NCBI GenBank assembly: GCA_027449025.1
Contig: DAIDMK010000003.1
Coordinates: 62,001 to 126,000, forward strand
Direction: 5' to 3'
Source of the DNA: Lutibacter sp.
GTDB lineage: Bacteria; Bacteroidota; Bacteroidia; Flavobacteriales; Flavobacteriaceae
DNA: 64,000 nucleotides
Numbering within the stretch: position 1 is the stretch's first letter; every line of letters starts with the position of its first letter. This document shows, in pieces, positions 1 to 64,000 of this stretch. A program made the translations under genes and the position numbers. The notes under the pieces are model-generated. The model did not search any database, was not told the origin of the DNA, and saw nothing but the letters and a program-made list of their open reading frames with translations.

Positions 1-998
1 ATGTTTATGTTATACGCATGTTCACCAAAAACTTCTATGATTGCTTTTGTTTCTGCAATATCGCCAAGCGGCGTTGAAGTTCCGTGCATATTAATGGCGT
101 CAACATCTTCTGGTTTTAAACCAGCGTCTCTTAAGCAGTTTCTCATCACATTGATGGCACCCAATCCTTCTGGATGTGGTGCGGTGATATGATATGCATC
201 GGCAGACAAGCCTCCGCCAACAATTTCAGCGTAAATTTTGGCACCTCTTGCTTTTGCGTGTTCGTATTCTTCTAAAATAAGTGTGCCAGCTCCTTCTCCT
301 GAAACAAAGCCATCTCGGTCTTTGTCAAATGGTCTTGACGCGGTTGACGGATCATCATTTCTTGTTGAAAGTGCTTGTAAAGCATTAAAACCACCTATTC
401 CAGCAATGGTAATTGTTGCTTCTGAGCCACCAGAAACCATCACATCTGCATGACCCAATCGAATGTAATTTAAGGCGTCGATGATTGCGTTAGAGGATGA
501 CGCACAAGCGGATACCGTTGCAAAATTTGGACCTCTAAATCCATATCTGATCGAAATTTGACCAGGAGCAATATCCGCGATCATTTTAGGGATAAAGAAA
601 GGATTGAATCTTGGCGTACCATCACCTTCGGCATAACTTAAAACTTCATTTTGAAAAGTTTCCAACCCGCCAATTCCTGCACCCCAAATAACACCAACTC
701 TATCTTTATCTACTTTTTCTAAATCTAATTTTGAATCTACAATGGCTTCATCAGCAGCAACCATAGCGTACTGTGTGAATCTGTCCATTTTACGAGCCTC
801 TTTTCTGTCAAAAAACTGCGTAATGTCAAAATTTTTGAGTTCACAGGCAAAACGAGTTTTGAACTTGGTTGCATCAAAATAGGTTATTGGAGCCGCACCG
901 CTAACACCGTTAACAAGACCGTTCCAAAAATCTTCAATATTATTGCCAATTGGCGTTAATGCACCAAGTCCAGTTACAACAACTCGTTTAATCTCCAT
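1..998 (-). CDS. fabF: Beta-ketoacyl-ACP synthase II, 3' end outside the window
   Basis: This is the condensing enzyme that elongates acyl-ACP with malonyl-ACP in type II fatty-acid synthesis in the cytoplasm. About 332 of the roughly 415 usual residues are visible. The N-terminus reads MEIKRVVVTGLGALTPIG. The nucleophile Cys165 lies in VSACASSSNA, and the first catalytic His (about residue 305) lies in INMHGTSTPLGD. The second catalytic His is expected just past the window edge. The ATG at 998 lies 9 bases after the acpP stop, so acpP and fabF form one transcription unit, an order usual in Bacteroidota. The family call is secure; only the C-terminal end is unseen. Confidence 0.96.
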   Translation of the reverse strand, partial: MEIKRVVVTGLGALTPIGNNIEDFWNGLVNGVSGAAPITYFDATKFKTRFACELKNFDITQFFDRKEARKMDRFTQYAMVAADEAIVDSKLDLEKVDKDRVGVIWGAGIGGLETFQNEVLSYAEGDGTPRFNPFFIPKMIADIAPGQISIRYGFRGPNFATVSACASSSNAIIDALNYIRLGHADVMVSGGSEATITIAGIGGFNALQALSTRNDDPSTASRPFDKDRDGFVSGEGAGTLILEEYEHAKARGAKIYAEIVGGGLSADAYHITAPHPEGLGAINVMRNCLRDAGLKPEDVDAINMHGTSTPLGDIAETKAIIEVFGEHAYNIN

Positions 999-1007
999 AT
1001 GTTAAAA

Positions 1008-1244
1008 CTACTTTTTTGCGGCTTCTATGTAGCTAATTGCTTGACCTACAGTGCCAATGTTTTCGGCTTGATCGTCTGGGATTTGAATATCAAATTCCTT
1101 TTCGAATTCCATGATTAACTCAACAGTATCAAGTGAGTCTGCTCCTAAATCGTTAGTAAAGCTAGCTTCTGTTGTTACTTCATTTTCGTCAACGCCTAAT
1201 TTATCTACGATAATGGCCTTTACTCTTGATGCAATGTCTGACAT
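1008..1244 (-). CDS. acpP: Acyl carrier protein
   Basis: This is the 78-residue acidic carrier that holds growing acyl chains for the fatty-acid synthase. The phosphopantetheine attachment site is Ser37 in [10 protein letters not shown], the classic DSL motif. Length and helix pattern match the family throughout. It is the first gene of the acpP-fabF unit. The 299 bases upstream (1245-1543) separate it from the divergently transcribed purN and hold the degenerate repeat listed at 1430-1546. Confidence 0.97.
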
Positions 1245-1429
1245 AATTCTTTTATTTTAAATTTAATTACTCGGCAAAAATATAAAACTTTATTTAAATC
1301 AAAATCTTTTAACTCATAAAAGATAAAAACTAAGTTTTAAAGATAGGCAAAGTTTTTTTTATATACTCCATAATAGTTGGGTTTAATTCATTTTATTTGT
1401 TGTTTCAATTATGATATTAATTTGCGCAA

Positions 1430-1546
1430 ATGAAATGGGCATATCAAATTTTGAAACATAAGGAAATAGTAATTGGGAATATGTTTATAGACCTCTTTAT
1501 GGGGCTAAACAGCATTGGTTACAGCTAAAAAATAAAATTTAAATTG
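1430..1546 (+). repeat. Degenerate copy of the start-codon-linked repeat
   Basis: This stretch begins ATGAAATGGGCATATCAAAT and ends with a block (GTTACAGCTAAAAAATAAAA, then TTTAA) that matches the ends of the 88-base units at 13277-13454 and 21695-21866. As in those units, the terminal TAA is followed by four bases (ATTG) and then the ATG of a real gene, here purN at 1547. The middle has diverged and is longer. It keeps an open frame of 32 codons (1430-1528) that stops earlier than in the intact units, so it probably no longer encodes the same peptide. Confidence 0.6.
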
Positions 1547-2116
1547 ATGATACGTATTGTTATAATGGCCTCAGGATCTGGAACAAATGCTGAAAATATT
1601 ATAAAATATTTCGAGAACAGCAGTTCAATTTCAGTAGCGCAAGTGTTGTCCAATAAAAACGACGCCAAAGTTTTAGAACGGGCCAGTCGATTAGAAATAC
1701 CAAACAAAAGTTTTGATAAAAACGCTTTTTTTGATACGGATGAAGTGTTAAATTTCTTAAAGAAAAATGCTGATTTTATTATTTTAGCCGGATTTTTATG
1801 GAAAATACCTTCAAAAATTATTGAAGTTTTTCCAAATAAAATCATCAATATTCATCCTGCCCTGCTGCCTAAATATGGCGGTAAGGGAATGTACGGAATG
1901 CATGTGCACAATGCCGTTGTTGAAAATAAGGAAAAACAAACCGGAATTACTGTGCATTATGTGAATGATAACTATGATGAAGGCGCCATTATTTTTCAGA
2001 AAAGTTTTGAGGTTTTGGAAAGTGATACACCAGAAGATGTCGCAGAAAAAATTCATAAATTGGAATATGAATATTTCCCGAAAGTGATTGAAAAAGTGAT
2101 TTTAGAAAATGGCTGA
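1547..2116 (+). CDS. purN: Phosphoribosylglycinamide formyltransferase
   Basis: PurN transfers a formyl group from 10-formyl-THF to GAR in purine synthesis. It has the phosphate loop ASGSGTNAEN near the N-terminus, the catalytic Asn-His segment INIHPALLPKYGGKGMYG, and the later Asp in DEGAII. At 189 residues the length is normal. ATG 1547 is preferred over the in-frame TTG at 1544 because it sits exactly four bases after the repeat's terminal TAA, as do the genes behind the other repeat copies. The 3' end overlaps rnhA by eight bases, so the two are probably translated as a coupled pair. Confidence 0.95.
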   Translation: MIRIVIMASGSGTNAENIIKYFENSSSISVAQVLSNKNDAKVLERASRLEIPNKSFDKNAFFDTDEVLNFLKKNADFIILAGFLWKIPSKIIEVFPNKIINIHPALLPKYGGKGMYGMHVHNAVVENKEKQTGITVHYVNDNYDEGAIIFQKSFEVLESDTPEDVAEKIHKLEYEYFPKVIEKVILENG

Positions 2117-2594
2117 TAAACCTAAAGTACATATTTATACAGATGGCGCCTGCAGCGGAAATCCCGGACCGGGAGGCTACGGAATTGTGATGGAATGGGT
2201 TGGAAAACCATATCGTAAAGAATTTTCTGAAGGCTATAAAAAAACCACCAACAATCGCATGGAATTGCTGGCGGTAATTGTTGCATTGGAGAATATGAAA
2301 ACCACCGATGTGGAAATCACTATATTTTCCGATTCAAAATATGTGGTGGATGCCGTTGAAAAAAAATGGTTGTTAGGCTGGCATAAAAAACGATTTAAGG
2401 GGGTGAAAAACCCCGATTTATGGAAGCGATTTTTAGCCATTTACAATCCGAATAGCACAAAATTTGAATGGGTAAAAGGGCATAATAACCACTTGCAAAA
2501 TGAACGTTGTGACGTATTGGCGGTGGAAGCATCAAAAAAAGGAAAATTACAGGAAGATTTTGGCTATATCAATCAGGAAAAACCACTTTTTTAA
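2109..2594 (+). CDS. rnhA: Ribonuclease HI
   Basis: This endonuclease cuts the RNA strand of RNA-DNA hybrids. The catalytic set is visible: Asp in YTDGACSGNPGPGG, Glu in NNRMELLAV, Asp in FSDSKYVVDA, and the C-terminal Asp in NERCDVLAVEA. At 161 residues it is a normal bacterial type 1 enzyme without the extra N-terminal hybrid-binding domain. Its start lies inside the end of purN (eight-base overlap). It ends convergently with the phosphatidyltransferase gene, with only 36 bases between them and no clear terminator hairpin. Confidence 0.95.
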   Translation: MADKPKVHIYTDGACSGNPGPGGYGIVMEWVGKPYRKEFSEGYKKTTNNRMELLAVIVALENMKTTDVEITIFSDSKYVVDAVEKKWLLGWHKKRFKGVKNPDLWKRFLAIYNPNSTKFEWVKGHNNHLQNERCDVLAVEASKKGKLQEDFGYINQEKPLF

Positions 2595-2630
2595 TTAAAA
2601 ATTATTTTGATTCCTTTCAGAATAACTTAT

Positions 2631-3392
2631 TTAAAACACTTTTCTGAGGCCTATAAATACAATTATCATGGCAGAATATCCGATGAAGAAGGGAATGATA
2701 AATTCCGCAAACCCCAATACCAACATTGTTGCAATAGTGAGCAACTGAAATCCCAAACCAAAGGTGGAAACAGCGGTCATAAACCAATTATGGAATGGTT
2801 TGTCTTCAATCGCCTTTTTATCCAAAAAATAGATTGTTTTGTCGAAAACACCATAAAGCAACTTGTAAAGCGTAAAAAGGAAATTCACATTTCGTTGATT
2901 TTCCCCTTTTAAAGCGATGGGTATTTTATCTTCAAAAACACGACTTGTGGTGTCGCCGTTAAATCTGTTTCTCAGAATAACGTAGTAATAATTGTACAAA
3001 GTTCCCTGTAATTGAATTCCTATAAAAGCAAGCAAGGCATAAATTAAACGGGAATCTGTAATATGCCAAAGCACCAGAAAAATACAGAAATTTAATATGA
3101 AATCGGCAATTGAGTCAAAATAGCGTCCCGTATAAGATGGCGACTTTTTTATACGTGCCAATTCACCATCGGCGGCATCTAAAATAGATTTTAAAATCAG
3201 GAAAAAAGCAGCTGCCCAATAATAACCATAAAGCATGCAAACAAGGGCAATTAATCCTGAAATGATAAACCAAACGGTAATTTGAATTGGGGTAATTGAG
3301 GTTTCTTTAAGTAAATTTGCAATAACTCTTGCCACGGGTCTTCCATAATCTGAAAGATCAATAAATTTATGATTTTTAGGTAGTTTAGACAT
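2631..3392 (-). CDS. CDP-alcohol phosphatidyltransferase family membrane protein
   Basis: The family joins a CDP-linked lipid and an alcohol to make a phospholipid head group at the inner membrane. The signature DGx2ARx8Gx3Dx3D is fully present: DGELAR, then eight residues, G, RYF, D, SIA, D. Several hydrophobic segments surround it. The acceptor alcohol cannot be told from sequence. I chose ATG 3392 (MSKLPKNHKF) over a GTG seven codons upstream. The gene is alone on its strand and converges on rnhA. Confidence 0.85.
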   Translation of the reverse strand: MSKLPKNHKFIDLSDYGRPVARVIANLLKETSITPIQITVWFIISGLIALVCMLYGYYWAAAFFLILKSILDAADGELARIKKSPSYTGRYFDSIADFILNFCIFLVLWHITDSRLIYALLAFIGIQLQGTLYNYYYVILRNRFNGDTTSRVFEDKIPIALKGENQRNVNFLFTLYKLLYGVFDKTIYFLDKKAIEDKPFHNWFMTAVSTFGLGFQLLTIATMLVLGFAEFIIPFFIGYSAMIIVFIGLRKVF

Positions 3393-3418
3393 GTTGCTTT
3401 TTACTAAGAGCACTTTAA

Positions 3419-3440
3419 TAACCTGAATTTTAACAGGTTA
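3419..3440. repeat. Small inverted repeat upstream of the phosphatidyltransferase
   Basis: TAACCTG and CAGGTTA flank an eight-base AT spacer, 27 bases before the start codon at 3392. It could be an operator or a 5'-UTR hairpin; nothing in the sequence decides between these. Confidence 0.35.
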
Positions 3441-3538
3441 ATAACGTATTTCTTTTATGAATAGCAAAGGTACACTTTATAATTTTTTTATTTGAAGAAA
3501 GATAAAAGTTGGCTGGTTAAAAAGTATTGGCTGAAGAT

Positions 3539-3955
3539 TTATTCTTTAGCTTTATAAAAGCTTTGTAGTTTGTTTAGCAATTCCTGAATGTTTTTTGGCG
3601 CATTGTTGTGGTCAAACTCAAAGGAATAAATTTCTTCGTTCAAGTTAAGTTCAAATTCGCCTTTAATTGCTTTGTCCAATGCAAGATCATCAATTGAAAT
3701 ATTGCTTTTGATGGTGTCGAAATCAATTTTTTTGACCATTTCAACAACCTCATTGAATTGATTTTCAGTCAATTCAATTTGAACCGTTTCATTATTTTTA
3801 TAGATTTCTAAGAATATGTTTTCCAGCCTAATAGCTAGTTGAAAACCTCTTGTTTGGGCTACATAATTCAATGAAATCGAATCTTTTTTATGCTGGCTTT
3901 GACAAGAAGCTGACGAAACAAGCAGTAAAAATAAAATTATATTAGAAAGTTTCAT
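3539..3955 (-). CDS. Small predicted lipoprotein of unknown function
   Basis: I do not recognise this protein. From ATG 3955 it starts MKLSNIILFLLLVSSASC, a lipoprotein signal with Cys18 as the lipidated residue, so this start is far better than the open frame that runs 37 codons further upstream. The remaining 120 or so residues are acidic and mostly helical, ending in KNIQELLNKLQSFYKAKE. It follows the M43 protease gene on the same strand but is separated from it by the hairpin terminator at 3985-4010, so it probably has its own promoter or depends on readthrough. Confidence 0.7.
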   Translation of the reverse strand: MKLSNIILFLLLVSSASCQSQHKKDSISLNYVAQTRGFQLAIRLENIFLEIYKNNETVQIELTENQFNEVVEMVKKIDFDTIKSNISIDDLALDKAIKGEFELNLNEEIYSFEFDHNNAPKNIQELLNKLQSFYKAKE

Positions 3956-3984
3956 ATTAAAGGATTTAATAATTAAAGGTTTAA

Positions 3985-4010
3985 AAAAAGGTGCTGAAAA
4001 GCACCTTTTT
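3985..4010. terminator. Hairpin terminator downstream of the M43 protease gene
   Basis: GGTGC and GCACC form a stem around TGAAAA. The stem is extended by A-runs on the left and T-runs on the right, so it can work in both directions. It lies 19 bases after the stop of the minus-strand protease gene. Confidence 0.75.
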
Positions 4011-4028
4011 AATTTTTTAACAAATAGA

Positions 4029-5090
4029 TTACTGTACAAAACTTTCTCTAGCGCCTCCAGATGCAAATATTGCTCTTATTCTGTCGTTTTGGCCCAATGT
4101 GAACATATTCATGCAATCGTCATCAGTATAATCCATATAGTTCATGGTCATGTCGGTAGATTTACAATTAACTGTCGGATATGATGGGCATCCATAGTTT
4201 GGTCCGTCTGAACTAGGTGTGTCTAAAACAAAATCATCTTGTTGGCACCTGCCATCACCCCAAATATGGCGTAAGTTTAACCAGTGCCCAACTTCATGAG
4301 TTGCTGTTCTTCCTTTGTCGTAAGGAGCGCTAAAATAACCAGAGGTAAAATCGCTTGAGCCAAAGTATTCAGGGCCAATTACAACACCATCCGTAGAAGC
4401 ATTCCCTCCAGGAAATTGCGCATATCCTAAAATACCGCCACCAATATTGCACACCCAAAAATTTAAATAGCCCGCTACTGGAGGATATTTTGTTTTCACA
4501 TTATTGTTAGTACCCCATGAAGCTGTAGCGTCTGAGTGTCTTACAATATTTGCGGAATTTAAGGTGAAATTAATATCAATATCAGCGCCTACACTTTGAA
4601 ATTCTGCAGGTACATTGCTAAAGTTAGTATCATTAAAATCGTTGTTTAAAACTGTTATTTGAGAATTGATTTGAGCTGCACTAATATTTTGAGCTGAATT
4701 GCTGTAAATAACATGAACATAAACAGGGATGTTTATGGTTCCAACATAAGCAGTTGGAGGAGGAGGCGTTGTTCCGCCACCTGGTTTTCCTTTTCCAGAA
4801 GAATTTCCTTTGGCGGCAATAAATTCTCTTGTGTGTTTTTCAATTTGAAACATGCGGTTTTCCAATCCAGGATTGTCTCTTAATTGTTGGTTTAGTACCT
4901 TCATGCTGGCACATTTGTCATTTTTAGCCTCAGTAGATGATTTAGCTGATACGTCGCTATTAGAAGTGTACACATAGAAGTCGCTCATGTCAACAGCGGC
5001 TTCTTGATTTGGGATTGCTTCGTCAGAATTATTTTGACAGGCAACAACAATTAATGCCAATGCGGCAATTGATAGAATTAATTTTTTCAT
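4029..5090 (-). CDS. M43 (pappalysin/cytophagalysin-type) zinc metalloprotease, lipoprotein
   Basis: This is a predicted surface or secreted protease of 353 residues. It has a lipoprotein signal (MKKLILSIAALALIVVAC, Cys18), a pro-region of about 90 residues, a Gly/Pro linker (GGGTTPPPP) near residues 105-112, and then the catalytic domain. Zinc ligands are in HEVGHWLNLRHIWGD (His265, Glu266, His269, His275). The Met-turn is in MNYMDYTDDDCM. Asn replaces Gly in the usual HExxHxxGxxH pattern, and paired Cys residues follow the zinc site. It stands alone and ends at the terminator 3985-4010. Substrates are unknown. Confidence 0.9.
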   Translation of the reverse strand: MKKLILSIAALALIVVACQNNSDEAIPNQEAAVDMSDFYVYTSNSDVSAKSSTEAKNDKCASMKVLNQQLRDNPGLENRMFQIEKHTREFIAAKGNSSGKGKPGGGTTPPPPTAYVGTINIPVYVHVIYSNSAQNISAAQINSQITVLNNDFNDTNFSNVPAEFQSVGADIDINFTLNSANIVRHSDATASWGTNNNVKTKYPPVAGYLNFWVCNIGGGILGYAQFPGGNASTDGVVIGPEYFGSSDFTSGYFSAPYDKGRTATHEVGHWLNLRHIWGDGRCQQDDFVLDTPSSDGPNYGCPSYPTVNCKSTDMTMNYMDYTDDDCMNMFTLGQNDRIRAIFASGGARESFVQ

Positions 5091-5449
5091 TGTTAGTTTG
5101 TTTAAAATTGATTAATAATTATGGGTAATCTTTATATTAATGAAGGCCCAATATATTAATAAAATAATAAATATTTAAAAAAAGAAGTCGTTTTTTGTGA
5201 ATAACACACAATTTATATGGAAAAACCATACTTTTTATAATGCAAAACCACACTTTTGTATGGGAAAAACTTACGATTTAATTAAAATGTTCTTTATATA
5301 TGAAAATTCAGCTAATGTGGATTTTTGCAAAAATATCATTGTTAAATTAGCAAAGATGTTTTTGTTTTAATAGCTCAGTGTCTATTTGTCTTGAATTTTA
5401 AGCCAATTTTCTAGCTAGAATAATCAACTAACGTTAAAAAATTAAAGAT

Positions 5450-5770
5450 ATGAAAACAGAAGAAAATACACGGAAGAATATATAGATAAATTGCTCGAAG
5501 ACAGAAAGCGAGCAATGGACAAATTGAAAAAACAATACTTAACAACTTGCCAAAGGGATTTGTGGAAACGTTAAATTATGGAATAACAGGGTATATTATA
5601 CCCCATTCAATAATCCAAGCGGTTATCATTTCAATCCTAAATTATCACATCCATTTACGGGCATTGCCTCCAAAAAAATTATCTCGGTTTACCATAATGG
5701 ATTACATGCAAACCAAAAACGCTTGAATTGGTTGTTCAGTAATATCCATAACATTGCAACACAAAATTAG
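5450..5770 (+). pseudogene. Decayed DUF1801-family gene
   Basis: No single frame is open, but joining frames gives the order of a DUF1801 protein: TEEYIDKLLEDRKRAMDKL, then NNLPKGFVETLNYGITGYII, then PSGYHFNPKLSHPFTGIAS and YHNGLHANQKRLNWLF. At least three frameshifts are needed, the first soon after ATG 5450. A stop at 5768-5770 fits the end of the gene. It fills most of the 769-base gap between the protease and sufS. I see nothing else clear in that gap apart from AT-rich sequence upstream of the protease. Confidence 0.8.
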
Positions 5771-5859
5771 ACATAGGAAAAGTTACATTAGTTTTAAAAA
5801 AACGATTAATAGCTAAAGTCACCCTTTTTATTAACACAATGCTACGTTTTTTTAAATAA

Positions 5860-7074
5860 TTAAGAAAGCATCATTTTTGCCTTTAATAACGCATTGTATA
5901 ACACATCAACTTCTTCAAAAGTATTGTAAAATGAAAAAGAGGCGCGTACCGTTCCCGGAATTTTGTAAAAATCCATAATAGGTTGCGCACAATGATGGCC
6001 AGTTCTAACTTCAACGCCTAATTTATCAATGATTGTTCCGATATCATACGGATGAATTTCATCAATATTGAAGGAAATCACAGAAGTTTTATGTTCAGAA
6101 GTGCCATAAATTTTTAAACCTTCAATTTGCAACAGTTTTTTTTCTGCATATTGAAGCAATTCATGTTCATAAGCGGCAATATTGTCGAAACCAATATTAT
6201 TCAAATAATCGATGGCAGTTCCAAAAGCGATAACACCCGCAATATTTGGTGTTCCGGCTTCAAATTTATAAGGCAAATCAGCATAAGTAGTTTTTTTAAA
6301 AGTAACTTGTTTAATCATTTCTCCGCCACCTTGATAAGGCGGTAATTTGTTGAGCCAGGCTTCTTTGCCATATAAAATGCCAACGCCTGTTGGGCCACAT
6401 AATTTATGGGCAGAAGCCACATAAAAATCAACGTCCAATGCTTGCACATCAGGTTTAATATGCGGGCAGGATTGTGCACCGTCAATCAATACTGCAGCAC
6501 CAACTTTGTGAGCTTTGTCAATAATTTCTTTTATTGGGTTTATAGTTCCCAAAGCATTGGAAACATGGTTTACAAAAACCAATTTTGTTTTATTGGAAAG
6601 CAGGTTGTTGTATTCATTCATCAACAACTTTCCTTCTTCGCTCATTGGAATTACCTTCAAAACGGCTCCAGTACGTTCGCATAACATTTGCCAGGGAACA
6701 ATATTTGAATGGTGTTCCATCGCTGAAACAATCAATTCATCGCCTTTTTGTAACAATGAGGTAAAACCGGTGGCAACTATGTTGATGCTGTGCGTTGTGC
6801 CGGCAGTAAAAATAATTTCGTGACTTTTTTTGGCATTGAAGTGTTGCTGTAATTTTATTCGGGCTTGTTCAAAAGCATCAGTTGCTTTTTGGCTTAAGGT
6901 ATGAACGCCTCTGTGAATATTTGCATTTATGGTAGTGTAGTAATTGACCAAACTGTCTATAACTACTTGAGGTTTTTGGCTGGTTGCGGCATTGTCTAAA
7001 TAAACCAAGGGTTTTCCGTTTATTTGTTGATTTAAAATGGGGAAATCAGCCCTTATTTTTTTGATATCTAACAT
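5860..7074 (-). CDS. sufS: SufS-type cysteine desulfurase
   Basis: This PLP enzyme removes sulfur from cysteine and hands it to the SufBCD scaffold for Fe-S cluster assembly. At 404 residues it is typical of the SufS group. The PLP-binding Lys is in SAHKLCGPTGVGIL. The catalytic Cys is in RTGHHCAQPIMDFY, the short type-II loop. The start MLDIKKIRADFPIL is the standard one. In relatives sufS usually follows sufB, sufC and sufD directly; here sufD ends about 35 kb away at 42323. The upstream gap 7075-7470 holds its promoter region and an inverted repeat at 7356-7409. Confidence 0.96.
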   Translation of the reverse strand: MLDIKKIRADFPILNQQINGKPLVYLDNAATSQKPQVVIDSLVNYYTTINANIHRGVHTLSQKATDAFEQARIKLQQHFNAKKSHEIIFTAGTTHSINIVATGFTSLLQKGDELIVSAMEHHSNIVPWQMLCERTGAVLKVIPMSEEGKLLMNEYNNLLSNKTKLVFVNHVSNALGTINPIKEIIDKAHKVGAAVLIDGAQSCPHIKPDVQALDVDFYVASAHKLCGPTGVGILYGKEAWLNKLPPYQGGGEMIKQVTFKKTTYADLPYKFEAGTPNIAGVIAFGTAIDYLNNIGFDNIAAYEHELLQYAEKKLLQIEGLKIYGTSEHKTSVISFNIDEIHPYDIGTIIDKLGVEVRTGHHCAQPIMDFYKIPGTVRASFSFYNTFEEVDVLYNALLKAKMMLS

Positions 7075-7355
7075 GTTCTTTTTTTAGAATGATTCTAAAT
7101 ACAAAATTACGAAATAGCTTTATATTTTGACGGTTTTAAAATTTAAAAAACTTGTTGTTTGGGTAATTTTTTTCATTTTATTGGACGAGAACAAATGAAC
7201 GAGTATTCTTAACAGACGATGGTAAAGCGCGCGCTCAATTTGTGCATACTAAATAATGTGTGCCAAAATAAAAAATAATATATAAGGCAAAGGAGGAAAC
7301 CAGAAAGCGTTTTTTTTATGGAAATGCGCGTTAAGGGTTGAAATGAAAATCCCGA

Positions 7356-7409
7356 CATTGCGAGTTTGTGAGGCAATATGTTTAAAAGATTGTTTAAAGC
7401 CTCGCAATG
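7356..7409. repeat. Inverted repeat of the CATTGCGAG type
   Basis: CATTGCGAG (7356-7364) and CTCGCAATG (7401-7409) form a perfect nine-base inverted repeat with a 36-base loop, in the 395-base space between sufS and the nuclease gene. Nearby CCCGTAAGGGAACGCCC (7430-7446) resembles the GC-rich repeat at 49871-49983. Such elements are common intergenic repeats in flavobacteria. No gene is supported here. Confidence 0.6.
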
Positions 7410-7470
7410 GCGGATTGTAATGTAAAACCTGACCCGTAAGGGAACGCCCAAAACAAAAATGTTATAAGGG

Positions 7471-8310
7471 TTATAAATTACATAATTTATGCACTTCTGC
7501 CAAAATCAAGGCTTTTTGCTTTTCTGAAAAATTTAGGTGATGAAGCGAATTTGGATTTTTAGAGAGCTCTTTTACCAAGATAATATCTTTTTCAATAAGC
7601 TGTGTTTTTTCTCTTTTTGTTAAAGAGGTTAGCGTGGTTATGGGATATAAGCCATATTTATCGACATTATTTTTTATGCCGCTATTTTTAGGATAATCCC
7701 AGCTTAAGAGCGTTAAGTCAACACATTTTGCATAGTCTATAGCGTCTTTTGAAAATCGTGTATTGGTTACCAGCCACCCTTGTTTTAAATGGGTTTTGTT
7801 ACCGGAATTGTTCCATACTTTTTGAACATCAAGAAATCGGGAATTGATATACAACGGAATTTTCACATTGCTTACCGAGGAAGGATCTGAATGAAATTTG
7901 CATTCAACGGTATAAACGTTACCATCTTTTTCGGCTAGAACATCTATTTCATGAGTAATGCATTCGCCATTTAAAATTTCGCCTATCTTGGTTTTATATC
8001 CTTTTTGTTTTAATAAGGCGCTAATTAATCTTTCAAAAGGAAAACCCGTAGGTCCTAAGTCGAAAATTGCTCTTTTTAAACTATATTTTGAAGCAGAAAT
8101 CCTATTGTGTTTTTTCAATAGGCGAAAGGCTTTTCTATATATTAAGTTCGAAGAAATTCCATCATAAAGTTCAGGCTGTATAGCCTCTACAATTCTATCG
8201 ATGTCTTGGCTCGTGGCGCCACTATTTTGGAGAGATTTTGAAAGTTTTTGTATTGAAAATGGTTCTAAATCGCCCGAAATTTTTTTAACAATAATTACTT
8301 TATTATCCAT
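7471..8310 (-). CDS. ATP-cone domain fused to a PD-(D/E)xK nuclease domain (paralogue 1)
   Basis: Residues 4-88 look like an ATP-cone, the nucleotide-binding regulatory domain of ribonucleotide reductases and NrdR (VKKISGDLEPFSIQKL, then ISASKYSLKRAI). Residues about 90-210 look like a restriction-endonuclease (Mrr/type IV-like) core, with Asp123 in EIDVLAEKDG and Glu136/Lys138 in YTVECKFH. A lysine-rich C-terminal region of about 70 residues follows. ATG 8310 (MDNKVIIVKK) is chosen over an upstream start by comparison with the paralogue at 18838. The role of nuclease plus nucleotide sensor is inferred. Unlike paralogue 2 it has no PycTM gene downstream. Confidence 0.85.
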   Translation of the reverse strand: MDNKVIIVKKISGDLEPFSIQKLSKSLQNSGATSQDIDRIVEAIQPELYDGISSNLIYRKAFRLLKKHNRISASKYSLKRAIFDLGPTGFPFERLISALLKQKGYKTKIGEILNGECITHEIDVLAEKDGNVYTVECKFHSDPSSVSNVKIPLYINSRFLDVQKVWNNSGNKTHLKQGWLVTNTRFSKDAIDYAKCVDLTLLSWDYPKNSGIKNNVDKYGLYPITTLTSLTKREKTQLIEKDIILVKELSKNPNSLHHLNFSEKQKALILAEVHKLCNL

Positions 8311-8440
8311 ATTTATTATAATTACCGAATCAAATTTATGCAAAATTATTTAAGTCGGGCTTATTCAATATGTTTAATCGATAAATATTTGGCTCAAAAG
8401 GAGAGGCATATCTATGTTATAAAAAATAGCAGGTTGTTTT

Positions 8441-9682
8441 TTAAAATATTTTTTGTTTTTGGAACCAATTTCCCAAGAAACTAAAGTTGATTGATAATTT
8501 ATGAAAATTATCCTGGATTAATCCACTAGCTGTTGTCCCTTCTTTTCCATAAGAGTAGTTTACATTTATAGTAGAAGAGTTCCTTTGGTTGGAAGTTGGA
8601 AATCCCAAACCTAGAGAAAAGCTATAACTGTCAATATTTTGATTGTAAATTTTTAAATATCCAGAATCGTAATTTGCGCCAGCCCTATAAACCACTTTAT
8701 TCCAATAACTGGTAAATTCAGAAGATGTTTTGAATTCAAAGCCGACTCCATAAATTGATTGGTCTCTATAAGCAGAAGCATTATTTGATTGATTTACATC
8801 GCTCCAATAATTTTTTCTGTAATCAAAACTTACCAAAAGATTTTTATTGATTTGTGAACTTAGCCCAACACCAAATTTTAGGGGCAGATCAAAGTCGGCT
8901 GCGTTTTGGTCAAACGTGTTTGAAATCATTGCATTTGATTTAGCGCCAACAAAAGCTTCAGAACCGCGCAAAGTGGTTGGAAAATTAACTGTTGCGCCAA
9001 GGGTTGTTTCAGTTCCCAATAAATCGGTTAAAGAATATTGTATTCCAGCATTTGCCCCAAGGCTAAAGTAAACGTTTTTGTCGTTTAAATAAGTTGTGCT
9101 TGATCCCAGTAAAACCCATTGTTCTTGGCTTATTGAACCAAATAAACCGACAATTTCAACACCTACCGACAAATTATTCCTTAATTTAAATCCATGGCCA
9201 AGGAAAATTTCGTTTATTCCACCTGAACCAACAACTTTTGTTGTATAATTACTGGAACTTCCTTCAATTGGCTTCACTATGTCTACTTCATAGCTCACTT
9301 TGGTGTAAGGTCTTACGCCCATACTCATACTCCAATAATCATTAACTGGAAAAGCCATTGCCAAATGGGTAAAATTAAAATCATTGTTTTGCTGGCTATC
9401 ATATTTATCTTTTTTGGTTGAAGCGGTATTGTTAAAGCCAACTTCATATAAAAATGAATTTTTAGGAATGGCGGTTAAGGAAGCGGGGTTAGACTTATTA
9501 ATTGTCAATGGTGATGACCTATAGCCAATTCCGGTATTTCCCAAAGCTGTAAAACCTCCGAAAAAGTTCGAATTTTCTTTGCCAATGCCATATATTGAAT
9601 AAGGGGAATTAAAATCGCTTTGGGCATTCATAAATAAACTTACAAAGGAAAAAAGCAGGAGTAGAATTGGTTTGATTTTCAT
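8441..9682 (-). CDS. Predicted outer-membrane beta-barrel protein
   Basis: A signal peptide (MKIKPILLLLFSFVSLFMNAQ) is followed by alternating hydrophobic and polar strands and a barrel-like C-terminal end. Segments such as SPYSIYGIGKENSNFFGGFT and the Asn/Ser/Thr-rich strands resemble flavobacterial barrels of the FadL/PorV-like type, but no specific family is certain. It starts five bases after the DUF4270 gene ends, so the two are co-transcribed. That pairing suggests a role at the cell surface. Ligand and function are unknown. Confidence 0.65.
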   Translation of the reverse strand: MKIKPILLLLFSFVSLFMNAQSDFNSPYSIYGIGKENSNFFGGFTALGNTGIGYRSSPLTINKSNPASLTAIPKNSFLYEVGFNNTASTKKDKYDSQQNNDFNFTHLAMAFPVNDYWSMSMGVRPYTKVSYEVDIVKPIEGSSSNYTTKVVGSGGINEIFLGHGFKLRNNLSVGVEIVGLFGSISQEQWVLLGSSTTYLNDKNVYFSLGANAGIQYSLTDLLGTETTLGATVNFPTTLRGSEAFVGAKSNAMISNTFDQNAADFDLPLKFGVGLSSQINKNLLVSFDYRKNYWSDVNQSNNASAYRDQSIYGVGFEFKTSSEFTSYWNKVVYRAGANYDSGYLKIYNQNIDSYSFSLGLGFPTSNQRNSSTINVNYSYGKEGTTASGLIQDNFHKLSINFSFLGNWFQKQKIF

Positions 9683-9687
9683 AAAAA

Positions 9688-11001
9688 TTAATATACTAAA
9701 TAGGTTAATTCGATTTTCATCTTATAATCTTTTCCAGATTTGCTATCATAAATTAAGAGTTTATCAACCGATTTATTATTGTTGCGCAATTGAAAAAGTA
9801 GCGCGTATTTTGTTAAATAAGGGCTGGTTTGAGTTTCATTGATAAATGCAGTCAAGTCTGCCGAATAATAGTAATCAAAATTAAGTTCGGTATCATAAGA
9901 GTTTAAGAGTGCATAAACAGGTTTTCCATTTGCCGCAAGAAGTGGTTTTACAAACCTGTTTTTATTATCAATTACATATACAACAAGAGAGTCAATTGCT
10001 GAAATATTTTCATTATGGCTGTCTCGAACAGGGTACATTTTTAAGGTGGCATTTATTACAGTTCCGCCATTTTCACTCTCAAGGGAGGTTAAATCTCGAA
10101 CATGGGGAATTTCTAATCTCGCGCCTAGGCTGACGCCTGACCGTACATACATTTGGTTATCGGTTTTACTGCTTGGAATAATAGATTCATCGTCAATTAT
10201 TGAATTAAGTAAAGTTGATGAATTGTCGCTAATAATATTATTAAAATGTTCACGAATATCAAAGTCCGTGTACCGATCATTGTCGGAATTAAGTCCATCA
10301 TCCAAAGTATAATACATTCGAATCACAGAACCTTTACCTGCGCTTGGTTTAAATCCCAAAACAGTATTGTTATTACTGTCAGGAACTACGGTAATACCAG
10401 TAAATATTTTCTCTAAATCATCAATATCTTTAACGTCCTTTTTTTGGAAATTCTTGAATAAGTTTTCACCAAAACTAGGTTTTAAAGTAATGTTAATGGA
10501 ATCCTTTTTGTACGGATAGGCTTTAAAGGTCAACTCACCTAACGGTTCATTATTATAATCTAACGTTGAGGTGTTATAAAACTGTGTTTCGTCTTTGTCT
10601 TTTGGTTCAAACTTCTTTTCTGTAATTTCATGGACTCTATAGGTTAGTGTTTGAAGGGTATCGCCGTAATAATACCGGTCGTAACGCAATATTAGGGCAA
10701 TTGAATCATAGGTTGCTTTTTCATCAATAAAAAAATCTTGAGGAACAAGTGTAAAATAGCTTTGCGATTTTAAATTCCCGAATTTTTGATCTTGCAAAGC
10801 ACCTATTAATAATCTGTTGCTCCCAGTGGTTATTACTGAATCTAATTGAATGGTACCTGTTTGCAATGTCAAGGTATCAATTACCACAAGTCTTGAGTCT
10901 AAATTAATAAAATCCTCACCAACCAAATATGCTTTTGAATCGTCAGTGCATGAAACCAGCACTGTAAAACTTAGCAAAAGCCACATAAAACAGTTTCTCA
11001 T
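9688..11001 (-). CDS. DUF4270-family lipoprotein
   Basis: The signal MRNCFMWLLLSFTVLVSC puts a lipidated Cys at residue 18, followed by TDD, an acidic pattern often seen in exported Bacteroidota surface lipoproteins. The 437-residue body, with YLVGEDFINLDSRL early and repeated beta-rich blocks, matches my memory of DUF4270. The function of the family is not known. It is the first gene of a two-gene unit with the barrel protein at 8441, and is divergent from the gene at 11267 across 265 bases. Confidence 0.8.
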   Translation of the reverse strand: MRNCFMWLLLSFTVLVSCTDDSKAYLVGEDFINLDSRLVVIDTLTLQTGTIQLDSVITTGSNRLLIGALQDQKFGNLKSQSYFTLVPQDFFIDEKATYDSIALILRYDRYYYGDTLQTLTYRVHEITEKKFEPKDKDETQFYNTSTLDYNNEPLGELTFKAYPYKKDSINITLKPSFGENLFKNFQKKDVKDIDDLEKIFTGITVVPDSNNNTVLGFKPSAGKGSVIRMYYTLDDGLNSDNDRYTDFDIREHFNNIISDNSSTLLNSIIDDESIIPSSKTDNQMYVRSGVSLGARLEIPHVRDLTSLESENGGTVINATLKMYPVRDSHNENISAIDSLVVYVIDNKNRFVKPLLAANGKPVYALLNSYDTELNFDYYYSADLTAFINETQTSPYLTKYALLFQLRNNNKSVDKLLIYDSKSGKDYKMKIELTYLVY

Positions 11002-11209
11002 TATTATATTTTTCGGTAAAAGTATTTTAACGCACCAGTTTATGTGCTATAAAATAGATGAAGTCCAGTATTTTATCTATAAATAAGTTAACAAAATGTT
11101 AAATAGCTAATAATCAATATGTTTTGCAATTTATAGACTGTAAAATGATATGTATAGATAAAAAAGACGGATTGGTCTATTTTGTTCTTCACAACAACGT
11201 TTAACCCAT

Positions 11210-11217
11210 TATTTTTG
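11210..11217 (+). promoter_or_regulatory. Candidate promoter -7 element (TATTTTTG)
   Basis: The octamer fits the Bacteroidota TAnnTTTG consensus and lies 49 bases before ATG 11267. I did not find a well-spaced TTG -33 element. Confidence 0.35.
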
Positions 11218-11266
11218 TAGTGCACATAAAATTTTGTAACTTTTATAGTGTAGTTTAGATTTAAAT

Positions 11267-12142
11267 ATGGATTTAAGATTAGGGGTGTTTTTATTAATGA
11301 TTGTTTCAACTGCGGGTAAAGCCCAAAATTTTGAGATTTTTAGTACCGGCATTAATTCAACGCTTAATAACTCCAACTCCGTTGGATTGAGAAACGCCTT
11401 CATTAATATTAATTTACCCCTAATTCTTAATCCTAACAAAGGAATGTTAACCAACAGTATCTTATTTTCGAAATATTATGTAGATTATAATAATACAGAA
11501 GAAATTATGAATACTGCTGCTATTGAGAGCTTTAGTACCATAAAATATACTTTAGGGTATTTTACTAAAATAAATGATACATGGAGTTTTAAAACGAATA
11601 TATCACCAACAATTTCATCAAATTTTGAATCAGATATAACTATGGATGATGTTTTCTTTAATGGTAGTTTGGCTTTTATAAAATCCGGCAAAAAAGGGCT
11701 TCTTCATTTAGGGTTAGTTTACAATACTGGCTTTGGAATAGATAAACCAATACCAATTATAAGTTATTCCAGAAAAGTAAATAATGATTTTTCGTATATG
11801 TTAGGGATGCCAATCACCAAATTTGAATATACTTTCAATGCTACAAACGAGGCGAACTTTTACTTAAAACCAAAAGGATTTTATTCAAACATCAGTGATA
11901 ATTTAATTATTAATACAACTGATAAAGCTGAAAAGATTAAATACAGGGCCATACAAACGGGGATAAATTATTCCCATTCAATCGATGAATATTGGAAATT
12001 GTCATTGGATGCCGGTTATCAATTTTCCACAAAATATGAACTGTTAAGCAATAATAACAGCATTTATGAATTTGAAACAAAAGACAGCTTTTTTGTAGGC
12101 CTAAATTTAAAATTTGATTTATTAAAAAATAAGAAAAATTAA
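11267..12142 (+). CDS. Predicted outer-membrane protein, DUF6268-like
   Basis: Signal peptide MDLRLGVFLLMIVSTAGKAQ is followed by about 270 residues of alternating strands typical of an outer-membrane barrel (INLPLILNPNKGMLTNSILF, then repeated Y/F-ending strands). The order and size suggest DUF6268; I hold that name loosely. It lies 11 bases upstream of the kelch lipoprotein gene and is probably co-transcribed with it. The neighbours make it the likely surface part of the kelch/DUF4907/LytS-LytTR cassette. Confidence 0.65.
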   Translation: MDLRLGVFLLMIVSTAGKAQNFEIFSTGINSTLNNSNSVGLRNAFININLPLILNPNKGMLTNSILFSKYYVDYNNTEEIMNTAAIESFSTIKYTLGYFTKINDTWSFKTNISPTISSNFESDITMDDVFFNGSLAFIKSGKKGLLHLGLVYNTGFGIDKPIPIISYSRKVNNDFSYMLGMPITKFEYTFNATNEANFYLKPKGFYSNISDNLIINTTDKAEKIKYRAIQTGINYSHSIDEYWKLSLDAGYQFSTKYELLSNNNSIYEFETKDSFFVGLNLKFDLLKNKKN

Positions 12143-12153
12143 AATAGAATATT

Positions 12154-13140
12154 ATGAATTTAAAAAAAATGTACTTGAAAAGTGCTATTCTGCTTTTACT
12201 TGTAGCTTTTGTAGGTTGTTCGTCAGATGATGGTAATGATATGGGAAACTGGGTTGAAAGCTCTTCTTTTGATGGATACTCACGGGCTAACGCCGCCGCA
12301 TTTGTAATTAATGACAAAGGCTATATAATTGGAGGATATGATGGGGATGATTATATGTTTGATCTTTGGGAATATGACAAAAATGGTGATTATTGGGTGC
12401 AAAAAGCTGACTTTCCAGGGGTTCCAAGAACTGCCGGTGTAGGGTTTTCGCTTAACGGTAAAGGTTATTTTGGTACAGGATATGATGGTGATGACGAAGT
12501 TGGGGATTTTTGGTGCTACGATCCTTCATCAAATATATGGACTCGAAAAGCAGATTTTGCCGGTACAGCAAGAACTGGCGCCATTGGTTTTGCGGTTTCT
12601 GGAAAAGGCTATATTGGCACTGGTTATGACGGAAGCGAATTGAAAGATTTTTGGAAATATAATGATGCCACAAATGAGTGGACTCAATTATTTGGATTTG
12701 GCGGTAATAAGAGAAAAGATGCAACAGTTTTTGTTATTGATGACAAGGCCTATGTAGGAACTGGAATACAAAACGGAAGGTATCAAAATGATTTTTATGT
12801 ATTTGAAGGATCCTCTGAAACTTGGAAAAGGTTAAAAGATCTAGATGATCCGGATGAAGATTATGAAATTTTATTGGCCAATGGTGCTGGATTTTCATTA
12901 AATGGATTTGGCTATATAACTACAGGTGAAGCATCAGGTATTTCTACAAATTTATGGGAATATAATCCCTTAACTGATAAGTGGGATGACAGACCTGATT
13001 TTGAGGGAGCTGCCCGGCAAGATGCTAATGCTTTCAGTTTTTCCGATAAAGCTTTTGTTTTAATGGGAAGAAGCGGTGGCTATTATTTTGATGATAATTG
13101 GGAATATCGTCCAAATGAAGAAAGTGATGAAGACGATTAA
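12154..13140 (+). CDS. Kelch-repeat lipoprotein
   Basis: Lipoprotein signal (MYLKSAILLLLVAFVGCSSDDG) followed by about six kelch-type blades. Each has a GKGY...GxGYDG...FWxYDP...W pattern, for example NGKGYFGTGYDGDDEVGDFW and SGKGYIGTGYDGSELKDFW. A beta-propeller outside the cytoplasm is expected. The tail is acidic (NEESDEDD). A strong terminator follows at 13180-13207. A shortened, dead second copy of this gene lies at 14981-15252. Ligand unknown; as part of a cassette with a two-component system it could be the sensed or regulated surface protein, which is inference. Confidence 0.85.
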   Translation: MNLKKMYLKSAILLLLVAFVGCSSDDGNDMGNWVESSSFDGYSRANAAAFVINDKGYIIGGYDGDDYMFDLWEYDKNGDYWVQKADFPGVPRTAGVGFSLNGKGYFGTGYDGDDEVGDFWCYDPSSNIWTRKADFAGTARTGAIGFAVSGKGYIGTGYDGSELKDFWKYNDATNEWTQLFGFGGNKRKDATVFVIDDKAYVGTGIQNGRYQNDFYVFEGSSETWKRLKDLDDPDEDYEILLANGAGFSLNGFGYITTGEASGISTNLWEYNPLTDKWDDRPDFEGAARQDANAFSFSDKAFVLMGRSGGYYFDDNWEYRPNEESDEDD

Positions 13141-13179
13141 TGCCTTTAAAAGTAGGTTAGTTTAAGTTAAACAAAATAT

Positions 13180-13207
13180 AAAAGCCAAACATTTTTGTTT
13201 GGCTTTT
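13180..13207 (+). terminator. Rho-independent terminator after the kelch gene
   Basis: AAAAGCCAAACA and TGTTTGGCTTTT pair perfectly over 12 bases around a TTTT loop, 40 bases after the stop codon. The T-rich right arm provides the U tract. Confidence 0.85.
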
Positions 13208-13276
13208 ATTACTAAAGAGTTTTTGATTAACTAAATTTTTAATAACGACGCTATATAAATTAATTGATAACTGATG

Positions 13277-13360
13277 ATGAAACGAGCATTTCAAATTTTG
13301 ACAGGTAAGGGAATGTTGAAGAGCGAACAGCATCTGTTACCGCTAAAAAATAAAATTTAA
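13277..13360 (+). CDS. Start-codon-linked repeat, unit 1: possible 27-residue cistron
   Basis: An 84-base open frame starts ATG AAA CGA and ends TAA, followed by ACAG and the ATG of unit 2. The predicted peptide begins MKRAFQILTGKG and ends EQHLLPLKNKI. The same frame, length and end motifs recur on the opposite strand at 21695-21866 (MNRASQIL...EQHLLPLKNNI), where about a quarter of the peptide differs but the frame is kept. That favours translation, yet the high DNA similarity of the two ends could also be due to repeat spread alone. No known family. It lies in the 318-base space between the kelch and DUF4907 genes. Confidence 0.5.
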   Translation: MKRAFQILTGKGMLKSEQHLLPLKNKI

Positions 13361-13364
13361 ACAG

Positions 13365-13454
13365 ATGAAACGAGCATTACAAATTTTGACAGGTAAGGGA
13401 ATGTTGAAGAGCGAACAGCATCTGTTACCGCTAAAAAAAAAAAATAAAATTTAA
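13365..13454 (+). CDS. Start-codon-linked repeat, unit 2: possible 29-residue cistron
   Basis: This is a near-identical tandem copy of unit 1 (MKRALQILTGKG start, LLPLKKKNKI end). It is six bases longer through expansion of an A-run, which adds two codons and keeps the frame. Its TAA is followed by ACAG and then the ATG of the DUF4907 gene at 13459. The AT-rich end (AAAATAAAATTTAAACAG) therefore supplies the whole leader of that gene. Confidence 0.5.
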   Translation: MKRALQILTGKGMLKSEQHLLPLKKKNKI

Positions 13455-13458
13455 ACAG

Positions 13459-13770
13459 ATGAAAAAGTGGATAGCTATTTTTTTTGTTTTAATTATAACT
13501 TCAATACTTGTTGTTAAACTGGGTAGCACTTCAACCAGTGGTTATAAACTAGAAGCATTTAAAGTCGATAATGGATGGGGATACACAATCTTAAAAAAAG
13601 AGAAGGTCATTATTAGACAGGACATCATTCCTGGAATCCAAGTTAAAAAACCATTTGCCACTAAAAAAGATGCTAAAATTGTTGGTGAATTAATGATTGA
13701 AAAATTAAAAAATAAAGAAATACCGACTATTACATACAAAGAACTTCAAACTAAGGGGATAGTTTTATAG
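13459..13770 (+). CDS. DUF4907-family small exported protein
   Basis: A 103-residue protein with an N-terminal signal or anchor (KKWIAIFFVLIITSILVVKL). The rest matches the DUF4907 pattern: FKVDNGWGYTILKKEKVIIR, IPGIQVKKPFATKKDAKIVG and a Lys-rich end. Function unknown. In Bacteroidota this family usually occurs beside kelch proteins and LytS/LytTR pairs, as here. A dead second copy lies at 15254-15472. The tandem repeat units directly upstream replace any ordinary leader. Confidence 0.75.
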   Translation: MKKWIAIFFVLIITSILVVKLGSTSTSGYKLEAFKVDNGWGYTILKKEKVIIRQDIIPGIQVKKPFATKKDAKIVGELMIEKLKNKEIPTITYKELQTKGIVL

Positions 13771-13825
13771 GCAATAATCCATAGTTAGAGGTTATTTTTA
13801 ATAAAACGACTAATTGAAAACTAAC

Positions 13826-15088
13826 ATGAATAATAAACGCAACATATTTTTGCATATACTATGTTGGTTCATAGTCATCTTAATAGTTCAAGTCAATTTT
13901 TATCACAAGTTTAATTATTTTCTTGTGAATGAGTTTTTCTATTACAGATTATTTTTAAACATTGCTATTTTTTATTTAAATTATAGTTTCTTGGTTCCCA
14001 GGTTATTGTTAAATAAAAAAAGTGGGTTATACGCTTTTGTTTCCCTGACTCTTATTGCTGTTTTAATTTTTGTGTACCAAAATTTATTACCTTCAATTTC
14101 CTTAATTCCTACTTACAATAATCAAGATGGATTTATGGATCTTGAAAATGGGCATAATGCCATTAAATCAAACAGCTCCTATTTTGCCAGTTTTATACAA
14201 GGGGTACTTATTTTTTTATTATTTGCAATTAGTTCAGGCATTAAATTGTTAAAAGAAAGCTATGCCGAACTTAAAATTTCCAAGGAAAAATCAGAAGAAA
14301 GCAACCGATTAAAAACTGCATTTCTATCCAATATTTGCCACGAAATTCGAACCCCGATGAATGCCATTCTAGGCTTTACTGAACTATTAAAAGAACCACT
14401 GGTGACAGTCGAAAAGCAACATAAATATCTTGAAATCATTGAGAAAAGCGGCGTAAGGCTGCTGACTGTTATCAACGACATTGTTGACATTTCCAAAGTG
14501 GAGTCAGGACAAATGGAAGTTTTTATTTCAGAGTTTAATATTTTAGACCAGATAAAGGAAGTCCATGACTTTTTCAGCCCTGAAACGCAGAAAAATGGAA
14601 TTTTGCTAAACATAAAAAATTCATTGCAGTCAAGTGAAAGTACAATTAAGTCAGACAATCATAAAATAAATGCAATACTTGTTAATTTGGTAAAAAATGC
14701 CATTAAGTATTGTGATAAAGGAATTATTGAGATTGGGATTGAAAGGAAAGAATCAATGCTTAAATTTTATGTAAAAGACACAGGTGTAGGCATTGCTAAG
14801 GATAGACAAAAAGCCATTTTTGACCGTTTTGTACAAGCCGACATTGAGGATATAAAGGCATTACAGGGATCCGGTTTAGGGTTGTCTATTTCTAAAGCCT
14901 ATGTAGAGATGCTTGGAGGTAAAATTTGGGTTGAAAGCGAACCGGGGAATGGCGCTACTTTTTATTTTACTATTCCTGGCGATATGGAGAACAGGAATGA
15001 AAGCTCTTCTTTTGAAGGCTATATACGGGCAAACTCTGCGGCTAATGTAAAAAATGACAAAGGCTATGCAGTTGCCGGAAATAACTAG
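13826..15088 (+). CDS. Chimeric membrane histidine kinase (LytS-like sensor, HisKA core, kelch tail)
   Basis: Residues 1-145 hold four or so membrane segments and closely match the N-terminus of the LytS-type kinase at 15528 (shared blocks ILHILCWFIVILI/FLHILCWFIVILI and LNIAIFYLNYSFLVP). The core then changes type: HisKA with His172 in NICHEIRTPMNAILGF, followed by a HATPase with NLVKNAIKYCDKG, DTGVGIAK and GSGLGLSISKAY. After FYFTIPG the frame runs into a kelch-gene remnant (ESSSFEGYIRANSAANVKND) and stops. ATG 13826 is preferred to the TTG at 13814. It is probably still a kinase; the last 33 or so residues are not native. Confidence 0.8.
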   Translation: MNNKRNIFLHILCWFIVILIVQVNFYHKFNYFLVNEFFYYRLFLNIAIFYLNYSFLVPRLLLNKKSGLYAFVSLTLIAVLIFVYQNLLPSISLIPTYNNQDGFMDLENGHNAIKSNSSYFASFIQGVLIFLLFAISSGIKLLKESYAELKISKEKSEESNRLKTAFLSNICHEIRTPMNAILGFTELLKEPLVTVEKQHKYLEIIEKSGVRLLTVINDIVDISKVESGQMEVFISEFNILDQIKEVHDFFSPETQKNGILLNIKNSLQSSESTIKSDNHKINAILVNLVKNAIKYCDKGIIEIGIERKESMLKFYVKDTGVGIAKDRQKAIFDRFVQADIEDIKALQGSGLGLSISKAYVEMLGGKIWVESEPGNGATFYFTIPGDMENRNESSSFEGYIRANSAANVKNDKGYAVAGNN

Positions 15089-15252
15089 GATGATGATAGG
15101 TGTGATTTTTACGAACCTTAGGCATTTCTATGCATTTATGGGGATATAATCACTTAACTGATACTTGAGATAATAGACATGATTTTGAGGGTGCTGCACA
15201 GTAAAATATTAATGCTTTCAGTTTTTCAATAAAGCATTTGTTTTAATGGAGG
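14981..15252 (+). pseudogene. Remnant of a second kelch lipoprotein gene
   Basis: From GATATGGAGAACAGG onward the DNA follows the kelch gene from about 12238. An internal deletion of some 600 bases then brings it to the segment matching about 12930-13080 (TATAATCACTTAACTGATAC against TATAATCCCTTAACTGATAA). Stop codons and frameshifts interrupt it. Its first 108 bases are read in frame as the tail of the preceding kinase. With the DUF4907 remnant that follows, it marks a tandem duplication of the cassette. Confidence 0.82.
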
Positions 15253-15253
15253 G

Positions 15254-15472
15254 AATTAGAGACATTTAAAGTCTATAATTGATGGGGTTTTCAATATTTA
15301 AAGAAATAATACATTTATTTAATAACATATTATTCTGTGAATTCCAGCCAAAAAATATTTACCACCTAGAAGACGCTGTCATTGTTGTTGAATTGATGAT
15401 TTAAAAATTAAAAAAATAAAAACACCTAGTATTTCCTACAAAGAACTTCAAATTAATGGCGTAATTTTATAG
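15254..15472 (+). pseudogene. Remnant of a second DUF4907 gene
   Basis: The DNA tracks the DUF4907 gene (13540-13770) from ATTAGAGACATTTAAAGTC to the shared end TACAAAGAACTTCAAA...GTAATTTTATAG, but several stops and indels destroy the frame. The kinase gene that follows starts after the same spacing and leader sequence (TTTTAATAAAAC...GATTGAAAA) as the first kinase gene, which fixes the order of the duplicated segment. Confidence 0.82.
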
Positions 15473-15527
15473 GCGATATTCACTATTTTAAAATTAATTT
15501 TAATAAAACAGTTGATTGAAAATTAAA

Positions 15528-16577
15528 ATGAAAAATATACCCTCTGTAATTTTGCATATACTGTGCTGGTTCATAGTTATCTTAATAATTCTAAGCACTT
15601 TTTATAATAAGTTTAATTATTTTCCTGTAGATGGCTTTTTTTATTACAGATTGGTTTTAAACATTGCTATTTTTTATTTAAATTATAGTTTCTTGGTCCC
15701 TAAATTATTGTTAAATAAAAAAATTGGAATGTATGCATTTGTGTCTTTTGCATTTATAGGCTTATTTATTTTTGTGTATCAAAATATGTTGCCTTCAATT
15801 CCTATTATGTCAGATTTTAACAACCAACAACAATTGGTGGATCTTGTGAATGGACCCAATGACCTTGAAATAAAAAACGCCTTTTTAGCCAATTTTATTC
15901 AAGGAATCGTTATTTTTTTATTATTTGCAATTAGTTTAAGCTTTAAATTATCTATTGAATGGTATAAAAACGAAAAAATTAAAAACTTAATCAAAACGCA
16001 AAAGATAAATGCCGAATTGTCATTCTTAAAATCACAGTTAAATCCACACTTTTTATTTAATACCTTAAACAGCATTTATTCATTGGCTAATAAAAAATCT
16101 GATGATACTACTGAAGCCATTATTACATTATCGGAATTAATGCGATACATGATTTATGAAACCAACAAAGAGTTTGTAACGCTTCAAAATGAGATAGATT
16201 ATTTAAAAAACTTTATATCTCTTCAAAACCTGCGGTTAAAAGAGTCTAGCGGAGTTAGATTTAATGTTAGGGGCAAACTGGATTATAATATTGAACCTTT
16301 GCTTTTAATATCATTTATTGAAAACGCTTTTAAATTTGGTACGGATTACACGGGAAAAACGAATATTAATATTGAGATAAAGGTTGAAGATGATTTTTTA
16401 AGCTTAAAGGTCAGTAATTATATATCTTTAAAAGAAAAAAGTAATCTCGACTCGGGAATTGGAATAGAAAACATTAAAAATAGGTTAAACATACTATATC
16501 CAAATACCCATACTTTAAATATTGAAGAATCTGACAAATTGTTTAAGGTTGAATTATTGTTAAAATTAAAAAAATGA
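15528..16577 (+). CDS. LytS/YehU-type sensor histidine kinase
   Basis: Membrane sensor with about four hydrophobic segments in residues 1-142, then the His_kinase (LytS-type) domain with His174 in QLNPHFLFNTLNSIYSLA, and a HATPase region with LISFIENAFKFG and SGIGIENIKNRL. ATG 15528 is chosen over the TTG at 15516. It overlaps the LytTR regulator gene by four bases (ATGA), so kinase and regulator are translationally coupled partners. The signal sensed is unknown; the adjacent kelch and DUF4907 genes suggest an envelope cue. Confidence 0.9.
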   Translation: MKNIPSVILHILCWFIVILIILSTFYNKFNYFPVDGFFYYRLVLNIAIFYLNYSFLVPKLLLNKKIGMYAFVSFAFIGLFIFVYQNMLPSIPIMSDFNNQQQLVDLVNGPNDLEIKNAFLANFIQGIVIFLLFAISLSFKLSIEWYKNEKIKNLIKTQKINAELSFLKSQLNPHFLFNTLNSIYSLANKKSDDTTEAIITLSELMRYMIYETNKEFVTLQNEIDYLKNFISLQNLRLKESSGVRFNVRGKLDYNIEPLLLISFIENAFKFGTDYTGKTNINIEIKVEDDFLSLKVSNYISLKEKSNLDSGIGIENIKNRLNILYPNTHTLNIEESDKLFKVELLLKLKK

Positions 16578-17284
16578 TGAAGTGCATAATTATTGATGAT
16601 GAGCCCTTAGCTTTAGAACTATTGGAAGATTTCGTGTCTAAAGTTCCTAATTTAAAACTAGTTTCATGCTGCTCAAATGCAATTGAAGCAGTATCAATTT
16701 TACAAAATAATAAAATAGACTTAATTTTTTTGGATATTGAAATGCCTGATTTTTCGGGTATTGAGTTTATAAAATCCTTAGAAGCTAAGCCATTATTTAT
16801 TTTTACAACTGCTTATTCCCATTATGCCATTGAAGGGTTCAATTTAAATGCCGTGGATTATTTAGTAAAACCAATTCCTTTTCACCGTTTTTTAAAAGCA
16901 GTTAACAGAGCACAAGAGCTTTATTCTTTAAAAAAAGAAGAGAATTTGCCTTCCATTAAAACTTTAAGCCCCCTAAATTTTATTTTTGTTAAATCAGATT
17001 ATGAGAACATAAAGTTGAATTTTGACGACATTAAATATTTTGAAGGCTTAAAAGATTATATAAAAATATTTTCCACCTCACATAAACCGATTTTGACCTT
17101 AAGCAATTTCAAAAAAATTGAAGAAAAATTGCCCGATGATATATTTATTAGAGTGCATAGGTCATACATAGTTTCATTAAAGCACATAAATTCCGTTCAA
17201 CGAAACAGAATACTTATTGATGGAGTTAGGATTCCAATCGGGCAAAATTATAAAGATGAATTTATTAAAAAAATTGGTGGGTAG
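16574..17284 (+). CDS. LytTR-family response regulator
   Basis: Residues 1-120 form a receiver domain with IIDDEP near the start, phospho-acceptor Asp54 in IFLDIEMPDFSG, and Lys in VDYLVKPIPF. Residues about 135-236 form a LytTR DNA-binding domain (FVKSDYENIKL, IRVHRSYIVSLKHI, IPIGQNYKDEF). It is the cognate regulator of the kinase at 15528 by overlap and family pairing, and possibly also of the chimeric kinase. It ends 33 bases from the convergent PycTM gene with no clear terminator between. Confidence 0.95.
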   Translation: MMKCIIIDDEPLALELLEDFVSKVPNLKLVSCCSNAIEAVSILQNNKIDLIFLDIEMPDFSGIEFIKSLEAKPLFIFTTAYSHYAIEGFNLNAVDYLVKPIPFHRFLKAVNRAQELYSLKKEENLPSIKTLSPLNFIFVKSDYENIKLNFDDIKYFEGLKDYIKIFSTSHKPILTLSNFKKIEEKLPDDIFIRVHRSYIVSLKHINSVQRNRILIDGVRIPIGQNYKDEFIKKIGG

Positions 17285-17317
17285 CCGTTTTTTGATAAGA
17301 TTCGCTTTTCATTTAGT

Positions 17318-17893
17318 TTATAAGTCTATAGTCTGTAAAACATAGGCAATTGTTGCGACTAGTCCAATCAAAAAAATAATGACAGAAAGAGTCAAAATTC
17401 TTTGTTTAATACTGATAACTTTTCCTAAGAAATAAAGATCACTAATCATTTCATCATAAATGTTTTGTCCTTTTAACATAATACGCTTAAATTCTTGTTG
17501 AAACTCCTCTAAAGATTCTTTCGAGAAATTTTCAGCATATAGCGCCCCCTTATAACCACTTTTATTAAATGATTTACCAAAGTAACGATAAGGCAACATA
17601 CTAAACAAAGCAAAAATCATAGATAGCATACTGCTAATTACCAATATTCTGGTTCCTGTGTTAACTGTAACTACTTTTGTTCCATAATTGAAAAAATGAA
17701 TACCAAAAAAAATAGACGTTATAATAGAATTTACGGTAAGTATAATTTTGGCCTTATTATCAACCATTTTTAAAAGGGTGTAATGATTTTTTGAAACATT
17801 CCTGAAAAGAGTTTGTATGCCTCGAGCATCAAATTTTTGAAGTTTTTCTTTCTTTATTTTTGGTGAGTTGGTTTTTTTATCTTCGTTTTTCAT
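17318..17893 (-). CDS. PycTM-like (DUF5706) membrane protein, Pycsar-effector type
   Basis: A 191-residue protein with three hydrophobic segments (about residues 49-67, 84-103 and 167-187). It carries the PycTM/DUF5706 landmarks RNVSKNHYTLLKMVDNKAKIILTVN... (first part RNVSKNHYTLLKMVDNKA), NFSKESLEEFQQ and MISDLYFLGKVI. In known Pycsar systems such proteins disrupt the membrane on binding a cyclic pyrimidine nucleotide made by a neighbouring cyclase. No cyclase is visible in this window. A remnant of an ATP-cone nuclease gene overlaps its start by 17 bases, so its natural partner seems to be that nuclease. Role in defence is inferred. Confidence 0.75.
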   Translation of the reverse strand: MKNEDKKTNSPKIKKEKLQKFDARGIQTLFRNVSKNHYTLLKMVDNKAKIILTVNSIITSIFFGIHFFNYGTKVVTVNTGTRILVISSMLSMIFALFSMLPYRYFGKSFNKSGYKGALYAENFSKESLEEFQQEFKRIMLKGQNIYDEMISDLYFLGKVISIKQRILTLSVIIFLIGLVATIAYVLQTIDL

Positions 17894-18060
17894 GATTATT
17901 GCTTTTTGTATTATTTAATTTTTTAGCTTCCTCAATTAATTAAGTGCATTATGACAGGTAATATTTTAATCTTTTAGGACTTCAAGTTTTGAATAAAATT
18001 CCTAAACTAAGATAACATTATTTTTAATTAATAGCCTATTTTCCAGTTTTTTTCCTGTTT
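17877..18060 (-). pseudogene. Remnant of the 3' end of an ATP-cone nuclease gene
   Basis: The sequence matches the last 170 or so bases of the intact nuclease gene (18838-19000): TTTTTTAGCTTCCTCAAT, then GCATTATGA, TCTTTTAGGAC and TTATTTTTAATTAAT in the same order. Read on the minus strand it gives NNVILV...IEEAKKLNNTKSNNHEKRR with stops and frameshifts. The frame ends inside the PycTM gene, a 17-base overlap. The 5' part of the gene has been lost next to the transposase remnant. Confidence 0.77.
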
Positions 18061-18165
18061 TCAACACAAACTTTAATTAAAAAACCTAAGCATCATAAAA
18101 AGAACAAATTAAGAAAAAAAAGGAGTGGTTTTGCGTGCCCCAGCACTTTTTTTTATCTTTAACTA

Positions 18166-18770
18166 ATGTTTGTTTGGAAGAAAAAATCCATCGTGGCGTA
18201 ATCAGCAGTCAGGTATTTACTAAATTAGATGAAAAGTCCAAACGGGTCAATATTATTAGAGTCTTAAGGATGCAAGAGCATAGGTTCACTAATCATAAAA
18301 GCAGAGAAATTTATTGATAGCTATGGTGGTCAACAGCCATTTTATTTTTCGACAGGAAACACACGATTATCAAAATCCATAAATTGTTTTAGGACAAGAG
18401 TATGGTAAGTACAGATGGTTACTCCTTGGCATATGAGAATTTTTAAGGTATAAGTTTGAATACTAACGATGCGTCTTGTTATTGACGCCTTTAAAGCCAA
18501 ATACAAACTTGATAAATTAATTATTGTGGCAGACTCTTGATTATTGCTTAACGATAAACTATGCGGCATATAAGGTTTATAAAGAACTAGAAAGACAACT
18601 CAAGGAAAAGAAATCGAAAATAAGCTCAGAAAGCCATTGATATTGCTTAGCCTGTTTATCAAATTACCGTGAAAACTGACAGTAACTATGTAAATCATAT
18701 TCTGCTTTTAACTGAAGAACAAAATCAATTATCGAGATTATTTGACTTTGGATGACTTCCTGTCGAAAAC
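18166..18770 (+). pseudogene. Decayed IS1634-type (IS4 superfamily) transposase
   Basis: Joining frames on the plus strand gives pieces of a DDE transposase: GVISSQVFTKLDEKSKRVNI, then LIIKAEKFIDSYGGQQ, then DGYSLAYENF, VIDAFKAKYKLDKLIIVADS (frames joined), AYKVYKELERQLKEKKSKIS and ILLLTEEQNQLSRLFDF. At least five frameshifts and stops plus a large internal deletion are present. No terminal inverted repeats or target duplication are obvious. It lies between the two halves of the duplicated nuclease/PycTM module. Confidence 0.65.
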
Positions 18771-18775
18771 AGGTG

Positions 18776-18857
18776 TTTGTATCCCGCTAAAATCAAGTTT
18801 TTGCAGTTTATCTTTCTTTATTTTTGATGAGTTGGTTTCATGATTTTTGCTTTTCAA
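18776..18857 (-). pseudogene. Remnant of the 5' end of a second PycTM gene
   Basis: From a TTG at 18857 the minus strand reads LKSKNHETNSSKIKKDKL then QKLDFSGIQT, against MKNEDKKTNSPKIKKEKL then QKFDARGIQT in the intact protein. The match stops abruptly at the transposase remnant. The start lies inside the 3' end of the intact nuclease gene (overlap 18838-18857), the same arrangement as at 17877-17893. Only some 25 codons remain. Confidence 0.72.
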
Positions 18858-19707
18858 GATTATAGCTTTTTGTATAATATAATTTTTTAGCTTCCTCAAT
18901 AACTTTAAGCGCATTATGATATGTGATATTTAAATCTTTTAGGACATCAGGATTTGAAAAAATTTCTTTAACTAAAATAACGTTATTTTTAATTAATTCC
19001 ATTTTTTCTTGTTTTTTTAGATTTGTTAAAACAGTAATTGGGTACAAACCAAATTCATCTATATTCTTGCTAATTCCGTTATTTTTTGGGTAATCCCAAC
19101 TAAACAAAGTTAAGTCAACGCTCTTGGCATAGTTTATGGCATCTTCTGTAAATCTTGTGTTGGTAACCAGCCATCCTTGTTTTAATTGGGTAGTTTTCCC
19201 AGAACTATTCCACTTCTTTTGAACATCAAGAAATCTTGAGTTAATATATAGTGGAATTTTAACATCACATACAGTTTTTGGACTCGAATGAAATTTACAT
19301 TCTATGGCATACGTATTTCCGTCTTTCTCGGCCAAAACATCAATTTCATGAGAAACACTTATGCCTGGTAATATTACGCTGACCTTGGTGGTATATCCCT
19401 TTTGTTTTAATAAGGCTCCAATTAATTTTTCAAAAGGGTAGCCTGAGGGACCTAAGTCAAAAATTGCTCTTTTTAAACTATATTTTGAAGCAGAGACTTC
19501 ATTGAGTTTTTTTAATAAAAAATAGGCCTTTCCATAAATCACATCAGATGATATTCCGTCGTAAATCATAGGGTGAATACTTTTTACAATGGTTTGGATT
19601 TCTTGATTAGTAGCACCACTTCTTTTAAGAGATTTTTTAAGTTTTTGTATTTCGAATGGCTCTAGCTCACCCGAATTCTTTTTTACGGTTATTATCTTTT
19701 TATCCAT
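18838..19707 (-). CDS. ATP-cone domain fused to a PD-(D/E)xK nuclease domain (paralogue 2)
   Basis: Same build and strong identity to the protein at 7471: ATP-cone in residues 4-88 (KNSGELEPFEIQKLKKSL, then VSASKYSLKRAIFDLGP), nuclease core with Asp123 in HEIDVLAEKDG and Glu136/Lys138 in YAIECKFH, then LKQGWLVTNTRFTEDAI and a helical tail. The fold suggests cleavage of nucleic acid under control of ATP or dATP levels, but this has not been seen for this family to my knowledge. Its 3' end overlaps the remnant of a PycTM start by 20 bases, marking a coupled two-gene module. It lies 61 bases downstream of the ABC transporter operon on the same strand. Confidence 0.86.
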   Translation of the reverse strand: MDKKIITVKKNSGELEPFEIQKLKKSLKRSGATNQEIQTIVKSIHPMIYDGISSDVIYGKAYFLLKKLNEVSASKYSLKRAIFDLGPSGYPFEKLIGALLKQKGYTTKVSVILPGISVSHEIDVLAEKDGNTYAIECKFHSSPKTVCDVKIPLYINSRFLDVQKKWNSSGKTTQLKQGWLVTNTRFTEDAINYAKSVDLTLFSWDYPKNNGISKNIDEFGLYPITVLTNLKKQEKMELIKNNVILVKEIFSNPDVLKDLNITYHNALKVIEEAKKLYYTKSYNLEKQKS

Positions 19708-19768
19708 ATCGTCTTCTTTTGTTTACTACATCATTATATTTTTTAGTACTATCTATTATAAATTCTTG

Positions 19769-20455
19769 TTAAGTAGTGTGAATTAGTTTCCCATCAGCCA
19801 ATTCTATAATTCTATTGGAGGCTTTTGCAAAATCATTATCGTGCGTTACAGCAATAATAGTTTGCCCAAATTCTTTTGATAACTGATGAAATGTTTCAAG
19901 CACAATACTTGTGTTTTTACTGTCTAAATTACCTGTGGGCTCATCACACATAATAATTTTCGGATGGTTTATTAAAGCCCTTGCGATGGCCACTCTTTGT
20001 TGTTGCCCTCCAGAAAGTTTAGATGCTTGTTTCAATGCTTGATTTTTTATTCCTAAAAGATCCAATTTTTGATAAGCTTGTTCCTCTATTTCTTGAGGCG
20101 AGAATTTTCCAAGTTTTAATGCTGGAATCATTACATTTTTTAAGCATGTAAATTCTGGTAGGAGATAATGAAATTGAAACACAAATCCAATATTTTTGTT
20201 TCTGATGGCTGCAAGGTAATTGGGTTTTTGGCCGGTTATTTTTTCGTCGCCAATAAATAATTCGCCCTCATAATCGGTATCCATAGTGGAAAGAATATAT
20301 AATAAAGTCGATTTTCCGCTGCCAGATTTTCCAACCATCGTAATAAATTCACTTTCAAATACTTTAAACGAAACATCATCCAAAGCTTTAAATTTTACGG
20401 GTTGGTAAAAGTATTTACCTATTTTTTTTGTTTGAAGAATAACTTTTTTTTCCAT
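19769..20455 (-). CDS. ABC transporter ATPase of the LolD/MacB type
   Basis: A 228-residue ATPase with Walker A GKSGSGKST, signature LSGGQQQRVAIARAL, Walker B IIMCDEPTGNLDS and switch His in VTHD. It powers the FtsX-like permease at 20455, with which it shares one base of a TAATG stop/start overlap. Together with the adaptor and TolC genes upstream it forms a tripartite exporter at the inner membrane. Substrate unknown. Confidence 0.95.
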   Translation of the reverse strand: MEKKVILQTKKIGKYFYQPVKFKALDDVSFKVFESEFITMVGKSGSGKSTLLYILSTMDTDYEGELFIGDEKITGQKPNYLAAIRNKNIGFVFQFHYLLPEFTCLKNVMIPALKLGKFSPQEIEEQAYQKLDLLGIKNQALKQASKLSGGQQQRVAIARALINHPKIIMCDEPTGNLDSKNTSIVLETFHQLSKEFGQTIIAVTHDNDFAKASNRIIELADGKLIHTT

Positions 20456-21690
20456 TATTTTCTGAAGATTTCAATAGGATCAATTTTTGCGGCGCCAATT
20501 GCAGGAATATAGCCAGCTCCTAAAGTGATTAAAACGCCGAGAATAGCACCAATAAAAAATATTGGAGACTCATAGCCGATAGGGAAATATTCTCTGTCAC
20601 CACCAATATAAATACCGCTTACAAATTTAATTAAGCCAGCAGCCATCAGCAATCCAAATGATGTTCCTATTATTCCCATAATCAACGATTCTTTTAAAAA
20701 GATATTGATCACATCTTTTCCAGAAAATCCTGTTGCTTTAAGAATGGCAATATCATTTAGTTTTTCTTTGATAGTCATATTGATGATATTATAAATTCCG
20801 AATGCTGCAACCAATAAAATGGCTAATGAAATTGAACCAAACATAACCTGCCTTGTTTTTTTGTTAGACATGGATTGTTCATTTGCCGCTTGCCAGTCTT
20901 CTACTTTATAAATTGTCGAATTTTGGAGCTGTTTTGAAAATTTAGGAGCATCGTTTGGATCTTCAATGTTTACCAAAATATCTGTCAAATAACTTGAGCT
21001 TTTTTTCATCAATTGTTGTGATATGGCTAAATTTATATATGATTTAGTTAAATCGATATTCGAATTGCTGGTTTTAAAAATACCTTCTACTTTCATCATT
21101 TTTACCACACCAATAGATGAAGTAATATTTATATTGTCATGTAATTGAATGTTCAACTTTTCGGCAATTCCAACACCAATTAGTATTCCGTTAGATGTTG
21201 ATAAGAGATTTCTTACATCTCCTGCCAACATGGTAGATTCTATATTAAACATATCATTGGCTTCCAGTATATTTACACCAGAAGCTTCGCCATTTATTTG
21301 GGATATACCATTGTTATAAAAAATATTAACAGAAACTTGCGGAGTTACGGTAACAATATCGTCTTGTTTTTTTAAATCGGCTATAATTTTTTCAGGATTA
21401 ACAAGTGTATTGGATAAGTTGGCAATTTTAGGATTAATTATTACCGTAGTGTAGTCTGGTTTTATTTGCTTAATTAATGGTCTGCTTAAAGTATCATCTT
21501 GATATATTCTTAAATGAGGCTCGGCTTTAAACAGCGCTTCGTCAGAATAGTTATTAAATCCAACAACTAATGAAATCATAAAAATAAATATTCCAATCCC
21601 TACGGTTACACCCATGGCTGCAATCATTGTTTGCCTTTTGCGTGTAAGTAAGTGCGTTAAAGCGATCTCTGAATTTACATTTAGTTTCAT
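20455..21690 (-). CDS. FtsX/MacB-family ABC permease
   Basis: A 411-residue permease with one membrane segment near the N-terminus (GVTVGIGIFIFMISLVVG), a large periplasmic domain (about residues 45-285), and three C-terminal membrane segments, ending AAKIDPIEIFRK. This is the MacB/LolC build without the fused ATPase, which is the next gene. Its ATG follows directly on the two repeat units at 21695-21866, with ACAG between, so its leader is provided by the repeat. Confidence 0.93.
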   Translation of the reverse strand: MKLNVNSEIALTHLLTRKRQTMIAAMGVTVGIGIFIFMISLVVGFNNYSDEALFKAEPHLRIYQDDTLSRPLIKQIKPDYTTVIINPKIANLSNTLVNPEKIIADLKKQDDIVTVTPQVSVNIFYNNGISQINGEASGVNILEANDMFNIESTMLAGDVRNLLSTSNGILIGVGIAEKLNIQLHDNINITSSIGVVKMMKVEGIFKTSNSNIDLTKSYINLAISQQLMKKSSSYLTDILVNIEDPNDAPKFSKQLQNSTIYKVEDWQAANEQSMSNKKTRQVMFGSISLAILLVAAFGIYNIINMTIKEKLNDIAILKATGFSGKDVINIFLKESLIMGIIGTSFGLLMAAGLIKFVSGIYIGGDREYFPIGYESPIFFIGAILGVLITLGAGYIPAIGAAKIDPIEIFRK

Positions 21691-21694
21691 CTGT

Positions 21695-21778
21695 TTAAAT
21701 GTTATTTTTTAGCGGTAACAGATGCTGTTCGCCATTAATTATTCCTTTTTGTGTCAAAATTTGTGATGCTCGGTTCAT
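21695..21778 (-). CDS. Start-codon-linked repeat, unit 2 of the export operon: possible 27-residue cistron
   Basis: An 84-base open frame (MNRASQILTQKG... ending EQHLLPLKNNI) runs from ATG 21778 to TAA. It is followed by ACAG and the ATG of the permease gene at 21690. It differs from the neighbouring unit at only three or so bases. It shares both end motifs and exact length with the units at 13277-13454. Confidence 0.5.
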   Translation of the reverse strand: MNRASQILTQKGIINGEQHLLPLKNNI

Positions 21779-21782
21779 CTGT

Positions 21783-21866
21783 TTAAATGTTATTTTTTAG
21801 CGGTAACAGCTGCTGTTCGCCATTAATTATTCCTTTTTGTATCAAAATTTGTGATGCTCGGTTCAT
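21783..21866 (-). CDS. Start-codon-linked repeat, unit 1 of the export operon: possible 27-residue cistron
   Basis: An 84-base open frame (MNRASQILIQKG... ending EQQLLPLKNNI). Its ATG overlaps the TGA stop of the adaptor gene (ATGA, 21863-21866), so it sits exactly where a coupled downstream start codon would be. Its TAA is followed by ACAG and the ATG of the next unit. In an ancestor without the repeats the permease ATG would probably have had the same ATGA overlap. Confidence 0.5.
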   Translation of the reverse strand: MNRASQILIQKGIINGEQQLLPLKNNI

Positions 21867-22963
21867 TTTATTTTATCGGCTATAATAATGGTATTTTCAT
21901 CTAATCCGCTAAGTATTTCTGCCCAATCATTAGAAATAAAACCTGTTTCAACAATTATTTCATCGCCTCCTTTTAATTTAACTTTATTGCCATATCCAAG
22001 ATAATTTCGCGGAATCACTAAAGCATTATTTTTATTTTCTATAACAATATTTCCTTGGAGTTGGGTTCCGGAAATATTAAAGTCTAATTTATTTTCAAAT
22101 GCTACTTTGCAATAAAACGATTGTGTTTGTTCATCGAATGCCGGATATATTTCGGTCACAATTCCATTGTATGTTTTTTGTAATTGCGTGTTTAGTTGAA
22201 TGATTACGGCTTGTCCAAGTTTTACTTTGGAAATATTGCTTTCATCAACACTTAACAAGGCATACAGTTTTTCCTGGCTTCCTATTACTGCGATAATGTC
22301 TCCTTTTCTAATATAATCGCCTAATTCTTTTCTCAGCTCATATACTTTTCCGCCAACAACGGCTTTTATTTCGTTGTAATTTTTGGAAACGCGATTCGCA
22401 TCTTTTTGAGATTTTTGTATAATTAATTCTTGGTCGGCTTGTTGTTTTAGCAGTTTATAATTTTCCTGAAGCGACAGAAAATTGGTTTTGGAATTGTCTA
22501 GATTCAGCTTCATGTTTTCATATTCCAATTTTGAGACACTGTTCAATTCATATAATTTTCTATAGCGGGCTTCTTGCTTTTCGTCCTGTATAAGTTTTTG
22601 TTTGGCGAGTTCAAGATTAATTTCCGCTTGTTTAAGGGCAGGAGCGTTTGGGTTTGTGTTGGCAGCTGCAATAGTTAACAATTCATCAGCACTTTGGGCG
22701 TTAATAATACTTTGCTCATTGTCTACAATGGCCAATAATTGACCTATTGTTACAATATCTCCCTCATCAATATTCAAATTTTTGATATAGCCATCAGATA
22801 AGGAAGTCAAATTATATTGATTCTCAGGTACAAGAACCCCCGAGGCAAAAACAGTTTCTGTAACATCTTTGCGAATTGGTTTGGTTTCAGTTATTTTTTT
22901 CCCGCAAGAACTCACTAAAATCAGGACTGTAAAAAAGAAGATGGTTTTTATTGAATCTTTCAT
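21863..22963 (-). CDS. HlyD/RND-type membrane fusion lipoprotein
   Basis: Periplasmic adaptor of 366 residues with lipoprotein signal (FFFTVLILVSSCGKK). It has split biotinyl-lipoyl halves (GYIKNLNIDEGDIVTIGQLL and YELRKELGDYIRKGDIIAVI) around a long coiled coil (about residues 75-195), then a beta-barrel region. It joins the inner-membrane permease to the TolC channel. It overlaps the TolC gene by four bases (22960-22963) and the first repeat cistron by four bases. Confidence 0.9.
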   Translation of the reverse strand: MKDSIKTIFFFTVLILVSSCGKKITETKPIRKDVTETVFASGVLVPENQYNLTSLSDGYIKNLNIDEGDIVTIGQLLAIVDNEQSIINAQSADELLTIAAANTNPNAPALKQAEINLELAKQKLIQDEKQEARYRKLYELNSVSKLEYENMKLNLDNSKTNFLSLQENYKLLKQQADQELIIQKSQKDANRVSKNYNEIKAVVGGKVYELRKELGDYIRKGDIIAVIGSQEKLYALLSVDESNISKVKLGQAVIIQLNTQLQKTYNGIVTEIYPAFDEQTQSFYCKVAFENKLDFNISGTQLQGNIVIENKNNALVIPRNYLGYGNKVKLKGGDEIIVETGFISNDWAEILSGLDENTIIIADKIK

Positions 22964-24273
22964 TGTATAGAATTGTTAATTTCAATTTTTGATTTTGTAT
23001 ATAATAAATTTGCCAAGGCGGCACTATAATTTAATTGGCTGACCAACATATCGTCAAACGCGATTAGGAGTTTATCAGAAGAAAGAATAGCCGCATTGAA
23101 TTGATTTGAAGCCATTTGATAATTTTCTTCTTTTAGCAAAAAGATTTTGTTGGCTGTTTTAAATTGAGAATAGGCTTTTTCATAGTCTAAAACCAATTGA
23201 ATATTGGCAACGTCATTTTCATATTTTGTATGTTCGGCATCTAATTCTGAAATTGTTTTGTTGATTTTAGCACTTTTTGTTACTGTAAATCTGCTTATGT
23301 CGGGAAAAGGCATGCTTAGCCTTAATCCGATATATTGAGAATTTACCCAGTTGCTATTTGAATCAAAAAACTCATTTTTACTGTTCTGTTGCCAACCGTC
23401 ATAAGCCACAATTGAAACGGTTGGGTATTGAGCCAGTCTGTTTGCCCTCAAATCCTCTTTGGCCAAATCGGCTTTCAACAGTGACGATTTATGTTCCAAT
23501 TGATTGTTGGTTTGCAAGCCAATGTTAAATGGCTGGTTGTAATTAGCATTTTCAGTGATGGAAAGCTCCTCGTTTTGTGGAATATCGCAAAGTACTTTAA
23601 GAGCGTAATACTGTTGGTTGAGCGATATTTCTAATTGTGTCAACTTATCCGCTAAAGAGAGTTTGTTTATGATGGCATCATTTAAATCTTGTTGGCGTAC
23701 AATGCCTTCCGTATATTTATTTTGCATAATGGTTTGTAAAGTATCGGCCGTAAACAGATTTTTTTGAGAGATTTCAATTTGTTCTTTTAAGGAAACGATA
23801 TTGTAATAGCCCGCTGAAATAGATTCAAAAAGTGCTTTTTTTACAATCAAATTGTTTATATCGGTAAGTTCGGTATTAATTTTAGCGCTTTTTAACTTTG
23901 TCCAACTTACAGGATTAATGATGTCTATTTGTGGTGCGAAATTCAAATTCCCCATGAATTCCTGTCCGGTTGTTACTTCTTTAAAAGTGCCCGGTTCACC
24001 ACCAAATGCTTCCGCAGGAAAATAAGTAACGGGCAACTTAACATTGTCCGTTAACGAAAAAGAGGTTTGCATTCTAAAATTTACCAAACCAGCTTGTGCC
24101 GAAATTTTTTGCCATTTCGCTAAAAGGACTTGTTGTTCTCCTGTTTTTATGGAAAAACTATGGTTTTCGGCATATTTAAAAAGGGAGTCAACTGAGTTAA
24201 ACTCCAATTTATTTTGAGCGTTTGAAAACTGGTTAACCAAAAGAAAACCAAATAGCATTAAAAGTTGTTTCAT
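22960..24273 (-). CDS. TolC-family outer-membrane efflux protein
   Basis: Signal peptide MKQLLMLFGFLLVNQFSNAQ, then two long alpha-helical coiled-coil halves separated by beta strands (SQYIGLRLSMPFPDISRF), the TolC pattern; 437 residues is normal. It is the first gene of the exporter operon TolC, adaptor, repeat cistrons, permease, ATPase. The 180 bases upstream separate it from the pyruvate kinase-like gene and hold short AT-rich direct repeats (AAATTTCATT, 24446-24472). Confidence 0.9.
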   Translation of the reverse strand: MKQLLMLFGFLLVNQFSNAQNKLEFNSVDSLFKYAENHSFSIKTGEQQVLLAKWQKISAQAGLVNFRMQTSFSLTDNVKLPVTYFPAEAFGGEPGTFKEVTTGQEFMGNLNFAPQIDIINPVSWTKLKSAKINTELTDINNLIVKKALFESISAGYYNIVSLKEQIEISQKNLFTADTLQTIMQNKYTEGIVRQQDLNDAIINKLSLADKLTQLEISLNQQYYALKVLCDIPQNEELSITENANYNQPFNIGLQTNNQLEHKSSLLKADLAKEDLRANRLAQYPTVSIVAYDGWQQNSKNEFFDSNSNWVNSQYIGLRLSMPFPDISRFTVTKSAKINKTISELDAEHTKYENDVANIQLVLDYEKAYSQFKTANKIFLLKEENYQMASNQFNAAILSSDKLLIAFDDMLVSQLNYSAALANLLYTKSKIEINNSIQ

Positions 24274-24453
24274 TATTATAATTATATATATCCTTAATGT
24301 TTACTTCCTTTTTTTAGGAACTCTGTTTTTTTATTCTTGCTTTAAATTATTATCCTAGATATTATTTTTCATTGTATTTAGATTGATAGGATACACCATC
24401 TATTATTGCATAAATTGATAAGACTAGCTGTTAATATTTTTTCATAAATTTCA

Positions 24454-26283
24454 TTAAATTTCATTAAATTTCAATATGGGCATTAGCGTTCTTTTTTTAT
24501 CTTGAATCTTTTGCATTTTGCGTAGTATTTTATCTAACATTTTAACAGTTTGTTCTATATAAGGTCCTTTATTTAGCATCACGCATTCTGCTCGTTGTGC
24601 CATTGCCGCATCAGTAATTTCTGCCCTTGTTGGCATTCCTTTTTTTGTCAAATTTTCTAAAATTTGCGTGGCCCAAACAACTGGTAAATGTGCCGCATCA
24701 CACATTTGTATTATTTCCTCTTGAATTGTGGCGAAATTTTCCCAACCTGTTTCAATGGCTAAATCGCCACGGGCAATCATTACACCAACTGGATAGTTTT
24801 CCATTACTTTTAATAAGATACTCGGCAGATTTCTATATCCTTCCGCAGTTTCAATTTTTAAAATAATACCATTGTTGGCATTTATTTTTTTCATTTCATT
24901 TAACAAGTCTTCAACGTCATGTTTATTGTTTACAAATGAAAAACTAACCACATCAGCATTTTCCGCAATAAACTTTAAGTCTTTTTTGTCTTTAACAGTT
25001 AAACCCACAAAATCTGTTTTGTTGGATGGCAGATTTATCCCTTTGTCTGTTTTTAATTTTCCTCCGTTCTTTTTAGTGCTTGTAATTTCAATAATTAAAT
25101 ATTCTGGTTGATTCTCCATAACAATACCGGCAATCTTACCATCATCAAAAAAAATGGGCTCTCCCGCGGTTACGGTATCTAAATATTTTGGTAAAGTACA
25201 AGAAATATGCGCTATTTCAACAACATCTCCACTATCGTTACGAACAGTTGGACCACCTAAAATAGGTTCTTTATCGAGTCTTAATAAATCACCTTTTGAT
25301 AAAAAAATAATCTCTTCCAATGGTGTTAAATCATAAATAGTATGGATTTCTGAAGGGGATTCTTTTTCAAAAAACACATTTAACATCGTTCCAATATTTA
25401 TATAGACAGATTTATTACATAAACCCCAGCAGCCATTACTTTCTTTTTCGTCAATAAATATTTTACGTTTTTTGCCGCGTGAGTCCTTAAAAATAATAAC
25501 GGAATCTTTATTGCTTTTTTTAAGCCATTTTTTGTTAACTGATATAACGGCATCTGCCTGTTTATCTTTTGGAGGCTTTGCGCCATAAGGAGCCAGCCAA
25601 ACTCTTGCAGGTTCAATTACTTGACCTAATATATTTTTTTTTGGTTTTATGTGTATTGCTTTTAGACCAGGTTTTATTTTACCTGTCCTTATTTTTGGAC
25701 CGGCAAGATCCATCGTAATTTTACAATCTTTTTCAACCTCTTTAATGTTATTTATTATTTGTTTCCAAATAACTTTATCATCATAAGCACAATTAATTCT
25801 AACACAGTCCATCCCATGTTTTAACAGCGATTTCACAAATTGTTTATCGGTTGCGGCTTCAGTTGGTTGTGTAATCATAATAGCCGTTTTCCTTTTATTT
25901 TTAATTTTTCCGAAAATTGCTATGGAATTTTGATTCTGGATTATTTTCGCTTCCTTGTTGGTAAGGTCAGTTTTTTCATCGCTGGGTAAATCCATATTTA
26001 ATAAACTATTAACTATGGTTTTAACATTTAGTATTCTGTGTAAAATGCTGTTTTTGGATTCGGGAGATATAGGCAAACCTATTTCGTCTAATTTTTCTTG
26101 TAAAATATTAACGTCAAATGTACGCAAGGCTAAATAGCGAACTAAATTTTTAGCACTTTTGGTGTAATTAGGATGTACATTGCTTAATTGAGTTTGGTAT
26201 TTTAATTCAAATTTAGAAATATTATCAATTACCAAATCAATTGCAATTGCAATATCCTGTAATTTATTTTTTTGGTAACGCAT
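24454..26283 (-). CDS. Atypical pyruvate kinase-like protein
   Basis: 609 residues. The first 125 or so are a helical extension unknown to me. The pyruvate kinase barrel follows: RKTAIMITQP..., MDLAGPKIRTG, an enlarged B domain (about residues 215-370), ADVVSFSFVNNKHDVEDLL, the metal-site strand ILKIETAEG and ARGDLAIETG, then VVWATQILENL and MPTRAEITDAAMAQRAECVML. The C-terminal allosteric domain of ordinary enzymes is missing: the protein ends shortly after the barrel. Normal enzymes read MNVARLNFSH where this one has MDCVRINCAY. It may be a phosphotransferase on another substrate or an unregulated enzyme. Confidence 0.85.
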   Translation of the reverse strand: MRYQKNKLQDIAIAIDLVIDNISKFELKYQTQLSNVHPNYTKSAKNLVRYLALRTFDVNILQEKLDEIGLPISPESKNSILHRILNVKTIVNSLLNMDLPSDEKTDLTNKEAKIIQNQNSIAIFGKIKNKRKTAIMITQPTEAATDKQFVKSLLKHGMDCVRINCAYDDKVIWKQIINNIKEVEKDCKITMDLAGPKIRTGKIKPGLKAIHIKPKKNILGQVIEPARVWLAPYGAKPPKDKQADAVISVNKKWLKKSNKDSVIIFKDSRGKKRKIFIDEKESNGCWGLCNKSVYINIGTMLNVFFEKESPSEIHTIYDLTPLEEIIFLSKGDLLRLDKEPILGGPTVRNDSGDVVEIAHISCTLPKYLDTVTAGEPIFFDDGKIAGIVMENQPEYLIIEITSTKKNGGKLKTDKGINLPSNKTDFVGLTVKDKKDLKFIAENADVVSFSFVNNKHDVEDLLNEMKKINANNGIILKIETAEGYRNLPSILLKVMENYPVGVMIARGDLAIETGWENFATIQEEIIQMCDAAHLPVVWATQILENLTKKGMPTRAEITDAAMAQRAECVMLNKGPYIEQTVKMLDKILRKMQKIQDKKRTLMPILKFNEI

Positions 26284-26421
26284 AATTAAAAAAGTTTAAT
26301 TTACTGTTGATTATACTTAAAGGCACTTTTACATTATTCTTTTACAGTTGCTATTTTGTTGTTCATCATTTATATTTTTTACTAAATAAATTATATTGTT
26401 ATTTTTTTAAATCAATCATAT

Positions 26422-27324
26422 TTAAAACCTTAAAATTTCAGTCATCAAACCAAAACGAATGGTATCAATTTGATGATCAAAGTAAATATTGTAATAATCC
26501 ATGCCATGGTAAAATTGGACAAACAATCCGATATCTTCCAAAAATTTTGGATGATAGTAAAATGTTAGGCGGGCATTTAGCCGTTTTATATCAAAAGTAT
26601 CCTGATTATTTATATTGTCTAACATCAAGGTAGATTCTGCCTTTAATGAGAAATTGGCCTTTCGACTTTTACTAGAATCTTCATCCACAGGAAGTTTATA
26701 AGCTATAAAAGTATTGTGCCAGCGCAATCCGCTGTATCTCCCCTGCATTTCATCCAGCATCCAGCTTTTAGGATGCATTTCAACAGAACTTTTAAAAAAT
26801 TTGAAAGCATTTAAACGATTGCTAAAAGATGATTTAATCAATCCAAATTCAACAAAATTAGTGGCGAAATTTCCAGTCATCAAATTTATAGTTCCATCTT
26901 CTTCGTTATAGAAAGTACCATCTTGACCGTTTGAATGGTGTGCAAATCGACCGAACAAAGTCAGTTTCTTTGAGGCTAGTTTGTTTCCTGTTAAAAAATA
27001 AAGTGTTAGTTGTGGTATATAGCTGGGCGTTCTCACGGGATATGAAGTTTCATCATACATCCTGATAATAATTTGACCTGTAAGAACTCCCAATAATCGG
27101 GAATCTTTACGCTCCCTAATTTTAAAACTGGGACTTACATTTGCTTCAAACATAAGCGGTTCTATATTACCAAAATCAAAAGGAAATGTTACATAGCTAT
27201 CACCTTGATTAATCTGCGCCATTTTATCAAGATCAAGGATTGCTGTGGTATCCACGTTTGATTGTGCAAGAGCAAGGTTTGCAATAAAACCAATTATTAA
27301 CGAAAGCCGGCTATATATTTTCAT
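26422..27324 (-). CDS. Outer-membrane protein, possibly phospholipase A1-like
   Basis: Signal peptide (SRLSLIIGFIANLALAQ) and a strand-rich body ending in YFDHQIDTIRFGLMTEILRF with a C-terminal Phe, as in outer-membrane barrels. FGRFAHHSNGQDG has the His-x-Ser-Asn-Gly spacing of the active site of outer-membrane phospholipase A (His142, Ser144 in E. coli). The rest is too diverged for me to confirm the family. The gene starts four bases after the degenerate repeat copy at 27325-27430. Confidence 0.55.
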   Translation of the reverse strand: MKIYSRLSLIIGFIANLALAQSNVDTTAILDLDKMAQINQGDSYVTFPFDFGNIEPLMFEANVSPSFKIRERKDSRLLGVLTGQIIIRMYDETSYPVRTPSYIPQLTLYFLTGNKLASKKLTLFGRFAHHSNGQDGTFYNEEDGTINLMTGNFATNFVEFGLIKSSFSNRLNAFKFFKSSVEMHPKSWMLDEMQGRYSGLRWHNTFIAYKLPVDEDSSKSRKANFSLKAESTLMLDNINNQDTFDIKRLNARLTFYYHPKFLEDIGLFVQFYHGMDYYNIYFDHQIDTIRFGLMTEILRF

Positions 27325-27430
27325 CTACTTAAATTTTATTTTTTAGCGGCAACAGCCGCTAGCTTGTCTGCCGGGAGGCAGGTTCACCATTCATCATTCA
27401 TTTGTATCAAATTTGTTATGTTCTTTTCAT
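27325..27430 (-). repeat. Degenerate copy of the start-codon-linked repeat
   Basis: On the minus strand it begins ATGAAAAGAACATAACAAAT and ends GTTGCCGCTAAAAAATAAAA TTTAA followed by GTAG and the ATG at 27324. Its ATG shares a base with the TAA of the DUF2141 gene (TAATG). Stop codons break the frame after four codons, and a GC-rich insert (CCTGCCTCCCGGCAGAC) replaces the middle. It therefore no longer encodes the small peptide but keeps both boundaries. Confidence 0.62.
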
Positions 27431-27891
27431 TAAAGATAAATTATTTTCACTTCTTTTTTCATATTTGATTTCACTAAAAAACTTGCTTTAGAAAAGTTAG
27501 GACGATTTGACAACCCGATGGATTCGTAATTTGAAAATCCAACGCCTTCGTTTGGTATTGGTAATAGAAATTTCTTGTCTATTTTACCATTTTTATTTTC
27601 ATCATGTAGAACATTTACGGCATAACTCCCTTCAGGTAAATTTGTAAAGGTAAAAGTGGCCGTTCCATTTTTATCAATTTGAGAAACTCCCTTTTTATAA
27701 TAATTCTCATATTTTTCATCTGGGATGGATCCTTCTTTGTTGTATAATGCGAATATTACCGCTCCTTTAGAATTTCGAAATCCTTCTGATTTTACTGTTA
27801 GGGAGTAGGTTTCTTCAAGGGGTAATTCACCAAAGGATAACATTATAAAAGATAGTAATAATAGGACTGTTTTTTTAAACATTTTTTTCAT
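27430..27891 (-). CDS. DUF2141-family exported protein
   Basis: 153 residues with a signal peptide (FKKTVLLLLSFIMLSFG) and the DUF2141 landmarks: KGAVIFALYNKEG, FTNLPEGSYAVNVLHDENKNGKID, and LPIPNEGVGFSN. The family is a small extracytoplasmic beta-sandwich of unknown function, common in Bacteroidota. It overlaps the membrane protein gene upstream by four bases and the repeat downstream by one, so it is part of the same operon. Confidence 0.85.
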   Translation of the reverse strand: MKKMFKKTVLLLLSFIMLSFGELPLEETYSLTVKSEGFRNSKGAVIFALYNKEGSIPDEKYENYYKKGVSQIDKNGTATFTFTNLPEGSYAVNVLHDENKNGKIDKKFLLPIPNEGVGFSNYESIGLSNRPNFSKASFLVKSNMKKEVKIIYL

Positions 27892-28274
27892 TTTTTAAAT
27901 TTTTGATATGCAAATACGGTAAATGCAAGAGTTATTGTAATTCTAAACAACATGGCGCCAATAGTTTTTGTTTCATAGAGTTCTCCGGCAAAAATTTGGA
28001 CATATAAGCCGATGAATCCAATCGTTAAAATAACAACCGAGGTGCTCAAAAGTTCGAAGGTCCAAGTTTTTGATTTTATGAATCCATAAACGGCTATCAA
28101 ATAGAGAATGCCGCTTATAAAATTTGCCCAAACCACTAGAAACACATAATTGCCTTCTTTTGCGCGCATGCCAAACCAGTCAAATATTATTGAGCCGCTT
28201 AATAATAATGTAAGCAACGCAAAAGCAATTAAAACAATTGCCGCAATGTTGGTAAACAAGTTATTTTTAACCAT
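27888..28274 (-). CDS. Small four-helix membrane protein of unknown function
   Basis: 128 residues with four hydrophobic segments (about residues 9-31, 44-65, 75-92 and 106-123). It shows a similar layout and a similar last segment (AMLFRITITLAFTVFAYQKFKK) to the membrane protein at 33681 (AMSFRVSIWAVVLLLAYKKN), so the two are probably paralogues in the same island. It overlaps the LOG-family gene by eight bases. Confidence 0.6.
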   Translation of the reverse strand: MVKNNLFTNIAAIVLIAFALLTLLLSGSIIFDWFGMRAKEGNYVFLVVWANFISGILYLIAVYGFIKSKTWTFELLSTSVVILTIGFIGLYVQIFAGELYETKTIGAMLFRITITLAFTVFAYQKFKK

Positions 28275-29037
28275 TTGTTTTTATTTTTGTTTTTTGTTTT
28301 TTGCTTTCGCTAAACCACCAATTAGGTTTGTATTGTTTTCTAACTAAACCAAATTTTTTAATGGAGTAAGTTTCAATATGTGCCATTAAATCTTCAACGG
28401 AATCTGTCACAAACAGTAATTTCATATCTTCTGCATGGATGCTTTCATTTTCTGCCATTACTTGGATATGGTGACATAACTCTTTATGATACTCCGAATC
28501 AAAAATTACGATAGGGAAGTCTTTAATTACCTTGGTTTGTATTAAGGTGAGTGCTTCAAATAACTCATCTAAAGTTCCTATACCTCCCGGCATAACCACA
28601 ATGGCGTACGAATATTTAATTAATATAACTTTTCGTACAAAAAAATAAGGGATGTTAATCCATTTATGGAGATAAGGGTTAGGTTTTTGTTCAAAAGGTA
28701 GCATAATATTACAGCCTACGGAATATCCGCCGGCTTCATAAGCTCCTTTGTTCGCGGCTTCCATAATTCCGGGTCCACCGCCTGTCATTACGGTAAAACC
28801 CAATTTCGCCAACGCCGCACCTATTTTCTCCGCATTTTTATAATGCGTTGAATCTTCCGTAAATCGCGCTGAACCAAAAACAGTGACACAGGGACCCACA
28901 AAGTGCATTTTACGAAAAACCCTTATAAAACTGTATTGTACTTTAAATGAAAATAATAATTCCTTAAATCTGGATAAAGGGCCTCTAACAAATAAGGATT
29001 CATCTTTAGACAGTACATATTTCTTTTTGGTTTCCAT
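28267..29037 (-). CDS. LOG-family protein (TIGR00730 type)
   Basis: 256 residues with the Rossmann-like landmarks of the LOG family: GGGPGIMEAANKGAYEAGG and PGGIGTLDELFEALTLIQT. Members act as phosphoribohydrolases on nucleoside monophosphates (cytokinin-type or simple nucleotides). The actual substrate here is unknown. The position inside an operon with exporters, a kinase-like protein and an ATP-cone nuclease hints at a nucleotide or stress theme, which is inference. Confidence 0.9.
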   Translation of the reverse strand: METKKKYVLSKDESLFVRGPLSRFKELLFSFKVQYSFIRVFRKMHFVGPCVTVFGSARFTEDSTHYKNAEKIGAALAKLGFTVMTGGGPGIMEAANKGAYEAGGYSVGCNIMLPFEQKPNPYLHKWINIPYFFVRKVILIKYSYAIVVMPGGIGTLDELFEALTLIQTKVIKDFPIVIFDSEYHKELCHHIQVMAENESIHAEDMKLLFVTDSVEDLMAHIETYSIKKFGLVRKQYKPNWWFSESKKQKTKIKTNG

Positions 29038-29057
29038 AACGCATACTTATTAAAACA

Positions 29058-30179
29058 TTAATTGGTTTTCTTATAACTCCAAACGGCCAATCCATTCATG
29101 ATAATGGCATAAACAATTGTTTTTACAAGAAGGGGTATAATATCAACAAAGCCAGATCCCTTTAGCATCACCATTCTCATAATCTCCACAAAGTATTTTA
29201 TGGGATTAAATTCAGTTAATATTTGCGCCCAATATGGCATACTTTCAATAGGCGTAAAAAGTCCGCTCATCAAAATAAATATTACGATAAAAAACCAGGC
29301 AATAAACATGGCTTGCTGTTGTGTGTCGGTAAAATTTGAGATATATAATCCCATACCTAAAATAACTAGAAGATAAATAGCCGTATAAAAATAAATCAAC
29401 CAAAGGCTTCCTATCATAGGCGTGTTAAAAACAACTTTTGCAATAATTAATCCAATGGTTAATAAAACAAATCCTATAACCCAAAATGGAAATAATTTAC
29501 CAATGATAAACTGATGTTTTTTTATAGGGGTTACATTCATTTGCTCTAAAGTGCCAATTTCTTTTTCACGAACAATATTCATCCCTGATAAAAATAAGGT
29601 AATCATAGACACCAGTAAAACCAATATACCAGGAACCATAAATGTTTTATAGTCTAATGTTATATTGAACCACGATGAAGGAATAGACTCAATATTTTTG
29701 GGTTTGTTTAATGGATCTGATGGAGGCAACATTAATATTTTAGCCTTTTTGTCAAAGTCTTTGACAATCTGGTTGATATACGAGTTTTGCACACCAGCTG
29801 CTGCGCCATCAATTGCATTAATTGTTACGGAAAGATCTGTGTCCTGTTGATTTGATAAATCGCGTTCAAAATAACGTGGAATTTCTAAAATAACATCTAC
29901 CTCTCCTTTAGCCATGGCGGCATTTGCCTCCTTAATTGAAGGAAAATCAGTAATTACATGAAAGTAAGTGGAAGCATCGAATTTTTCTATTAATGCCCTT
30001 GATAAAGTGGTTTGGTCTTTATCTATATAAGAGAATGTTATGTTTTTGATTTCAAATGTCGCCGCATTGGATAAAATCAATAACTGCAACAAAGGCAAAA
30101 TAGAGATAATGGGAAGCATTCCTTTATTTCTAAAAATTTGCTTGAATTCTTTTTGAATGATGTATAGAATTGTGTTCAT
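29058..30179 (-). CDS. ABC-2 family permease (YbhR/YhiH-like)
   Basis: 373 residues: one N-terminal membrane segment (GMLPIISILPLLQLLILSNA), a periplasmic domain of about 140 residues, and five membrane segments, with the conserved NIVREKEIGTLEQMNVTPIKKHQFIIGK loop (here NIVREKEIGTLEQMNV). It pairs with the similar permease at 30286; together with the two ATPases and the adaptor and TolC genes it forms a YbhFSR-like exporter. Confidence 0.9.
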   Translation of the reverse strand: MNTILYIIQKEFKQIFRNKGMLPIISILPLLQLLILSNAATFEIKNITFSYIDKDQTTLSRALIEKFDASTYFHVITDFPSIKEANAAMAKGEVDVILEIPRYFERDLSNQQDTDLSVTINAIDGAAAGVQNSYINQIVKDFDKKAKILMLPPSDPLNKPKNIESIPSSWFNITLDYKTFMVPGILVLLVSMITLFLSGMNIVREKEIGTLEQMNVTPIKKHQFIIGKLFPFWVIGFVLLTIGLIIAKVVFNTPMIGSLWLIYFYTAIYLLVILGMGLYISNFTDTQQQAMFIAWFFIVIFILMSGLFTPIESMPYWAQILTEFNPIKYFVEIMRMVMLKGSGFVDIIPLLVKTIVYAIIMNGLAVWSYKKTN

Positions 30180-30285
30180 TTTTTATTCTTTAGTATCTGG
30201 TATTAAGTATCAAAAAAATATAAATTTTTTAGCCTTAATTTTTAATTTTTAATTATTCATTATTAACTATTAATTTTTAATTATT

Positions 30286-31392
30286 CTATTCCAGCCTAAT
30301 TTTATATTTTTTAATACTCACAATTATAAAAAACAGTGTCATAGACAGTATAATAAGCGTTTCTTTCCAAATAAAACTTAATCCAACCCCTTTAAGCATA
30401 ATTGCTTTTATAATAATGATAAACCATTTTGCAGGTATGATATGGCTAATTACTTGTAATGGGGAAGCCATACTGGCAATAGGGAAAATGAATCCCGACA
30501 ACAAAATAACCGGAAGCATCAAGCCCATTAAAGATATCATCATAGCGGTTTGTTGGGTGGAGGAAATGGTAGAAATTAAAATCCCTAACGATAATGCATT
30601 TATAATGAATAGCACACTTTCAAATCCTAGTAAAAATAAGCTTCCCTCAACTGGCATTTTAAATATGAAAATACTCATCAAAACAATGACTATTGCATTT
30701 ATTACCGATAAGAATATATAAGGAAATACTTTCCCAAGTATTACCTGAAATGGTTTTAAGGGAGATACCAACAATATTTCCATAGTGCCTAATTCTTTTT
30801 CACGCGTTATGGAAATTGAAGTCATCATTGCTGAAACCAACATTAAAATAACCGTCATAACTCCCGGAACAAATGTAAAAACACTTTTTAATTCAGGATT
30901 GTAAACATTGCGAGTTTCAGAATTTATTTGAAAGGGTGCCTTTATATCTTTATTAATTTCCAACTGATAATTTTGCAAGATTGAATTAAGATAACTGTTA
31001 ATGGTGTTGGAGGTATTTGGGTCTGTTGCATCTGTGATTATTTGAACATATGTCTTGTTTTCTTTTGTTAATTTCTCACTAAAATCCTTCTCAAAAACCA
31101 AAACCGCTTTTACACTTCCCTTTTGAAAAACAGGTTCAATTTCAGCATCATTTGTAATCATTTGCTTATTGGTAAAATATTTTGACGCTGAAATTTTATT
31201 GATAATCTCTTGTGTTGTTGCATCCTTGGATTTGTCGAAAAAGGCAACATCAACATTGTTAATTTCATTGGTAATGGCAAATCCGAAAAGTAATACTTGC
31301 GCGATGGGCATCCCAAAAAGGATGAACAATGAGCGCGTATCTCTAAAGATATGGTAAAATTCTTTTCTTATAAATCCTGCAAATCGTTTCAT
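30286..31392 (-). CDS. ABC-2 family permease (YbhS-like)
   Basis: 368 residues with the same layout as the permease at 29058: N-terminal segment (SLFILFGMPIAQVLLFGFAI), periplasmic domain, then ITREKELGTMEILLVSPLK and five membrane segments. The two are paralogues that most likely form a heterodimer. The 106 bases to the next gene are AT-rich with repeated TAATTTTTAATT motifs and no gene. Confidence 0.9.
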   Translation of the reverse strand: MKRFAGFIRKEFYHIFRDTRSLFILFGMPIAQVLLFGFAITNEINNVDVAFFDKSKDATTQEIINKISASKYFTNKQMITNDAEIEPVFQKGSVKAVLVFEKDFSEKLTKENKTYVQIITDATDPNTSNTINSYLNSILQNYQLEINKDIKAPFQINSETRNVYNPELKSVFTFVPGVMTVILMLVSAMMTSISITREKELGTMEILLVSPLKPFQVILGKVFPYIFLSVINAIVIVLMSIFIFKMPVEGSLFLLGFESVLFIINALSLGILISTISSTQQTAMMISLMGLMLPVILLSGFIFPIASMASPLQVISHIIPAKWFIIIIKAIMLKGVGLSFIWKETLIILSMTLFFIIVSIKKYKIRLE

Positions 31393-31416
31393 ATAGTTAT
31401 ATTGTTATCATGTGGA

Positions 31417-31470
31417 GTGAAATGGAGGGCAATCTCACTTCGTAAATATGGGATTGCCATACTTCACTAT
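31417..31470. repeat. Imperfect inverted repeat in the ABC gene cluster
   Basis: AGTGAAATGGAGGGCAATCTC and GGGATTGCCATACTTCACT are imperfectly complementary and lie in the 122-base gap between the permease and ATPase genes. On the minus strand it resembles the TGTCATTGAGA...GTGAAGCAATC repeats scattered through flavobacterial genomes. Confidence 0.4.
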
Positions 31471-31514
31471 GTTATATTCTCAATGACATTTCAAATATTA
31501 TTTTATTTTTTTAT

Positions 31515-32249
31515 TTACTCAATATTTCGCGCCAATTTTAAAAACACGTCATTCATAGAATTTACTTTAAACTGTTCTTTTAGTTTTTTTGGGGTGTCTA
31601 AAGCTTCAATTCTGCCTTCGACCATAATTGAAACACGATCACAATATTCAGCTTCATCCATATAATGCGTAGTCACAAAAACAGTTGTTCCGTTGTTGGA
31701 TGCTTTATAGATCATTTCCCAAAACTGTCGTCTGGTAATGGGGTCAACACCTCCTGTTGGCTCATCTAAAAATACAATTTTAGGCTCGTGTAATAAGGCT
31801 ACAGAAAATGATATTTTCTGTTTCCAGCCCAATGGCAAAGAACCAACCAGCTCATTCACAATATTTTGTAAGCCTAATTCTTCCACAAGCAGTTGTCTTT
31901 TTTCTTCAATTTTCTTGCGGGACAAACCGTAAATTCCTCCAAAAAATGTGATGTTCTCTTTCACAGTTAAATCATCATATAAAGCAAATTTTTGGCTCAT
32001 ATAGCCAATGTTTTTCTTAATGTCCTCAGAATTCGTAAAAACGTCAAAACCAGCTACTTTTGCATTTCCGGAAGTAGGTTTTGAAATTCCGATAAGCATT
32101 TTCATGGCAGTAGTTTTACCTGCGCCATTCGCACCAAGAAAACCGAATATTTCGCCTTTTTTTACTTCAAAAGTAATTGCATTTACGGCTACGAAATCGC
32201 CAAATTTTTTAGTTAAATTCTCAACTTGTATTACATTAGTGTCTGTCAT
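31515..32249 (-). CDS. ABC transporter ATPase (YbhF-like half)
   Basis: 244 residues: Walker A GANGAGKTTA, signature in GSLPLGWKQKISFSVAL, which departs from the canonical LSGGQ, Walker B IVFLDEPTGGVDP, and His in TTHYMDEAEYCD. This divergent signature is common in the second ATPase half of YbhF-type exporters. Its partner is the ATPase at 32299, which has a normal signature. Confidence 0.92.
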   Translation of the reverse strand: MTDTNVIQVENLTKKFGDFVAVNAITFEVKKGEIFGFLGANGAGKTTAMKMLIGISKPTSGNAKVAGFDVFTNSEDIKKNIGYMSQKFALYDDLTVKENITFFGGIYGLSRKKIEEKRQLLVEELGLQNIVNELVGSLPLGWKQKISFSVALLHEPKIVFLDEPTGGVDPITRRQFWEMIYKASNNGTTVFVTTHYMDEAEYCDRVSIMVEGRIEALDTPKKLKEQFKVNSMNDVFLKLARNIE

Positions 32250-32298
32250 CGTCTTAATTTATGCCAAGCGGGTTTTGAAACCTGTTTGGAGGTTACAT

Positions 32299-33201
32299 TT
32301 ATTTTGCCAATTCCATAAAGGTGTCTTCAATAGTAGTTTCTGTTGGCTGAATAATAATGTTATTTAAGCCTTTGTCTTTTAGAAACAGGGTAAGCTCTTT
32401 GGTGTCAATGGCATCTCTTTTATCGGTATAATGCACAAATTCACCAAAAGGATAAACACTATAACTATGTTTGTACTCTTTTAAAGCCACGAGGAGTTTA
32501 TATATATTGTCTGCTTTTATATCATAGATTGTTGTTGGAAAATGCTTTACAATTTCTTTGGGGTCATCTATTTGTAATATTTTGCCATCCTGAATTAAAG
32601 CTATTCTGTCGCACAATGCAGCTTCATCCATATAAGGTGTAGATACTAATATGGTAATCCCCTTTTTTTGTAGGCGTTTGAGCATTTCCCAAAATTCTTT
32701 TCTTGAAACTGGATCAACCCCTGTGGTTGGCTCATCTAAAAACAGCACTTTGGGTTTGTGGATTAAGGCGCAGGATAAAGCCAATTTTTGCTTCATTCCT
32801 CCAGATAATTGTCCGGCTCTACGTTTTTTAAAAGGCTCTATTTGAATGTAAATATCTTTGATTAAATCGTAGTTTTCTTCGATAGTTGTTCCAAAAATAG
32901 TTGCGAAAAACGTTAAATTTTCTTCTACCGTTAAATCTTGGTATAAGGAGAAGCGACCTGGCATATAGCCCACATTGTTTCTTATTTCTTTATAGTCTTC
33001 TATCACATCAAAGTTAGCAACTGTTGCGGTTCCTTTGTCTGCAAATAATAAAGTGGTAAGGATTCTAAAAATGGTAGTTTTACCGGCACCGTCTGGACCA
33101 ATTAATCCAAACAATTCTCCTTCTTTTACTTCAAAAGAAACATCGTTTACGGCAGTAACATCTTTGAATGATTTGCTAATATTTTTTACTGAAATACTCA
33201 T
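32299..33201 (-). CDS. ABC transporter ATPase with C-terminal extension
   Basis: 300 residues: Walker A GPDGAGKTTI, signature LSGGMKQKLALSCAL, Walker B VLFLDEPTTGVDP, and a Q/H-loop variant STPYMDEAALCD in which Pro-Tyr replaces the usual switch His. After residue 215 comes an extension typical of DrrA/YbhF-type exporters. With the gene at 31515 it makes the two halves that YbhF carries in one chain. Confidence 0.92.
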   Translation of the reverse strand: MSISVKNISKSFKDVTAVNDVSFEVKEGELFGLIGPDGAGKTTIFRILTTLLFADKGTATVANFDVIEDYKEIRNNVGYMPGRFSLYQDLTVEENLTFFATIFGTTIEENYDLIKDIYIQIEPFKKRRAGQLSGGMKQKLALSCALIHKPKVLFLDEPTTGVDPVSRKEFWEMLKRLQKKGITILVSTPYMDEAALCDRIALIQDGKILQIDDPKEIVKHFPTTIYDIKADNIYKLLVALKEYKHSYSVYPFGEFVHYTDKRDAIDTKELTLFLKDKGLNNIIIQPTETTIEDTFMELAK

Positions 33202-33212
33202 TTTTTAGAATT

Positions 33213-33674
33213 TTATTTGAAATAGGCTGAATATTCAGACAAATGTTTGGTTAGTTTTTCCAACGCAGATTTACGCTTGGCTAAATCGTCTTCTGCCAAA
33301 TCTTTAAATAATGGTTTCATCGGCAAAAGATAATTGTGCAATTGGTCATGTGCTTCTCCAGTCATCGTGCATTTGGATATAATGGTTCCAAATTCGGCTT
33401 CCAAATTTGCTTTAAGCTCAGGATAGGCTTCCATATTCTCACTGTTGGTAAAATCGGCTATTAATTGCGTCATTTGTTGGATCCCTTCTGAAGTTTCAGA
33501 ATTCGCCATCCATAAATCTCCGTTATTTAATTTTAATACCCCTTCACTTTCATGAGTTTCTTCTTCAGTTTGAGCAGGTTTATTGACTTCCTGTTTTTTG
33601 TTTTTATCATTGTTGCATGAAACAACTAAAAAGTTAGCCAAAATGACCATAATTAAAATATTTGCTTTTTTCAT
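33213..33674 (-). CDS. Small predicted periplasmic lipoprotein with Cys/Met/His cluster
   Basis: 153 residues; signal MKKANILIMVILANFLVVSC with Cys20, an acidic linker (TEEETHESEG), then a helical domain. The segment SKCTMTGEAHDQLHNYLLPM places Cys, Met and two or three His residues on neighbouring turns, which may bind a metal or heme. I do not recognise the family. It is embedded in the exporter operon 11 bases upstream of the ATPase gene at 32299. Confidence 0.62.
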   Translation of the reverse strand: MKKANILIMVILANFLVVSCNNDKNKKQEVNKPAQTEEETHESEGVLKLNNGDLWMANSETSEGIQQMTQLIADFTNSENMEAYPELKANLEAEFGTIISKCTMTGEAHDQLHNYLLPMKPLFKDLAEDDLAKRKSALEKLTKHLSEYSAYFK

Positions 33675-33680
33675 TTTTTC

Positions 33681-34106
33681 TTAATTTAAATGTTTATTGT
33701 TTTTTTTATAGGCCAACAATAAAACCACAGCCCAAATACTTACTCTGAAACTCATCGCTTTTATACTTTCAAGGGCAACTTCCTGGATAAAAAAATATAA
33801 ATAAGCTAAAACGAGTATGTGTAAAATTAAAATGACAGGTATTACTTTTCTCGCTGATTTGGTGCTATTCCATATTAATATGGACACAACTGCGGAGATG
33901 CCCCCTAAAATGACATTATAAATGACCAGCCAATTTAATACGTTGTAATTGGGAACCGTATAGTTTAAAAGCACCAAGGATCCAGAAATAACAGACATAA
34001 TTCCGATTATTAATGCGAGTAATGCAGCAATTCTCATCCTATATTCTTTCCTAATGGAAGGATTCTCTTTATTTTTATTATAATCTAAGGCAGTCATAGC
34101 TATCAA
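33681..34106 (-). CDS. Small four-helix membrane protein of unknown function
   Basis: 141 residues with a charged N-terminus and four hydrophobic segments (about residues 26-47, 56-79, 86-105, 117-134). Likely paralogue of the protein at 27888. Located between the adaptor and the lipoprotein genes of the exporter operon, seven bases from the latter. An internal start (MRIAALLALI) is possible. Confidence 0.6.
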   Translation of the reverse strand: MIAMTALDYNKNKENPSIRKEYRMRIAALLALIIGIMSVISGSLVLLNYTVPNYNVLNWLVIYNVILGGISAVVSILIWNSTKSARKVIPVILILHILVLAYLYFFIQEVALESIKAMSFRVSIWAVVLLLAYKKNNKHLN

Positions 34107-34124
34107 TTTAGTTTAGTCTCCTTT

Positions 34125-35036
34125 TTATTCGGACGTCTTGCTTGTTGCAACTGTGGCTAGGAACATTTCCGCAGGCATTCCTATTTTTAGGCTGCCGTCG
34201 TTTACCACATCAATTTTTACTGCATACACCAAATTGACACGCTCTTCTTTAGTTTGAATAATTTTAGGCGTAAATTCTGCTACAGATGCTATCCAAGTAA
34301 TCTGTCCCTTATAGGATTTCATGTCTTTTTTGTCGTCAATTTTTACGGTAACTTCTTGCCCTATTTTAATGTTCGCCAATTGTGATTCACTCACGTAAAC
34401 TCTTAATTGCATGGTACTCAAATCGGCAATTTTGTATAGGGGTTTCCCAAAGGAAGAAATTTCATTAGGCTCTGTATATTTTGTTAAAACAGTGCCGTTT
34501 ATAGGGTTTATGATATAGCTTTTTCGAATTAAATCCTCAACTTGCTTCAACTGTACATTAATACTTTTAATTTCATCAATAACAGGTGTATTTTGGCTTT
34601 CAACGCTTTTAATTTGTTTTTGGATTACATTAATTTCACCATTAATGCCATCCAATTGTTTTTGGGTTCCTGCATTTTCCCTGATTAAATTTTCAATTCT
34701 ATTTTTCTCTATTAAAGCGGTTTTTAATTGGGCATTCAGCACATTTATTTGAGAGAGCACACTGTTAGAGTTTGAATAAATAATGGTTTTAGAAGCCAGT
34801 AGCTGATCTCTTTTTAAACTCAATGGAATAGTGTCTATAAATCCCACATAAGCGCCTTTTTCTAAATTCTGTCCTTCTTCAACAGTAAAGTGAACTAATT
34901 TTCCGCTGTTTTCTGCGGAAACTGTTATTTCCGTAGTTTCAAAATTCCCGTAGCCGTCGGCTTTTTCATTGTTATTACAGGCGATTGTTAGGCTTCCGAA
35001 AATGAGCGACCCGATGATTATTTTTGTAAGTTTCAT
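34125..35036 (-). CDS. HlyD/YbhG-like membrane fusion lipoprotein
   Basis: 303 residues: lipoprotein signal (IIGSLIFGSLTIACNNN), a lipoyl half (AENSGKLVHFTVEEGQNLEKG), a coiled coil of about 110 residues, then the second half (INPINGTVLTKYTEPNEISS is inside the hairpin region) and a beta-barrel. This is the adaptor between the ABC-2 exporter and the TolC channel encoded directly upstream. Confidence 0.9.
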   Translation of the reverse strand: MKLTKIIIGSLIFGSLTIACNNNEKADGYGNFETTEITVSAENSGKLVHFTVEEGQNLEKGAYVGFIDTIPLSLKRDQLLASKTIIYSNSNSVLSQINVLNAQLKTALIEKNRIENLIRENAGTQKQLDGINGEINVIQKQIKSVESQNTPVIDEIKSINVQLKQVEDLIRKSYIINPINGTVLTKYTEPNEISSFGKPLYKIADLSTMQLRVYVSESQLANIKIGQEVTVKIDDKKDMKSYKGQITWIASVAEFTPKIIQTKEERVNLVYAVKIDVVNDGSLKIGMPAEMFLATVATSKTSE

Positions 35037-35112
35037 ATAAATTTGTTTATGTGATTATTTGTAGATGTTTACTTAGTTGGTTTTGAAATAATAATTATCC
35101 TTTAATATTATT

Positions 35113-36378
35113 TTATTTATTATAACTTCCTTTCGCTGTTCTATAATTTGCTTTTGCGAACTGAAGTTGTGTGTGGTGCATGCTTAAATTATTTTCTGCT
35201 TCATATAAATTGGTTAACTCCGTAACATAAGCCGAGGCGGTGATAACACCGTTTTTTAATTGCGAACTTGAAGTTTCCAAAATTTTCTGTCTCAAACTTA
35301 TAATATCCATGTCTGATACTATTATTTCTGAATATTTGCTTATTTCCGATTGGTATTTTGTTAATTCAATCGACGTGTTAAGCTTAAAAACCTCTTGATC
35401 ATTGTCTATGATTTCTTTATTTACCTGCAATGATTTTCGTTGTTTTTTGGTCGAATTCCAATCGAACACATTCCAGTTTAATTTTAAGCCAGCAATATAA
35501 TAAGTATCAAAAGAATTGTCGAGCATATTCAATCCTGGGTTGCCATAGCCTCCAGTTGCAAAACCTGAAAGTTTTGGACTATTTTTTCGCGCAATCATTT
35601 GTTCTGAGGCTTCAATTTGACTTTTTTGCAATTGAAACAAATCCAATTCTGGACGACTGATTTCAGATTCGAGGCTAATTGAAATTTCAGGATTGTCTAA
35701 AATAATATTTATAGAAATGTTTTCTCCAATCAACTGTGAAAGGGATTTAATGTCGCTAGTTTTATCTTTATCCAGTTCAATAAATTCCTGTTCTATTTTA
35801 AGTAATTCTGCCTCTAATACGCTATCGGAATTTGGAAGCAACGTGCCAAATTTCACACCAGCCTTTACTTCTTTTAACGTTGTTTCTAATTCTTTTTTCT
35901 TAGCAATCAATAATGCTCTTTTTTCTTGCAAAAGCAAGATTGAAAAATAGAGATTGTTTACTTGTTCTTTTAGTTGGTATAAATTTACTTCAACTTGTTT
36001 TTGCCCTGTTTTTAAAGAAGCTTCTTTTTCTTTAAGGGTGGCATTTGTTAATCCGCCATCATAAATTAATTGATTTACGTTAACAGTTGCTTGATATTGG
36101 TCATTGTTAGGTGACGAGGCTGTTTCTATACTCGAATTATTCGGTAATTCTATGACGTCAGATTGGTAGGTAGCCTGTGATGCAAAATCAATCTGTGGCA
36201 ATTTATTGGTTTTGATAACTTCTATATCAAAAGCATTTTGTTTTGCTAATAAAATATTTTGTTTTACTAGTGGGTAGTTTTTGTCTACTAAATTGTAGCA
36301 TTCTTCTAAACTTAGTTTTTCTTGTGAAAAAACGCTGAGTGTTAGAAATAATACTATGAGGGTGGTTATTTTTTTCAT
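35113..36378 (-). CDS. TolC-family outer-membrane efflux protein
   Basis: 421 residues with a signal peptide (MKKITTLIVLFLTLSVFSQ) and two helical halves with strand pairs (FATGGYGNPGLNMLDNSFDT, then YIAGLKLNWNVFDW). Its ATG follows the TAG stop of the TetR regulator with no gap, so the regulator and exporter are one operon. It supplies the outer-membrane channel for the YbhFSR-like system. Confidence 0.9.
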   Translation of the reverse strand: MKKITTLIVLFLTLSVFSQEKLSLEECYNLVDKNYPLVKQNILLAKQNAFDIEVIKTNKLPQIDFASQATYQSDVIELPNNSSIETASSPNNDQYQATVNVNQLIYDGGLTNATLKEKEASLKTGQKQVEVNLYQLKEQVNNLYFSILLLQEKRALLIAKKKELETTLKEVKAGVKFGTLLPNSDSVLEAELLKIEQEFIELDKDKTSDIKSLSQLIGENISINIILDNPEISISLESEISRPELDLFQLQKSQIEASEQMIARKNSPKLSGFATGGYGNPGLNMLDNSFDTYYIAGLKLNWNVFDWNSTKKQRKSLQVNKEIIDNDQEVFKLNTSIELTKYQSEISKYSEIIVSDMDIISLRQKILETSSSQLKNGVITASAYVTELTNLYEAENNLSMHHTQLQFAKANYRTAKGSYNK

Positions 36379-36993
36379 CTATTTAAGTTTTATTGAATTT
36401 ATGATAAAATCTGCAATTTCTGTTTTTCGCTCCTCCATTAATTGTTTGTAGGCTTCGTCATTAACATTTACAAGTCCTTTTAATAATTGGGAGCCAATGA
36501 AAGGAAATATATTTAAGGACATAATGTTAATGAACAATTGCTCTGCTTTTATGGGTCTGATAACCCCTTTTTTAACTTCTTCATCCACCTGTTGTTTGAA
36601 TTTTGAGATGTTTGGGAAATTTTTTTCAGCAACTATTTGTTTTACGAAGTCTGGGTTTCTGTTTAACTCCTGAATAATAAAATTTGGGAGGTATGGATGT
36701 TTTAACACAAACAAAACATAATTATTGCTAAAGTTTATTATTTTTTCAAAAAGGGACGTTTCGGCATTGATTATCCCATTTATCTGTGGCGCTAACATGG
36801 AAAATGCGCTTTTAAAAACGGCTTCAAACAGCAATTGTTTGCTCCTGTAATAATAATGCAACATGGCTTTATTTATACCTGCTTCATCAGCGATTTCCTG
36901 CATTCTTGCAGCCGCCATGCCTTTTCTTTCAAATATTTCTTTTGCGGAATTTAAAATTGCGGATTCCGTGCTTCCGAGTTCTTTTGTATCCAT
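36379..36993 (-). CDS. TetR-family transcriptional regulator
   Basis: From ATG 36993 (MDTKELGSTESAIL) a 204-residue regulator. The N-terminal helix-turn-helix is AKEIFERKGMAAARMQEIAD then EAGINKAMLHYYYRSKQLLF. The C-terminal ligand domain is diverged. It heads the exporter operon, so it most likely represses its own operon until a substrate binds. It is divergent from the serine hydrolase across about 100 bases, where TATTTTTG (37040-37047) is a possible -7 element for the hydrolase. Confidence 0.92.
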   Translation of the reverse strand: MDTKELGSTESAILNSAKEIFERKGMAAARMQEIADEAGINKAMLHYYYRSKQLLFEAVFKSAFSMLAPQINGIINAETSLFEKIINFSNNYVLFVLKHPYLPNFIIQELNRNPDFVKQIVAEKNFPNISKFKQQVDEEVKKGVIRPIKAEQLFINIMSLNIFPFIGSQLLKGLVNVNDEAYKQLMEERKTEIADFIINSIKLK

Positions 36994-37095
36994 GTATTGA
37001 CTGTTTAGTTTAACCAAATGGTTGACAAACTTAATAACTTATTTTTGAATTCACAAAATAAATCTTACTTTTAAGCAAATTTTAACAAAAATATT

Positions 37096-38445
37096 ATGAA
37101 AAAAATATTGAGATACAGTCTGTTAGCAGTTGTTTTAGTCATTATTTATGTTGTTTATTCCAATTACCCACGGTTGGATATCATTACTGGTTTTTCGGCA
37201 AAAAGTGTTTGTTCCTGTACTTTCGAAGCTGGAAGAGACTTAAAATCCATTGAAGAAGGAGATAATGATATTGATCTGGTGAATTACGCCACAAACAAAA
37301 TTAACTTCGAAGAAAAATCGGTTACCTCAACAGTTTTTGGTCTAAAAAAAAGAATGGCAGTTTATAAAGATGGCATTGGCTGCGTGTTGTTACCTGAAAA
37401 ACCATCTAATGAAACTCCAAACTTTAACAAACCAAACAGAAATATTTCACAAAGTAACTTGCCGTATCCTTATGGCAATTTTCCCCAAAAAGACACTGTT
37501 TTTAGCAATGTAGATTATAAATTATTGGATTTGGCTGTTGAAAATGCTTTTGATTGTGAAGGTTATGAGCAAAAAAACAGGACTAGGGCGGTGGTTGTGC
37601 TCTATAAAGACCAGCCAATTGCTGAAAAATATGCACCGGGATTTTCAAGTGAAACCAAATTGTTAGGCTGGTCTATGACCAAAAGTATCACAAGCGCAGT
37701 TTTGGGAGTTTTGGAAAAACAAGGAAAGATTTCGCTAGACCAAAACAAGTTGTTTTCTGAATGGGAAAATGATGATCGTTCAAAAATTACTTTGAACAAT
37801 TTATTGCAAATGAACAGTGGTTTGGAATGGATTGAAGATTATAACACCATATCTGATGTTACCAAAATGTTGTTTTTGGAACCTGATATGACTACAGTAC
37901 AAGTAAACAAACCACTTATAGGAAAACCTAATGAAAGTTGGAATTATTCCTCAGGAACCACAAACTTACTGTCTGGATTTATTAGAAATCAGTTTAAAAC
38001 GCATCAGGAATATTTGGATTTTTGGTATGCGGAACTTGTAGATAAAATTGGCATGAATTCTATGGTTATTGAAACCGATTTGGCAGGGAATTATGTTGGC
38101 TCCTCATATAGTTGGGCAACTGCCCGTGATTGGGCAAAATTTGGATTGCTGTATTTGCACAATGGAAATTGGAATGGCAAACAACTATTGAATGAGTCTT
38201 GGGTGAAATATGCTGCAACACCAACAAATGGCTCAAATGGAGAATACGGAGCGCATTTTTGGTTAAATGCCGGTGGTAAATATCCAAATGTGCCAAAAGA
38301 CCTGTTTTCGTGTAATGGTTATCAGGGCCAACATGTATTCATCATTCCTTCAAAAGATCTTGTAGTTGTGAGATTCGGCTTGGTAGAAAATCCGGATTTT
38401 GATGTTGATACTTTTTTGAAAGAAGTATTAAGCGCTATTAAATAA
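37096..38445 (+). CDS. Serine hydrolase of the beta-lactamase/class C family
   Basis: 449 residues with an N-terminal membrane anchor (YSLLAVVLVIIYVVY). The catalytic SxxK is Ser193-Met-Thr-Lys196 in GWSMTKSITSAVLG; a Tyr motif follows as WNYSSGTTNLL, and the C-terminal strand is HVFIIPSKDLVVVRFG. Such proteins act on peptidoglycan peptides, esters or D-amino acids; substrate unknown. It is not necessarily a resistance enzyme. A decayed copy of its last 30 codons lies at 42007-42098. Confidence 0.88.
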   Translation: MKKILRYSLLAVVLVIIYVVYSNYPRLDIITGFSAKSVCSCTFEAGRDLKSIEEGDNDIDLVNYATNKINFEEKSVTSTVFGLKKRMAVYKDGIGCVLLPEKPSNETPNFNKPNRNISQSNLPYPYGNFPQKDTVFSNVDYKLLDLAVENAFDCEGYEQKNRTRAVVVLYKDQPIAEKYAPGFSSETKLLGWSMTKSITSAVLGVLEKQGKISLDQNKLFSEWENDDRSKITLNNLLQMNSGLEWIEDYNTISDVTKMLFLEPDMTTVQVNKPLIGKPNESWNYSSGTTNLLSGFIRNQFKTHQEYLDFWYAELVDKIGMNSMVIETDLAGNYVGSSYSWATARDWAKFGLLYLHNGNWNGKQLLNESWVKYAATPTNGSNGEYGAHFWLNAGGKYPNVPKDLFSCNGYQGQHVFIIPSKDLVVVRFGLVENPDFDVDTFLKEVLSAIK

Positions 38446-38858
38446 AAGTTTTAAGTGCTTAGTTTTGAGGTATGTTTTTTTAAGAAATAGCTTTAAAAAT
38501 CAGTCACTTAAACTTTAAAACCAAATGTTCAAGGCAAATTTAAAAATTGACATAAGCAGCAAAATAAATTCAGGTGTAAAATTAGCTATAGTTTTTTTCA
38601 ATTTTTTTTCTATTTTTGGGAAAAGAAGTTTACTTTTTTAAAAAAAACTTTGTGCGGTTGTTACCAATGTTGTCTTAGTTATTTAAGAATTCGTTATTAG
38701 AAAAATTGAACACAGAATAATCTCTAAATCTGCGATTGCAAGATTCAGGGTTAAAATCGCTTTTTCAATTATTAAAGAGTTATATTGGCACACTTAACGT
38801 TAATAAATGCTATGAATGAAATAAAATAAACAACAATAGATTCATCTAACAAAAGAGT
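38446..38858. other. Intergenic region upstream of the hybrid kinase
   Basis: No gene. Two possible -7 elements were noted, TATTTTTG at 38611-38618 and weaker ones nearer the kinase start. The DNA is otherwise plain AT-rich sequence without strong hairpins. Confidence 0.5.
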
Positions 38859-41800
38859 ATGTTTTTCAATAGAAATGCCCCAAACAACCGAATAAAAGAG
38901 TTTTTAAAAAGTTTATTTTCATTTAACATTGCAAAGAGAATTGCATTGCCCTTTTTTATCATTCTTCTAATGATGATTGCTATGATTAGTATAACAACGA
39001 AGAGTTATTATGCCCAAATCAACAATTATTCATTTCAACGTGACGAGGCATCAAAACAGGGTGTTGTTGCCAACTTGAGGTTTAGCATTGCAACACTTGT
39101 TATGCATGTTCACGACTATATTATTAATGAGAAAGTTGACAATAATCACAAGTTCAAGCTACAACGTATTCAAGTTGAAGATTATCAGAAGAAACTGCGG
39201 GCATTTAAATTATCAAAAGAAGAACTTAGTATCCTCAATACCATTGTTGCTGATTTAGATTCCGTTTACATGTATTCCAATAGGATTTTTGCAATCCAAC
39301 ATCCAGGTTCTTCTTTAGAAGCTACAAAATTAATGGAAATTATAGATGATAATTTTGAGGCCCCTTTGTATCAAAATATTACAAAAATATTTGACCTAAG
39401 TGCTCAAAAAATAGAAATATTGATTTCCCAAAACACACAAGTTGGAAAAAAGATGGAGTACTATAGGTATCTTGTATTTACGCTTTCCTTGTTTATAAGT
39501 TTAGGGATTATATACATATCCATACAGAAAATTTCCAAGCCAATTAAAGCACTCACTAAAGCTGCTGAGGCTATTACAAAAGGCGATTATACCTTGCGAC
39601 CAAAAGTTTTATCTGGAGATGAGATTGGCACACTGGCAAATTCATTTTCACAGATGGCACAAACTGTTCAGGATTCACTCAAAAAACTTAAGGAAAGCGA
39701 AGAACAATACAAACATCTTTTTGAAACCACCAGCGATCTTATACAAACCATCACCCCTGATGGGAAAATATCGTTTGTAAATAGGGCATGGACTGAAAAA
39801 CTTGGTTACTCAAAAGAGGATTTAACCAATTTAAAAATTGAGGATATCATACAACAAGATCTTTTTTCAAAATGTGATGTGGCTTTTCGAAAGGCACTTG
39901 AAGGCGGAAGAACTGATAATGTTGATTTTAAACTTATTAAACACAATGGTGAGGTTATTGATGTGGAGGGAAATGTTTTTTGCAATCTTAAAGAAGGAAT
40001 GCCGTCAACGGTTGCCTGTTTTCTGCGTGATGTAACAGAACAAAAAAGGGCTGAAAACCAATTAAAGTTTCATGCAAATTTATTAAATGAGATAGATGAA
40101 GCGGTAATTGCTACAAACCGTAATGGTAATATTACCTATTGGAACAAGGCTGCTGAAAAATTGTTTGGTTGGAATGAAACAGAAGTAGTTAGGAAAAATA
40201 TTATTGATATAACAAAACCTTCAGCAAGCAAAGAAGAGATTGCATTAATAATTGCCTCATTGGACAATGGGGAAAGTTCATCGGCAGAATTTATTTGTCA
40301 GCGTAAAAACAAAAGTACATTTCCTGCAATAGTTTATTATTCTCCTATTTTTGATGCGCATGATGAATTAACGGGTATTATCTCTATTTCATCTGATATT
40401 ACCAAGCGCAGACAGTCGGAAGAAATGGTTTTAAAATTATCAAGTACCGTTGAGCAAAGTCCGGTAAGTATTTTTATAACCGATTTAAATGGTGTAATTG
40501 AATATGTAAATCCATATATTAGGAAACTAACAGGATATGCTTATGATGAACTTATAGGCAATAATCCAAATATTTTTAGTTCAGGTGTTCAGCATAAAGC
40601 ATTTTATAAAGGGCTATGGAGTACCATATTGGCAGGAAAAAAATGGGAAGGCGAAATATGTAATAAAAAGAAAAACGGAGAATTATTTTGGCAGAATGTA
40701 ATTATTTCCCCTTTAAAAAACGAAGATGGAGAAATCATAAATTTTATAAATATTTCAGAAGATATAACTAATCGTAAACAAAAAGAAAAAGAGCTTTTAT
40801 CAGCCAAAGAAAAAGCCGAAGAAAGCGACAAGTTAAAAACTGCCTTCATCAATAATATTTCCCATGAAATTAGGACACCACTTAACGGGATTCTAGGTTT
40901 TGGGCAGTTCTGGGCTGATTCTAGGCTTTCGAAGAAAGAAAGAAAGAAGTATTTTTCTGTGGTAAAACAATCAAGTAACCGCCTCATGCAAACTGTTACC
41001 GATTATATGGATATTGCGATGATAGTTTCGGGCACATTGGGCGTTTATAAAAAGGAATTTCAAATAAAGCCTTTATTTGATGAAGTAGTGGGATACGCAA
41101 AATTGCTTTGCTCAAAAAAGTCGATTGATTTAGAAGTGGAAGTACCATCCAACTCTGATATGCTGAGCTTAGATTCGGATCAGGAACTCATTAGAAAAAT
41201 AATAAATAAGCTAATTAACAACGCTATAAAATTTACAGACAAAGGCAAAATAACAATTGGTTATCACCTTCTGGAAGGACATTTAGAGTTTTTTGTTCAG
41301 GATACAGGAAGAGGAATAAAACAGGATAAATTACAGACAGTTTTTGAAGCCTTTACACAGGAAGATACTTCTATGACCCGAGGATATGAGGGTAGTGGCC
41401 TTGGGTTGGCAATAGCAAAGGGCTTTGTTACCTCGCTTAATGGTAATATTTGGGTAACTTCCGAGGATGGCAACGGTTCAGTATTTTATTTTACAATACC
41501 TTATAACAGCAAAATTTTAATGCCATTAAATGAACCAATATTTCCCCCTGCTTTAAATAAATACATAGGCGACAAAAAGCCTTTAGTATTGGTTGCTGAA
41601 GATGATGAGAATAACTTTTTATTTATTGAAGCGCTCTTAGAGAAGGTTGGCTGTGATTACCTGCATGCCATAAATGGTAAGGAAGCAGTAGAAATATGCA
41701 AACAAGACATAGACATTAGCTTTGTTTTGATGGACATCAAGATGCCAATAATGAATGGTTTGGAAGCTACCCAGCTTATTAAGGAGTTTCGTCCCAATCT

Positions 41801-41942
41801 GCCGATTATTGCGATAACCGCTTATTCATTAACTGGCGATGAACAGAAGTTTTTGGAAGCCGGCTTTGATGGATACTATGCAAAACCAATTAAAAAAGTG
41901 ATTTTAGATAAATTAAAAGAAAGGTACATTACAGGATTATAA
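38859..41942 (+). CDS. Hybrid histidine kinase with HAMP, three PAS domains and a receiver domain
   Basis: 1027 residues in order: membrane segment (about 28-48), periplasmic sensor region, second membrane segment (about 203-222), HAMP (about 225-280), PAS domains (about 285-395, 400-515, 525-640), HisKA with His669 in NNISHEIRTPLNGILGF, HATPase with KLINNAIKFTDKG, DTGRGIKQ and GSGLGLAIAKGF, and a C-terminal receiver with Asp959 in FVLMDIKMPIMNG. No separate output regulator is adjacent, so it must signal through a distant partner. It lies between the serine hydrolase and its decayed copy. Confidence 0.93.
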   Translation: MFFNRNAPNNRIKEFLKSLFSFNIAKRIALPFFIILLMMIAMISITTKSYYAQINNYSFQRDEASKQGVVANLRFSIATLVMHVHDYIINEKVDNNHKFKLQRIQVEDYQKKLRAFKLSKEELSILNTIVADLDSVYMYSNRIFAIQHPGSSLEATKLMEIIDDNFEAPLYQNITKIFDLSAQKIEILISQNTQVGKKMEYYRYLVFTLSLFISLGIIYISIQKISKPIKALTKAAEAITKGDYTLRPKVLSGDEIGTLANSFSQMAQTVQDSLKKLKESEEQYKHLFETTSDLIQTITPDGKISFVNRAWTEKLGYSKEDLTNLKIEDIIQQDLFSKCDVAFRKALEGGRTDNVDFKLIKHNGEVIDVEGNVFCNLKEGMPSTVACFLRDVTEQKRAENQLKFHANLLNEIDEAVIATNRNGNITYWNKAAEKLFGWNETEVVRKNIIDITKPSASKEEIALIIASLDNGESSSAEFICQRKNKSTFPAIVYYSPIFDAHDELTGIISISSDITKRRQSEEMVLKLSSTVEQSPVSIFITDLNGVIEYVNPYIRKLTGYAYDELIGNNPNIFSSGVQHKAFYKGLWSTILAGKKWEGEICNKKKNGELFWQNVIISPLKNEDGEIINFINISEDITNRKQKEKELLSAKEKAEESDKLKTAFINNISHEIRTPLNGILGFGQFWADSRLSKKERKKYFSVVKQSSNRLMQTVTDYMDIAMIVSGTLGVYKKEFQIKPLFDEVVGYAKLLCSKKSIDLEVEVPSNSDMLSLDSDQELIRKIINKLINNAIKFTDKGKITIGYHLLEGHLEFFVQDTGRGIKQDKLQTVFEAFTQEDTSMTRGYEGSGLGLAIAKGFVTSLNGNIWVTSEDGNGSVFYFTIPYNSKILMPLNEPIFPPALNKYIGDKKPLVLVAEDDENNFLFIEALLEKVGCDYLHAINGKEAVEICKQDIDISFVLMDIKMPIMNGLEATQLIKEFRPNLPIIAITAYSLTGDEQKFLEAGFDGYYAKPIKKVILDKLKERYITGL

Positions 41943-42006
41943 ATGGAAATAGCTGAACAAATAAAAATAAGGAAAGAAGCTTGCCAATACTTAAATCAAT
42001 TATGAT

Positions 42007-42098
42007 GCAAAAGACTTTGTAATCGTTAGGTTTGGTCGGTAGAAAACCCGAATTTTGATGTGGATACTTTTTTGAAAGAGGTGTTAAGCGCTATTTAG
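42007..42098 (+). pseudogene. Decayed 3' end of a second serine hydrolase gene
   Basis: AAAAGACTTTGTAATCGTTA... through GATACTTTTTTGAAAGAGGTGTTAAGCGCTATTTAG closely matches the last 90 or so bases of the gene at 37096. Joined over one frameshift it reads KDFVIVRFG and VENPNFDVDTFLKEVLSAI. The similarity runs on a few bases past the stop (AAAGTTTTAAG), so it was a DNA duplication that later lost its front. Confidence 0.82.
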
Positions 42099-42256
42099 TA
42101 AAGTTTTAAGTTTTAAGCTGTAAGCTGTAAGGTATATTGGTATGTTTAACATATTGGCTAATTTTTCGTCTATTTTCTAGTCTTTCTTTTCTTTTATATT
42201 TTTCAACTTGAACTTTCGACTTCCGACTTTGGTCTTCCAGCTTTTTTAATATTTAA

Positions 42257-42282
42257 AAGGGACAGGTAGCAACCTATCCCTT
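42257..42282 (-). terminator. Hairpin terminator at the end of the suf operon
   Basis: AAGGGACAGGT and ACCTATCCCTT pair with one mismatch around AGCA, 41 bases after the sufD stop on the minus strand. An A/T-rich tail follows on that side. Confidence 0.65.
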
Positions 42283-42322
42283 CTTTCTGCTTAAATACTC
42301 CACCTCTTAATTAGTTTTTTGC

Positions 42323-43645
42323 TTACAGTTCAAATCCCAATTGTACGTTTAATTTTTTAGCAATTATTTTTGTGATTAAAGTTTTTAACTGTGGAATTTT
42401 AATTTTTTCAACCACATCATTGGCAAAGGCATAAAGCAATAAAGCTTTGGCTTCTTTTTTAGGAATTCCTCTTGATTGCATATAAAACAATGCACTTTCA
42501 TCCAATTGTCCAATTGTACAGCCGTGAGAGCATTTTACATCATCGGCAAAAATTTCCAACTGTGGTTTTGAATTTATAGTTGCACCATCATCAATTAAAA
42601 TGGAATTGTTTTGCTGAAAAGCATTCGTTTTTTGGGCTGCTTGACGCACAATTACTTTTCCGTTAAAAACGCCAACAGATTTATCGGCATAAATGCCTTT
42701 GTATAATTCGTGACTTTCGCAATTTGGCGATTTATGATCTACAAGCGTGTGGTTGTCAACGTGTTGTTTGTCATTAAGTACCGAAATTCCGTTGAGGTTG
42801 GATGTGATATTTTCTCCTTCGTGATAGAATTCCAAATTGTTTCTGGTAATTTTCCCGCCAAATGACAAGGTATTCACCGTTGCCACACTTTGTTGTTTTT
42901 GCGTAATAAAAGTACTGTCGATTAAAGATGATTCATTGCTGTCATTTTGAATTTTATAATAATCAACAATCGCTCTTTTATGAACAAATATTTCAGTAAC
43001 AGAATTTGTTAAAGTCGTGTTTTTTGATAAATTTTGATGACGTTCAATAATTTGAACGTGTGAATTTTCACCAACCACAACTAAATTTCTTGGCTGTAGC
43101 AACACTTCTTTTTCGCTTCCTGTTGAAAAATTAATGATTTGAATCGGTTTGTGAACAATCATGTTTTTTGGAATATTGATGAAAGCACCTTCTTTGACAA
43201 AAGCGGTATTCAATTCCGATAAACTGTTTTTTTTGTTGGAGATGGTATTTAAATAATTGTCGATGACCATTTTATATTTCGGTCTTGCCAACGCGGAAGA
43301 TAATACACAAATATCACAGTCCTCATGCGTAGTTTCCGACAGAAATGAATTGAATTGACCATCAACAAAAATTAAGTTATAAGAATCAATATCATTGATT
43401 AAATAATCTTTTATATTTTTATATCCAACCGATTTTTCAGCGTTTGGAAAAAGGCTAAAATCTTCTTTAAGTATTGGTTTTAGGCTTGTATATTTCCAAT
43501 CTTCATCTTTTTTTGTCGGAAAACCCTCTTTTTCAAAATTATGAATGGCATTTAACCGAATGGCATGTACCGTTGAATCAAGGTCTATATTTCCTTTGTT
43601 TTCAAAAGCCAAAAATGAAGAAACTAATTTCTCTTTTAATTCCAT
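42323..43645 (-). CDS. sufD: Fe-S cluster assembly protein SufD
   Basis: 440-residue member of the SufB/SufD family. Middle and end segments EFYHEGENITSNLNGISVL, FADDVKCSHGCTIGQLDESA and YMQSRGIPKKEAKALLLYAF are typical of SufD. With SufB and SufC it forms the SufBC2D scaffold in the cytoplasm that builds Fe-S clusters from the sulfur given by SufS. It is the last gene before the terminator at 42257. In relatives sufS follows; here it is far away. Confidence 0.95.
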   Translation of the reverse strand: MELKEKLVSSFLAFENKGNIDLDSTVHAIRLNAIHNFEKEGFPTKKDEDWKYTSLKPILKEDFSLFPNAEKSVGYKNIKDYLINDIDSYNLIFVDGQFNSFLSETTHEDCDICVLSSALARPKYKMVIDNYLNTISNKKNSLSELNTAFVKEGAFINIPKNMIVHKPIQIINFSTGSEKEVLLQPRNLVVVGENSHVQIIERHQNLSKNTTLTNSVTEIFVHKRAIVDYYKIQNDSNESSLIDSTFITQKQQSVATVNTLSFGGKITRNNLEFYHEGENITSNLNGISVLNDKQHVDNHTLVDHKSPNCESHELYKGIYADKSVGVFNGKVIVRQAAQKTNAFQQNNSILIDDGATINSKPQLEIFADDVKCSHGCTIGQLDESALFYMQSRGIPKKEAKALLLYAFANDVVEKIKIPQLKTLITKIIAKKLNVQLGFEL

Positions 43646-43885
43646 TGTTTTTAATGTTAATTGTTTCAGGTTTAAAGTTTTAGGTTTCAGGTTTCAGGTT
43701 TCATGTTTTATTCTTGAGTCCACTCTGATAACTCCAACATTTAATTTTCAACAACTTTTTACTCCTACCCTAAAGGGGTAAGTTACTGAAAATCAAGCTC
43801 CCCTTAGGGATGGAGAAAGCTGATTTTTAGCATTAGTAGCTGTTCGGAGTGGACTCATTCTTTAAACTTGAAACTATTTATAATT
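43646..43885. repeat. Short direct and inverted repeats between sufC and sufD
   Basis: TTTCAGGTTTCAGGTTTC-type direct repeats (43662-43705) are followed by an imperfect inverted pair (CCCTAAAGGGGTAAG and CTCCCCTTAGGG, 43769-43810). No coding potential. This is usual mobile-like filler of flavobacterial intergenic DNA. Confidence 0.45.
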
Positions 43886-44623
43886 TTATTTTAACCAGTC
43901 GTAACCTTTTTCTTCAAGTTCGTGAGCCAGCTCTTTTCCGCCTGATTTCACTATTTTTCCGTTGTACAACACATGAACAAAATCTGGAACGATATAATCT
44001 AATAAACGTTGGTAATGCGTGATTAATAATACGGCGTTTTTTTCGCTTTTTATTTTGTTTACACCATTTGCCACAACTTTTAGCGCATCAATGTCTAAGC
44101 CGGAATCTGTTTCATCCAAAATAGCCAATTGTGGTTCCAACATCGCCATTTGGAATATTTCATTTCGTTTTTTCTCGCCACCAGAAAATCCTTCATTTAA
44201 AGAACGCGACAAGAATTTACGGTCTATTTCCAATAAATCTGCTTTTTCCCGAATCAATTGCAACATTTCTTTTGCGGGCAATTCTGCCATTCCTTGGGCT
44301 TTACGCGTTTCGTTAATGGCTGTTTTGATAAAGTTGGTAACAGTTACGCCAGGAATTTCAACAGGATATTGAAATGATAAAAAGATACCTTTATGCGCTC
44401 TAACTTCAGGGGCTAATTCGGACAAATCTTCATCATTTAAAACGACGGATCCTTCGGTAACCTCAAAATCTTCTTTTCCTGCTATAACAGAAGCGAGGGT
44501 ACTTTTTCCTGAACCGTTTGGTCCCATAATTGCATGAACTTCACCTGCTTTTATGTCGAGATTTATCCCTTTTAAAATCTCTTTGCCATTGATATTGGCG
44601 TGTAAATTATTTACTTTTAACAT
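43886..44623 (-). CDS. sufC: Fe-S cluster assembly ATPase SufC
   Basis: 245-residue ABC-type ATPase with Walker A GPNGSGKSTL, the SufC-type signature FSGGEKKRNEIFQMAML, Walker B AILDETDSGLDID and the His switch in LLITHYQRLL. It energises the SufBC2D scaffold. It is separated from sufB by 263 bases that hold repeats and a possible gene remnant. Confidence 0.96.
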   Translation of the reverse strand: MLKVNNLHANINGKEILKGINLDIKAGEVHAIMGPNGSGKSTLASVIAGKEDFEVTEGSVVLNDEDLSELAPEVRAHKGIFLSFQYPVEIPGVTVTNFIKTAINETRKAQGMAELPAKEMLQLIREKADLLEIDRKFLSRSLNEGFSGGEKKRNEIFQMAMLEPQLAILDETDSGLDIDALKVVANGVNKIKSEKNAVLLITHYQRLLDYIVPDFVHVLYNGKIVKSGGKELAHELEEKGYDWLK

Positions 44624-44638
44624 AATTAATTTGAAAAT

Positions 44639-44669
44639 TTGAAAAATTTGAAAATTTGAAAATTAAAAA
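44639..44669. repeat. Tandem AAATTTGAAA repeats
   Basis: AATTTGAAAA repeated about four times between sufC and sufB. Related AAATTTTCAAATT copies occur at 44855-44887. Confidence 0.6.
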
Positions 44670-44719
44670 AAACTTTGATAACTAAAGAATTTTCATATTA
44701 TAAAACTTTAAATCTATCT

Positions 44720-44840
44720 CTTTATTTTTGTTTTGATGTTATTATTATTTTATTGACTACTCTTGAAATGTTATTTACCTGTTCTAATAATTCTTCAACA
44801 TTGGGATAATTCTTTGAATTTTTATAATGTTTTAGTCAAT
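44720..44840 (-). pseudogene. Possible remnant of a four-helix-bundle protein gene
   Basis: The minus strand reads NSKNYPNVEELLEQVNNISR then VVNKIIITSKQK and a stop, which resembles the C-terminal helix of the small four-helix-bundle proteins that often sit between sufB and sufC in flavobacteria. The rest of such a gene is missing. Recognition is weak. Confidence 0.3.
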
Positions 44841-44886
44841 TATTGACAAATTCATTTTCAAATTTTCAAATTACCTCATTTTCAAA

Positions 44887-46335
44887 TTATCCTACAGACC
44901 CTTCCAAACTGATTTCCAGTAATTTTTGTGCTTCCACAGCAAATTCCATCGGTAACTTATTAAGAACTTCTTTCCCAAATCCGTTTACGATTAATGCTAT
45001 GGCTTTTTCGGTGTTGATACCGCGTTGGTTACAGTAAAACAATTGATCTTCCCCAATTTTACTTGTGGTGGCTTCGTGCTCTATTTGAGCCGATTTGTTT
45101 TTTGCTTCAATATAAGGAAACGTGTGTGCGCCACATTTGTCGCCCATCAATAAAGAGTCACATTGCGAAAAATTTCTCGCATTGTTGGCTCTAGGACTAA
45201 TTTGTACCAAACCTCGATAGGAATTTTGTGAGTGACCAGCGGAAATTCCTTTTGATATAATGGTACTTTTGGTATTACTTCCTAAATGAATCATTTTTGT
45301 GCCGGTATCAGCTTGCTGGTAGTTGTTGGTTACTGCAATAGAATAAAATTCACCAACTGCGTTATCGCCTTTTAAGATGCAACTTGGATATTTCCAGGTA
45401 ATGGCACTCCCAGTTTCTACTTGTGTCCATGAAATTTTTGCGTTTTTTTCGCACAATCCACGTTTGGTCACAAAATTAAAAACACCGCCTTTTCCTTCTT
45501 TATCTCCAGGAAACCAGTTTTGAACTGTTGAATATTTTATTTCGGCATCATCTAAAGCTATTAATTCAACAACAGCAGCGTGTAACTGATTTTCATCACG
45601 CGTTGGCGCCGTGCATCCTTCTAAATAACTTACATAACTGCCTTCATCTGCAATTAATAAGGTGCGTTCAAATTGTCCAGTTCCTCCTTCGTTGATTCGA
45701 AAGTAGGTTGATAATTCCATCGGACAAGTAACACCTTTAGGAATATAACAAAACGAACCATCAGAAAAAACTGCCGAATTTAAAGCCGCATAAAAATTAT
45801 CGGTTTTGGGAACAATACTTCCCATATATTTTTTAACCAATTCAGGATGATTTTGAATGGCTTCAGAAATCGGGCAGAAAATAATGCCTTTTTCGTTTAA
45901 TGTTTTTTTGAAAGTAGTTGCTACAGAAACAGAGTCCATTACAATATCAACAGCCACATTGGACAATCGTTTTTGTTCACCTACTGAAATGCCCAGTTTT
46001 TCGAAAGTTTTCAATAATTCAGGGTCAACTTCATCCAAACTGTTCAATTTTGGCTTTTGTTTTGGCGCAGCATAGTAGCTGATATCTTGAAATGAAGGTT
46101 TTTTATAACGTATATTTGCCCATTCAGGTTCTGTCATTTCTTTCCAAATACGAAAAGCATCCAAGCGCCAATCGGTCATCCACGCTGGCTCATTTTTCTT
46201 TTTGGAAATGGCAATAACAACGTCTTCATTTAAACCTACAGGAAACTTATCGGATTCAATATCTGTATAAAAACCGTATTCGTACTCTTTGGTTTCGAGT
46301 TCTTTTTTTAAATCGTCTTCAGTAAATTTGCTCAT
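44887..46335 (-). CDS. sufB: Fe-S cluster assembly protein SufB
   Basis: 482-residue scaffold with the SufB landmarks: [61 protein letters not shown], and near the end [26 protein letters not shown] plus FYCNQRGI. Each is quoted only in part here. It is the core of SufBC2D. The 70 bases upstream lead to the HesB/IscA-like gene on the same strand, so the order is sufA-like, sufB, sufC, sufD. Confidence 0.97.
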
Positions 46336-46405
46336 TTTTTTAATTTTTAATTGAAAGATGAATACTTTTAGCTATTCATTTTTCAAACTTTCAATTTTTG
46401 AATTT

Positions 46406-46735
46406 TTATAGTGAAAATGATTCACCACACCCGCAAGTTCTTTGGGCATTCGGATTTTTAAAAACAAATCCAGTTCCTTTTAAACCGCCTGAATATTCTA
46501 AAGTCGTTCCTATTAGATATAAAAAGCTTTTTTTATCTACAATAATTTTTACGCCATTGTCTTCAAAAACCTTGTCGCCTTCAATTTGCTCTTTGTCAAA
46601 TTTTAGGTCATAAGAAAGTCCGGAACAGCCGCCACTTTTTACCCCAACTCTAATGTAGTCATTTTCAGGGTTAAAGCCGTCGTCATTCATAAGCTCAACA
46701 ACTTTCTTTTTCGCTATGTCTGAAACTTTTATCAT
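46406..46735 (-). CDS. HesB/IscA-family Fe-S carrier (SufA-like)
   Basis: 109 residues from ATG 46735 (MIKVSDIAKKKVVEL). The upstream extension of the open frame overlaps the thiL promoter area and looks non-coding. Three Cys ligands are visible: GGCSGLSYDL and TCGCGESF at the end. A-type carriers accept clusters from SufBCD and pass them to target proteins. First gene of the suf group here; divergent from thiL across 127 bases. Confidence 0.9.
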   Translation of the reverse strand: MIKVSDIAKKKVVELMNDDGFNPENDYIRVGVKSGGCSGLSYDLKFDKEQIEGDKVFEDNGVKIIVDKKSFLYLIGTTLEYSGGLKGTGFVFKNPNAQRTCGCGESFSL

Positions 46736-46850
46736 ATCGCTTAAATAGATTAATTCTAAATAAGTGCAAATATAAGCACAAATTATGGTTTTTAAAACCT
46801 TTTTTGTGTGAATAAATTTAATAGTGTTATAGTTGTTGCATGTAAACATT

Positions 46851-46858
46851 TATCTTTG
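46851..46858 (+). promoter_or_regulatory. Promoter -7 element (TATCTTTG) for thiL
   Basis: Perfect TAnnTTTG match, only four bases before the thiL ATG at 46863, with a TTG 15 bases upstream of it. If real, the transcript would begin at or next to the start codon. Confidence 0.45.
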
Positions 46859-46862
46859 CCAA

Positions 46863-47912
46863 ATGATAGAAGATAAAAACGAAACGCGAACAAGCTTGTC
46901 TGAACTAGGAGAATTCGGATTGATAAACCACCTCACGCAAGTATTTGATATTCAACATAAAAGTACTATAAAAGGTGTGGGTGATGATGCGGCAGTTTTG
47001 GAAATAAAGGACAAAAATATTTTGGTGACAACCGATTTGCTACTCGAAGGTGTACATTTCGATTTAAGTTATATGCCTTTAAAACACTTAGGGTATAAAG
47101 CAGTTGTTGTAAACTTATCCGATATTTATGCCATGAACGGGATTGCGACCCAAATTACGGTTTCAATCGCCGTTTCAAACCGATTTCCTTTGGAAGCTGT
47201 TGAAGAATTGTATGCCGGAATTCATTTGGCATGTAAAACCTATGGGGTTGATTTGATTGGTGGTGATACCACTTCATCAACCAAAGGATTGCTGATTAGC
47301 ATTACCGCCATCGGCGAAGCAAAAAATGAAAACATTGTATATAGAAATACCGCAAAACAAAATGACTTGTTGGTGGTAACAGGTGATTTAGGTGCGGCAT
47401 ATTTAGGATTACAAGTGTTGGAACGTGAAAAAAGAGTTTTTGAAGTTGATCCAAATTCGCAACCCGATTTAACCAATTATACCTATTTAATAGAAAAACA
47501 GTTAAAACCCGAAGCCAGAAAAGATATCGTTGAATTATTAGCGGCATTGGATGTGAAACCAACGGCGATGATCGATATTTCCGACGGACTTTCTTCAGAA
47601 ATATTACACATTTGTTCGCAATCGAAAGTAGGGTGCGATTTATACGAGGAAAAAATTCCGTTAGATCCACAGGTAATTTCAACCTGTGAAGAATTCGATT
47701 TAAACAGCACCACAATCGCTTTAAGCGGCGGCGAAGATTATGAATTGTTGTTTACCATGTCTCAAAGCGATTTTCCTAAAATTAAAGGGAATCCGCATTT
47801 AACCATCATTGGGCATATTACCGATGAAAGTAAGGGCGTAAATTTAGTAACTCGTGCCGGACAACAAATAAAATTAACCGCTCAAGGCTGGAATGCCCTG
47901 TTGAAGAAGTAG
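46863..47912 (+). CDS. thiL: Thiamine-monophosphate kinase
   Basis: 349 residues from ATG 46863 (MIEDKNETRTSLSELGEFGL). ThiL phosphorylates thiamine monophosphate to the active cofactor TPP. Landmarks: KGVGDDAAVLE near residue 42, VTTDLLLEGVHFD, GGDTTSS, VTGDLGAAYLG, DISDGLSSEI and SGGEDYELLFT. The start is chosen over an in-frame ATG ten codons upstream that would lie before the -7 element. Followed by a strong terminator shared with glnS. Confidence 0.92.
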   Translation: MIEDKNETRTSLSELGEFGLINHLTQVFDIQHKSTIKGVGDDAAVLEIKDKNILVTTDLLLEGVHFDLSYMPLKHLGYKAVVVNLSDIYAMNGIATQITVSIAVSNRFPLEAVEELYAGIHLACKTYGVDLIGGDTTSSTKGLLISITAIGEAKNENIVYRNTAKQNDLLVVTGDLGAAYLGLQVLEREKRVFEVDPNSQPDLTNYTYLIEKQLKPEARKDIVELLAALDVKPTAMIDISDGLSSEILHICSQSKVGCDLYEEKIPLDPQVISTCEEFDLNSTTIALSGGEDYELLFTMSQSDFPKIKGNPHLTIIGHITDESKGVNLVTRAGQQIKLTAQGWNALLKK

Positions 47913-48015
47913 TTTGCTATATTATTGCTAGGAAAAACGATCTTGACGCCTAAACTTTAGGTTTTAAATTCGATTTTATAGAAGCTTTTTCAGAGCATAT
48001 TACCTTTACCTAATT

Positions 48016-48051
48016 AAACAAAAAACGCCTTTTAAAAGGCGCTTTTTGTTT
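48016..48051. terminator. Bidirectional terminator between thiL and glnS
   Basis: AAACAAAAAACGCCTTTT and AAAAGGCGCTTTTTGTTT are near-perfect complements, giving a stem with A and U flanks on both sides. It lies between two convergent genes. Confidence 0.8.
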
Positions 48052-48069
48052 AATATAATTTCATAAAAT

Positions 48070-49749
48070 CTAGCCACTCATTTTAGTCCAGCTGTCTCTT
48101 AGCGGTACCGTTCTGTTAAAAACCAAATGCGTTTTGGTGGTATCTTTATCAACACAAAAATAGCCCAACCGCTGAAACTGGAATCGGTCCAAAATGTTCG
48201 CTTCTTTTAAACTTGGCTCTACAAAAGCCGCTATAATTTTTAAGGAATCAGGATTTAAAAAGTCTTTAAAATCTTTGTCTTTTTGGCTGTCTGGTGCTTC
48301 TTCGGTAAACAATCGGTCGTAAAGCCTCACTTCCGCTTTTACGGCGTGTTTAATGGAAACCCAATGCAAGGTTCCTTTCACTTTGCGTTGACTTGCCTCT
48401 GTACCGCTTCCGCTCAAACTATCGGTATCATAGGTACAGTGAATTTCGGTGATTTCCCCGTTTTCATCTTTCACTACCGATTCACCTTTAATAATATAGG
48501 CGTTTTTTAAACGCACTTCTTTTCCTATGGAAAGTCTAAAGAATTTTTTATTGGCTTCTTCTTTAAAATCTTCTTTTTCAATATAAATTTCACGGCTGAA
48601 AGGTACTTTTCTAGAACCGGCACTTTCATCTTCCTGATTATTTTCTGCCGTCAACCACTCTTCTTTATCTTCGGGATAATTGGTAATCACCAATTTAATC
48701 GGATTTAAAACTGCCATAACACGTGGCGCAGTTTTGTTTAAATCGTCTTTAATGCAATATTCCAATAAAGCCACATCCGTTACGTTATCACGTTTGGAAA
48801 TACCTGCCGTTTCACTAAAAGTTCTGATAGATTCGGGTGTATAACCTCTTCTACGCAAACCCGAAATGGTTGGCATTCTAGGATCATCCCAACCCGATAC
48901 TATTTTTTCTTCAACCAATTGCAGCAATTTGCGTTTGCTCATCACGGTATAACTTAAATTTCTTCGCGCAAATTCACGTTGTTTCGGACGTAATTTTGAA
49001 AAATCGTAAACCTGGTCAACATACCAGTCATACAAATCCCGGTGACTTTTAAACTCAAGCGTACAAATAGAATGGGAAATTTGCTCCAAATAATCGCTTT
49101 CTCCATGTGTCCAGTCGTACATCGGATAAATGCACCAATCATTTCCTGTTCTGTGGTGGTGTCTTTTTAAAATCCTGTACATAATTGGGTCGCGCATATG
49201 CATATTCACGTGCTTCATGTCAATTTTTGCACGCAAAACATGAGAGCCTTCCTCTAATTCGCAATTTTTCATCTTAGCAAACAGCGCTAAATTTTCTTCA
49301 ACAGTGCTGTTTCGGTTCGGACTGTCGGTTCCGGGTTCGGTTGGTGTTCCTTTTTGCAAAGCCATTTGTTCCGATGATTGGTTATCAACATAGGCTTTAT
49401 TGTCTTTTATCATTTGAACCGCCCAATCGTACAATTGCTGAAAATAGTCTGATGAATACAATTCTTTGTCCCATTTAAAACCAAGCCATTGCACGTCATA
49501 TTTTATGGAATCTACATATTCCTGTTCTTCCTTTGCCGGATTCGTATCGTCAAAACGCAGATTCACCGGCGCATTGTATCGCAAACCCAAACCAAAATTC
49601 AAACAAATGGAAGCCGCGTGGCCAATGTGTAAATAACCGTTAGGCTCCGGCGGAAATCTAAAACGTAATTTATCTTTTGTCAAACCATTTGCCAAATCAT
49701 CTTCAATAATTTGCTCAATAAAATTCAGCGATTTTTTTTCTTCACTCAT
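48070..49749 (-). CDS. glnS: Glutaminyl-tRNA synthetase
   Basis: 559 residues from ATG 49749 (MSEEKKSLNFIEQIIEDDL); the open frame continues 27 codons upstream without support. Class I signature HIGH at His41-Ile-Gly-His44 in PPEPNGYLHIGHA, and the KMSKS loop as VMSKRKL near residue 270. The C-terminal beta-barrel anticodon domain is complete; there is no YqeY-type extension. Its length is close to that of E. coli GlnS. Confidence 0.96.
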   Translation of the reverse strand: MSEEKKSLNFIEQIIEDDLANGLTKDKLRFRFPPEPNGYLHIGHAASICLNFGLGLRYNAPVNLRFDDTNPAKEEQEYVDSIKYDVQWLGFKWDKELYSSDYFQQLYDWAVQMIKDNKAYVDNQSSEQMALQKGTPTEPGTDSPNRNSTVEENLALFAKMKNCELEEGSHVLRAKIDMKHVNMHMRDPIMYRILKRHHHRTGNDWCIYPMYDWTHGESDYLEQISHSICTLEFKSHRDLYDWYVDQVYDFSKLRPKQREFARRNLSYTVMSKRKLLQLVEEKIVSGWDDPRMPTISGLRRRGYTPESIRTFSETAGISKRDNVTDVALLEYCIKDDLNKTAPRVMAVLNPIKLVITNYPEDKEEWLTAENNQEDESAGSRKVPFSREIYIEKEDFKEEANKKFFRLSIGKEVRLKNAYIIKGESVVKDENGEITEIHCTYDTDSLSGSGTEASQRKVKGTLHWVSIKHAVKAEVRLYDRLFTEEAPDSQKDKDFKDFLNPDSLKIIAAFVEPSLKEANILDRFQFQRLGYFCVDKDTTKTHLVFNRTVPLRDSWTKMSG

Positions 49750-49870
49750 AATAGCATCAAACTTATAAGCTACAAAATTATTGATTTTTTTTGGCAATGC
49801 AACTACAAAATGATACCGCATATTGAACAAAGGATGAAAGGCAGTCTTTTTTGTTGGGCCTACCTGCCTT

Positions 49871-49983
49871 TTTGTTGGGCGTTCCCCTCCGCCAACTGGC
49901 GGGGGGTCGGGCTTTCCACTGCAAGTCCTCGCGCGCCCAAAAGCGCGACTGTGGGCTTTCCGTTTTAATCCCTAACGCAGCCT
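49871..49983. repeat. GC-rich flavobacterial intergenic repeat
   Basis: A block of far higher GC content than its surroundings, with GGGCGTTCCCCTCC, CCAACTGGCGGGGGGTCGGG, CGCGCGCCCAAAAGCGCG and GTGGGCTTTCC. It is internally self-complementary. I know this as a widely repeated element in Bacteroidota intergenic DNA; short relatives are at 7430-7446 and 50700-50755. Confidence 0.55.
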
Positions 49984-50065
49984 AAATTCCTGAATTAATA
50001 ATTAAGTTTTTATTACATTTAAATTTTTAAATTCCCCCTTCGGGGGTTAGGGGGCTTTTTCAGCT

Positions 50066-50073
50066 TATCTTTG
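50066..50073 (+). promoter_or_regulatory. Promoter -7 element (TATCTTTG) for folB
   Basis: Perfect TAnnTTTG match 16 bases before the folB ATG, predicting a leader of about ten bases. Confidence 0.42.
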
Positions 50074-50089
50074 CCTAAAGATTTTTGAA

Positions 50090-50446
50090 ATGGGAATAAT
50101 AAAATTAAAAAACATAAGAGTTTACGCTTATCATGGCTGTTTGCTTGAAGAAGGAAAAATCGGTTCTGAATATCGTGTGGATGTTTCTGTAAGGGCAAAC
50201 TTAAAACCGTCGGCAGAAAGCGATAACCTTACTGATACGGTAGATTATGTTCATTTAAACAAAATTGTGAAACAGGAAATGGCCATTCGTTCCAAATTGC
50301 TGGAAACGGTTGTAAAGCGTATTTTAGACAGAATTTTTCTGGAAATTCCTTTGGTTGAAGAAGCCGATGTTGCGGTTTCAAAAATAAATCCGCCCATTGG
50401 GGGAAATGTGGCGATGGTCACCGTTGAAATGTCGAAAATCCGATAG
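50090..50446 (+). CDS. folB: Dihydroneopterin aldolase
   Basis: 118 residues; FolB converts dihydroneopterin to hydroxymethyl-dihydropterin plus glycolaldehyde in folate synthesis. Landmarks: VYAYHGCLLEEGKIG near residues 12-26, YRVDVSV, LTDTVDYVHL and the conserved end KINPPIGGNVAMVTVEMSK. Gene stands alone after its own promoter; a perfect palindrome follows its stop. Confidence 0.91.
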   Translation: MGIIKLKNIRVYAYHGCLLEEGKIGSEYRVDVSVRANLKPSAESDNLTDTVDYVHLNKIVKQEMAIRSKLLETVVKRILDRIFLEIPLVEEADVAVSKINPPIGGNVAMVTVEMSKIR

Positions 50447-50449
50447 TAG

Positions 50450-50469
50450 GGACAAGTCGCGACTTGTCC
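50450..50469. repeat. Perfect 20-base palindrome after folB
   Basis: GGACAAGTCGCGACTTGTCC is fully self-complementary and starts three bases after the folB stop. There is no U tract, so it is more likely a known Bacteroidota palindromic repeat than a terminator, though it may protect the mRNA end. Confidence 0.8.
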
Positions 50470-50896
50470 GTACCGGAAAGTTGGAGAAGACGGAAGTCCG
50501 AAGTCAGAAGACGGAAGTTTACAAATTCCTCTGGAGTGGGGTTAGGGGTGTGTAAAAAAAACATAATAGGGAATAAAAACCGGTCAACACTAAATAGGGA
50601 AGTTCATTTAGGCAGTTGAAATTGTCCAAAGGTTGAAATTCGGAAAGTCCGAAGTCATCCTGCTGGAAGGTTTTTAATAATTAATTCAAAGCCTACCTGA
50701 AAGGAAACGCCCACCGAAGAGGTCGGCAAGCCCACCGAAAAGGCAGGCCCAAAATATAATTTAAAAACATCAAAATTAGCACGGCTAAAGCCTTAACTGC
50801 CAAAGCCACATTCAAAAATTGCATAAATTCAGCAGTACAACAATTACACGATTTAACAATTAACAATTAAACGTTTAAACAATTAAAAAAATTTCT

Positions 50897-50904
50897 TAAA
50901 TTTG
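50897..50904 (+). promoter_or_regulatory. Promoter -7 element (TAAATTTG) for tRNA-Cys
   Basis: TAnnTTTG match 13 bases upstream of the mature tRNA 5' end. Confidence 0.45.
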
Positions 50905-50916
50905 CAATCCGATAAT

Positions 50917-50987
50917 GGCGTTTTGGCCGAGTGGCTAGGCAGAGGTCTGCAAAACCTCGTACAGCGGTTCGAATCCGCTAGACGCCT
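50917..50987 (+). tRNA. tRNA-Cys (anticodon GCA)
   Basis: Cloverleaf: acceptor GGCGTTT pairs with AGACGCC; D-stem GCC/GGC; anticodon stem GAGGT/ACCTC around loop CTGCAAA with anticodon GCA; T-arm AGCGG-TTCGAAT-CCGCT. 71 bases including the discriminator T. The CCA end is not encoded. A hairpin terminator follows at once. Confidence 0.93.
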
Positions 50988-50991
50988 CTTC

Positions 50992-51020
50992 AAAAACCCG
51001 AGCAATTTGCTTGGGTTTTT
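50992..51020 (+). terminator. Terminator after tRNA-Cys
   Basis: AAAAACCCGAGCA and TGCTTGGGTTTTT form a stem with one mismatch and end in a T-run, five bases after the tRNA. Confidence 0.7.
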
Positions 51021-51056
51021 TGTTTTCTTTAACACCATGTAGCAAATAAATTCTTG

Positions 51057-51064
51057 TATCTTTG
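51057..51064 (+). promoter_or_regulatory. Promoter -7 element (TATCTTTG) for the MBL-fold gene
   Basis: Perfect TAnnTTTG match 17 bases before ATG 51081. It supports that start over the in-frame start at 51054, which would lie before it. Confidence 0.45.
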
Positions 51065-51080
51065 TGCTAAAGTTTTATTT

Positions 51081-51941
51081 ATGAAGATTTATCCAATTGA
51101 AACAGGGAACTTTAAGTTAGACGGTGGCGCCATGTTTGGCGTAGTTCCAAAAGTAATTTGGCAGCGCACAAATCCCGCAGATGAAAATAACTTGATTGAT
51201 ATGGCCTTGCGCTGTTTGCTAATTGAAGACGGGGATCGACTTATTTTAATCGACAATGGCACCGGAAATAAACAATCTGACAAGTTTTTTAGCTACTATT
51301 ATTTTTTCGGAGATTTTACATTGGATGCCTCTTTGGCAAAACACGGTTTTCACAGAGATGATATTACCGATGTTTTTTTAAGCCATTTGCATTTCGACCA
51401 TTGTGGCGGAAGCATTCAGTGGAATAAAGACCGCACCGGTTATGAACCAGCCTTTAAAAACGCAAAATATTGGAGCAATAAAAACCATTGGAAATGGGCG
51501 GTTGAACCCAATCCAAGAGAAAAAGCTTCATTTTTAACTGAAAACATCAATCCGATTCAAGAGAGCGGACAATTGAATTTTGTGGATTTACCGGCAGGTG
51601 ATTTTGCCAAAAATACGGCACTTGATTTTGATATTTTATTCGCGAACGGGCATACCGATAAACTGATGATTCCGCACATCCAATACCAGGAAAAAACTTT
51701 GGTTTTTGTGTCGGATTTACTGCCAACCGTTGGGCATATTCCTTTGCCTTATGTGATGGGTTATGACACACGCCCACTGCTGACCATGGAAGAAAAAGAT
51801 AAATTTTTAAACCAAGCTGCCGAGAACAATTATTTTTTGTTTTTGGAACATGATGCCTCCAATGAACTTTGCACCGTAAAACATACCGAGAAAGGTGTGC
51901 GATTAAACCAAATCTATACATTTAACGAAGTATTTAATTAA
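51081..51941 (+). CDS. Metallo-beta-lactamase-fold hydrolase
   Basis: 286 residues from ATG 51081 (MKIYPIETGNFKLDGGAMFG). The zinc motif is SHLHFDHCGG; the later ligands are in FANGHTD, FVSDLLPT and FLEHDAS. The family covers lactonases, thioesterases and phosphodiesterases. The N-terminal layout (IETGNFKLDGGAMFG...) resembles N-acyl homoserine lactonase-like enzymes, but substrate is not decidable. It runs into the subtilase gene 15 bases downstream. Confidence 0.88.
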   Translation: MKIYPIETGNFKLDGGAMFGVVPKVIWQRTNPADENNLIDMALRCLLIEDGDRLILIDNGTGNKQSDKFFSYYYFFGDFTLDASLAKHGFHRDDITDVFLSHLHFDHCGGSIQWNKDRTGYEPAFKNAKYWSNKNHWKWAVEPNPREKASFLTENINPIQESGQLNFVDLPAGDFAKNTALDFDILFANGHTDKLMIPHIQYQEKTLVFVSDLLPTVGHIPLPYVMGYDTRPLLTMEEKDKFLNQAAENNYFLFLEHDASNELCTVKHTEKGVRLNQIYTFNEVFN

Positions 51942-51955
51942 CATAAATCAAAAGA

Positions 51956-53599
51956 ATGAGAATATTTAAATCTATGTACGTTGCCACACTGGCAACCATC
52001 ACGTTAGCAAGTTGCGGTTCTGTAAAATCTATCACAGATAAGCCAGTTCCAACTATGGAAACCACGGTTTCTATTTCACAAAAAAATGACGTTATAGGCG
52101 AAGAAGCGTTTAACCATTGGGCACATGCCGATTTGGTGGCAGACACCATTCCGGGAATGAGTCTCGACAAAGCCTATAAATTTTTAGAAGGAAAAACAGG
52201 CGTAACAGTAGTTGTTGGCGTTATTGATTCCGGAATTGACATTGAACATGAAGATTTAAAAGATGTACTTTGGACAAATACCAAAGAAATTCCAGGAAAT
52301 GGAATTGATGATGATAACAATGGTTTTGTAGATGATATTCACGGATGGAACTTTTTGGGAGGAAACGGCGATGCAGCTCCTGAACAATTGGAAATTACCC
52401 GTATTGTTGCCAAATTAAATCCGCGTTTTGAAGGAAAAACAATGGCTGATATGAGCGAAGCAGACAAAGCCGACTTTAATAAATATTTAGAATATGTGGA
52501 AGCCTACAAAGCTTCATCTTCCAGACATTTTCAAACCTTGTTGCGCATGGAACAAATAGGTGCAAATATTACCGCTGTAAAAGATTTATTGGGTAAAGAA
52601 AGCTTTACTTTGGAAGATTTAAAAGGAATCAATACAGAAGATGAAATGCTGAAAGCGCAAGTAGGCGATTTAATTGGTTTGTTTGGCAGAGGACTTGATG
52701 AGGCTGCTTATTTAGACTACTATGAAACTCAAAAGAAGAATAGAAACTACGATTTTAATTTTGACGGACGCGCCATTGTTGGCGACAATCCAGAAGATAT
52801 AAATGATACAAAATACGGAAACGGATTTGTGATTGGCGATAAAGAAAGTGAATCTCACGGAACACATGTTGCCGGAATTATTTTGGCTTCACGCAACAAT
52901 AACAAAGGATTGCAAGGTGTTGCCAATAACGCGAAATTAATGTCTGTTCGAGCGGTGCCAGATGGTGATGAGCGCGATAAAGATGTTGCCTTGGCTATTA
53001 GATACGCCGTTGATAATGGCGCTAAAGTTATCAATATGAGTTTCGGAAAAAGCTTTTCTCCTAACAAAGAATGGGTTTTTGATGCCATAAAATACGCTGC
53101 TGAAAAAGATGTATTGTTGGTGCACGCTGCTGGAAATGACAATAAAAATATTGACATAAAAGACAATTTTCCAAATGATTCTGAAGATAAAGTAACCGAA
53201 ATTTCGGACAATGTGATTACTATTGGAGCAATGAGTTCGAATTTCAATGAAAATCTACCAGCTTCATTTTCTAATTATGGCAAAATAAATGTTGATGTAT
53301 TTGCTCCTGGGGTACAAATTTATTCAACGGTGCCAAAAGATGAATATGCAAAATACAGTGGCACCTCTATGGCTTCACCCGAAGTTGCAGGTATTGCTAC
53401 ACTAATACGTTCTTATTATCCACAATTGTCTGCAAGTCAGGTTAAACATATTATTATGAATTCAGGAGTTAAAGTTAACTTACAAGTGCTTGTTCCTGGA
53501 GAAAAAGGAAAAAAAGAGTCGTTTTCAAGCTTGTCAAAAGCCGGAAGTATTGCAAACGCATACAATGCCTTATTGTTAGCCGATAAAATGGTTAATTAA
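51956..53599 (+). CDS. Subtilisin-like serine protease (S8), lipoprotein
   Basis: 547 residues with a lipoprotein signal (SMYVATLATITLASCGS). Catalytic triad: Asp91 in VIDSGIDIEHEDL, His301 in SHGTHVAGI and Ser471 in GTSMASPEVAG. The 210 residues between Asp and His are far more than in simple subtilisins; they hold an insertion (about 125-260) of helical, acidic character. It is predicted to act in the periplasm or on the cell surface. A terminator follows at 53625. Confidence 0.92.
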   Translation: MRIFKSMYVATLATITLASCGSVKSITDKPVPTMETTVSISQKNDVIGEEAFNHWAHADLVADTIPGMSLDKAYKFLEGKTGVTVVVGVIDSGIDIEHEDLKDVLWTNTKEIPGNGIDDDNNGFVDDIHGWNFLGGNGDAAPEQLEITRIVAKLNPRFEGKTMADMSEADKADFNKYLEYVEAYKASSSRHFQTLLRMEQIGANITAVKDLLGKESFTLEDLKGINTEDEMLKAQVGDLIGLFGRGLDEAAYLDYYETQKKNRNYDFNFDGRAIVGDNPEDINDTKYGNGFVIGDKESESHGTHVAGIILASRNNNKGLQGVANNAKLMSVRAVPDGDERDKDVALAIRYAVDNGAKVINMSFGKSFSPNKEWVFDAIKYAAEKDVLLVHAAGNDNKNIDIKDNFPNDSEDKVTEISDNVITIGAMSSNFNENLPASFSNYGKINVDVFAPGVQIYSTVPKDEYAKYSGTSMASPEVAGIATLIRSYYPQLSASQVKHIIMNSGVKVNLQVLVPGEKGKKESFSSLSKAGSIANAYNALLLADKMVN

Positions 53600-53624
53600 A
53601 CGAATAAACATATAATTATCTGTT

Positions 53625-53656
53625 AAAAAGCACACTCAAAATGGGTGTGCTTTTTT
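53625..53656 (+). terminator. Terminator after the subtilase gene
   Basis: AAAAAGCACAC and GTGTGCTTTTT pair perfectly and end in a T-run, 26 bases after the stop. Confidence 0.77.
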
Positions 53657-53700
53657 GTTTAACGGGATATGTTTATATTGCGAACCCAAAATAAAACTTC

Positions 53701-55560
53701 ATGAAAAAATTATTAAGCCTACTGTTTATAATTTCAACAATAGTTGCATCAGCACAAAATAACAACGTTTATTATTGGCAACAACATGCAGATTACAAAA
53801 TGGATGTGGATATTGATGCGGAAAATTATCAATACAAAGGAACTCAGGAATTGGCATACACCAATAACTCTCCAGATGTTTTAAATTTTGTTTTTTATCA
53901 TTTGTTTTTCAATGCGTTTCAGCCAAACAGTGAAATGGATGCTCAATTGCAGGCAGTTATTGACCCAGATAGTAGAATGGTAAACAATGTTGGTACTAGA
54001 ACTAACCCTGTTTTCGAAAGCAGAATAGCCAAATTGAAACCTAACGAAATTGGCTATTTAAACGTGTTGTCGCTAAAACAAAATGGAAAACCTGTGGAAT
54101 ATAACACGGAAGGAACAATTTTAAAAGTGATGTTAAATGAAGGAATTCAGCCTGGTGAAACTGTTAAGTTTGAAATGACTTTTGAAGGACAAGTGCCTGT
54201 TCATATTCGCAGAGCAGGACGAAACAGCGTAGATGGCGTAGCACTTTCCATGGCGCAATGGTATCCAAAAATAGCTGAATATGATTTTGAAGGCTGGCAT
54301 GCGGATTCTTATATTGCAAGGGAATTTCATGGTGTTTGGGCAAATTTTGACGTGACGCTTCATATCGATAAAAATTATACTGTTGGCGGAACAGGTTATC
54401 TTCAAAATTCGCAAGAAGTAGGTCATGGTTATGAAGACAAATCGAAACCATTAAACATTCCTAAAGAAAAAAAACTAAAATGGCATTTTTTAGCGCCAAA
54501 TGTTATAGATTTTACCTGGGCTGCAGACCCAAATTATGTACATGATATTTTAAAAACCGCCAAAGGAACCGAACTTCATTTCTTCTATAAAAAAGATAAG
54601 AAATATGCAAAAGCTTGGAAAGAAGTTCAGCCAATTACCGAGAAAGCACTGAACTATTTTAATGAAAATATTGGAGAATATCCTTGGAAACAATATTCTG
54701 TAATTCAAGGTGGCGATGGTGGCATGGAGTACGCTATGTGTACTTTAGTAGCTGGAGGCGAAACCTTAAATGATATTGCGGGAACTGTTTTTCATGAATT
54801 GGCACATACCTGGTTTCAACATATTTTGGCAACTAATGAAAGCGAACACTCTTGGATGGATGAAGGTTTTACAACCTACATTTCAACCATGGCATCTAGT
54901 TTAATTTTGGAAGGCGGAGACGGAAAACCATCGGCAAAAGATTACAGAGGCTATTTTTATGCTGTAAAAAATGGCATTGAAGAACCACTGACAACTCATG
55001 CTGACCGTTTTAACACCAATGTCGCTTTTAGCATTGGAAGTTACACCAAAGGCAGTATGTTTTTATCGCAATTGAATTATATCATCGGAGAAGAAAATGT
55101 AAAAAAAACACTTAAAAAATATTTCGATGATTTTAAATTTAAACATCCAACACCCAACGACATCAAACGAACTGCCGAAAAAGTTTCCGGGATTCAGCTA
55201 GATTGGTATTTGAATGAATGGACACAAACCCTGCATACCATAGATTATGCCGTAGCCGCGGTTGATGGAAATGCAGTTACATTGGCAAGAATAGGCCAGA
55301 TGCCAATGCCTATTGATGTTGCGGTCACATATATGGATGATAGCACAGAGAATTTTTACATTCCGTTAAGTATGATGCGTGGTGCAAAAACTACTGATGC
55401 AGCACTTATTAAAAACTGGTCTTGGACAAATCCATCTTATACTTTTAATGCTTCGAAAGAGGTTAAAAAGGTTGAAATAGACCCTTCTCAAATTATGGCT
55501 GATATTGACCGTGGTAATAATGTATTTGAAAAAACAAAAGTTAAAGACTTTAAATTTTAA
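53701..55560 (+). CDS. M1-family metallopeptidase
   Basis: 619 residues with a signal peptide (MKKLLSLLFIISTIVASAQ). Zinc motif His365-Glu366-x-x-His369 in HELAHTWFQH, with Glu388 as the third ligand in SWMDEGFTTY. The exopeptidase-type motif is GGMEYAMC. It lacks the long C-terminal ERAP-like domain and is close in size to other Bacteroidota M1 enzymes. Likely an exported aminopeptidase that works on peptides produced by other proteases. Confidence 0.93.
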   Translation: MKKLLSLLFIISTIVASAQNNNVYYWQQHADYKMDVDIDAENYQYKGTQELAYTNNSPDVLNFVFYHLFFNAFQPNSEMDAQLQAVIDPDSRMVNNVGTRTNPVFESRIAKLKPNEIGYLNVLSLKQNGKPVEYNTEGTILKVMLNEGIQPGETVKFEMTFEGQVPVHIRRAGRNSVDGVALSMAQWYPKIAEYDFEGWHADSYIAREFHGVWANFDVTLHIDKNYTVGGTGYLQNSQEVGHGYEDKSKPLNIPKEKKLKWHFLAPNVIDFTWAADPNYVHDILKTAKGTELHFFYKKDKKYAKAWKEVQPITEKALNYFNENIGEYPWKQYSVIQGGDGGMEYAMCTLVAGGETLNDIAGTVFHELAHTWFQHILATNESEHSWMDEGFTTYISTMASSLILEGGDGKPSAKDYRGYFYAVKNGIEEPLTTHADRFNTNVAFSIGSYTKGSMFLSQLNYIIGEENVKKTLKKYFDDFKFKHPTPNDIKRTAEKVSGIQLDWYLNEWTQTLHTIDYAVAAVDGNAVTLARIGQMPMPIDVAVTYMDDSTENFYIPLSMMRGAKTTDAALIKNWSWTNPSYTFNASKEVKKVEIDPSQIMADIDRGNNVFEKTKVKDFKF

Positions 55561-55611
55561 ATTTTTTAAATAAGCCGATTAATTTTAAAATGATTGGAAA
55601 TCAATTTGAAT

Positions 55612-56457
55612 TTAAGGTTGATACTTTTTAATTTCAACAATGGTTGATGGTAGGTAAAATCCGTTTTTCAAAAGGTTTTGAACAACTTTATCTATAACAG
55701 CTGACCTGATATTATTGTGGTAGGTTTTTGAGGTGCTTTTAAAAGTATCAATCCAAAATAGGATTTTTAAGTTTACGGTGCTGGCTGTCAATTCATCAAT
55801 AAGCACAATTGTTTTTTTATTTTTAGTATTCAATACCTCATTAACCTGAGAAACGGAATCTGAAATAATTTTAATGCCTTCAGCAAGGTTGCTGTTATAA
55901 TCAAGACCGATAAAAAATTCATAGCGTAAAAATCCGTCAATGGTATAATTGATAAGCGGATTTTTTAGGATTTGTCCGTTGGGAATAAAAACGTCTTTGC
56001 CGTCGGGCGTTTTCACCCGTGTTTCCCTCAAATTCAACTCCTGAACGTATCCTATAATATTTCCTGATTCGATAAGGTCTTTCAGCCTAAAGGGACTTTT
56101 AAAAGCAAGGATAATACCTGCCAAAAAATTTTCTCCAATATCTTTAAAAGCAAAACCTAGCACAAAGGTAAGAATTCCGGCTCCTGCCAATATTTGAGCA
56201 GTAAAGGTTTTAAAGCCCAAAAGGTTTAGCGCAATTATAATTACAATAATTCTAATTATAATACTCGTCATTTGCGCAATAAAATCGGATGATAAGGTGT
56301 TGGCTAATCTGGGTTTAATTTTTTTTAGAATCAAATTTTTTAAACCGGCAGCAATTAAAAAACCCACGACTAAAATTACGAGTGTAATTAAAATGGTTGG
56401 TAGTTGATCTATCAAACTATGGTAAAGATCCAAAAAATAGTCTGTGAATTTATTCAT
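55612..56457 (-). CDS. MscS-family small-conductance mechanosensitive channel
   Basis: 281 residues with three membrane segments (about 18-40, 65-85, 89-108), the pore helix AQILAGAGILTFVLGFAFKD and IGENFLAGIILAF, then the MscS beta domain (VKTPDGKDVFIPNGQILKNP). It opens under membrane tension to release solutes. The gene is convergent with the M1 peptidase gene (51 bases apart) without an obvious hairpin. Confidence 0.9.
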   Translation of the reverse strand: MNKFTDYFLDLYHSLIDQLPTILITLVILVVGFLIAAGLKNLILKKIKPRLANTLSSDFIAQMTSIIIRIIVIIIALNLLGFKTFTAQILAGAGILTFVLGFAFKDIGENFLAGIILAFKSPFRLKDLIESGNIIGYVQELNLRETRVKTPDGKDVFIPNGQILKNPLINYTIDGFLRYEFFIGLDYNSNLAEGIKIISDSVSQVNEVLNTKNKKTIVLIDELTASTVNLKILFWIDTFKSTSKTYHNNIRSAVIDKVVQNLLKNGFYLPSTIVEIKKYQP

Positions 56458-56585
56458 AACCGTTTTGTTCTTTATGTAGCAACATTCAATAATGAGATTG
56501 GATTACTTATAAAGATACTAATAATCCGTTAATAAATTAAATGAAAAACGGTTTTATGGCTTCTCTAATTATGAAACACCCTGTT

Positions 56586-57743
56586 TTAATCAACAATTAA
56601 TCTGGGTAAATTTTCCGGCAATCTTGTGAGCAGTTCATAATTTACCTGTTCGCTAAATTCGCTAAATGAAGAAACACTTATTTCCAAATCGCCTTGTTTT
56701 CCAATCAAAACTACTTCATCTCCTTTTTCTACTGAATTTACTTGGGAAACATCAACCGTAATCATATTCATATTTACGGTACCAACCACACTCACCCGTT
56801 GTCCTTTGATTAACACAATACCTTGATTGCTCAGATTTCTACTAAAACCGTGGGCATAACCCACAGGGATGACGGCTATTTTTATATCGGAATTGGCAAG
56901 ATATGAAGTTCCATAACCAACAAATTCTCCAGTTTTTACTTTTTTAACATCCATCACTTGGCTTTTCCATGAAATGAGGCGCCGTAACGGATTTTGGGTT
57001 TCTTTTTTATGGGTTAAATATTCAATTAAAGTTTCTTTGTTGGGGAAAAAACCATACTGAATAATGCCCAGCCTAACCATATCCATTTGGAATTTTGGAT
57101 AACGCAGTGCGGCAGCTGAACAAGCTGTATGTTTTTGCTCGGGCGTTAAACCTGCAGCAGTTACTTTTTTTACCACTTTTTTAAAAACCTGTTGTTGTTT
57201 GTGAATTCGGTAATAATTGGTAATGCTTTCCGCGCCTGCAAAATGGGTACAAAGTCCTTTAAAATTTAAATGGGCGGGATTGTTTTTTAGGAGTTTTAGT
57301 ACTGCAGGAAGTTGGTTTGGTGCAAATCCGGTTCTGTTCATGCCGGTTTCCACTTCTACGTGAACTTTGGCAATTTTTCCAATTTTTTTAGCCGTTTCAA
57401 GTGTTTTTTCCAATCGGTCTTGTTCAAAAACATAAAACTCAATATTGTTTTCAATAGCTGCTTCAAGTTGTTCATTGTTAATCAATCCCATAATCATAAT
57501 GCTGCTCTTCTCTGTTTTTGCCTTATAAACGCGCAAAGCTTCATCTGCACTAAATACCGAAAAATGATTGATGCCGCAATTTTCTGCCAGCGGAACAAAT
57601 ACTTCAAGTCCGTGACCATAAGCATTTCCTTTAACTACGGAAGATATTTGAACATCGTTGCCAATATAATTTTTCAAGAACTGAAGGTTGTGTTCCAGTG
57701 CCGATTTGCTGATTTCTAAATGGGAAGTATGAAGGGATTTCAT
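56586..57743 (-). CDS. alr: Alanine racemase
   Basis: 385-residue PLP enzyme giving D-alanine for peptidoglycan. The PLP Lys38 lies in SSVVKGNAYGHG; the catalytic Tyr is in FVGYGTSYLA. The segment GMNRTGFAP and the end VGTVNMNMITVDVS fit fold-type III racemases. Its ATG shares one base with the stop of the M20 gene (TAATG), so the two are co-translated. Confidence 0.93.
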   Translation of the reverse strand: MKSLHTSHLEISKSALEHNLQFLKNYIGNDVQISSVVKGNAYGHGLEVFVPLAENCGINHFSVFSADEALRVYKAKTEKSSIMIMGLINNEQLEAAIENNIEFYVFEQDRLEKTLETAKKIGKIAKVHVEVETGMNRTGFAPNQLPAVLKLLKNNPAHLNFKGLCTHFAGAESITNYYRIHKQQQVFKKVVKKVTAAGLTPEQKHTACSAAALRYPKFQMDMVRLGIIQYGFFPNKETLIEYLTHKKETQNPLRRLISWKSQVMDVKKVKTGEFVGYGTSYLANSDIKIAVIPVGYAHGFSRNLSNQGIVLIKGQRVSVVGTVNMNMITVDVSQVNSVEKGDEVVLIGKQGDLEISVSSFSEFSEQVNYELLTRLPENLPRLIVD

Positions 57744-58894
57744 TATAAAATGCGTACGCTTATTTGATGAAACAATTGGACGGCATTGGGTAAAATTTCA
57801 TCCGGAAAATCGTAATCGGGATTGTGCAGTGATGGGCTTTCCTCACCTGATCCAATGCCAAACATCGCGCCTTTAAAATGTTGCGTGAACAGACCGAAAT
57901 CTTCTCCCCATTTAAAAGGAAATTTCCGTTCAAAAACATTTAATGACAAACTATTTGCAGCTTCTTTTATGAATGAAACAACGTTATCATCATTTTGGTT
58001 TGCGTAAAATTCCTGCGTCCAAGAATAGGTGATGGGCATTTGATGATTTTTAGCAGATGTATCAATGCACTTTGTTAAATCAGCAGTTAATTTTTCCATC
58101 GTTTTCTCATTCCAGGTGCGAATGGTAAGTCGGATTTCTCCATAACCCGCCGAAATTCCGTAAGCAATTTCGCCCATTTCAATATGAATTGGGGTGATTA
58201 GCGTAAAATCGTTTCGGTCTGTGTCATTGTTGGAAAGCTTTGCCGATTCCTGCAAAATTTCTGCAATGGCAAGAGCCGGATTTAAGCCGTTTTCTGGCTC
58301 GGCGGCGTGTGCAGTTTTACCATTAATTTTAATAATTATGCTTTTTGCAGCGGAAGTAAATGAATTATTTTTTAAAACAATTTGGTTTAAAGGATATCCG
58401 GGAAGGTTGTGAAAAGCAAAAATATAATCGGGTTTCAATCCTTCAAATTTTTGGTCGGTAAACACTGCCTTTGCGCCTTCACCGTCTTCTTCCGCAGGTT
58501 GAAATAGTAAAAAAACTTTTCCGGTTTTTGGTTTTTGTTCAGATAAAATCCTGGCCAAGCCCAATAAAACTGTTGTGTGCCCATCATGTCCGCATTTATG
58601 AGAAACGCCCTCAATGGTTGAACAATGCGCAAAAGTGTTGATTTCCTGAATGGGCAATGCGTCCAACTCGGCCCTAAACATGATGGTTTTTCCTGATTTT
58701 CCGCTGTCGAAAATAGCCACTATTCCCGTTCCGCCAACGTTTTCTATGACTTTGGTTGGAGTGCAGGTTTTTAAAAATTTGGAAACGCTTTTTGCTGTTT
58801 TGTATTCTTTTCCAGATACTTCTGGATTGGCATGAAGCATTTTACGAAATGTGACGAGTTCTTTTAATAATTCCTTATTTATTGCTGTTTCCAT
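57743..58894 (-). CDS. M20D-family amidohydrolase
   Basis: 383 residues with the M20D landmarks: RAELDALPI, the metal motif SHKCGHDGHTTVLLG (Cys101, His103), PAEEDGEGA and the dimerisation insert with GKTAHAAEPENGLNPA. Members hydrolyse N-acyl amino acids or hippurate-like amides. Coupling to alanine racemase hints at a cell-wall amino acid substrate, but this is inference. Confidence 0.9.
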   Translation of the reverse strand: METAINKELLKELVTFRKMLHANPEVSGKEYKTAKSVSKFLKTCTPTKVIENVGGTGIVAIFDSGKSGKTIMFRAELDALPIQEINTFAHCSTIEGVSHKCGHDGHTTVLLGLARILSEQKPKTGKVFLLFQPAEEDGEGAKAVFTDQKFEGLKPDYIFAFHNLPGYPLNQIVLKNNSFTSAAKSIIIKINGKTAHAAEPENGLNPALAIAEILQESAKLSNNDTDRNDFTLITPIHIEMGEIAYGISAGYGEIRLTIRTWNEKTMEKLTADLTKCIDTSAKNHQMPITYSWTQEFYANQNDDNVVSFIKEAANSLSLNVFERKFPFKWGEDFGLFTQHFKGAMFGIGSGEESPSLHNPDYDFPDEILPNAVQLFHQISVRIL

Positions 58895-59220
58895 TTATTT
58901 TTTTTAGCTAAACGTTTTCTATATATCATTATGTGCAAAACTTACCAAAAAAAATTGAGAACTAAAAATAAAAAGTTAAATAGAATTCAAAATTTTAAAA
59001 AGGAAGATTTAACAGATTAAAACAAAGGTAACCCATTTTTCGCAGTTTTTTTGATTGTACTGTTAATGATTTCCTATAATTGTATGCGGTATTTCATGTG
59101 ATTTTAATATAAATAGCTGTACAAATGCGGCTAGAAATACAGCTGACGGACTACGATATTAAAAAAGAGCATAATTCTTTTGAAATTATTTATCTTAGCA
59201 AATTCGTAAATTAAGTATAG
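58895..59220. other. Intergenic region upstream of the sigma factor
   Basis: A 326-base divergent gap with no gene. TTATCTTAG (59188-59196) is a near match to the -7 consensus for the sigma factor gene. Nothing else stands out. Confidence 0.45.
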
Positions 59221-59790
59221 ATGTCTGAAGCCGATAAACAATTATTAAATCCAGAGAAATGGGTCAGCTTATACGCCGATTACCTTTTCAATTATACCAT
59301 AAGCCGGCTTAATGATAAGGATTTGGCCAAAGACTTGGTACAGGACACTTTTTTTTCGGCCTTAAAAGCAAAAGAAAATTTTAAAGGAGAATCAAGTGAA
59401 CGTACTTGGCTTATTGCCATTCTGAAGCGAAAAATTGTTGATTATTACCGCAAAATAAATTCGGCAAAAGGCAAGGCTGAAGTGCGCATGAATTTTTATG
59501 CTGATGGAGAAAGGGAAGGAGAATGGCTGGAAGAGCGTGTTCCAACAGATTGGAGTGGTGAAATTGATAAAAAGATAGAAAATCAGGAATTGGCCGTAGT
59601 TTTAGAAAAATGTATTGCGGACCTACCAGAAAAATACGGCATGGTTTTTAGAATGAAAACCATTCAACAAATAGAAACAGACGATATTTGTAAAGAACTT
59701 GATATTACCACGTCAAACTTATGGGTTATTATTCACAGAGCCCGAACCCAGCTTAGAAAATGCATGGAAGAAAATTGGTTTAAGAATTAA
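59221..59790 (+). CDS. ECF-type sigma-70 family sigma factor
   Basis: 189 residues: region 2 (LVQDTFFSALKAKENFKG, then RTWLIAILKRKIVDYYRK) and region 4 (LPEKYGMVFRMKTIQQIETD, then ICKELDITTSNLWVIIHRAR). It directs RNA polymerase to a stress or envelope regulon. The small Cys-rich protein encoded 12 bases downstream is its likely partner. Confidence 0.93.
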   Translation: MSEADKQLLNPEKWVSLYADYLFNYTISRLNDKDLAKDLVQDTFFSALKAKENFKGESSERTWLIAILKRKIVDYYRKINSAKGKAEVRMNFYADGEREGEWLEERVPTDWSGEIDKKIENQELAVVLEKCIADLPEKYGMVFRMKTIQQIETDDICKELDITTSNLWVIIHRARTQLRKCMEENWFKN

Positions 59791-59802
59791 AAATTTTAGG
59801 AT

Positions 59803-60054
59803 ATGAAATTAACTTGTGATGAAGCAACAGCAATCTGCGATAAAAACCAATACAATGAGGCAAGCCTTTGGGAAAAAATAAGACTGGGATTTCACTTGAT
59901 TTTATGTAAAAGATGTGGGCTTTATTCCAAACAAAACAAAGTGATGAGTACCTGTTACCAAAAACTAAAAGATGCGGAATGCCGTAAAATACCTATTTTA
60001 AATCAAGAGGAAAAGGAATCTATGGCGCAAAAATTGAAAGCAAAAATAGAGTAG
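59803..60054 (+). CDS. Small zinc-finger-like protein, possible anti-sigma factor
   Basis: 83 residues with MKLTCDEATAICDKNQ and, after a helix, FHLILCKRCGLYSKQNK. The Cys/His spacing resembles a zf-HC2 anti-sigma domain, but there is no membrane segment, so it would be a soluble cytoplasmic version. Its place directly behind the ECF sigma gene supports the role. The 101 bases after it are AT-rich and empty. Confidence 0.62.
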   Translation: MKLTCDEATAICDKNQYNEASLWEKIRLGFHLILCKRCGLYSKQNKVMSTCYQKLKDAECRKIPILNQEEKESMAQKLKAKIE

Positions 60055-60155
60055 TAAGCGATATAAAAATTGAGTAAAGGACTGCCAAAGATGTTTGATT
60101 TATTTAAAATTTTAAGTTTTGGTCGGCTCCTTCTTTGTAATTATTAAATAAAAAA

Positions 60156-60797
60156 ATGAATTTTTTGCCCGAAAAAATAGACGATTACGTTGTAAACCAT
60201 TCCCAAAAGGAACCTGAACTTTTACAGCAATTAAACAAGGAAACTTGGCAAAAAGTGTTGAATCCGAGGATGTTGAGCGGTGGCTACCAAGGTAGAATTT
60301 TAGCGATGATTTCAAAATTAATCCAGCCGAAAACCATATTGGAAATTGGAACTTATACGGGTTATTCAGCTTTATGTTTGGCGGAAGGACTTCAAAAAAG
60401 CGGAACCATTTTTACCATTGATAAAAATGAAGAACTGGAAGATTTTGCCAAAAAATATTTTGAACAATCGCCTTATACAATACAAATAAAACAACTGGTT
60501 GGGAATGCGCTGGCTATTATTCCAACATTAAATGAAAAATTTGACTTGGTTTTTATTGATGCCGATAAAGAAAATTACTGCAATTATTTTAAGATGATAA
60601 TCGGCAAAATGAATTCGGGGGGTGTTATTTTATCAGACAACGTACTGTGGAGCGGAAAGGTTGTTGAAAAAATTGAACCCAACGATAAAGACACCAAAGC
60701 CTTGGTTGAATACAATGAATTGTTAAATTCAGATGATAGAATTGAAACGATTTTATTGCCAATTCGCGATGGGTTGTCGATTAGCAGAGTGAAATAA
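60156..60797 (+). CDS. Class I SAM-dependent O-methyltransferase
   Basis: 213 residues of the caffeoyl-CoA O-methyltransferase-like family. SAM-binding ILEIGTYTGYSALCLAEGL, metal-site FIDADKENYCNYF and GGVILSDNVLWSGKV. The N-terminal MNFLPEKIDDYVVNHSQ fits the family. Substrate unknown; it is not clearly linked to the sigma factor pair upstream. Confidence 0.9.
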   Translation: MNFLPEKIDDYVVNHSQKEPELLQQLNKETWQKVLNPRMLSGGYQGRILAMISKLIQPKTILEIGTYTGYSALCLAEGLQKSGTIFTIDKNEELEDFAKKYFEQSPYTIQIKQLVGNALAIIPTLNEKFDLVFIDADKENYCNYFKMIIGKMNSGGVILSDNVLWSGKVVEKIEPNDKDTKALVEYNELLNSDDRIETILLPIRDGLSISRVK

Positions 60798-60828
60798 GTA
60801 AGAATTTTTTGCTGTGGTAATTTGAAAA

Positions 60829-61377
60829 CTATCTTTCCCTTTTAACAGATCCGTTTTCTTCCTCTTTTGGGTCTTTAACTTCTTTAGCTGGTGCTGGAGA
60901 ACTTACTTCAACATTTTTAACCTCAGGGGTTGGCATTGCAGGATTTTCAGCAATATTTTCAGTTTTTATAGCAGTGGTTGAGGAATCGGTAGTGATATCG
61001 GCCGAAATGTCTGTTATGGAATTTTTGGAATTTTTGGATTTGCTGAAATAACTCACTAAATTTCCGTCGGCATCTTTCATAGGATTTATGGAGTTTTCTA
61101 TGTCGTTTTTAACTTTTTTTATTGGGTTAGAGAAATCATCAAAATTGTCTTTTATCCTATTTACCTCATTTCTCACTTTTGCAGCAACATCAATATCAAG
61201 ATCATTTTTTAAAGCGGTATTGTGTATTTCCCGTTTAATATCGTTGGTTGCATTTTTTATTTGACGCATTCCTTTTCCCAATTCACGGGCAATTTCTGGA
61301 AGTTTATCTGCACCAAATACCATCACCACTACCAAAAGAATTACAAATATTTCGCCACCACTAATAAATAAAAACAT
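60829..61377 (-). CDS. tatA: Twin-arginine translocase subunit TatA-like
   Basis: Starts with a membrane helix (IFVILLVVVMVFG) followed by the TatA hinge and amphipathic helix (ADKLPEIARELGKGMRQIKN). The 182-residue chain has a long charged tail, longer than E. coli TatA; such tails are usual in Bacteroidota and do not allow a clear TatA or TatB call. It exports folded proteins with a TatC encoded elsewhere. It lies downstream of mutS on the same strand. Confidence 0.88.
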   Translation of the reverse strand: MFLFISGGEIFVILLVVVMVFGADKLPEIARELGKGMRQIKNATNDIKREIHNTALKNDLDIDVAAKVRNEVNRIKDNFDDFSNPIKKVKNDIENSINPMKDADGNLVSYFSKSKNSKNSITDISADITTDSSTTAIKTENIAENPAMPTPEVKNVEVSSPAPAKEVKDPKEEENGSVKRER

Positions 61378-61483
61378 ATTAAATATTTTTTAGATGACAA
61401 AGATAATTAAAAAAAGATTCAAAGATTAAATCTTAACAGATGCTTCAAAATAATTAACATATTAGAAACAAAAATAAAAATAG

Positions 61484-64000
61484 TTACTTTTTAATAAGCA
61501 TTCGTTTTATTTCATTTAATTTCATTAAAGCTTCAATAGGGGTGAGCGTATCAATATTGGTGGAGAGAATCTCTTCTTTTATATTTTCGAGCAAAGGGTC
61601 ATCCAACTTAAAAAAGCTTAATTGCATGTCGTTTTCTGAAGCCGTTTTTAAGGTTTCTTTTACGTTCGCGTTTGTATGGTTTTTTTCGAGTTGTTTCAGC
61701 ATTTTTGTTGCTCTGTGAATAACCGATGAAGGCATTCCTGCTAATTTTGCCACGTAAATTCCAAAACTGTGCTCGCTGCCTCCGGGAATCAATTTACGTA
61801 GAAAAACCACTTTGTCTTTCAATTCTTTTACGGAAACATTGAAATTTTTTACACGTTCAAATGTATTGGTCATATCGTTTAATTCGTGGTAATGCGTAGC
61901 GAACAATGTTTTAGCTTTTGAAGGATGTTCATGCAGGTATTCTGCGATGGCCCAGGCAATTGAAATTCCGTCGTAAGTGCTTGTTCCCCGCCCAATTTCA
62001 TCCAAAAACACCAAACTTCTTTCTGAAATATTGTTCAAAATGCTGGCGGTTTCATTCATTTCAACCATAAAAGTTGATTCGCCCATAGATATATTGTCGC
62101 TTGCGCCAACACGGGTAAATATTTTATCGACCACGCCAATTCGGGCGTTTTGGGCAGGTACGTAACTGCCCATTTGTGCCAACAATACAATTAATGCGGT
62201 TTGGCGTAATATGGCCGATTTACCGCTCATATTGGGACCGGTAATCATAATTATTTGTTGAAGGTTTCTGTTTAAAACAACATCGTTGGCGATATATTCC
62301 TCGCCTATTGGCAATTGCTTTTCAATTACGGGATGGCGACCGTTTTTAATTTCTAAATCGGTGCTTTCATCTAAAAGCGGACGCACATAATTATTTTGCT
62401 TGGCCACTTCGGCAAAAGAACTTAAACAATCGATTTGACCTATTAATTGGGCATTTAGCTGAATGGGTTGTATCGCATCCATCAGCGAACTGATCAATTC
62501 TGCAAAAAGTTCCTGTTCCAGTTTACCTATTTTTTCTTCGGCGCCTAAAATTTTGGTTTCGTATTCTTTTAATTCTTCGGTGATATACCGCTCGGCGCTT
62601 ACCAAAGTCTGTTTTCGAATCCAATTTTCAGGCACTTTATCCTTGTGGGTATTTCGCACTTCAATATAATAGCCAAAAACATTGTTGAAGGAAATTTTTA
62701 GCGAAGAAATTCCGGTGCGTTCAATTTCCCGCGCCTGCATATTGTCCAAATAGCCTTTTCCCAAGGTTGAAATAGCGCGCAGTTCATCCAATTCAGTAGA
62801 AATACCGCTTGCAATGACATTTCCTTTTATGATATTTACTGGAGCGTCTTCATTTAAGGTATTGGTTATTTTTTGTCGAATGGTGGTACAGCTTTGCAGT
62901 TGTTCGCCAATTATTTTTAGAGATTCATTGTCACTTTTTTCTGCGGCTTCTTTGATGGGGATTATAGCATTTAAGGAGTTTTTAAGTGCCACAACTTCTC
63001 GCGGATTTACTTTCCCTGCCGATACTTTTGAAATTAATCGTTCAATATCACTGATTTGCTTTATTTGATAAGTGGTCAGTTCAAAAAAATCATCATTGTC
63101 GATAAAATATTTTACAATGTCGTGACGTTTTTTTATGCGATTTAGGTCTTTTAAAGGAAGTGCCAGCCAGCGTTTAAGCAACCTACCGCCCATGGGTGAA
63201 ATGGTTTTGTCGATTACATCCAAAAGTGTCACGGCATTTGGTGAATTGGAATGGTACAATTCCAGATTTCGAATGGTAAATCGGTCCATCCAAACATAAT
63301 TTTCTTCGGAAATCCGATTGATGACCCCAATATGGTCTAATTTATTGTGTTGCGTTTCGGAAAGATAATACAGCACGACAGCCGATGCGATAATGCCTTC
63401 TTCCAATTCTTCAATCCCAAAACCCTTGAGGGTTTTTACTTTAAAGTGGTTGGTTAAGGCTTCGTTGGCGTATTCAGATTTAAAAATCCAGTCTTCTAAA
63501 TAAAACGTATAAAAGCGGTCGCCAAAAAACTCGTTAAATTTGGTTTTATGCTGTTTTTGGACCAATACTTCGCTTGGACTAAAATTTTGAAGCAGTTTGT
63601 CAATGTATTCAACATTTCCTTGGGCAGTTAAAAACTCGCCGGTGGAAACATCTAAAAAAGAAATACCCAGAAATCGTTTTCCAAAATGAACCGCTGCTAA
63701 AAAATTGTTGGTTTTTGACTGTAAAACTTCGTCGTTTAAGGAAACTCCGGGTGTAATCAATTCGGTAACGCCACGTTTTACAATGGTTTTTGTCAGTTTT
63801 GGATCTTCCAACTGATCGCAAATTGCCACACGCATTCCTGCTTTTACCAATTTTGGAAGATAGGTGTTTAAGGAGTGATGCGGAAACCCAGCCAAAGCGG
63901 TTTCTGATTCACTACCGGCACCGCGTTTGGTTAAAACGATTCCTAAAACTTGGGATGCTTTTTTGGCATCTTCACCAAAGGTCTCGTAAAAATCGCCTAC
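61484..64000 (-). CDS. mutS: DNA mismatch repair protein MutS, 5' end outside the window
   Basis: 838 residues are visible; about 30 N-terminal residues lie beyond position 64000. The mismatch-binding segment begins [16 protein letters not shown] at the edge, so the Phe-x-Glu motif that reads mismatches is present. The C-terminal ATPase has Walker [13 protein letters not shown], Walker [16 protein letters not shown] and His in ATHYHEL. MutS recognises mismatches and recruits MutL. The internal ATG at 63895 is not the true start. Confidence 0.97.

What the first reader, a model, noticed from the sequence alone, without database searches (positions are those of the whole stretch)
21691..21866. 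The same repeat inserted inside a translationally coupled export operon
Two 88-base units lie between the adaptor and permease genes. The first ATG overlaps the adaptor stop (ATGA) and the last TAA is four bases from the permease ATG. Removing both units would restore a normal ATGA overlap between adaptor and permease. This looks like insertion precisely at a start codon, with the element bringing its own ATG and leader so that coupling is preserved. It may be a new type of small mobile element or a leader-peptide control module.
Basis: partly seen in the sequence, partly recalled or inferred. Interest (0 to 1): 0.85.

Follow-up and report, generated by a model that had tools for sequence, protein, structure and literature searches.

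The report
Tiny element inserting before start codons
A family of roughly 88-base DNA pieces in one genus of bacteria sits exactly in front of the sequence ATGAAA, mostly at gene starts, and carries its own copy of that start, so the proteins on both sides stay unchanged; it looks like a small mobile element, and how it moves is not known.

Summary
Window 21691-21866 (minus strand) holds two 88-base units (2 of 88 bases differ) between adaptor and permease genes of an ABC exporter. A left-end pattern finds 93-97 places in this genome; 13 of 38 genomes of the genus (Lutibacter, judged from named records) have 29-139, the other 25 have 0-7. In fetched loci 184 of 200 clean array ends abut exactly ATGAAA; 168 of 237 arrays sit at a gene start. 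Two relatives have the empty site, adaptor ATGA running directly into the permease; in all, 9 loci show filled and empty alleles with matching left flanks. Left and right hexamers do not vary together, so the element brings its own ATGAAA and lies 5' of the target's. Insertions antisense to genes and at terminator-like sites show that DNA is recognised, not translation. A leader peptide is not supported: 129 of 280 units stop at codon 5. Best reading: a non-autonomous ATGAAA-targeted miniature element with an A-rich leader. The mobilising enzyme was not found; Y1 transposases only correlate by genome (13/13 rich, 7/25 poor).

The parts
21779..21866 (-). unit 1 (5' unit); begins ATGAACCGAGC, its ATGA supplies the adaptor's TGA stop
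21691..21778 (-). unit 2; ends TTTAAACAG directly before the permease start; 2 of 88 bases differ from unit 1
21685..21690 (-). target hexamer ATGAAA, the first two codons of the permease, intact
21863..22963 (-). periplasmic adaptor (TIGR01730 RND_mfp, 107.3 bits, cut-off 94.9), upstream gene
20455..21690 (-). ABC permease (best model TIGR02212 lolCE, 134.1 bits, under its cut-off 362.45), downstream gene
13277..13458 (+). another array, 2 units, directly before ATGAAA of a 103-aa ORF at 13459
1430..1543 (+). degenerate unit before a 189-aa ORF starting ATGATACGT at 1547
27328..27430 (-). degenerate unit before ATGAAA of a 300-aa ORF at 27324; extra palindrome-like sequence in its middle

Best explanation
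The array is two copies of a short non-autonomous mobile DNA element (about 88 bases, ATGAAACGAGC...TTTAAACAG) that inserts in one orientation immediately 5' of the hexamer ATGAAA. Shown by sequence: the hexamer at the junction, an element-borne left ATGAAA, filled and empty alleles, restriction to one genus as far as searched. Inferred: because its left end repeats the commonest gene start and its right end is A-rich, insertion at a start codon leaves both flanking proteins unchanged and gives the downstream gene a new initiation region; selection keeps copies at starts and in non-coding DNA and removes those inside genes. More copies can enter at the same ATGAAA, which stays next to the gene, so arrays grow; local duplication also contributes. 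Mobilisation in trans by an unidentified transposase is inferred; a Y1 (HUH) single-strand enzyme acting on the bottom strand (target TTTCAT, element 3' of it) is the type I think most likely, at perhaps 0.35.
For: Right hexamer ATGAAA in 184 of 200 arrays (37 of 237 arrays left out for no CAG end, contig end or N). Hexamers do not vary together: of 18 arrays with another right hexamer 13 have left ATGAAA; of 37 with another left hexamer 32 have right ATGAAA (201 arrays, left hexamer of the last unit). Filled and empty alleles at 9 loci with left-flank identity of at least 0.72, the 95% value of 300 random pairings. Occupied ATGAAA sites: gene start 80/230, other non-coding 29/213, coding same strand 11/1014, coding antisense 2/344. 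ATGAAA is the commonest start hexamer, 225 of 686 ORFs. Copies before coaD, dapA, asd, aspartate kinase, ackA and rlmH homologues. In 15 of 141 arrays the first ATG overlaps the upstream stop as ATGA, in 12 by one base. Copy number 29-139 in 13 of 38 genus genomes, 0-7 in 25.
Against: No copy with the same ends and a gene between was found among the fetched loci. Of 50 loci fetched around Y1 matches only 2 hold a unit at all: L213 directly before a transposase gene as before any other gene, L222 more than 1 kb away. No single Y1 subfamily was found in all 13 rich genomes. The internal hairpin such an enzyme would be expected to need is intact in only 82 of 232 units. Copies in G000 differ by 16% on average and only 2 pairs of identical units in different arrays of one genome were seen, so movement may be over. 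In 3 of the 9 loci the empty allele does not itself read ATGAAA.
Confidence: 0.8

Rival explanations
1. Leader-peptide or uORF control module: each unit encodes a short peptide whose translation regulates the downstream gene.
For: Units begin with ATG and the two window units are open for 27 codons, ending TAA four bases before the next ATG. 92 of 280 units have frames of 20-30 codons.
Against: 129 of 280 units stop at codon 5, unit lengths of 86, 87, 88, 89, 98 and more occur, and copies stand at terminator-like sites and antisense to genes.
Confidence: 0.05
2. A functional cis-regulatory DNA or RNA element (a regulon of genes sharing a leader) kept by selection.
For: Gene starts are occupied more often than other non-coding ATGAAA sites, 80/230 against 29/213, odds ratio 3.4, p 3e-7. 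Many insertions are shared: 75 of 85 sites with an ortholog have a filled ortholog.
Against: The hairpin is not kept; no Rfam match overlaps the units at 13000-22500; orthologous genes occur with and without it; the seven downstream genes named show no common theme (not a statistical test).
Confidence: 0.12
3. Member of the REP/RAYT system, mobilised by a resident RAYT-like transposase.
For: One RAYT-like group is in 9 of 13 rich and 2 of 25 poor genomes, p 2e-4.
Against: Three of the four RAYT-like genes read in full stand beside other palindromes; no GTAG-type foot at the unit's hairpin (tag recalled); this group was not found in rich genomes G034, G002, G014, G015 (G014 and G015 are 78% and 62% complete).
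Confidence: 0.12
4. Site-specific recombinase (tyrosine recombinase, integron-like) using ATGAAA as crossover core.
For: The hexamer is at both ends and precise excision would give the empty site.
Against: Left ends vary more (ATAAAA 14, ATGAAC 10, ATGAAT 7 of 201) than right ends; no clear inverted core sites seen by eye; no recombinase gene was sought.
Confidence: 0.1
5. Local tandem repeat that expands by slippage without transposition.
For: The nearest unit is in the same array for 59 of 146 units in multi-unit arrays.
Against: More than two hundred arrays at unrelated genes share sequence and junction, and empty sites exist.
Confidence: 0.02

Closest known systems
Miniature non-autonomous elements of bacteria (MITEs, REP/BIME, IS200/IS605-derived MITEs)
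   Same: Short, dispersed, non-coding, copy number very uneven between related species, empty sites, presumably moved in trans.
   Different: No evident terminal inverted repeats, no target duplication that follows the site, a strict hexamer target that is mostly a start codon, and an end that copies the target so that flanking proteins survive. The mechanics of IS200/IS605 are recalled.
TAACTGA direct repeats of Beggiatoaceae, some Cyanobacteria and Bacteroidetes (PMC4679880; abstract and section 12 read)
   Same: Direct repeats just upstream of start codons, mostly in one orientation, also before presumably essential genes; a role in translation was proposed there.
   Different: Seven-base units in runs; in what I read there is no 88-base body, no start-codon copy and no ATGAAA target.
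HEARO/IscB-type elements, said to insert next to ATGA (recalled, not tested)
   Same: A short target that can overlap a start codon.
   Different: Those are hundreds of bases long with a structured RNA and often a nuclease gene (recalled); here 88 bases and no Rfam match on the units.
IS200-like elements of the same genus
   Same: Right ends reading TTCAT in 6 of 8 loci scanned, like the bottom-strand end of the 88-base unit; weak, because the search pattern itself required TTCAT.
   Different: They carry a transposase and strong terminal hairpins; their left ends differ.

Membership tests
IS200/IS605-derived MITE | Fixed short target, element on one side of it in one orientation, target not duplicated | tested here: met
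IS200/IS605-derived MITE | Conserved subterminal hairpins | tested here: not met
   one hairpin, intact in 82 of 232 units; no strong second one in the folds of one unit
IS200/IS605-derived MITE | Parent element with the same ends and a Y1 transposase | tested here: inconclusive
   not found in the G000 loci fetched or the 50 Y1 loci; whole genomes were not scanned for long elements
IS200/IS605-derived MITE | Movement of a single DNA strand by a Y1 enzyme | not testable with these tools
   needs an excision assay
REP/RAYT | Cognate palindromes flank the RAYT gene | tested here: not met
   other palindromes there; a unit only before the gene in L213
REP/RAYT | RAYT gene in genomes that carry the repeat | tested here: inconclusive
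   9 of 13 rich, 2 of 25 poor
Classical MITE (DDE transposase) | Terminal inverted repeats and a target duplication that follows the site | tested here: not met
   left and right hexamers do not follow each other; no inverted termini evident in the consensus
Leader peptide | Conserved short reading frame | tested here: not met
   129 of 280 stop at codon 5
Known structured RNA (Rfam) | Match above gathering score | tested here: not met
   window 13000-22500: two matches, both below gathering score and off the units
Integron cassette / tyrosine recombinase substrate | Recombinase gene and core sites | not tested
   no search for recombinase genes was made

The most novel reading that the evidence does not exclude
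A separate class of selfish element that lives on gene starts: its recognition sequence is the commonest start of its hosts' genes, its 5' end imitates that start and its 3' end is a ready translation leader, so it can stack up in front of essential and overlapping genes without changing any protein. It would be moved by an enzyme of an undescribed kind or specificity.
Probability: 0.35. Interest if true: 0.85.

Novelty: new variant of a known kind. Interest (0 to 1): 0.72.

Why it matters
Mobile DNA is expected to avoid or damage gene starts. Here a family with dozens of copies per genome does the opposite, stands in front of coaD, dapA, asd and similar genes, and sits inside four-base gene overlaps. 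It offers a natural series of leader replacements, with filled and empty alleles in related species, in a group whose ribosomes are reported not to recognise Shine-Dalgarno sequences (PMC9976891, start of abstract seen in the listing). It makes testable how much of a 5' leader such bacteria need, whether coupled translation survives 88-base insertions, and which enzyme reads ATGAAA.

Tried and rejected
Peptide reading: rejected for the family on broken frames. Structure: the window unit folds little better than shuffles, z -1.43 as DNA and -0.62 as RNA; over 347 aligned units pairs are lost without compensation, for example 41% standard pairs at columns 48-66. Insertion at RNA level: disfavoured because L046 and two arrays of L140 have both neighbouring genes on the other strand. 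Site-dependent target duplication: rejected. Autonomous element: left-end matches in G000 outside the first loci were fetched as 18 stretches; L233 has the left end followed by other sequence without a transposase, the others carry the unit body, some altered. Y1 correlation: 13/13 rich against 7/25 poor, p 1.6e-5, several of the poor being fragments or broken; relatedness of the genomes was not corrected for, so this is weak. Plasmids, phages, viral contigs: no match. Other families of the order: single weak matches in 2 of 12 genomes, E about 2e-4. Same family: 199 genomes gave, beyond two of this genus, 9 matches in 8 genomes, all with 3 mismatches, against 3 for the reversed pattern. Replication-strand bias: not tested. 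A first count of ATGAAA sites did not mask the units and was replaced. In one search the 25 sites scored as lacking the unit include at least three false pairs (two to L109, whose unit is altered, one to L037, an N gap); #52 and #199 were dropped because another repeat forms the left flank; the nine loci are my hand grouping of the remaining pairs with flank identity of at least 0.72 (174; 104 and 25; 147 and 149; 0 and 1; 63, 105 and 119; 19; 69 and 205; 227; 165). Gene calls are simple ORF rules. Most loci were chosen for carrying the unit, so occupancy percentages are inflated and only their ratios mean something.

Full report
What is there. The window's 21691-21866, read on the minus strand, is two copies of an 88-base unit (2 of 88 bases differ) between an adaptor gene (21863-22963) and an ABC permease gene (20455-21690). 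The adaptor passes an NCBIfam adaptor model; permease and ATPase are nearest to LolCE and LolD models but below their cut-offs. The first unit's ATGA holds the adaptor's stop; the second unit ends TTTAAACAG directly before the permease's ATGAAA.

A family. The array gives 50 blastn places in the genome with 40 of 147 candidates scored, 60 places for a right-half pattern with up to 3 mismatches and 93 for a left-end pattern; reversed patterns gave 0. In the window and 55 stretches around matches (57 fetched, two inside the window left out) a profile found 94 units in 64 arrays. A wider set with 111 contigs of named records gave 325 units in 221 arrays: 147 single, 53 double, 21 with three to six. 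One locus (L129) is from an isolate, Lutibacter oceani. That the window's genome is a Lutibacter is inferred from these. After adding more loci and removing duplicates 237 arrays were used.

Distribution. With the left-end pattern 24 of 38 genomes of the genus match; 13 have 29-139 places, 25 have 0-7; the reversed pattern gave 2 in all. In 199 genomes drawn from the family nothing beyond chance was seen outside the genus; in 12 genomes of other families of the order two had one weak match each. No match in plasmid, phage or viral collections. The patterns come from this genome's copies, so diverged relatives could be missed.

Where it inserts. Of 237 arrays, 200 have a clean CAG end with enough sequence beyond. 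They are followed by ATGAAA in 184, ATGAAT in 4, ATGAAG in 4, GTGAAA in 3, TTGAAA in 2, and ATCAAA, ATGAAC and ATGACA once each. By a simple ORF rule 168 of the 237 are at a gene start, 37 elsewhere, 14 before another repeat unit, 18 at contig ends or N. The 37 include terminator-like sequences with ATGAAA (L046, L119, L167) and places where both neighbouring genes lie on the other strand (L046, two arrays of L140); some of the 37 may be starts of small genes. So the DNA hexamer is what is recognised. Of ATGAAA sites in the window and the 111 named loci, units stand before 80 of 230 gene starts, 29 of 213 other non-coding sites, 11 of 1014 same-strand coding sites and 2 of 344 antisense coding sites; the 11 were not checked for misplaced starts. 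The low coding values fit removal by selection. The excess at starts over other non-coding sites (odds ratio 3.4, p 3e-7) may be selection or target choice.

What belongs to the element. In 201 arrays the left hexamer of the last unit was compared with the right one. When the right one is not ATGAAA (18) the left one is ATGAAA in 13; when the left one is not (37) the right one is in 32. Only one pair agrees on another hexamer, and there the right one belongs to a further unit. Left variants such as ATAAAA (14) and ATGAAC (10) recur, so they travel with the element. Hence the element is ATGAAACGAGC...ACAG, placed 5' of an untouched ATGAAA, without a site-dependent duplication. The 204 left flanks are A-rich at -12 to -10 and at -2, as if the genes' own leaders were still there.

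Empty sites. At this junction seven genomes including G000 have a close permease (84-95% identity). G007 and G002 have no unit and adaptor and permease overlap by ATGA; G034 has four units; G014 has a different unit-free junction; G001's contig starts about 200 bases upstream, in sequence without a recognised unit that ends ATAAACAG before the permease; G048's contig ends inside the gene. Whether the arrays in G000 and G034 are one old insertion or two was not resolved. Genus-wide, of 170 sites 85 have an ortholog in fetched loci of another species; 75 have a filled one and 25 one scored as lacking the unit. After dropping false pairs and pairs with another repeat at the left, nine loci have a left-flank identity of at least 0.72, the 95% value of 300 random pairings. 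In the best, L147 against L144, 38 of 40 flank bases up to the ATG agree and only the units are extra. In six of the nine an empty allele reads ATGAAA; in three it reads ATGGAG, ATGAAG or ATGACA.

Why it is tolerated. In 15 of 141 gene-start arrays with enough upstream sequence the first ATG overlaps the upstream stop as ATGA, and in 12 by one base. Because the element starts with ATGA, such an upstream stop survives; because it ends before ATGAAA, the downstream protein is unchanged. Downstream genes include coaD, dapA, asd, aspartate kinase, ackA and rlmH homologues, all above a curated cut-off; that several are usually essential is general knowledge. The element's last 20 bases are A-rich; in the RNA fold of one window unit all but four of them are unpaired, whereas the DNA fold pairs part of them. 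Bacteroidia ribosomes are reported not to recognise Shine-Dalgarno sequences (PMC9976891, start of abstract). That the end works as a leader is inference.

Not a peptide, not a kept structure. Of 280 units with an ATG, 129 stop at codon 5 and 92 have 20-30 codons. A hairpin GCGAACAG-CAT-CTGTTACCGC is visible, but over 347 aligned units its pairs are lost without compensation; 82 of the 232 units with all columns keep it whole, 132 keep the upper stem. Palindromic sequence is found inside some units at this place.

How arrays grow. For units in multi-unit arrays the closest relative is in the same array in 59 of 146, in another array of the genome in 46 and in another genome in 41. Local duplication and fresh insertion at the gene-proximal ATGAAA both fit. 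A second unit type, ATGAAACGCC..., is interleaved with the first in G000 and, mainly, one other genome.

Mobiliser. No copy with the same ends and a gene between was found in the loci fetched. Y1 transposase domains occur in 13 of 13 rich and 7 of 25 poor genomes, and one RAYT-like group (my label) in 9 of 13 and 2 of 25. Of 50 loci around Y1 matches two hold units: L213, where one stands at the GTG start of a RAYT-like gene, and L222, where two lie over 1 kb from the gene. Three RAYT-like genes of G000 stand beside other palindromes. On the bottom strand the insertion reads as element 3' of TTTCAT, the usual layout for that enzyme class (recalled), but the unkept hairpin and the missing parent element count against membership.

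In print. I found no description of this family in searches of the open-licence library; subscription papers and preprints were not searched. The nearest is the TAACTGA repeat family before start codons (PMC4679880; abstract and section 12 read).

Verdict. A real family, as far as searched limited to one genus, of miniature elements lying 5' of ATGAAA, with strong sequence evidence for insertion and target and none yet for the enzyme or for an effect on expression.

Noticed in passing
L020, L024, L059, L073, L144, L166, L232 and others (16 exact seeds): A second repeat type, ATGAAACGCCTACAACA...TTGACAAATAAAAAACAATAAAAAATAGCAA, next to an 88-base unit in the seeds seen; 20 profile matches, 12 in one named genome, 7 in G000, 1 in a third.
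   Followed up: partly
L229, L231, L244, L089, L115, window 27328-27430: Palindrome-like sequence of the CCTGCCGGCAGG type sits in the middle of some units, as if another repeat family had entered the unit's hairpin.
   Followed up: no
L213:12018-12105 and the gene downstream: A unit stands directly before the GTGAAA start of a RAYT-like transposase gene in G001.
   Followed up: partly
L179, L180, L181, L183, L199, L200: IS200-like elements of the genus whose right ends read GATACC..TTCAT (the pattern required TTCAT; L182 and L201 gave no match).
   Followed up: no
L193, L195, L204, L212: Long ORFs (942-1212 aa between stops) with a weak Y1_Tnp match in G049, G013, G037 and G000; nature not examined.
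   Followed up: no
L033 and L062, just downstream of the arrays: Sequences starting ATGAAATGTGC or ATGAAATGCTT that look like other or decayed unit types.
   Followed up: no
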